This document shows, one piece after another, positions 1 through 22,499 of a stretch of 22,499 nt of DNA. Numbering within the stretch: position 1 is the stretch's first letter; each line of letters opens with the position of its first letter. The notes beneath the pieces are model-generated. The model searched no databases and was not told the origin of the DNA. It was given only the letters and a program-made list of their open reading frames with translations. The DNA is taken from the IMG/VR virus record IMGVR_UViG_3300025131_007988, positions 1-22,499 of that record. One strand, given 5' to 3'. The translations under genes were made by a program, and so were the position numbers. This stretch comes from a virus.

Positions 1-321
1 TTCACAATACGAGTTGCGGCAAGACGTGTTGGTCTTATAAGCGAACAAAAAGCCTGGGAATTTAGAAATGTAATAAACAACTTTAGCGGCAATTTAACAT
101 TAGTAGGTGCTAATGTTGAACATACATTTCAGCATCAGGCCTCAGTAACTAATGATGATTTAGGTGGAGCTTCCACCGGAACAGATGCTTGGGATGTAGG
201 AATAACTGCATATTCAGCAACTAATGTTTTACGAATAACAATAACTGGCGAAGCAAACAAACGTATAAATTGGTCAATTGCAGTAGATTACGTTCAAATA
301 CCGTCGGACGTCACATTATAA
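1..321 (+). CDS. C-terminal part of a phage virion (tail or fibre-type) protein
   Basis: Frame 1 is open from the first base to a TAA at 319-321, giving about 106 residues with no start in the window, so the gene is truncated by the window edge. The protein is rich in Asn, Thr, Ala and Val, has alternating hydrophobic residues typical of beta-structure, and ends with a segment around ITITGEANKRINWSIAVDYV. This resembles the beta-rich C-termini of virion proteins in marine T4-like phages, but I cannot name the protein. Its stop codon lies inside the first of two TATAAATA late-promoter boxes. The coding frame is well supported; the structural role is inferred from composition and context. Confidence 0.6.
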   Translation, partial: FTIRVAARRVGLISEQKAWEFRNVINNFSGNLTLVGANVEHTFQHQASVTNDDLGGASTGTDAWDVGITAYSATNVLRITITGEANKRINWSIAVDYVQIPSDVTL

Positions 322-343
322 ATACTATTTTATAAATACTATT
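317..343 (+). promoter_or_regulatory. Tandem T4-type late promoters upstream of tmRNA
   Basis: TATAAATA occurs at 317-324 and again at 331-338 as part of a 13-base direct repeat (TATAAATACTATT at 317-329 and 331-343). This octamer is the known late-promoter element of T4-like phages, recognised by the gp55-type sigma factor. Initiation about six bases after the second box would fall near 344, where the predicted acceptor piece of the tmRNA begins. Promoter activity is inferred from the motif and its position. Confidence 0.65.
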
Positions 344-414
344 GTTGTTTAAGACTCTATGTTGAAAGCGACTGGACATGGGTGCGATTCCCATCACCTC
401 CACCAAAGGATTAT

Positions 415-498
415 ATGGATAAAGTATTAACATGGTTTTTTACTCTGACAATATTAGGAATGGGTATAGCATGGTTTTATCTTAATTATAACATGTAA
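415..498 (+). CDS. Membrane micro-ORF in the tmRNA intervening segment
   Basis: A 27-codon ORF (MDKVLTWFFTLTILG..., ending in FYLNYNM) fills most of the 102-base segment between the CCA end of the tmRNA acceptor piece (405) and the start of the coding piece (508). AAAGGA at 405-410 is a plausible ribosome-binding site four bases before the ATG, and its first base is the terminal A of the CCA. The peptide is one hydrophobic segment with aromatic residues, so it would be a small membrane protein. This segment is normally excised from two-piece tmRNA and is not known to code. Expression is unproven; a chance ORF is possible. Confidence 0.45.
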   Translation: MDKVLTWFFTLTILGMGIAWFYLNYNM

Positions 499-567
499 TT
501 CTTTGATGGGGGTGAAATAGATTTCGACACCGTGGGAAGCAAAGACGAGACGACATTAAACTTAATC

Positions 568-615
568 GCAAATAATAACGATTATACATCTGCACAGGTT
601 ATGCTTGCCGCATAG
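568..615 (+). other. tmRNA proteolysis-tag reading frame
   Basis: From the resume codon GCA at 568 the frame encodes ANNNDYTSAQVMLAA, followed by TAG at 613-615. With the alanine carried by the tmRNA, the full tag is AANNNDYTSAQVMLAA. The Ala-Asn-rich start and the Leu-Ala-Ala end are typical of SsrA tags. The LAA end is the signal bound by ClpX, and a ClpX is encoded about 5.6 kb downstream in this window. Confidence 0.88.
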
Positions 616-708
616 TCAGTAGCCGAGTTAGAGGATTGTCCTCCGGGGGATCACTTGGGAACAGAAGAATCCCTCCATTACACACAGACACACATAAAGG
701 AGAAAATT

Positions 709-939
709 ATGTCTAGTAATCCATTCGAACTTAGGTTCAAATTACTTGAAATGGCCCAAGGCTATCTTCAAGAACAAACAGCAAGACAAGAGCAATTTGT
801 TACGGATGCTTGGTCTCTAGCAATAGATAACGGTACCGCAACTATGGAGTTTTGGAAAGAACTTCAGCCAAAGTCATATAGCATTGATGATATTAAGACT
901 AAGGCCACTGAGCTCTACGAATTTGTAGAGAAGAAGTAG
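709..939 (+). CDS. Small conserved-type phage protein, function unknown
   Basis: This encodes 76 residues beginning MSSNPFELRFKLLEMAQGYL. I chose the ATG at 709 because AAAGGAG at 696-702 is well placed before it; an upstream in-frame ATG at 655 lies inside the tmRNA coding piece and is rejected. The product is mostly predicted helix and ends in a charged segment (TELYEFVEKK). It lies directly after the tmRNA and may share its late transcript. It has the look of a short phage protein family seen in marine T4-like phages, but I know no function for it. Confidence 0.8.
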   Translation: MSSNPFELRFKLLEMAQGYLQEQTARQEQFVTDAWSLAIDNGTATMEFWKELQPKSYSIDDIKTKATELYEFVEKK

Positions 940-951
940 GTAACTTTAAAC

Positions 952-980
952 GGGAGTTATATGTGAAAACAATAACTCCC
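952..980 (+). terminator. Perfect 9-bp hairpin after the 709 gene
   Basis: GGGAGTTAT (952-960) and ATAACTCCC (972-980) form a perfect stem with an 11-base loop, 12 bases after the stop codon at 939. No T-run follows, so it may act as an RNA-stabilising 3' end or a weak terminator rather than a classical intrinsic terminator. The rest of the gap to 1034 is AT-rich with nothing else recognisable. Confidence 0.5.
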
Positions 981-1033
981 TCAATAAAAATAGGTATTAC
1001 ATATACTCTATTAAATCTAACAAAATAAGAAAT

Positions 1034-1318
1034 ATGATAGGTATAACCTATCAAAGGTTAGATGAATTGGACCCGTATTTTATACGAATAAAAATTGTAT
1101 ATGATTTACAAAAACCTATTGTTAAAGCCGTTATGGAATGGAAAAACAGTTTCACTTTCGCCAAGACGTCTTTAACTTTGAAAGATTTAAAATTTCGTTT
1201 ATCTAACGCAGACAATATAGCCGAAAATAAAGAAGAATATTTAAAAGCAATAAATGCTGTTGAAAAAAGCATTAAAGGAATAGATGCTGTTAAAAAAAGC
1301 ATTTATGCAAAAACATAA
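1034..1318 (+). CDS. Small basic protein, function unknown
   Basis: A 94-residue ORF rich in Lys, Ile and Ala. The second half is predicted helical and has a near-repeat (AINAVEKSIKGIDAVKKSI), in which AVEKSI and AVKKSI are spaced ten residues apart. No clear ribosome-binding site precedes the ATG, so the start is uncertain; a later start is possible. It sits alone between the 952-980 hairpin and an AT-rich spacer. An opposite-strand ORF covers the same region, but this strand fits the orientation of all neighbours. I do not recognise a family. Confidence 0.5.
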   Translation: MIGITYQRLDELDPYFIRIKIVYDLQKPIVKAVMEWKNSFTFAKTSLTLKDLKFRLSNADNIAENKEEYLKAINAVEKSIKGIDAVKKSIYAKT

Positions 1319-1449
1319 GAAAACCAGTCATTATAGTATCTTATAATACAAAAAATACGTTAAAATACACCAAAACAAGCAAAAAATACTAAAAAATTCA
1401 CTAAATATATGACAGCAATTTTTACAATTGCTTTAAAGGAGATTATTAA
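1319..1449 (+). promoter_or_regulatory. AT-rich spacer with a hairpin before the 1450 gene
   Basis: This 131-base gap is very AT-rich. AGCAATT (1414-1420) and AATTGCT (1426-1432) form a 7-bp hairpin with a five-base loop just before the ribosome-binding site AAAGGAG (1435-1441). The hairpin could end the upstream transcript or affect translation of the next gene. A TATAAT at 1342-1347 has no convincing -35 partner, so I do not call a promoter. Confidence 0.3.
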
Positions 1450-1677
1450 ATGGATATTATTAAAAATATCGCTATATGGGTAAGAGGCCTCACTGAAATA
1501 GGACTCTCACTTGTAATGCTAGGCGTTGTATTTCAAATTATTTTTGGAGCAAATGTAGTGTTCCTTCCTTTTGACATTCTAGGTAACGTAGTTAGCTTCG
1601 TAAAAGCATTAGGTGGAGAAGGACTTGTAGGCTTGATTGCTCTTTGGATTCTTTGGGGAATCTACGACAAAAAGTAA
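1450..1677 (+). CDS. Small two-helix membrane protein, function unknown
   Basis: This encodes 75 residues with a good ribosome-binding site (AAAGGAG at 1435-1441). Two hydrophobic segments are visible, about residues 15-40 and 57-71, separated by a Gly-containing region (VKALGGEGLVG), with charged residues at the C-terminus (YDKK). It precedes the SleB-like lysin gene, so a role in lysis or envelope interaction is possible. However, a separate gene at 14393 is the better holin candidate. The start and frame are well supported; the function is unknown. Confidence 0.75.
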   Translation: MDIIKNIAIWVRGLTEIGLSLVMLGVVFQIIFGANVVFLPFDILGNVVSFVKALGGEGLVGLIALWILWGIYDKK

Positions 1678-1695
1678 CGAGTAATTCTATTAAAT

Positions 1696-1735
1696 AATCC
1701 CAGTCTTTATTCATGTATGATCCTAGACTGGGATT
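1696..1735 (+). terminator. 11-bp hairpin after the 1450 gene
   Basis: AATCCCAGTCT (1696-1706) and AGACTGGGATT (1725-1735) are perfect complements around an 18-base loop, just after the stop at 1677. No T-run follows beyond ATTTG. It is most likely a transcript 3' end or terminator separating the membrane protein from the lysin gene. Confidence 0.5.
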
Positions 1736-1799
1736 TGCCGTACTTGCTAAAGGAAACTTTATGCGGAACAAATCAAATTAAAAAATTTTGGAGAAATGA

Positions 1800-2447
1800 A
1801 TGAGTATTAAAACTTTAATACTAAGTGCCTTATCTTGTATCTTTTTTACAACAACTGCAACAGCAATTAAAATTGTTGTTAACAGTGATACCGGGAAACA
1901 TAATTATCCCTCAATAAGTGATGTAAAGAAACGCATTCAAAAACATACAGAACCTAAATACAGAAATACATTTATGGTTTTTTCTAGCAGTGAACTCAAG
2001 TGTCTTGCTATGAACATTTACCACGAAGCTCGAAACGAAAGTTTATCTGGAAAAATCGGTGTTATGTTGGTTACCATGAATAGAGTTGCAGATGAAAGAT
2101 TTCCTGGATCTATTTGTCAAGTGGTACACCAAGGTAAACACTATTACCACAAAACTCTTAAAAAGAAACTTCCTAGTAAAGATCGATGCCAGTTTAGTTG
2201 GTATTGTGATGGCTTGTCTGATATACCAAAAAATAGAAAGGCATGGGTTTATTCACAAGCCTTGGCAGAATATTTTCTAAAAAGATCCATGTTGTTTATT
2301 GACTTTACAGAAGGGGCAACCCATTACCATGCAAATTATATAGATTTACCCAGATGGGCAAAAAATAAAAAATTTATAAAAACGGTAAGAATCGATACTC
2401 ATTTATTTTATAGATGGGAAAATGGCAGTCTGGTAGCATTGAAATAA
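1800..2447 (+). CDS. Exported SleB-family cell-wall hydrolase (putative endolysin)
   Basis: The product is 215 residues. Residues 1-22 form a signal peptide (Lys, then a hydrophobic stretch, ending TATA). Residues about 65-213 match the Hydrolase_2/SleB family: the core has LAMNIYHEARNES with the likely catalytic Glu76, the VTMNRV segment, and the QFSWYCDG block at 131-138. Family members cleave peptidoglycan. The signal peptide suggests Sec-dependent export to the periplasm rather than release only through a holin pore. The ATG at 1800 follows a GGAGA site; an ATG four bases upstream stops after four codons. Enzyme class is confident; the lysis role is inferred from phage context. Confidence 0.85.
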   Translation: MSIKTLILSALSCIFFTTTATAIKIVVNSDTGKHNYPSISDVKKRIQKHTEPKYRNTFMVFSSSELKCLAMNIYHEARNESLSGKIGVMLVTMNRVADERFPGSICQVVHQGKHYYHKTLKKKLPSKDRCQFSWYCDGLSDIPKNRKAWVYSQALAEYFLKRSMLFIDFTEGATHYHANYIDLPRWAKNKKFIKTVRIDTHLFYRWENGSLVALK

Positions 2448-2474
2448 ATATTACTATACATTAGAGGAGGATTT

Positions 2475-2675
2475 ATGGCTTACGATAGAGCATGGTTAGA
2501 ACAGTGGTGTTCAGAATATAACTTTACTGATAATGGAACAGCATCTAATGATATCTTCAAGCAAGTAGTTGGCCGCATACCAGATCATAAAACAACATTT
2601 GGTCCCACAGAAAGTGGCGGGTATTATATTAAACTTGAAGGTTCAAATATAGATGAAACTTTTGAGATTAGCTAA
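2475..2675 (+). CDS. Small hypothetical protein
   Basis: A 66-residue protein with a strong ribosome-binding site (AGGAGG at 2463-2468). It is acidic and aromatic (MAYDRAWLEQWCSEYNF...) and ends with a predicted beta-like segment (GGYYIKLEG...). The stop overlaps the next start as TAATG (2673-2677), so the two genes are probably translationally coupled. I recognise no family. Confidence 0.75.
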   Translation: MAYDRAWLEQWCSEYNFTDNGTASNDIFKQVVGRIPDHKTTFGPTESGGYYIKLEGSNIDETFEIS

Positions 2676-3361
2676 TGCTGATAAATGAAATTACAAAGTT
2701 GCCACCATTACAGAAATATAAAGACGCATTACTATCAGTAAAAAACGGAATTGTTGGTTACAAATTGACTCCCGAAAAACTAGGAGCAATATTGCAAGGA
2801 CCATTAGAAGATTTTGCTATCGATGTAGAAGTTACAAGAACTGAAAATTTAAAACCAGGTGAACAAAATTTAAATGCTTTCTACAGTCAGGATATAGATA
2901 AAGATAAAGATGATCCTAATGCACCAGTTGAATTAGAACTTTTGTTTAGCAATAAAGAAAAAAAGATTATTCTACTCGACGACGGCTTTGATGAATACGT
3001 AAAAAAAATATTAGATAGTTTAGGTCACGAATTAATACATAGAGGTCAAGCACGAAAGCGAAGGTATAAACAACAACGAGGATATAAAGGTCCAGGTAAA
3101 GACAAAGCAGAAAGGAGATATTTAGGACACCCAGATGAACTAGAAGCTCATGCTTATAACATAGCACAAGAATTATTACACAAGCATGACAAGGACACAA
3201 TTATAGATGCTTTTAGAAAAGGTGATCTAAATATATTAAAAGATAGCCCAAATTGGCAGGCATACTTGTATAGTTTTGAAACTAGCGACGATCCAATTGT
3301 TAGAAAGTTAATTAAATTTATCTTTAAATATATAAATAAATTAGATAAAAGGACCAAATAA
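2675..3361 (+). CDS. Zincin-like metalloprotease (HExxH)
   Basis: The 228-residue product has LGHELIHRGQ at about 117-126, giving the zinc-binding HELIH motif with ligands His118 and His122 and catalytic Glu119. A downstream acidic motif HPDELEAHA (152-160) is a plausible source of the third ligand, as in other zincin families. The region between is very basic (RKRRYKQQRGYK). There is no signal peptide, so it acts in the cytoplasm or is packaged. It could be a prohead or host-protein protease; that is a guess. Its 3' end contains a TATAAATA box (3331-3338) ahead of the next gene. Confidence 0.75.
   Translation: MLINEITKLPPLQKYKDALLSVKNGIVGYKLTPEKLGAILQGPLEDFAIDVEVTRTENLKPGEQNLNAFYSQDIDKDKDDPNAPVELELLFSNKEKKIILLDDGFDEYVKKILDSLGHELIHRGQARKRRYKQQRGYKGPGKDKAERRYLGHPDELEAHAYNIAQELLHKHDKDTIIDAFRKGDLNILKDSPNWQAYLYSFETSDDPIVRKLIKFIFKYINKLDKRTK
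3331..3338 (+). promoter_or_regulatory. Putative late promoter (TATAAATA)
   Basis: An exact TATAAATA lies in the 3' end of the protease gene, 24 bases before the GTG start at 3363. The position suits late expression of the SNase-like gene and the virion gene beyond it. In such AT-rich DNA one octamer match could be chance. Confidence 0.35.
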
Positions 3362-3362
3362 C

Positions 3363-3719
3363 GTGTATGAATATAATGCAAAATTAAGAAAAGTAATTGA
3401 CGGGGATACTATTGATGCAGACATAGACCTCGGATTTCAAACTTTTGTAAAACAACGAATAAAATTATATGGCGTTGATACACCTCAATCAAGATCTAAA
3501 GTTCCAACAGAAAAAGACGAAGGCATAAAAGCAAAAAATAAATTAATAGAATTATTACCAAGAGATTTTAAAGTACGAACAGTATTAAATAAACGAGGAA
3601 AATTTGGAAGAGTTCTCGGACATGTTTATGCCGTTGACCTAGACGGAAAAGAAGTAAACGTAAATGAAACAATGATAAAAGAAGGATATGCAACAAAGTA
3701 TTTTACAGAAAAAGAATAA
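3363..3719 (+). CDS. Staphylococcal nuclease-like (SNase) protein
   Basis: The 118-residue product spans most of an SNase domain: KVIDGDTIDADID (residues 10-22), QRIKLYGVDTP (31-41), and KFGRVLGHVY (80-89), with metal-site Asp15 and Asp39 and Arg83 (the Arg87 equivalent). At the position of the catalytic Glu after DTP there is Gln42, and the Arg35 equivalent appears to be Lys34, so activity may be altered. The start is GTG, one base after the previous stop; the nearby ATG at 3367 is out of frame. There is no signal peptide. SNase-like nucleases are common in phages, where they may degrade host nucleic acid. Confidence 0.82.
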   Translation: MYEYNAKLRKVIDGDTIDADIDLGFQTFVKQRIKLYGVDTPQSRSKVPTEKDEGIKAKNKLIELLPRDFKVRTVLNKRGKFGRVLGHVYAVDLDGKEVNVNETMIKEGYATKYFTEKE

Positions 3720-3722
3720 ATA
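3715..3722 (+). promoter_or_regulatory. Possible late promoter, one mismatch (AATAAATA)
   Basis: AATAAATA, followed by C, lies 23 bases before the virion gene start at 3746 and overlaps the SNase stop codon. It differs from TATAAATA at the first base. Position relative to a structural gene is right for a late promoter; the motif alone is weak. Confidence 0.3.
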
Positions 3723-3745
3723 CATAAAAGCATTGGAGTATTATA

Positions 3746-4681
3746 ATGGCAGAAGAATTTGTTAGTCAGGGACAAGTAACAGGAGTAACCCCTGCAGAAG
3801 TAGTAATTAACTACATTAAAGTAGAAACAATTAGTTCTCAAGCAAAATTTGTGTTTGATGGTTTTCTAAACGGTAGGCAACCAAACATGACAGTTCAACG
3901 AGGATCAACATATTATTTTGATCAATCTGATTCAACTAATACAGGCAATACATTAGCATTATTCACCGCAGCCGATGGCACAGGTGCATATACTACTGGT
4001 GTAACTGCTGGTACAGAAATAAAATGGGTAGTTGCCGCAGATGCTCCTTCAACATTATATTATTCAAAAGCCGGTGTTACTTCCGCACTCCAGGGAGGTA
4101 CCATTTCATGCGTAGATGCTCCACCATCTTATGCCGGTGATGCAGGAAAATCTTATGCAGTAACCATAGATTGTTCAGGTAACGTAGCCAATAATGATGG
4201 AACAATATGTCCTGAAAGTTTAGCAACAGCCCAAGCAAGCGTAACAATCAATGACGCCGCAGGTTATGGAAGGCTTGAAAAAGGTAATATGCGATGGGGT
4301 GCAATACTTGAAGTATTAAGCGAACGAGAAAATCCCAATTCTGTAACTTGGGCAGGAGTAGATGCTAATAATGTACGAGATGGTGGTAACACAGGCAATT
4401 TTACAAAAGTTAGGTTCACAGTAAATTATCCAACGAATTGGACACCAACTACATATTTAGATGCTTCCGGGGCAGTAACAACTACACTAGTTAATTCACC
4501 CGACACCGCTATTAAACGAATATTAGCAAGCCCTTTATCTAATATATTGACACATAATCGATCATTAGGATCTGTTGATCCAACCGGCGATGATCAAAAA
4601 GATCATGATGGTGTAATAGCACCGGCAATGTTTGCTTCTTTCGGAGCCGCCGTAGGAAAAGTAACAGTGACATCGTTATAA
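3746..4681 (+). CDS. Phage virion structural protein
   Basis: The product is 311 residues, beta-rich, with low Lys and high Thr, Ala, Gly and Asn, typical of virion proteins. Residues about 38-108 form a beta-domain of the type repeated in marine phage tail and fibre proteins: FVFDGFLNGRQPNMTV, then RGSTYYFDQSDSTNTGN, then DAPSTLYYSKAG. The C-terminal half contains WGAILEVLSERENPNSVTW. A GGAG site precedes the ATG and an AATAAATA box lies just upstream. The exact location in the particle cannot be told from sequence. Confidence 0.65.
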   Translation: MAEEFVSQGQVTGVTPAEVVINYIKVETISSQAKFVFDGFLNGRQPNMTVQRGSTYYFDQSDSTNTGNTLALFTAADGTGAYTTGVTAGTEIKWVVAADAPSTLYYSKAGVTSALQGGTISCVDAPPSYAGDAGKSYAVTIDCSGNVANNDGTICPESLATAQASVTINDAAGYGRLEKGNMRWGAILEVLSERENPNSVTWAGVDANNVRDGGNTGNFTKVRFTVNYPTNWTPTTYLDASGAVTTTLVNSPDTAIKRILASPLSNILTHNRSLGSVDPTGDDQKDHDGVIAPAMFASFGAAVGKVTVTSL

Positions 4682-4685
4682 CTGA

Positions 4686-6164
4686 ATGATATTTGCTCTC
4701 TTCGTTTTATTCACCGCACTTTGTATTTCAGCAACAGCCGCGTATTATTCTATCGTAGGCTTAATGGCCATCTTCAGTGGCGCAATGGTTTCTATTGCAG
4801 TAATGGGTACAGTATTAGAAGTTGGTAAACTTGTTACAGCAAGTTGGCTCTACCAATTTTGGCCTAGAATTCCTAAATTAATAAGATCATACCTTACAAT
4901 ATCTGTTGTTATATTAATGCTCATAACTTCCATGGGTATTTTTGGTTACCTCTCAAAAGCACACCTACAACAAAATGCAATGTCTGAAGAAGAGGTTGCA
5001 CAAATCGAAGTATATGCAGAAAAATTAACAAGATCAAATGCAAAAATACAACGATGGAATGACGACATTGGCCGGCTTAATAGAGGTGAAAATGTTCGGG
5101 TAGACCTTCTTATTAAGAACGAACAAGAACAATTAAACATTATATACGATAGAATTAAAGACAAAAAAGCACAATTAAAAGTAATAGCCGATGAACAAAT
5201 TGCGGTACAAGAAAGTAAATTAACAGAATATGCAGAACGTACTAAAAATGATTTGGCTTTATTACAAGAACGACCAGATGGTAAAGTTGACGAAGAAACA
5301 GGTAAAACAGAAAAAGAAATAGCAATAGACAAAGTACGTAAAAGAGATAGAGGCGTTTCGTGGGTTGCACGAGATAAAATGAGAAAAGTTAGTGAGCAAT
5401 TACGTAACGATTATGACAAAATAGATAAAGAGTATGCACCTCAGATAAAAACTGTTAACACACGAATACAAGAATTACGACAGCAAGCACAATTAAAAAC
5501 AGAAGATATTGATACAAAAATTATACAACTTGAAGGATTTATAGAATCAGAACAAACTGTTGCAGATAATGCAAGGGTTACGAAATTACAACATGAAAGC
5601 AAGTATAGAGAAATAGAAGTTGATGTTGGGCCTGTAAAATATATTGCTGATATGATTTACGGCGATGATGCTAGAACAATGCTCGACTCTGCTGTTAGAG
5701 CTGTTATAATAACACTTATATTTGTTTTTGATCCACTAGCCGTATTACTTGTTGTTGCAGGTAATATGACTATAGTTTGGGCAAGAGGACGAAAAGGATA
5801 TATGTTAGTTCCTGTTAAATCCGAGGAAGAAGAAGATCTAGGATTAGAAACAGAATTATCTGTTCCTGAACCCGATAATATTTATGATACAACATTGCCT
5901 ACATCCGAAATAGATAATGACAATGATATAGAAGAAACTGAAGAAGAAACTCTTGAGCAGAAAATGCTTGAAAAAATAAAAATTAAAGAAAATGTTGAGC
6001 CCCAAGAAGATATTGGGCCTGAAAAAGACATTAATGAAATAAAAGAAGTATTAGAAAAAGCAGATGAAAGAACGTTAAAAGAAGTATACAATGAAATGGT
6101 TAGTACTAATAAGAGGAAAACTGGGTTACGAGGACTTCAAGCCTGGTTAGGCTCTTCAAAATAG
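4686..6164 (+). CDS. Large membrane protein with long coiled coil
   Basis: The product is 492 residues. Three hydrophobic segments occur in the first ~92 residues, a long charged helical region rich in Glu, Lys and Gln (about 98-310) looks like a coiled coil, a further hydrophobic segment lies at about 333-362, and the tail from about 375 is very acidic. This layout recalls DUF4407-type membrane proteins, but I cannot confirm membership. It follows the virion gene by four bases. It could be an envelope-anchored scaffold or an injected protein; no enzyme motif is visible. Confidence 0.7.
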   Translation: MIFALFVLFTALCISATAAYYSIVGLMAIFSGAMVSIAVMGTVLEVGKLVTASWLYQFWPRIPKLIRSYLTISVVILMLITSMGIFGYLSKAHLQQNAMSEEEVAQIEVYAEKLTRSNAKIQRWNDDIGRLNRGENVRVDLLIKNEQEQLNIIYDRIKDKKAQLKVIADEQIAVQESKLTEYAERTKNDLALLQERPDGKVDEETGKTEKEIAIDKVRKRDRGVSWVARDKMRKVSEQLRNDYDKIDKEYAPQIKTVNTRIQELRQQAQLKTEDIDTKIIQLEGFIESEQTVADNARVTKLQHESKYREIEVDVGPVKYIADMIYGDDARTMLDSAVRAVIITLIFVFDPLAVLLVVAGNMTIVWARGRKGYMLVPVKSEEEEDLGLETELSVPEPDNIYDTTLPTSEIDNDNDIEETEEETLEQKMLEKIKIKENVEPQEDIGPEKDINEIKEVLEKADERTLKEVYNEMVSTNKRKTGLRGLQAWLGSSK

Positions 6165-6177
6165 TAATGTAATCTAT

Positions 6178-7422
6178 ATGAATGAACTTCAAATTATGAA
6201 TTGCCATTTTTGTGGTAAACACAAAGACGAAGTATCAAAACTTATCCAAGGCGAACATGCATACATTTGTGATAGATGCATTCATCTTTGTTATGAAATA
6301 ATACAAGAAGAAGCCGCAAAAATTGATAACTATGAAATATTCACACCTAGAGAAATCTATAATCACTTAGAACAATATGTTATTGGACAAGAAGCCGCAA
6401 AAAAAGTTCTGAGTGTCGCTGTTTATAACCACTATAAACGATTAAATGCCCATATCAATGATATTGAAATTGACAAAAGTAATGTATTATTTTTGGGTCC
6501 GAGTGGATCTGGAAAAACATTATTAGCCAAATCTATAGCAAAATTATTAGATGTACCGTTTGCCATTGCAGATGCAACAACTGTAACTGAATCAGGATAT
6601 GTTGGTGACGATGTAGAAAATGTTATTACTAGATTATTAATATCTGCTGATGGAAATATAGACAGAGCAGAAATGGGTATTATATATATTGATGAAATAG
6701 ATAAAAAAAGTAGAAAAACAGAATCTGCAAGTATCACTCGTGACGTGTCAGGTGAAGGTGTCCAACAAGCACTACTTAAAATGATAGAAGGATATGAATG
6801 CAAAATTCCTCCTCAAGGGGGACGTAAACATCCAAGCCAAGATCTTGTTTCTGTAGATACTACTAATATTTTGTTTATTCTTGGCGGAGCATTTATAGGT
6901 TTGGATAAAATAATCAAAAAACGCCTTAAGAAAGGATCTTCTATTGGGTTTGGTGCTAATTTATCTGATGATAAAAAACCTGAAAATTTACTACAATTTG
7001 TAGAACCAGAAGATCTTGTTATATATGGATTAATACCTGAATTTGTAGGTAGAATACCAATTATATCACATTTAGAAGAATTAACAAAAGGCGACCTTGT
7101 TAATATTTTATTAGATGTAGATAATTCATTAGTAAAGCAATATCAACGATTATTTAAAATGGATGATATTGGCTTAGAAATTACCGGAGATGCATGTCAA
7201 GAAATAGCTAAAAAATGTATTAATAAAAAAGTAGGAGCAAGAGGACTTAATTCTGCAATAGAAGAATTATTACTAGAACTACAATTTATACTACCCGAGC
7301 TTAGAGAAGAAGGTGTAGAAAAAATTGTTATAAATGAAAAATGTGTTTCAGAAAACACAAAACCAATATTTGTCTTTAAAGGAGAAAAAATTAATGAGAA
7401 ACCAACATCCACGGAAATATAA
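6178..7422 (+). CDS. clpX: ClpX, unfoldase of the ClpXP protease
   Basis: ClpX unfolds tagged proteins with ATP and feeds them to ClpP. The 414-residue product (E. coli ClpX is 424) is full length: zinc-binding domain with Cys9, Cys12, Cys31, Cys34; Walker A GPSGSGKT (107-114); pore-1 loop GYVG (140-143); Walker B IIYIDEID (168-175); RKH loop Arg216-Lys217-His218; arginine finger Arg292 in EFVGRIP; sensor-2 GAR (353-355). The ClpP-docking loop tripeptide IGF is present at 256-258, so docking to a host ClpP is expected. The RKH and pore loops that bind SsrA tags are intact, and a tmRNA with an LAA tag is encoded at 343-690. Its 3' end overlaps infC by 29 bases. No clear ribosome-binding site is seen; the ATG at 6196 is an alternative. 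Confidence 0.96.
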
Positions 7423-7942
7423 TAAAAGAAATAATCATAATTTTAAAGTTAATAATGATATACGAATGCGAGAAATACGTCTTATAGATGCCGACGGCGC
7501 TCAATTAGGCATAAAAGACCCAAGAGATGCTGTCGAAATAGCAAAGGAAAAAAATCTCGATCTTGTTATGATTTCAGAACAGGCAAATCCGCCTGTTTGT
7601 AAAATAGTGGATCTTAATAAATACATATACGCAGAAAAAAAGAAACAAAAAGAAAAAGATAAGAAAGCCCGTGAATCTAGAATTGAAATCAAAGAAATTC
7701 AGTTGCGGCCAGTAACACAAAAACACGATTTAGAAACCAAAGCCAAACAAATTCAAAAATTTATAGATAAAGGCAATAACGTAAAAGTAGTAATACGGTT
7801 TAAAGGTCGTGAACAAGGGCATATAAAAGCGGGATTTGAAATTTTTAAAGAAGTAGAAGAATTATTAGAAGGAGTAGAGTACCTTACAGAACCGCAAAGA
7901 ACCGGTCCAAGAATTATCGGTATAATGAAAAAAAATAACTAA
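7394..7942 (+). CDS. infC: Translation initiation factor IF-3
   Basis: IF-3 binds the 30S subunit, keeps it apart from 50S and checks start-codon pairing. The 182-residue product has both IF-3 domains: the N-domain with NNDIRMREIRLIDADGAQLG and ANPPVCKIVDLNKYIYAEKK, a long basic linker helix, and the C-domain with EIQLRPVTQKHDLETKAKQI, VKVVIRFKGREQGH and PRIIGIM. I chose the ATG at 7394 because GGAG at 7381-7384 fits; an upstream in-frame codon lies deeper in clpX. The stop shares bases with the bS21 start (TAATG at 7940-7944). The basic N-terminus ([15 protein letters not shown]) is an extra. A phage-borne infC next to rpsU suggests alteration of 30S initiation. Confidence 0.96.
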   Translation: MRNQHPRKYNKRNNHNFKVNNDIRMREIRLIDADGAQLGIKDPRDAVEIAKEKNLDLVMISEQANPPVCKIVDLNKYIYAEKKKQKEKDKKARESRIEIKEIQLRPVTQKHDLETKAKQIQKFIDKGNNVKVVIRFKGREQGHIKAGFEIFKEVEELLEGVEYLTEPQRTGPRIIGIMKKNN

Positions 7943-8193
7943 TGACGCACAAAAAAGTAAGAATTTCTGTTGAAGTTCAACGTGGCAATGTGGAGAAAGC
8001 ACTTAGAATTTTAAAGAAAAAAGTTAATGCCGAAGGTATAATACGTGATTTGAAAAAAAGACAATATTACGAAAAACCATCTGACAAGCGCCGAAGACGG
8101 CGGGCCCAATGTATTTCTCGTATTGAGAAACGAGACGAAAAATTATATGAACAATGGCTAGAATTAGCTAGCCGATATGGAAAAGTAAAATAA
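7942..8193 (+). CDS. rpsU: Ribosomal protein bS21
   Basis: bS21 sits on the 30S platform near the anti-Shine-Dalgarno end of 16S rRNA. The 83-residue product matches the family: KVRISVEVQRGNVEKALRIL, then RDLKKRQYYEKPSDKRRRRR, then a basic C-terminal helix. The family core is about 60-70 residues, so this copy has a C-terminal extension (KLYEQWLELASRYGKVK). It is coupled to infC by TAATG. bS21 is a known phage-borne ribosomal protein, thought to replace or supplement the host copy and favour phage messages. The transcript appears to end before the promoter at 8208. Confidence 0.94.
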   Translation: MTHKKVRISVEVQRGNVEKALRILKKKVNAEGIIRDLKKRQYYEKPSDKRRRRRAQCISRIEKRDEKLYEQWLELASRYGKVK

Positions 8194-8207
8194 AGAATCA
8201 AAAAAAC

Positions 8208-8236
8208 TTGACATTTTTATTATAACATAGTATAAT
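8208..8236 (+). promoter_or_regulatory. Consensus sigma70-type promoter for hsp20
   Basis: TTGACA (8208-8213) and TATAAT (8231-8236) are both perfect, with a 17-base spacer. The predicted start is near 8243, leaving a leader of about 70 bases before the hsp20 ATG at 8314. This is a host-type promoter and should work without phage factors. Confidence 0.85.
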
Positions 8237-8255
8237 AGTGATAAATATTATGAGA

Positions 8256-8307
8256 GGATTAATGCCTATGGTAGGGTTAATTCGACTCAGTCTTGCTTAT
8301 AAAGGAG
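8256..8307 (+). promoter_or_regulatory. Structured hsp20 leader, possible RNA thermometer
   Basis: GGATTAA (8256-8262) pairs with TTAATTC (8277-8283), and inside it CCTA (8265-8268) pairs with TAGG (8272-8275) around a three-base loop. Downstream, TCTT (8291-8294) can pair with bases of the ribosome-binding site AAAGGAG (8301-8307), and TTGCT nearby resembles the anti-SD element of ROSE thermometers. Thermal control is a guess from the hairpin and the Hsp20 gene. Confidence 0.35.
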
Positions 8308-8313
8308 AATATT

Positions 8314-8772
8314 ATGACTAGACACCTCACAACCGGAAATCTTAGCGATTTCATCACTTCACTTACACCGTTTACAGTTGGAATGGACAGAATGTTTAGA
8401 GACTTAGAGCAGTTCTCTAATTCATATACTGCATCATCTACAGGGTATCCACCCTATAACATCGAGCAAGTCGATGACGGTAAATGGGTAATTTCAATGG
8501 CCATTGCTGGCTTCGGTGAAGACGATATAGAAGTTTCACAAAAAGAACGTAATCTTACAGTTAAAGGTAAGATTGAAAGTAAAACTAATGAGGACGAAGA
8601 TCACTTTGTCCACCATGGTATTGCTAATCGTTCTTTTGACAGAACTTTTCGCTTAGGTCCACATGTGCTTGTTAAGGATGCAATTCTTAAAAATGGCATG
8701 TTGGCTATAGATTTGGAACAAGACATACCTGAGGAAGAAAAACCTAAGGTAATTCCTATCACGGTTAATTAA
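8314..8772 (+). CDS. hsp20: Small heat-shock protein Hsp20/IbpA family
   Basis: Hsp20 proteins hold unfolding proteins as oligomers. The 152-residue product has the alpha-crystallin domain: PPYNIEQVDDGKWVISMAIAG at its start, FGEDDIEVSQKERNLTVKGK in the middle, then NRSFDRTFRLGPHVLVKDA and LKNGMLAIDLEQDIPEEEKP (the G-x-L motif and the end of the domain). I prefer the ATG at 8314 over one at 8293 because AAAGGAG at 8301-8307 fits it. hsp20 is a common gene of marine T4-like phages, where a role in virion assembly has been proposed. It has its own consensus promoter and a terminator hairpin. Confidence 0.93.
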   Translation: MTRHLTTGNLSDFITSLTPFTVGMDRMFRDLEQFSNSYTASSTGYPPYNIEQVDDGKWVISMAIAGFGEDDIEVSQKERNLTVKGKIESKTNEDEDHFVHHGIANRSFDRTFRLGPHVLVKDAILKNGMLAIDLEQDIPEEEKPKVIPITVN

Positions 8773-8781
8773 GCAACATAT

Positions 8782-8810
8782 AATGCGGTGTGGGCAATCT
8801 GCACCGCATT
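8782..8810 (+). terminator. Hairpin terminator after hsp20
   Basis: AATGCGGTG (8782-8790) and CACCGCATT (8802-8810) form a perfect 9-bp stem with an 11-base loop, ten bases after the hsp20 stop. It is followed by CTATAAATATTTT, a weak T-rich tail that also contains the late-promoter box of clpS. Confidence 0.65.
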
Positions 8811-8811
8811 C

Positions 8812-8819
8812 TATAAATA
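8812..8819 (+). promoter_or_regulatory. Putative late promoter for clpS (TATAAATA)
   Basis: An exact TATAAATA between the hsp20 terminator and the clpS ATG at 8827. Initiation about six to eight bases downstream would fall at or next to the start codon, predicting a leaderless or nearly leaderless message; no ribosome-binding site is present. Confidence 0.5.
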
Positions 8820-8826
8820 TTTTAGT

Positions 8827-9141
8827 ATGGCAGAGATAGAAACAACAACAAAAGAAAATATTGATACGACGGTTGACGTTAATGTGAAAGAACCTGACAA
8901 GTATAAGGTACTTTTAATTAACGATGATTTTACTCCTATGGATTTTGTTATCTATATATTAGTAACAATATTTCATCATTCAAATGAAGCCGCCGAAGAA
9001 ATTATGGTCCAGGTCCATGAAAAAGGTAAAGGAATTGCAGGAGTATATACATACGAAATAGCTGAACAAAAAGCTGTTGAATCCACAACACAAGCCAGAC
9101 AAAATGGCCACCCCTTAAATGTTGAAATCGAAGAAGTCTGA
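8827..9141 (+). CDS. clpS: ClpS, N-degron adaptor protein
   Basis: ClpS captures proteins with destabilising N-terminal residues (Leu, Phe, Tyr, Trp) and hands them to ClpA-ClpP. The 104-residue product has the core: YKVLLINDDFTPMDFVI (26-42), VQVHEKGKGIAGVYTYEIAE (61-80) and HPLNVEIEE at the end. The residues of the E. coli binding pocket are all present at matching positions: Asn32, Asp33, Asp34, Thr36, Met38, Val63 and His64. The ~23-residue N-terminal tail is Thr-rich and acidic; in the family this tail acts on ClpA. No clpA is visible here. I chose the ATG at 8827; an upstream in-frame GTG at 8788 would run through the terminator hairpin. Confidence 0.93.
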   Translation: MAEIETTTKENIDTTVDVNVKEPDKYKVLLINDDFTPMDFVIYILVTIFHHSNEAAEEIMVQVHEKGKGIAGVYTYEIAEQKAVESTTQARQNGHPLNVEIEEV

Positions 9142-9688
9142 TATTCTTGTTCTTGGTAACGGCATAAGTCGCAAAGAACTAGATTTACATAAACTTAAAG
9201 AAAAATATATTATATATGGTTGTAATGCATTATGGCGAGATTTTGCTCCAGATATATTGTTTGTTGTAGATGATAATATGTTGAGTGAAGTACATAGTAG
9301 TAGTTATTGTAAAGTACACAAAGTTGTTTCGCCTTGCAAATATATTTGTTCAGAAGCAAAGATAATATCAATAGAAGGAAAATGGAAAAAATGGAATTGT
9401 GGTTCGTTGGCAGTTTTATATGCATGCCAAAAAAACCCCAAAAACGTGTACTTAGCGGGGTTTGATGTTAAATACAGTAACGGGAAATATAAAAACATAT
9501 ATGCCGGAACAACTCATTACGCTAATCAAAATAGTGTCGAACAACGGCATGTAGTTAAAGCAGAAATAAATCAACTTACTTATTGCTTTCAAGAATTTCC
9601 TGAAATTAATTTTTATAGATTATACGAAAATAATATATCAGAATGGGAAAGTATATCAAATCTTACCCATATAACAACAAATATTTAA
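9119..9688 (+). CDS. Rossmann-like, glycosyltransferase-like protein of unknown role
   Basis: The 189-residue product begins with a nucleotide-binding-like strand-loop (KSDILVLGNGIS, 6-17), then IYGCNALWRDFAPDILFVVD, and later VYLAGFDVKY. This layout (VLGNG, gCNa, pD, vD, aGFD) resembles MptE-like and sialyltransferase-like Rossmann proteins, but I cannot assign a substrate. The ATG at 9119 overlaps the clpS end by 23 bases in another frame. It could decorate a surface glycan or a virion protein. The coding status is strong; the function is weak. Confidence 0.6.
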   Translation: MLKSKKSDILVLGNGISRKELDLHKLKEKYIIYGCNALWRDFAPDILFVVDDNMLSEVHSSSYCKVHKVVSPCKYICSEAKIISIEGKWKKWNCGSLAVLYACQKNPKNVYLAGFDVKYSNGKYKNIYAGTTHYANQNSVEQRHVVKAEINQLTYCFQEFPEINFYRLYENNISEWESISNLTHITTNI

Positions 9689-9695
9689 ATTAAAT

Positions 9696-9810
9696 AGGGC
9701 GGGCAACCGCAGTAAAATCTTAAAAAATTTAGAACTCAACAAACCAGGCAAACTTCCGGAAAGCCCGGTATCCCGGTTCTAAATAAAATGTTTTACAAAT
9801 AGTCCGCCCT
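9696..9810 (+). ncRNA. Unassigned structured RNA element
   Basis: This gap (9689-9824) holds nested complementary arms. The outer stem is AGGGCGG (9696-9702) with CCGCCCT (9804-9810). Inside it are GTAAAA (9712-9717) with TTTTAC (9791-9796), then TTTAGAAC (9728-9735) with GTTCTAAA (9776-9783), then ACC-A-GGC (9743-9749) with GCC-C-GGT (9763-9769), and the palindrome TTCCGGAA (9754-9761). The 5' arm of the outer stem can instead form a local hairpin, GCGG (9699-9702), GCAA tetraloop, CCGC (9707-9710). It is much more GC-rich than its surroundings. It lies 14 bases before the next ATG and matches no RNA class I can name. Confidence 0.6.
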
Positions 9811-9824
9811 TCCACTAGGCTATT

Positions 9825-10121
9825 ATGATTAACGATATACTAGAAGAAATATTAAATGTCGTACAAGACCTTGACAAAAATATTAAATCCGAATCTAATG
9901 TTGCCGAATTTGTTAAAGAAGCAAAAATTCAAATTACTACATATGATAATATTATATTTCAACTTCAAGTAAATCATAATGAAGGAGATGAATTAGAAAA
10001 AATAGTTTCAGTAAATCGTATAAATGATAACGGTGAAATAGAAGTCTTTGACCTCAGAGACGACTGCGACGGCCTAGAAAAGTTGCGTGAAATAGAGCCT
10101 TTGTCTAAATTTTTAAATTGA
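9825..10121 (+). CDS. Small acidic hypothetical protein
   Basis: The 98-residue product is acidic and predicted to begin with helices (MINDILEEILNVVQDLDKNI), followed by beta-like segments (KIQITTYDNIIFQLQV and KIVSVNRINDNGEIEVFDL). There is no convincing ribosome-binding site; the ATG is 14 bases after the structured element at 9696-9810, which may therefore control it. Its last codons overlap the -35 box of the next promoter. I recognise no family. Confidence 0.65.
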   Translation: MINDILEEILNVVQDLDKNIKSESNVAEFVKEAKIQITTYDNIIFQLQVNHNEGDELEKIVSVNRINDNGEIEVFDLRDDCDGLEKLREIEPLSKFLN

Positions 10122-10146
10122 CTTATCCTATATAATATGTTATAAT
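10118..10146 (+). promoter_or_regulatory. Sigma70-type promoter for the exonuclease gene
   Basis: TTGACT (10118-10123) and TATAAT (10141-10146) are separated by exactly 17 bases. The ATG at 10152 lies only five bases after the -10 box, so the message should be leaderless. The TATGTTATAATA around the -10 recurs in the promoter at 18403. Confidence 0.75.
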
Positions 10147-10151
10147 AACAT

Positions 10152-10694
10152 ATGAATAATCATCTAATGATAGATCTCGAGTGCCTTAGTACTCGACCCG
10201 ATGCGGCCTTATTAACATTTGGCGCAGTACGTTTTAGACCTACAGATAACGATGTAGAAAAAGATCCTTTTGATATGGAACATTTCTATAGACGAATAGA
10301 TCCGGAGTCTTGTACAAACATAGGTTTACAAATGGATGAATCGACAATGGAATGGTGGGCAAAACAAGATGAAGAAGTTAAAGCAGAAGCATTTGATCTA
10401 GACGACAGGCATGACATTGCAGATGTATTAAAAGATTTTTACATATTTTGTAAAGGGTGCGATCATTTTTGGGCTCATGGTTCTATATTTGATATAATGA
10501 TTATTGAAACTATAAATAGAATATTACAACGAGGCAATCCGTGGAAGTATTGGCAGATACGTGATACACGAACATTGTTTGGTCTTACAGATATGGAACT
10601 TCCAAAAACTGCCAAACATCATTGCTTATATGATTGTTATAATCAAATATTAGGTGTGCAAGCATCATTTTATTCACTGGGATTAACTAAATGA
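10152..10694 (+). CDS. DEDDh 3'-5' exonuclease, DexA/Rv2179c-like
   Basis: The 180-residue product has the three exonuclease motifs: MIDLE with Asp8 and Glu10, HGSIFD with Asp114, and HHCLYD with His156 and Asp161 (H-x4-D, DEDDh type). The N-terminal stretch LECLSTRPDAALLTFGAV matches the Rv2179c-like family that includes T4 DexA, an exonuclease that degrades DNA 3' to 5'. It is short, a single domain. The ATG at 10152 sits right behind a sigma70 promoter; ATG 10167 is an alternative. It probably degrades host DNA or trims nucleic acid; some relatives act on RNA. The stop overlaps the next ATG (ATGA). Confidence 0.88.
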   Translation: MNNHLMIDLECLSTRPDAALLTFGAVRFRPTDNDVEKDPFDMEHFYRRIDPESCTNIGLQMDESTMEWWAKQDEEVKAEAFDLDDRHDIADVLKDFYIFCKGCDHFWAHGSIFDIMIIETINRILQRGNPWKYWQIRDTRTLFGLTDMELPKTAKHHCLYDCYNQILGVQASFYSLGLTK

Positions 10695-10780
10695 GTTTTT
10701 ATGTAATATGTTGCATAATTATTTTCTCTATTATTGCTGGTATAATAGCAGGTAAAATTTTAGCAATACTCTATATATGA
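10691..10780 (+). CDS. Single-helix membrane miniprotein
   Basis: A 29-codon ORF overlaps the exonuclease stop as ATGA and ends one base before the next ATG at 10782. The peptide is almost entirely hydrophobic (MSFYVICCIIIFSIIAGIIA, then GKILAILYI), so it is one transmembrane segment. The exact fit between two genes and the coupled start support it as real, although it is short. No function is recognisable. Confidence 0.6.
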   Translation: MSFYVICCIIIFSIIAGIIAGKILAILYI

Positions 10781-10781
10781 A

Positions 10782-11132
10782 ATGAGTGGAAAAAATATAG
10801 TATGGAGGGGCAGTACAGAATTAGAAGTTGTTAAACAAAATAGTTTAACAGCAATGCGGCATTATGCTGATGAACAAATAAAAAAACTAAAAGAACACGC
10901 AAATCTATTGGTTAAACAGGCACAAGAATTAGACGAAAGAGTTAAGTTAGCAGAAAAAATTGCTATGGCTAAATGCGGGTTTATTCCTGTACACCTTAAA
11001 GAATATTACCTGTATGAAAAAAAAGGTAAGTTAGCATTAACATTAATCGGACCAGATGAATGGGATTCACCATACGGAAAATGTATTGCTAAAGTAAGAC
11101 AATTAGGAGATTCAACATGGGAAAAATTATAA
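10782..11132 (+). CDS. DUF2452-like phage protein
   Basis: The 116-residue product has a helical N-terminal half (coiled-coil-like, residues about 17-60) and a C-terminal module GFIPVHLKEYYLYEKKGKLA followed by LIGPDEW, IAKVRQLGD and STWE. This matches the DUF2452 family as I know it, found in phages and bacteria, with no known function. It overlaps the next gene by 16 bases. Family placement is from memory of the conserved motifs. Confidence 0.7.
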   Translation: MSGKNIVWRGSTELEVVKQNSLTAMRHYADEQIKKLKEHANLLVKQAQELDERVKLAEKIAMAKCGFIPVHLKEYYLYEKKGKLALTLIGPDEWDSPYGKCIAKVRQLGDSTWEKL

Positions 11133-11548
11133 TTGCAATAATAATAGTATTGCTTGTTAGTTTACCAATAACATGTATGACTTTAATAACCGACGAACAT
11201 GGATTTGGGTTTTCTTTAATAACTAAAAAAGTACATGCAGAAGAAAAAAGTAATGCAATATTTAAACCTAAGTATCCTTCAGGTGTAATATATGGTTTTA
11301 TTAATGGATGTTATGTGGCATTTGAAGATGCACAATATATGCAAGATAGTCTTTGGCCAGACGATTTAAAAGAAATTTGTGGTTGTATTATGGACGGAAT
11401 TCGAGAAGCAGTATCTTTACAATCATTTGTAGATAATTGGGGTGGAAAATTAAATCCTGAACAAGAATCGATTGCAAATATGTTTGGCATGATATGTACT
11501 GATCAAATTATTAAAGGTAAATTACGAAATCTTAAGGATCCAGCATGA
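11117..11548 (+). CDS. Membrane-anchored or exported hypothetical protein
   Basis: The 143-residue product has a hydrophobic N-terminus (MGKIIIAIIIVLLVSLPITC), which is a signal peptide or anchor; the rest has several Cys (in GCYVAF, CGCIMDGI and GMICTDQ) and would be periplasmic. The start is within the end of the previous gene and the stop overlaps the next start (ATGA at 11545). I recognise no family. A disulfide-containing envelope protein is a plausible description only. Confidence 0.7.
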   Translation: MGKIIIAIIIVLLVSLPITCMTLITDEHGFGFSLITKKVHAEEKSNAIFKPKYPSGVIYGFINGCYVAFEDAQYMQDSLWPDDLKEICGCIMDGIREAVSLQSFVDNWGGKLNPEQESIANMFGMICTDQIIKGKLRNLKDPA

Positions 11549-12075
11549 GTAAAATAACCTTAGAAAATCGACAATCTAGAACGTACAAATATAATAGTAC
11601 AAAAGAATACGTAGATAAATTTCCATGTGCATATAGACAATGGAAAGCAGACAGTCATTGTAATGTTATTCATGGTTATAGTTTTAGTATGAGATTCTTT
11701 TTTGGTACCGATGATTTAGATGTTAGAAATTGGGTTGCTGATTATGGTGGCATGGGAGAACTTAAAAGTTTTTTAGATGACATGTTCGATCATACATTAT
11801 TAGTAGCAGAAGATGAGCCACACTTGGATCTTTATAAACAATTAGAAAAAGCAGGAATAGCAAAACTTACCATACTGCCAAAACTTGGTTGTGAAGGTTT
11901 AGCAGATCAATTATACAAATATGTAAACGGAGTATTCATTCCAGATATGTGGGGTCCGGGTGAAGCAGAACGACTTTGGTGTTTTAGAGTAGAAGTACGT
12001 GAAACACAAACTAATATGGCTTGGAGAGAAGGACATAGAGAATGGTGCGAAGACCTATTCAATGTAGATGAATAA
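11545..12075 (+). CDS. Divergent QueD/6-pyruvoyl-tetrahydropterin synthase-like protein
   Basis: QueD makes carboxytetrahydropterin for queuosine and 7-deazaguanine synthesis. The 176-residue product aligns by eye: KFPCAYRQW (25-33) to the FxAAHRL motif, SHCNVIHGYSF (37-47) to KCGRLHGHSF, WVADYGGMGELK to the V-x-DF motif, DDMFDHTLL (78-86) to the LDH-x-LN motif, EGLADQLYKYV to the helix, and VRETQTNMA to the glutamate motif. The nucleophile-like Cys39, the Asp82-His83 pair and Glu153 are present, but two of three expected zinc-ligand histidines are Tyr (30 and 45). It is longer than QueD (about 120). It may be a phage subfamily with altered chemistry. Overlaps the previous gene as ATGA. Confidence 0.75.
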   Translation: MSKITLENRQSRTYKYNSTKEYVDKFPCAYRQWKADSHCNVIHGYSFSMRFFFGTDDLDVRNWVADYGGMGELKSFLDDMFDHTLLVAEDEPHLDLYKQLEKAGIAKLTILPKLGCEGLADQLYKYVNGVFIPDMWGPGEAERLWCFRVEVRETQTNMAWREGHREWCEDLFNVDE

Positions 12076-12122
12076 AAATCAAATAAATAGTAATATGTAT
12101 ACACTTAACAATAGAGGATAAT

Positions 12123-12509
12123 ATGGCATATAGCGATAAAGTCTTAGATCATTTTGAAAATCCGAAAAACATTGGAAGTTTTGATAAAAATGACACAAAT
12201 GTCGGCACAGGTCTCGTCGGAGCACCTGAATGTGGTGATGTAATGAAATTACAAATAAAAGTTGAAGATAATAAGATAGTTGATACTAAATTTAAAACTT
12301 TTGGTTGTGGTAGTGCCATTGCTACAAGCAGTCTTGCTACTGAATGGGTTAAAGGTAAAACACTAGATGAAGCAATGACAGTTACAAACACAGAGCTTGT
12401 AGAAGAATTGTCGCTTCCACCGGTCAAAATTCATTGCTCGGTTCTTGCAGAAGATGCAATTAAAGGCGCAATTAAAGATTATAAACAAAAAAATGAAATT
12501 AAATGCTAA
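12123..12509 (+). CDS. iscU: IscU, Fe-S cluster scaffold
   Basis: IscU holds nascent 2Fe-2S clusters. The 128-residue product is complete and very close to cellular IscU. It has the three cluster cysteines Cys37 (APECGD, with Asp39), Cys62 (FGCGSA) and Cys105 (KIHCS), and the LPPVK motif (98-102) that binds the HscA chaperone. An extra Cys128 ends the protein. AGAGGA lies before the ATG, and an AATAAATA box (12082-12089) lies in the 47-base leader. No iscS is seen, so sulfur would come from the host. Together with the A-type carrier at 12888 and glutaredoxin at 16175 it forms a partial Fe-S pathway. Confidence 0.95.
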   Translation: MAYSDKVLDHFENPKNIGSFDKNDTNVGTGLVGAPECGDVMKLQIKVEDNKIVDTKFKTFGCGSAIATSSLATEWVKGKTLDEAMTVTNTELVEELSLPPVKIHCSVLAEDAIKGAIKDYKQKNEIKC

Positions 12510-12693
12510 GGAAATTTCCGAACTTAATGCTGAACGGGCTGGGCATCAAGCAAGGATTCAAGAAATAGATACATTGTTAATGAAACATACATCTATTATA
12601 GCCCAGGAAAATGCTCAGGATGTAGTACACCTATATAAAGATGGTGCAGATACTAAAAGTATCCTTGATGCGTATACAAAAGGTAACCAATGA
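12493..12693 (+). CDS. Small helical hypothetical protein
   Basis: I place the start at ATG 12493, giving 66 residues (MKLNAKEISELNAERAGHQA...) and a 17-base overlap with iscU; an in-frame upstream start at 12445 would overlap iscU by 65 bases and is less likely. The sequence has heptad-like spacing of Ile and Leu, so a short coiled coil is likely. It overlaps the next gene as ATGA. No family is recognised. Confidence 0.55.
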   Translation: MKLNAKEISELNAERAGHQARIQEIDTLLMKHTSIIAQENAQDVVHLYKDGADTKSILDAYTKGNQ

Positions 12694-12884
12694 ATTTTAT
12701 AGATAAATTAATAAAATATATAAAACAGTTTCTTGCTATTGAACCTGTAAAGGAAGAAAAGAAAAAGGAAGAAAAGAAAGTAAAACCTAAAAAGTCAACA
12801 GGCTTAAATCCTAAAAAGAAAAAAGTTACACCAAAACCAAAGAAAAAAGTAGCGCCAAAGAAAAAAGTAAAAAAGGTAAAATGA
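12690..12884 (+). CDS. Lysine-rich basic peptide with amphipathic N-terminus
   Basis: The 64-residue product has an N-terminal hydrophobic and basic helix (MNFIDKLIKYIKQFLAIEPV), then a low-complexity Lys/Pro/Val/Glu tail with repeated PKKK, KKKV and PKPKKK units. About half of the residues are Lys. The tail resembles histone H1-like or nucleoid-binding tails, so nucleic-acid binding is plausible, with the N-terminal helix possibly touching a membrane. It lies between iscU and the A-type carrier gene. The ORF is clear; the function is inferred from composition. Confidence 0.6.
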   Translation: MNFIDKLIKYIKQFLAIEPVKEEKKKEEKKVKPKKSTGLNPKKKKVTPKPKKKVAPKKKVKKVK

Positions 12885-12887
12885 ATA

Positions 12888-13250
12888 ATGATTACATTAA
12901 CAGAACTTGCAAGTAAAAATTTCAAACGATTATGCGAAGATGAAAACATTTTAGATGCATATTTACGAGTAACTGTTACTGGAGGTGGTTGTGCAGGATT
13001 TGAATATAAATTAACATTTGATACAATGCCTCTGTTAAAGGACTTGACATTCGAATCATTGGGTGTTAATATAGTTGTTGACAGAAAAAGCCATTTATTA
13101 ACAGACGGTCTTACCATAGATTGGAGTTCAGATTTATCTGCTCCTGGGCCTAGATTTGACAATCCAAAGGCAACGTCAACTTGTGGATGTTCTACAAGTT
13201 TTAATGTTAAAGGTGGTACATTTAAAGATAAACCGGCGTGGATACTGTAA
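12888..13250 (+). CDS. A-type Fe-S carrier (IscA/ErpA/SufA family)
   Basis: These proteins receive Fe-S clusters and pass them to targets. The 120-residue product has the three ligand cysteines: Cys35 in GGGCAGFEY, and Cys99 and Cys101 in TCGCSTSF. The segments LRVTVTGGGC, NIVVDRKSHLL and PRFDNPKATSTCGC follow the family order. It is slightly longer than IscA (107), with a C-terminal extension KDKPAWIL. It lies close behind iscU in one run of genes, so the two probably act together. IscA, ErpA and SufA cannot be told apart from this sequence. Confidence 0.9.
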   Translation: MITLTELASKNFKRLCEDENILDAYLRVTVTGGGCAGFEYKLTFDTMPLLKDLTFESLGVNIVVDRKSHLLTDGLTIDWSSDLSAPGPRFDNPKATSTCGCSTSFNVKGGTFKDKPAWIL

Positions 13251-13269
13251 AAAAAATAAAAAAAATATT

Positions 13270-13686
13270 ATGGAATTAGAAGAATATAGACAATTTGTCG
13301 ATTCAATAACAAGCGACGAATCAAAACAATACTCAAGTTTTTTACATAGATTAGCAGAATTAGAACAATCGCCCGCACATATGGTGGGTAATATTAACAT
13401 ACCAAGACTTATTACTGCCGCATTTGGCTTAGTGTCAGAGGGCGGTGAGTTCACTGAACAAGTGAAGAAAATTTTGTTCCAAGGAAAACCTTTAAATGAG
13501 GAAGTCCGTACAAGATTAATAAAAGAATTAGGCGACGTCGCATGGTACTGGGCAAATGCCTGTACCTCATTGGGCGCCGACCCTAATGAAGTATTACAAA
13601 TCAATGCAGATAAACTTAAAACAAGGTTTCCCGAAGGACATTTTGACGCTGAACGTAGCGAAAATAGACTCGATGGGGATACATGA
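13270..13686 (+). CDS. mazG: MazG-like nucleotide pyrophosphohydrolase
   Basis: MazG-type enzymes hydrolyse NTPs or (p)ppGpp-related substrates with Mg2+. The 138-residue product has the all-alpha NTPase motifs GLVSEGGEFTEQVKK (EExxE-like metal site) and KELGDVAWYWAN (ExxD), and the C-terminal NADKLKTRFPEGHF. The start is the ATG at 13270, after the A-type carrier stop; an upstream in-frame start at 13156 would lie inside that gene. No clear ribosome-binding site is visible, only an A-rich run. MazG genes are common in marine phages, where a role in prolonging host metabolism has been suggested. Overlaps the next gene as ATGA. Confidence 0.88.
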   Translation: MELEEYRQFVDSITSDESKQYSSFLHRLAELEQSPAHMVGNINIPRLITAAFGLVSEGGEFTEQVKKILFQGKPLNEEVRTRLIKELGDVAWYWANACTSLGADPNEVLQINADKLKTRFPEGHFDAERSENRLDGDT

Positions 13687-14396
13687 GTGAAAACAAAAAT
13701 ACAGTAACAATTGATATTAGTGGTTATGGAGGAGAACTTGTATTAGGCGAAATAACCGAAGAACAACACGAATATTGGACAACATTAGGTGACGAAGCAT
13801 TAGAAGAATACTGTCAGGATGCATTTGATTATGTTGATGAAAATAGAATTCCAGAAGATATGGATTTTTTAGATGGCGAAGGCTGGCATGAATGTGATAA
13901 TATTGATCATATTTATGGTTGTGATTTAGAAAGTGCTTGGATTTCTATTGACCTCCCAAATGGCGAAACTGTATCATATGATAATGCATATGAGATTAGA
14001 GACAAATACGAAGATGCCGAGGATGATGCATTCAATGATATAGGCGAAGGCTATTGGCTAGAAGACGAAATGATTCGTGAAGAACGAGAATGTTATACCA
14101 GTGAAGGAAATAATTACTGTTATGATACAGGACATTATTTTACTGCATATGCAAGTGAGAAAGGCCAATTTATTTGGACAGAATTTGAACTTCCTGAAGG
14201 ACACGAATTTGACGAAAGACGATTAGTGTTTAATACAATTGATTTAGATGGCAGTGATTTTTTAAACAGCATTAGTTATATTTTTCCTGACGATAAACCC
14301 GGCGAGCCAACTGAATTAGATAACGAAGGTGGTTCAACTAATGGAAAAGGTTGGGAGTGTAATTTATTTGAAATAACTCGTCCAGATAAAGAATGA
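13683..14396 (+). CDS. Very acidic protein, function unknown
   Basis: The 237-residue product is strongly acidic (many Asp and Glu, few Lys) with several Cys, Trp and Tyr residues. Clusters include EYCQDAFDYVDENRIPEDMD and RDKYEDAEDDAFND. Acidity of this kind is seen in DNA-mimic proteins that block nucleic-acid-binding proteins, and also in ordinary unknown phage proteins; nothing decides between them. It overlaps both neighbours as ATGA. The frame is certain. Confidence 0.75.
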   Translation: MSENKNTVTIDISGYGGELVLGEITEEQHEYWTTLGDEALEEYCQDAFDYVDENRIPEDMDFLDGEGWHECDNIDHIYGCDLESAWISIDLPNGETVSYDNAYEIRDKYEDAEDDAFNDIGEGYWLEDEMIREERECYTSEGNNYCYDTGHYFTAYASEKGQFIWTEFELPEGHEFDERRLVFNTIDLDGSDFLNSISYIFPDDKPGEPTELDNEGGSTNGKGWECNLFEITRPDKE

Positions 14397-14698
14397 ATAT
14401 AAACAGAACAATTAACAAATATTGGAAAGACTGGGCAGGTTTAGTTTATTTGTTTATATGCTTAATTGACTTTTTTGTTGCGCCATTGATATGGAATCTT
14501 AAAATGGAAGAGCATTGTAATGATAAAGAACGGTATCCGGTCGGAGTTAAATGTGAAGCAACTCGTTGGGAACCAATGACATTGCAAATGGGCGGAATGT
14601 TTCATATGTCTTTTGCCGCCATCTTAGGAGTCGCAGGATGGAAAAAGAAAGAAGAAATGGAAGTAGTATATAAGGCTAAAAATGGCAATAGCGTTTAA
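14393..14698 (+). CDS. Putative 3TM-type holin
   Basis: The 101-residue product has hydrophobic segments at about residues 14-33 (WAGLVYLFICLIDFFVAPLI) and 64-83 (MTLQMGGMFHMSFAAILGVA), joined by a charged Cys-containing loop, with a basic Lys-rich C-terminus. The DWAGLVYLFICLIDFFVAP and GGMFHMSFAAILGVAGW blocks resemble the GTA/phage 3TM holin family found in alphaproteobacteria and marine phages. It would permeabilise the inner membrane to time lysis. It is far from the SleB-like gene at 1800. It overlaps both neighbouring genes. Confidence 0.75.
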   Translation: MNINRTINKYWKDWAGLVYLFICLIDFFVAPLIWNLKMEEHCNDKERYPVGVKCEATRWEPMTLQMGGMFHMSFAAILGVAGWKKKEEMEVVYKAKNGNSV

Positions 14699-14927
14699 TC
14701 CTTTCTTTGATGTATCTAGTCTTACAGTAGAAGAACTAGAAGCTAAACATAAGGAATTATCTAAAAAATTAGATACAGCATATAGAGCCAATGCTCATAT
14801 GCAGGTAGTTGAACACTTGCATGTGATGTTAAACATGGTGATTGAAAGACGAACTACATTAATAGCAAAAGAACAACAGAAACCAACTGACGATAAAGCA
14901 TTCGATGACATCATTGATATTGGATAA
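14682..14927 (+). CDS. Small hypothetical phage protein
   Basis: The 81-residue product has a conserved-looking motif LTVEELEAKHKELSKKLDTA, then a helical region with VVEHLHVMLNMVIERR, and an acidic C-terminus. It is predicted helical throughout and overlaps the holin end by 17 bases and the next gene by 23. I believe such a protein recurs in T4-like marine phages but know no function. Confidence 0.7.
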   Translation: MAIAFNPFFDVSSLTVEELEAKHKELSKKLDTAYRANAHMQVVEHLHVMLNMVIERRTTLIAKEQQKPTDDKAFDDIIDIG

Positions 14928-15441
14928 GTACAAAGATAAATTTGGACAAGTTATTTTAAATGAAGAAGGTTTGTTTGAATTGATATATGGCGGTCATACT
15001 CTTGATCATGTTAAAGCCGAAAAAACACAAAACACCGAACAATATAATTATTATATAGAAGAATATGATTTAGAAAAAAATGAAATAACATATGCAAACA
15101 ATAAAGAATTAACAGAGGCACAATTTGTAATAAAATGCGTTTCTAATTGGTTCATGCCAGATGTGTATAAAACATTAAATGTATATGAATTTATTAAAAA
15201 TTTAGTAAAAACAGACGACGAAAAACAACGAATTGCAATAGAAATGACAATGTTTGAAGAACGTAAAATGATGAATGTTTTGCGATTTTTAATTTACCTT
15301 GTCGATATCATGCGTAAAAATAAAATAGTATGGGGTGTAGGCCGAGGTAGTTCTGTTGCTAGTTACGTTTTATTTTTAATAGGTATTCATAAAGTAAATA
15401 GCTTAAAGTATAATTTAGATATAAAGGAGTTTTTAAAATGA
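14905..15441 (+). CDS. DNA polymerase III alpha-like fragment protein
   Basis: The 178-residue product ends with WGVGRGSSVASYVLFLIGIH then KVNSLKYNLDIKEFLK. This matches the catalytic-palm segment of bacterial Pol III alpha (GPGRGSAAGSLVAYALGIT, then DPLKYDLLFERFLN). The rest of a polymerase is absent, and the ~140-residue N-terminal part is not recognisable. It cannot be a polymerase by itself. It may bind DNA or nucleotides using the GRGS loop, or act against host Pol III. ATG 14905 overlaps the previous gene; it ends as ATGA. Confidence 0.7.
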   Translation: MTSLILDKYKDKFGQVILNEEGLFELIYGGHTLDHVKAEKTQNTEQYNYYIEEYDLEKNEITYANNKELTEAQFVIKCVSNWFMPDVYKTLNVYEFIKNLVKTDDEKQRIAIEMTMFEERKMMNVLRFLIYLVDIMRKNKIVWGVGRGSSVASYVLFLIGIHKVNSLKYNLDIKEFLK

Positions 15442-15845
15442 GAGAAGTTGTAACCGCTAAAGGTAAAGTATTAAATATGGCCGCTCTTGCCTCTGCCAAT
15501 GAAAAAGAAATTGCAGTAGGTAATATGGATGTTAATGCAAGAGGTGATGTATTAAAATCTGGACGACGTGGAGAAATTGTTATACAAAATGAAGAAGTCC
15601 AACAAGCATATTATGATGCAACAAAACCTGCTAGTGAAAAAGTAAGCATCAAACAAGAACCTGTGCCTGCTAAAAAAACAGAAAACACACAAAGTAAAGT
15701 TAAAAAAACATATAATAAAGTAACAAAAAGAACAGGAATAGATGAGCCAGGAATTGTCGATAGACGAACTATTGAAAAGCCAGACGGAACAATGGTTGAA
15801 GAAATAGAATTTTCGGATGGGTCAATAAAAGAAGAGGAAGTATGA
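15438..15845 (+). CDS. Hypothetical phage protein
   Basis: The 135-residue product begins MREVVTAKGKVLNMAALASA, has GNMDVNARGDVLKSG, then a Lys/Pro-rich low-complexity middle (EPVPAKKTENTQSKVKK), and an acidic end. It has a good ribosome-binding site (AAAGGAG near 15423), and its start overlaps the previous stop as ATGA, as does its stop with the GroES-like start. It looks partly disordered. No function is recognised. Confidence 0.72.
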   Translation: MREVVTAKGKVLNMAALASANEKEIAVGNMDVNARGDVLKSGRRGEIVIQNEEVQQAYYDATKPASEKVSIKQEPVPAKKTENTQSKVKKTYNKVTKRTGIDEPGIVDRRTIEKPDGTMVEEIEFSDGSIKEEEV

Positions 15846-16168
15846 AAATAAAACCACTACGAGATAAAATTTTCGGAGTAATATTAGACGTAGGCGAAAT
15901 AACAACAAAAGCAGGAGTAATTCTACAAAGTGATGTAGGAATAGAAGGTAGACCACGATGGTTTAAAGTAACAGCAGTAGGTCCTAAAGCCACGGAGGTA
16001 AAAGAAGGAGACTATGCATTAGTTGACACAGGAAGATGGTCAAAATCATTAAAACGATTATCTGATGGTGTTGAGCTTAGAGATATAGAATATGATGGTG
16101 TTCTTGCAGTAGCAAACAAGGATAATATGCCATCAGAATTACAACAATTAGTACTTAAAAATGGATAA
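15842..16168 (+). CDS. GroES-like co-chaperonin
   Basis: The 108-residue product has the GroES fold order: MKIKPLRDKIFGVILD at the start, TTKAGVILQSD (mobile loop with the Gly-Val-Ile-Leu motif), FKVTAVGPKATEVKEGDYAL, and IEYDGVLAV at the end. Like T4 gp31, which replaces host GroES for capsid folding, this would cap host GroEL. The mobile loop hydrophobic triplet VIL is intact. No GroEL is encoded in the window. It couples to the previous gene by ATGA and lies six bases before glutaredoxin. Confidence 0.82.
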   Translation: MKIKPLRDKIFGVILDVGEITTKAGVILQSDVGIEGRPRWFKVTAVGPKATEVKEGDYALVDTGRWSKSLKRLSDGVELRDIEYDGVLAVANKDNMPSELQQLVLKNG

Positions 16169-16174
16169 ATAGTT

Positions 16175-16417
16175 ATGAGTGAAACAATAGTATACACCCA
16201 CGTGAAAGTCCCTGACTGCGAATGGTGCGATAAGGCAAAAGAATTACTGAAGGGCCGCGGCATAGTCTACGAAGAAAAAGAAGTTGGGACCGATCTGACC
16301 CCTAGAGAGTTATACCAGAAAATAGGTGGTTATCGAAATTTCCCCCAAATTATTCTAAACGGCGAACATGTCGGCGATTATAAAGGACTAACAGATAAAT
16401 TAGTCGAAACTGTTTAG
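16175..16417 (+). CDS. Glutaredoxin
   Basis: Glutaredoxins reduce disulfides with glutathione, and some carry Fe-S clusters. The 80-residue product has the dithiol active site Cys15-Glu-Trp-Cys18, the cis-proline NFPQI (Pro57), and the glutathione-binding GDYKGL (67-72) in place of the usual GGxxDL. The length fits a single-domain glutaredoxin. It could supply electrons to ribonucleotide reductase in phage DNA synthesis, the commonest phage role, or serve the Fe-S genes at 12123 and 12888. Base composition is a little more GC-rich than neighbouring genes. Confidence 0.92.
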   Translation: MSETIVYTHVKVPDCEWCDKAKELLKGRGIVYEEKEVGTDLTPRELYQKIGGYRNFPQIILNGEHVGDYKGLTDKLVETV

Positions 16418-16428
16418 GAGGTAAATGT

Positions 16429-16887
16429 TTGAAAGCACTATTACGATGGTGGCTTATTTTTTGTATGTCGATTCTTGCAGGAGGAGTGGCAGTATATTTT
16501 GATTTACACATAGACTTATATGAAGGTGATCAAACTAAAATAAGTTTTCTTATATTATCTGTTTTTATTTTTACATCAGCCTGGATAGGATGGTGTACAA
16601 GCAAATCTGAATATCAATATCAAAATATCGCCACAGGATGGTTTATTTCTGAAACGTGCCTAGCTTTGGGTATGATTGGAACTGTGACCGGTTTCTTATT
16701 AATGCTCAACGGAGCCTTTGCAGACATAGACTTAGCAAATACAGCAACAATTCAAACAGCCCTATCTAAAATGGCATTGGGTATGAGTACTGCATTATAT
16801 ACAACACTAGTTGGCTTAATTTGTTCTCTAACATTAAAAATTCAACTAGTTAATGTAGAAAACGAGAACCAAGCCAATGGACAGTAA
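16429..16887 (+). CDS. MotA/TolQ/ExbB-like proton-channel protein
   Basis: The 152-residue product has hydrophobic segments at about 5-24, 38-56, 73-95 and 122-140. The segment ETCLALGMIGTVTGFLLMLN then ALSKMALGMSTALYTTLVGL is the MotA/TolQ/ExbB signature: a TM helix with GxxGTVxG, then an AL-xxMAxGxxTAL helix. TTG at 16429 is the start, since AGGAGG at 16416-16421 fits it with seven bases; the ATG at 16425 is out of frame and too close to that site. Its partner is the MotB/TolR-like gene that overlaps its end by 11 bases. Confidence 0.8.
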   Translation: MKALLRWWLIFCMSILAGGVAVYFDLHIDLYEGDQTKISFLILSVFIFTSAWIGWCTSKSEYQYQNIATGWFISETCLALGMIGTVTGFLLMLNGAFADIDLANTATIQTALSKMALGMSTALYTTLVGLICSLTLKIQLVNVENENQANGQ

Positions 16888-17743
16888 ATCTCAATATAAA
16901 AGTAGTTTAGCATTTACCGACTTGCTGTTTAACGTACTAATCGGCTTTGCATTCATGTTCATAGTTGCATTTATTTTGATTAACCCCGTTGAAAAAGATG
17001 CAGAAATTGAAGCAAAAGCCGAGTTTATGATTATAATGGAATGGGATGACCAATCCGCTTATGACATAGACTTATGGATGTCTGATCCTGTTGGTAACAT
17101 AGTTGGTTTCCCTAACATGCATGCCGGCTTATTACATTTAGATAAAGACGATCTAGGCATATCTAATGATACAGTAATATTAGCAGATGGTACAACAAAA
17201 ATAATTTATTTAAATCGAGAAGTAATGACAATTAGAGGTATTATTCCTGGAGAATATATTGTTAATAATCATTTATATTCTATGAAAGCCGATGCTAAAA
17301 AAGGAGGGCCAATTGAAGTCACAACAAAAGTAATAAAACTTAATCCATACGGCGAAGTACATACTGGTGTTGTTACCTTGCCTCTTCGAGGTAGCGAAGA
17401 AACAGTTATAAGGTTTACGGTTAATCCTGAAGGGTTTGTAACATCAAAGAATCATCGAAAAAAAAGATTCGCAGGAAAACTACAGCAAGGAGGCACAATG
17501 ACTTCTTCCGCCGGTAGTACCCCTATGCAACCACCCCCCACAGGCGAGGGCGAACAAATACAAGGTGATGAACCAGCCGATGACGACGAAGTTCATGGAT
17601 CAGCAGGATTCGATTATGAGTTACATGAACAAATTGGAACGTCCCTTGTTGGAGAAAGAGAAGATGTTAATCGTTATGATAATCCACCAGGCAATGATAA
17701 CCTTGGACCTGCTGGTAGGTACGAAGATGAATTTAGGAGATAA
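16877..17743 (+). CDS. MotB/TolR/ExbD-like membrane protein with periplasmic domain
   Basis: The 288-residue product has one N-terminal TM helix, SLAFTDLLFNVLIGFAFMFI, with Asp15 at the place of the proton-carrying Asp of MotB/ExbD/TolR. A periplasmic domain (about 38-190) opens with FMIIMEWDDQSAYDIDLWMS, recalling DUF2135/YfaP-like beta-domains (DlDLhvxdP). The C-terminal 90 residues are disordered and rich in Pro, Gly, Asp and Glu. It lacks a peptidoglycan-binding OmpA-like domain. Together with the MotA-like protein it could form an ion-driven motor or energy-transducing complex in the inner membrane. Confidence 0.72.
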   Translation: MDSKSQYKSSLAFTDLLFNVLIGFAFMFIVAFILINPVEKDAEIEAKAEFMIIMEWDDQSAYDIDLWMSDPVGNIVGFPNMHAGLLHLDKDDLGISNDTVILADGTTKIIYLNREVMTIRGIIPGEYIVNNHLYSMKADAKKGGPIEVTTKVIKLNPYGEVHTGVVTLPLRGSEETVIRFTVNPEGFVTSKNHRKKRFAGKLQQGGTMTSSAGSTPMQPPPTGEGEQIQGDEPADDDEVHGSAGFDYELHEQIGTSLVGEREDVNRYDNPPGNDNLGPAGRYEDEFRR

Positions 17744-17748
17744 GGATA

Positions 17749-18216
17749 ATGGTAACGTTTAGTTTTTTAGTAGTAGCATGGATAGTATTACTTGCTATAT
17801 TTTTATGGGATTTAATACAACATGGTGTAGATAAAATATGGATGTTTATTGTTATTCCTGCTACTCTTGCCCTTACTGTAACAACTTATGTTACAGTACA
17901 AAGTATGTTAGGATATCCAACAGATAAGGTAAAAGAAGGAAAATTTCAAGTTATTTCGTCAGCAGTTAAGGAACCCGATTGGATATTTTACTGGGTTGCC
18001 TATCAAGATGATGAAGAACCTATTGCATATAGATTTCCATATTCAGAATCTGATCATGATAAACAAGAAGAAATGTCCGGACGACAACAAGCCGGAGAAA
18101 TTATCCAAGGCGAGCTTGTAGACGAAGGCGACGACACCAATAGTAAAAGTATTTTAGGTCAAATTGAATTTTACACATTTGATGTTTCCAAAGCAATCCC
18201 AAAATCAGCAGATTAA
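17749..18216 (+). CDS. Third membrane protein of the MotAB-like operon
   Basis: The 155-residue product has two TM helices (about 3-22 and 30-52) and a soluble domain after residue 55, including EPDWIFYWVAYQDDEEPIAY, then a charged linker and YTFDVSKAIPKSAD. The gene follows the TolR-like gene by five bases, with AAGGA before the start, so the three genes probably form one transcript and one complex. I do not recognise the family. The location suggests an accessory subunit of the channel complex. Confidence 0.65.
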   Translation: MVTFSFLVVAWIVLLAIFLWDLIQHGVDKIWMFIVIPATLALTVTTYVTVQSMLGYPTDKVKEGKFQVISSAVKEPDWIFYWVAYQDDEEPIAYRFPYSESDHDKQEEMSGRQQAGEIIQGELVDEGDDTNSKSILGQIEFYTFDVSKAIPKSAD

Positions 18217-18217
18217 C

Positions 18218-18406
18218 ATGGAAAAATATTTAAAAAGTATAATTTTAAAAATACAGCAATTAACAGAAATTGCAAAAGAAAAATACGAAAATCCTTACCT
18301 AGAAAACGAATATAGTATAACTGAAGAAGACGAGCTAGATGATGTCTTAGACAGACTTCATAGATATCATGGCAGAAAGCAAATGATTGAAAAATATTTA
18401 ACTTGA
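18218..18406 (+). CDS. Small hypothetical helical protein
   Basis: The 62-residue product from ATG 18218 (MEKYLKSIILKIQQLTEIAK...) is mostly helical, with an acidic middle (ITEEDELDDVLDRLHRYHG) and a basic end. Its start is one base after the previous stop. An upstream start at 18164 would overlap the previous gene by 53 bases and is less likely. The -35 box of the next promoter overlaps its stop codon. No family is recognised. Confidence 0.6.
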   Translation: MEKYLKSIILKIQQLTEIAKEKYENPYLENEYSITEEDELDDVLDRLHRYHGRKQMIEKYLT

Positions 18407-18432
18407 CTTTCAGGTTAAACATATGTTATAAT
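18403..18432 (+). promoter_or_regulatory. Sigma70-type promoter
   Basis: TTGACT (18403-18408) and TATAAT (18427-18432) have an 18-base spacer, with TATGTTATAATA around the -10 as in the promoter at 10118. It drives the run of small genes from 18483 and probably the tRNA genes. Confidence 0.7.
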
Positions 18433-18457
18433 ATAAACACGGTGCTGATTCATTTAA

Positions 18458-18465
18458 TATAAATA
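18458..18465 (+). promoter_or_regulatory. Putative late promoter (TATAAATA)
   Basis: An exact TATAAATA lies 26 bases after the -10 of the sigma70-like promoter and 17 bases before the ATG at 18483. Two promoter types would allow both early and late expression of the small genes and tRNAs. Confidence 0.45.
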
Positions 18466-18482
18466 TTTTATAGAGTTTTTAT

Positions 18483-18725
18483 ATGTATAGACTAGTCCTT
18501 CTTACTGAAAATATTGAAAGTAGAACAATACGTTCTCGACGATCAGATTTTGATACATTAATCGAAGCAACTGATTATTTACGAAAGTTATTGTATAAAG
18601 ATGCTAGACAAGAACTCGACTATGAAATAATTGATTATGAAGTTGAACATGCTCAAAAAATTATTTCAATGGGTGATATTGATAATATTATTACAGAGAC
18701 TAAAGATGAAAAAAGAATTGATTAG
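18483..18725 (+). CDS. Small hypothetical protein
   Basis: The 80-residue product (MYRLVLLTENIESRTIRSRR...) has an N-terminal strand, a helix rich in Arg and Asp (DFDTLIEATDYLRKLLYKDA), and an acidic end. Mixed alpha-beta layout suggests a small folded domain. The leader contains two promoters (18403 and 18458). The end overlaps the next gene by 20 bases. I recognise no family. Confidence 0.65.
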   Translation: MYRLVLLTENIESRTIRSRRSDFDTLIEATDYLRKLLYKDARQELDYEIIDYEVEHAQKIISMGDIDNIITETKDEKRID

Positions 18726-18852
18726 AAGACTTCGTGAGGCATTTTGGAAAGTTAACCATGCCAGAACAGCACATGAATATTATAAATGGCAAGAAGTTGT
18801 TGAAGATACAGCATATCGTTTAAAAAAACTTGAATTTGCGAGGTCCCACTAA
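18706..18852 (+). CDS. Very small basic helical protein
   Basis: I take the ATG at 18706, giving 48 residues (MKKELIRRLREAFWKVNHAR...); an upstream in-frame start at 18631 would overlap the previous gene by 95 bases with an odd hydrophobic N-terminus. The sequence is basic and helical with Trp residues. It shares its stop with the next start (TAATG). Function unknown. Confidence 0.5.
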   Translation: MKKELIRRLREAFWKVNHARTAHEYYKWQEVVEDTAYRLKKLEFARSH

Positions 18853-19154
18853 TGTCAAAATATACTACAAAAGACGAAGCGTTAGAACGTTCGCCCCAAT
18901 ATCGACATATGATTTCTCAAGAAAATGCAGAACGTCGACGGATTGAAAAAAAGAAACATCAACATGGTGGTAAAAAAATAGGCGAAAAATTACCCGATGG
19001 TACTTATGTTGAAGTTTCAACTTCTGATTGCGATTGGCATGAGCGATGGCACAATCCCGAATTTGACAGTAAGGTTAAAGAGGCAAAAGCTAATAAGCCA
19101 AAGAAATATACTGTTGAATTTGATAATAAAAAATCCTCCAGTTATACAAGCTGA
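18852..19154 (+). CDS. Small basic hypothetical protein
   Basis: The 100-residue product (MSKYTTKDEALERSPQYRHM...) is Lys/Arg-rich with a highly charged middle (RRRIEKKKHQHGGKK) and an IGEKLPDGTYVEVSTSDCDW segment. The TGA stop (19152-19154) lies inside the acceptor stem of the tRNA-Thr gene, so mRNA and tRNA would come from one transcript that is then processed. No family is recognised. Confidence 0.65.
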   Translation: MSKYTTKDEALERSPQYRHMISQENAERRRIEKKKHQHGGKKIGEKLPDGTYVEVSTSDCDWHERWHNPEFDSKVKEAKANKPKKYTVEFDNKKSSSYTS

Positions 19155-19226
19155 CGTAGCTCAGTTGGCCAGAGCAGGGGTTTTGTAAACCTCAGGTCGG
19201 GGGTTCGACTCCCTCCGTCAGCTCCA
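19150..19226 (+). tRNA. tRNA-Thr (anticodon UGU)
   Basis: The acceptor stem GCTGACG (19150-19156) pairs with CGTCAGC (19216-19222), with discriminator T and encoded CCA at 19224-19226. The anticodon loop TTTGTAA gives UGU, for ACA threonine codons. D arm (AGCTCAGTTGGCCAGAGC) and T arm (GGGGGTTCGACTCCCTC) are normal. ACA is common in the phage genes here, so this tRNA probably supports AT-rich codon use. Confidence 0.95.
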
Positions 19227-19232
19227 TCCAAC

Positions 19233-19309
19233 AGGGGTGTAGTTCAGCCCGGAAGAACGCTTGCTTTGGGAGCAAGAGGTCACTGGTTCGAATCCAGTCA
19301 TCCCTACCA
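19233..19309 (+). tRNA. tRNA-Pro (anticodon UGG)
   Basis: The acceptor stem AGGGGTG (19233-19239) pairs with CATCCCT (19299-19305) with one G-U; CCA is encoded at 19307-19309. The anticodon stem is CTTGC/GCAAG with loop TTTGGGA, giving UGG, for CCA proline codons. The D and T arms (CTGGTTCGAATCCAG) are normal. It lies six bases after tRNA-Thr. Confidence 0.95.
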
Positions 19310-19310
19310 T

Positions 19311-19736
19311 AAATATAGTAGTAATTGTTTAATTGACACGCCCGACCAACCAACATATAATCCAACAATTCAATTACAACGTATAGTAAAAATATTTGAA
19401 CATTTAAACAGTTTATGGAATATAATTGCAACAATGACTCCAAAAGAATATAATTGTTTTAGAGATAAATTAGGGTCTGCTTCAGGTATGCAATCAGAAC
19501 AATATAAAAAAGTAGAAGTATTATTAACAAAATTAATGCAACGATGGAATTTCAAATATAAACACCAACTATCAGATATAGAAACAATATTTAAAAAATG
19601 GCAATTTTCACACATGAAAACAGTAGAACGAATTATAGGAAATGATAAAGGTACTGGTGGCACCTCAGGTGTCCCATATCTTAAACAAGCAATAGACAAA
19701 TCTTTAATAGATAACTACCAATGGAAGGGCTGGTAA
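19311..19736 (+). CDS. Shortened tryptophan 2,3-dioxygenase-like protein, start uncertain
   Basis: Tryptophan 2,3-dioxygenase (TDO) opens the indole ring of tryptophan using haem. From about 19365 the frame reads LQRIVKIFEHLNSLWNIIAT, then MTPKEYNCFRDKLGSASGMQ, then SEQYKKVE; later it has HMKTVERIIGNDKGTGGTSG and VPYLKQAID. These are the TDO hallmarks: MTPxxFxxFRDxLxxASGxQSxQY with the substrate Arg, and HxxxVxRxIG with the haem-ligand His, then GTGGSSGVxYL. The N-terminal HQxxELWFK region and the central ~100 residues are missing, so it is about 120-140 residues rather than 280 or more. No ATG occurs before 19434; I draw the frame from just after the tRNA. It may be a minimal TDO, a decayed gene, or a gene with a non-ATG start. 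Confidence 0.7.
   Translation, partial: KYSSNCLIDTPDQPTYNPTIQLQRIVKIFEHLNSLWNIIATMTPKEYNCFRDKLGSASGMQSEQYKKVEVLLTKLMQRWNFKYKHQLSDIETIFKKWQFSHMKTVERIIGNDKGTGGTSGVPYLKQAIDKSLIDNYQWKGW
19333..19361 (+). promoter_or_regulatory. Consensus sigma70-like promoter after the tRNAs
   Basis: TTGACA (19333-19338) and TATAAT (19356-19361), both perfect and separated by 17 bases. The start would be near 19368, inside the open frame of the dioxygenase-like gene and upstream of its first ATG (19434). The match is strong, but the position inside a coding-like frame is odd. Confidence 0.6.
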
Positions 19737-20833
19737 AATTATACGAAATGTGGGAGATTACAAATAAAAATAACCTACTTGAGTTTACAGGATATGAAGA
19801 TGTTTTTGAAGATTTAAAACTCTTTACTAATGAACGATACAATAAAGATCCTGAAAAAGTAACAGAAGAAATATTTAATATATATAGATCAATTAACATA
19901 GTACCTATAACATACTTTAGTCAAAAAGGTATAGAAAATAAAATAAGAGAACTTCGATTAAGTATACCTAATCGAATTAAAGATAACATATTAGGATTAG
20001 GAAATAATAAAGGACAAGATTTGATACGATTTTTGTTTCCTAATATGATGACTGCTGAACCTAAAGGCAGAGGTAGTAATAGTTTAAAAGATAGATTTTA
20101 TAACAACACTAAATTAAAACGTGCAATAAAAATTTGTTTTGAACATAGAACAGGCAACAATTTAGTTAAACCTACTGCAATACGTAGAGCATTAGAACTA
20201 GTAACAGGCGAAAATATACAGAATTTTAAAGCATTTAATGCACGAAGCATTGTAGAAGAACTTTGTCCTATTTTTAATGGCAAAGTATATGATTATAGTG
20301 CAGGGTATGGTGGTCGAATGTTAGGTACATGCATAAGTAGAATGCAATACGAATATATTTGTGTAGAACCAAATACAGAAACTGTAAAATATTTAAAGCA
20401 TCTTTCTAATTTTTTGCGTAGCAATATAGAAATAAATTGTACAGTTAGTGAAGAATACAAACCACAAAATATAGATTTGGCATTTAGTAGTCCTCCGTAT
20501 TTTAATTTAGAAAAGTATTGTGACGAATCCACACAATGTATGGTAAAATACAATACATTAGACGAATGGTTTGAGGGGTATGTTGAACCAACAATGCAAA
20601 ATATTTATAATGGGTTAAATACAGATGGGGTATTTGCAACTAATATAGCAAATTACAAAACCCCAAAAGAAGAATTTAAAATAGTAGATCGGTGGATTGC
20701 AACTGCCAAAAAAATAGGTTTTAATTACAATAAATTAATTAAGATGTTACTAATAACCCGGCCTGGTGTTGGTAACTTCCGTAAAGAAGGCAAAACAGAA
20801 AAATACGAAGGTATTTACGTTTTCACAAAATAA
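19721..20833 (+). CDS. DNA methyltransferase-like protein
   Basis: The 370-residue product has SAM-binding motif I as YDYSAGYGGRMLG (190-202), a motif-II-like acidic end in YICVEPN (212-218), and catalytic motif IV as SSPPYFN (256-262), in the order I then IV. This fits an amino (N6-adenine or N4-cytosine) DNA methylase of the type found in phages. The N-terminal ~180 residues are of unknown role and may bind DNA. It could protect phage DNA from host restriction. The ATG at 19721 overlaps the previous gene by 16 bases; ATG 19749 is an alternative. No restriction partner is seen. Confidence 0.78.
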   Translation: MEGLVKLYEMWEITNKNNLLEFTGYEDVFEDLKLFTNERYNKDPEKVTEEIFNIYRSINIVPITYFSQKGIENKIRELRLSIPNRIKDNILGLGNNKGQDLIRFLFPNMMTAEPKGRGSNSLKDRFYNNTKLKRAIKICFEHRTGNNLVKPTAIRRALELVTGENIQNFKAFNARSIVEELCPIFNGKVYDYSAGYGGRMLGTCISRMQYEYICVEPNTETVKYLKHLSNFLRSNIEINCTVSEEYKPQNIDLAFSSPPYFNLEKYCDESTQCMVKYNTLDEWFEGYVEPTMQNIYNGLNTDGVFATNIANYKTPKEEFKIVDRWIATAKKIGFNYNKLIKMLLITRPGVGNFRKEGKTEKYEGIYVFTK

Positions 20834-20834
20834 T

Positions 20835-21881
20835 ATGAGAGTTGATACAGAAATAAAATTAGATTACAGTGATGTATTGCTTCAACCCAAACGTTCTACA
20901 ATATCCAGTAGACGAAGTGTAAACTTAGAAAGAGAGTTTACGTTTAGGCATTGGGATGAGTCTGCTCAAACTTGGGCAGGTACCCCTATTATGTCATCTA
21001 ATATGGATGGTGTAGGTACGTTTTCTATGGCAATGGTACTGCAAGAATTTAATATGCTTACCACAATTAGAAAGCAATATACATTTAATAATTGGAAAGA
21101 AGCAGTAGACAAAGGATTACGTTTAAATAATGTAATAGTTAGTACAGGTACTAATGCTATGTGGGAAGATAATGCCGAAGATTATACAACTGCAAAAGCG
21201 GTATTAACCGAATGGCCTGAAGTTAAGTTTATCTGTATTGATGTAGCCAATGGATATCAACAGAACTTCTCAGATTTTGTTAAACGTGTACGTGATGATT
21301 TTCCAGACAAAATTCTAATAGCTGGTAATGTTATTACCGCAGAAATGACGGAGCAGTTATGTATTTCCGGAGCAGATATAGTTAAATGTGGTATAGGTCC
21401 TGGTAGTGTATGTACAACACGAGAACAAACAGGAGTTGGTATGCCACAAGTAAGTGGGGTAATGGAATGTGCAGATGCCGCACACGGATTAGGTGGACAT
21501 GTAATTGCTGACGGAGGATGTACTGTACCTGGTGACATAACAAAAGCATTTGGTGCAGGAGCAGACTTTGTTATGTTAGGCGGCATGTTAGCATTTTATG
21601 ACGAATGTGAAACAGAATTAATAGATGGTAAATATGAATTTTATGGAATGAGTTCAGATCGTGCTAAAGAAGTACATGGTGCAAGAAAAGACGGTTACAC
21701 AAGTACAGAAGGTAAACGAGTTATAATAGAATCAAGAGGACCTGTTCGTAGCACAATAAAAAATATTTTAGGCGGACTTAGAAGTGCATGTACTATGATT
21801 GGTGCTCGAAGAATTAAAGATATACCAAAATGTGCAACCTTTGTTATGGTAAACAATCAACAAAATCAAATTTATGGATAA
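20835..21881 (+). CDS. guaC: GMP reductase
   Basis: GuaC reduces GMP to IMP with NADPH, releasing ammonia. The 348-residue product matches E. coli GuaC (347) along its length: MRVDTEIKLDYSDVLLQPKR, then STISSRRSVNLEREFTF, then PIMSSNMDGVGTFSMA, then the catalytic loop GIGPGSVCTTR with Cys193, and then SDGG-like ADGGCTVPGD and VMLGGML. There are no CBS domains, unlike IMP dehydrogenase. I chose ATG 20835, one base after the methyltransferase stop, over an upstream ATG inside that gene. It is followed by purC after three bases, a purine pair. Confidence 0.95.
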   Translation: MRVDTEIKLDYSDVLLQPKRSTISSRRSVNLEREFTFRHWDESAQTWAGTPIMSSNMDGVGTFSMAMVLQEFNMLTTIRKQYTFNNWKEAVDKGLRLNNVIVSTGTNAMWEDNAEDYTTAKAVLTEWPEVKFICIDVANGYQQNFSDFVKRVRDDFPDKILIAGNVITAEMTEQLCISGADIVKCGIGPGSVCTTREQTGVGMPQVSGVMECADAAHGLGGHVIADGGCTVPGDITKAFGAGADFVMLGGMLAFYDECETELIDGKYEFYGMSSDRAKEVHGARKDGYTSTEGKRVIIESRGPVRSTIKNILGGLRSACTMIGARRIKDIPKCATFVMVNNQQNQIYG

Positions 21882-21884
21882 AGT

Positions 21885-22499
21885 ATGATAGAAGGAAAAA
21901 CAAAACGAATAGAAGTGTTAGATGATCCGACATTAGTACGAATTACAACCAAGGATTCTCTTACAGCAAACGATGCCGCTATACAAGCAGATTTGCCTGT
22001 AGCACAAGATAAAACAACACAAAATTGTAATGTAATGTTTCATTTAAAACAAGCAGGTGTACCAGTAGCGTATGAAATACGAAATGATGAAACATCATTT
22101 ATTGCAAAAAAATGTAAAATGATTCCTGTTGAATGTGTCATGCGTAGGCGAGCATTTGGCAGTTACTTAAAAAGAGAACCAGACAAAGCATCGGGAGAAA
22201 TTTTTGATCCGTTATTAACAGAATTTTTTCATAAAAATGCAATAGTTGGTAATGAAATGATGTCAGAAGATAAAGCACGAGAACTATATCTACGAGAAGG
22301 GGAATGGACTGAAACGGTATATACCGATCCATTAATAATCCCACAGAACAATTTTTGGTTGTTATATCCACCCAAACAACCGCGATATGATATGCAACCA
22401 TTAAAGTATATTCAACCAGAAGTAGATAACGAAACATTAGAATATATTAGAACGAAATTAATGATACCGTGTTTTGAATTATTAGAAAAAGCATGGAAG
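21885..22499 (+). CDS. purC: SAICAR synthetase, truncated by window end
   Basis: PurC joins aspartate to CAIR in purine synthesis. From ATG 21885 the frame stays open to the window end (205 codons, perhaps 30 residues short of full length). The family signature EGKTK (3-7), the TKDSLTANDA nucleotide-binding region, VMRRRAFGSYLKR (85-97) and DPLLTEFFHKNA are visible, followed by the helix EYIRTKLMIPCFELLEKAWK. It follows guaC by three bases. purC is a known auxiliary gene of marine phages. The missing end means the stop is not seen. Confidence 0.9.
   Translation, partial: MIEGKTKRIEVLDDPTLVRITTKDSLTANDAAIQADLPVAQDKTTQNCNVMFHLKQAGVPVAYEIRNDETSFIAKKCKMIPVECVMRRRAFGSYLKREPDKASGEIFDPLLTEFFHKNAIVGNEMMSEDKARELYLREGEWTETVYTDPLIIPQNNFWLLYPPKQPRYDMQPLKYIQPEVDNETLEYIRTKLMIPCFELLEKAWK

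Follow-up and report, generated by a model that had tools for sequence, protein, structure and literature searches.

The A-B-C locus

The window, the whole 22,499-nucleotide stretch analysed here (IMG/VR virus record IMGVR_UViG_3300025131_007988), carries three adjacent, co-directional and near-overlapping genes, A, B and C, at exact coordinates 16429–18216. The first-pass annotation had described them as a MotA/TolQ- and MotB/TolR-like pair with a third membrane protein. This description was borne out by a PF01618 match of A, a transmembrane (TM) aspartate in B and the structural model of C.

Gene A (16429..16887, + strand) codes for an inner-membrane protein of 152 amino acids, assigned to the MotA/TolQ/ExbB family by a PF01618 match, a PDB profile search, residue conservation and protein lengths. 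The TTG start at 16429 is backed by a Shine-Dalgarno-like AGGAGGT (16417..16423, + strand), read directly in the sequence 5 nt upstream. Hydropathy indicated four TM helices. The protein matched Pfam PF01618 (MotA_ExbB) with 33.0 bits, above the cut-off of 22.9, and six of six diverse A proteins matched this family at E<1. A profile built from 45 relatives of A retrieved 11 sequences at E<1 from the whole PDB, all MotA, PomA, ExbB or TolQ (best E 0.005), and placed the motif ALYTTLVG (ALyTTlvG in the family) on ALITTLYG of MotA. A is a member of the MotA/ExbB family.

The pore motifs of A are G81-M-I-G84-T85-V-T-G88 and A122-L-Y-T125-T126-L-V-G129. The GMIGTVTG helix had been read as an ion-channel signature, and its GxxGTxxG positions G81, G84, T85 and G88, together with T126, are 97–100% conserved. 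The pore residue Thr126 is invariant in 136 of 136 A proteins; Asp34, Gly81, Gly84, Thr126 and Gly129 do not vary among 66–67 distinct viral proteins. Phage A proteins have a median length of 156 amino acids versus 236–254 in cellular ones. In examples compared by eye, the cytoplasmic loop between TM2 and TM3 of cellular A is for the most part absent from phage A.

Gene B (16877..17743, + strand) overlaps A by 11 nt and encodes a MotB/ExbD-type partner of 288 amino acids, according to alignments, AlphaFold and Foldseek. The AlphaFold model with 48 relatives comprises one TM helix (9–35), a periplasmic beta-sandwich (50–192; pLDDT mostly >90) and a disordered C-terminal tail (202–288; pLDDT after residue 201 mostly <50). 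The TM helix bears Asp15 (codon at 16919..16921, + strand), by alignment and homology the putative ion-carrying residue. The first reading of the sequence had singled it out, and it is invariant in 66 of 66 distinct viral B proteins. The TM aspartate is also kept in 68 of 73 B proteins from alphaproteobacterial and other cells or metagenome-assembled genomes (MAGs) and in 17 of 20 from Gammaproteobacteria. Alanine or valine replaces it in eight cellular proteins (L127, L143, L145, L146, L147, L196, L201 and L203), which makes the standard mechanism impossible for some cellular copies; the viral copies all keep it. An acidic residue is located a few positions earlier in B of L127, L143, L145–L147, L196, L201 and L203. 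The gammaproteobacterial loci L196 and L201, whose B is without the TM aspartate, have two C genes each.

Within the periplasmic domain of B, Trp56, Asp63, Asp65, Asp91, Asp92, Glu115 and Arg120 are invariant in 66–67 distinct viral proteins, and Gly94 is likewise invariant. The acidic invariant loop (DxD ... LDRDDLG..ND) resembles an edge for ligand or metal binding. Among solved folds, Foldseek placed 2qng first (E 1e-4), followed by DUF4425. A kinship with TerD is suggested by the motif shape and 2qng; TerD was absent from the five genomes searched, so these offered no sequence for comparison with B. The domain has no VWA match and its model is all-beta. The initial proposal for B held in part: the tail is disordered and neither Pfam nor the model revealed an OmpA-like peptidoglycan-binding domain, but the DUF2135-like assignment (PF09906) was rejected, with one of 48 B proteins matching at E=0.08.

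Gene C (17749..18216, + strand) encodes an accessory protein of 155 amino acids, defined by its AlphaFold model and by a homologous third gene in phages and cells. The model (pLDDT 86.5) shows a TM hairpin (2–54) and a small alpha/beta domain (65–143); no proline-rich spacer was seen in it. Across 128 sequences, the loop between the TM helices has a net charge of +1.9. By the positive-inside rule, this loop is probably cytoplasmic, which would place the alpha/beta domain in the periplasm. C had no significant match among PDB sequences and folds, and neither B nor C belongs to a family in Pfam, PHROGs, PADLOC or NCBIfam.

The trio in viruses

A tblastn search with B found 27 Rhizobium and Sinorhizobium phage records, in which the matching proteins carry no assigned function. 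As a single-sequence query, A had no match in the named phages; only B was similar enough. An A-type gene precedes B and a C-type gene follows it in five of five phages inspected (N3_19, I1_18, the temperate phage 16-3, P10VF and TM3_3_14B). A scan of IMG/VR with a B alignment yielded 135 relatives, of which 80 were kept. With the window, its own copy and the five named phages added, the set comprises 87 viral loci.

All 87 loci contain A and B, and 86 contain C, in the same order and on the same strand; the exception stops at a contig edge. The proposed neighbourhood survey thus recovered the complete trio in 86 of 87 viral loci. Spacing was within −60 to 30 nt, counting overlaps and gaps, for A-B in 80 of 85 and for B-C in 75 of 85 cases. 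Because only B was used to fetch the loci, finding A and C there is independent evidence, and their presence beside B in essentially every locus shows that the trio is not a chance arrangement. C is an obligate partner of A and B. This obligate third gene and the wide distribution of the trio in phages and cells go beyond the first-pass annotation.

The carriers of the trio are real phages. Among 15 long viral records, a Gp23-type capsid was present in 8 and a terminase in 8. That the window itself is from a phage had been proposed and is confirmed by its virus record and by genes for tail-fibre/baseplate proteins, an endolysin, a gp31-like protein and a DNA-polymerase fragment. A permuted tmRNA of alphaproteobacterial type lies at 312–676 (+ strand; RF04321 80 bits, RF01849 57 bits), and its type hints at an alphaproteobacterial host.

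The trio in cells and its exchange with phages

A scan of genome contigs gave 13 loci, all with A-B-C. Plainly chromosomal copies are located on a 6.97-Mb Desulfobacterales chromosome and in marine Alphaproteobacteria, where the trio adjoins the suf operon. Among sampled species genomes, in counts that include seeds and related species, B was present in 55 of 385 Alphaproteobacteria (four seeds; sampled as the class of a marine alphaproteobacterium) and in 40 of 369 Gammaproteobacteria (one seed; sampled as the class of a Legionellales bin), a share of about 11–14%. Beyond the seed, none was found in the 395 Desulfobacterota-type, 380 CPR-type and 296 Bacteroidota-type genomes sampled. The order A-B-C holds in 66 of 73 cellular or MAG loci. 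Azospirillum chromids have two B copies each.

Marine-phage profiles of A, B and C are homologous to those of the alphaproteobacterial clade II (hhalign 99.5, 99.9 and 99.1%). A tree of A and B displays one large marine-phage radiation, the group of phage 16-3 next to a clade from Alphaproteobacteria, and other Rhizobium phages in a deep group of their own. Ten changes between virus and cell labels are needed on this tree, at least seven of them forced by well-supported branches; the tree gives no direction of transfer, and a few rows labelled as cells are probably phage contigs in bins. On this phylogenetic basis, phages and cells appear to have exchanged the trio more than once. The MAG contigs L087, L088, L093 and L094 were rejected as cellular, since they nest inside the phage radiation and have phage-like neighbours; they are probably phage contigs in bins.

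Neighbouring genes

Neighbouring genes were grouped into families across 64 viral and 86 cellular loci. Flanking genes were called mechanically, and several of them were identified by visual inspection. Many of the co-occurrences stem from related genomes, so they are not independent observations. There is no universal neighbour, and the flanks vary by lineage. In cells of both classes, a lipoprotein gene (DUF3108-like, just below its cut-off) directly follows C on the same strand at 14 loci. Gammaproteobacteria have a VWA-TM-FHA protein at this position in seven loci, and DUF302 and YkuD L,D-transpeptidase genes upstream in six. Genes resembling mreC, mreD, PBP2 and RodA, named by eye, are near four alphaproteobacterial loci. 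PQQ-dehydrogenase-type genes are near 12 of 86 cellular loci, mostly from related genomes, and PQQ-alcohol-dehydrogenase/ABC genes (TIGR03863, TIGR03866 and TIGR03861) lie beside a few chromosomal copies, including L091 and L132. A function in a lanthanide/lut operon was considered and rejected as the general role; the neighbours at L091 and L132 fit a PQQ-alcohol-dehydrogenase/ABC system, a setting that most loci lack.

In the 64 phage loci, recurrent neighbours are ClpP (9), SbmA/BacA (8), ribonucleotide reductase (8), ClpS, Hsp20 and S21 (6 each), a trypsin-like protease (5) and a small lipoprotein directly after C (5). The thread common to these contexts is the envelope, and in phages also proteostasis.

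The SbmA/BacA genes code for peptide transporters (PF05992, with E about 1e-135 for both genes tested) and are the first or second gene after C in marine phages (L009, L010, L013, L017, L037, L064, L073 and L094). Trypsin-like protease genes lie near the cassette in phage lineages that are far apart (L003 4286–5185, L005 3111–3821, L017, L030 and L094); 16-3 and TM3_3_14B have one immediately before A.

Comparison with known systems

Ion-driven 5:2 motors power flagella, the Tol and Ton systems, gliding and Zorya. The trio shares with MotAB and PomAB an A protein with four TM helices and the ALxTTLxG motif in TM4, a B protein with one TM helix and its aspartate, and the position of the A gene before B. 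It differs in that phage A is nearly without the cytoplasmic TM2-TM3 torque domain, B is without the OmpA-like peptidoglycan-binding domain, C is extra, and flagellar genes are not nearby. All A matches to the flagellar MotA profile of NCBIfam were far below cut-off. With TolQR-TolA and ExbBD-TonB, the trio has in common the pore motifs and a pair that is driven by the proton-motive force (PMF) and works on the envelope together with a third membrane protein. However, A has four TM helices instead of three, and the periplasmic part of B is a beta-sandwich of about 140 residues, unlike the small ExbD/TolR fold. TolA and TonB are long rods, whereas C consists of a TM hairpin and a small domain. 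The TolQ and ExbB equivalog profiles scored 13–20 bits against A, with cut-offs of 206–403, and no TolA-, TonB- or Pal-like gene or tolB was recognised in the loci inspected.

Zorya also has a MotA/MotB-type pair tied to phage biology. ZorA profiles weakly match the pore of A (1.8e-6), and the 152 residues of A align only with the channel core of ZorA models of 461–683 residues. The profile search that had been proposed against MotA/ExbB and Zorya families thus gave a PF01618 score above cut-off, a weak ZorA match and, for B of the window, no ZorB match. ZorC, ZorD and ZorE were not among the recurrent neighbour families of the 64 viral and 86 cellular loci. The trio differs from Zorya further by the missing long cytoplasmic tail of A and peptidoglycan-binding domain of B, and by its obligate C (PMC11890865).

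In the parts available of a study on vWA force transducers, unnamed PMF motor operons combine TolQ-like motors with a vWA protein that bears the TM aspartate and replaces TolR (PMC12204202). These are likewise PMF motors with other periplasmic domains, and some gammaproteobacterial loci of the trio add a VWA protein after C. In contrast, the domain of B is a beta-sandwich, and only some lineages have the VWA-TM-FHA protein, as an additional fourth gene. The accessible text describes neither this trio nor a phage-encoded one. The generic ion transporters (GIT) of a MotAB stator study, as far as its text was available, are a broad non-flagellar MotA/ExbB clade with assorted appended domains, some without assigned function; no three-gene A-B-C group or phage-encoded pair is named there (PMC12505986). 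Our literature search, in which subscription journals were little covered, found no paper describing the A-B-C trio. The trio belongs to the PF01618 superfamily, lacks the defining features of flagellar MotAB, Tol/Ton and Zorya, and is nameless in the family libraries and papers searched.

Proposed function and alternatives

We propose that A-B-C is a distinct ion-driven, stator-type envelope complex that phages and cells exchanged and that is shortened in phages; we put the probability of this reading at roughly 0.55. A, B and C would form an inner-membrane complex driven by the ion-motive force and stand as a lineage of their own within the MotAB/ExbBD/TolQR/ZorAB superfamily. Homology suggests that two B TM helices are enclosed by five A subunits, and ion flow past Asp15 of B and the Thr125/Thr126 ring of A would move or turn B. 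The periplasmic beta-sandwich of B could hand this motion on to a partner in the envelope, and C would serve as a dedicated accessory that faces the periplasm. In bacteria, the complex may serve as a chromosomal envelope system, often with the lipoprotein or the VWA-TM-FHA protein as a fourth component. During infection, it may keep up, energise or remodel the host envelope in a Tol/Ton-like manner, rather than defend, lyse or move the cell. We infer the 5:2 stoichiometry, ion flow and motion from homology, and the envelope role and the use in infection from gene context only.

A defence function of the Zorya type, or superinfection exclusion, would have the complex sense or block the injection of a second phage and so protect the infected cell, the lysogen or the bacterium. 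ZorAB is a motor of the MotA/MotB superfamily used against phages, and the weak ZorA profile matches of A fit this reading. Zorya defence depends on the tail of ZorA and on the peptidoglycan-binding domain of ZorB (PMC11890865). Both parts are missing in the trio; B and C match no ZorB or other defence family except for one TM-helix match at 0.008, and no ZorC, ZorD or ZorE effector was recognised in the loci inspected. Exclusion functions are common in temperate phages, and the trio is present on temperate phages such as 16-3, but its chromosomal copies stand among envelope and housekeeping genes. We consider protection against other phages, one of the roles first suggested, possible but unlikely; the features specific to Zorya are absent.

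Rather more improbable is a Ton-like energiser of outer-membrane uptake of nutrients, metals or peptides via receptors, which phages would carry as an auxiliary nutrient-uptake module. The PQQ genes beside chromosomal copies, TonB-dependent receptors at L091 and L187 and the SbmA/BacA genes beside 8 of 64 phage copies fit such a role. However, the receptor and PQQ links are limited to some lineages, and the PQQ context, a single lineage-restricted setting absent from most loci, was for this reason retained only as a rival. The hairpin and small domain of C, with no proline-rich spacer seen, are also unlike TonB. CPR-type bacteria are generally without an outer membrane, and copies in three CPR-type bins (L097–L099) argue against a strictly outer-membrane target, yet only the seed genome had the trio among the 380 sampled. 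A device for lysis, entry or membrane depolarisation, the other role first suggested, found no support and is very improbable. An ion channel that has a domain in the periplasm might collapse the ion gradient or target the wall, but the cassette is not with lysis genes: the endolysin of the window (1800–2447) is about 14 kb away, and the phage neighbours are proteostasis, nucleotide and host-takeover genes. The same cassette is an ordinary chromosomal operon in bacteria, which is unfavourable for a killer channel, and the conserved stator motif is not a holin-like hydrophobic design.

The same trio in many unrelated phages and in about one tenth of the sampled Alpha- and Gammaproteobacteria chromosomes indicates a real, overlooked machine. 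It represents a strictly three-gene lineage of ion-driven motors, in which the B domain is distinctive and a third subunit is dedicated to the complex. A more far-reaching statement is offered tentatively, as one that may well not hold in full: many tailed phages, from about 60-kb temperate phages to a 527-kb jumbo contig, would encode a complete ion-driven motor, a further kind of envelope energiser, next to Tol and Ton, that has had no name so far. It would have passed between phages and proteobacterial hosts more than once, have been slimmed down and run the envelope of the host during infection. Should the viral copies work, the envelope of the infected cell is actively driven by a viral machine. 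Tractable models are Rhizobium phage 16-3 (p038, p040 and p042) and Azospirillum brasilense.

Further observations concern genes apart from the cassette. The window contains at 6178–9141 a host-like proteostasis and translation run, named by eye as ClpX-, IF3-, S21-, Hsp20- and ClpS-like; the ClpX-like gene matches PHROG protease/ATPase families. Upstream of this run, at 4686–6164, lies the gene of a 492-aa protein that has TM helices at its N terminus and a long middle part resembling a coiled coil; it has no Pfam or PHROG family. At L133 (7018–8254), two B genes follow one another in tandem, with neither A nor C. The second of them has an apparent signal peptide instead of the TM helix and apparently encodes the B domain as a free periplasmic protein.
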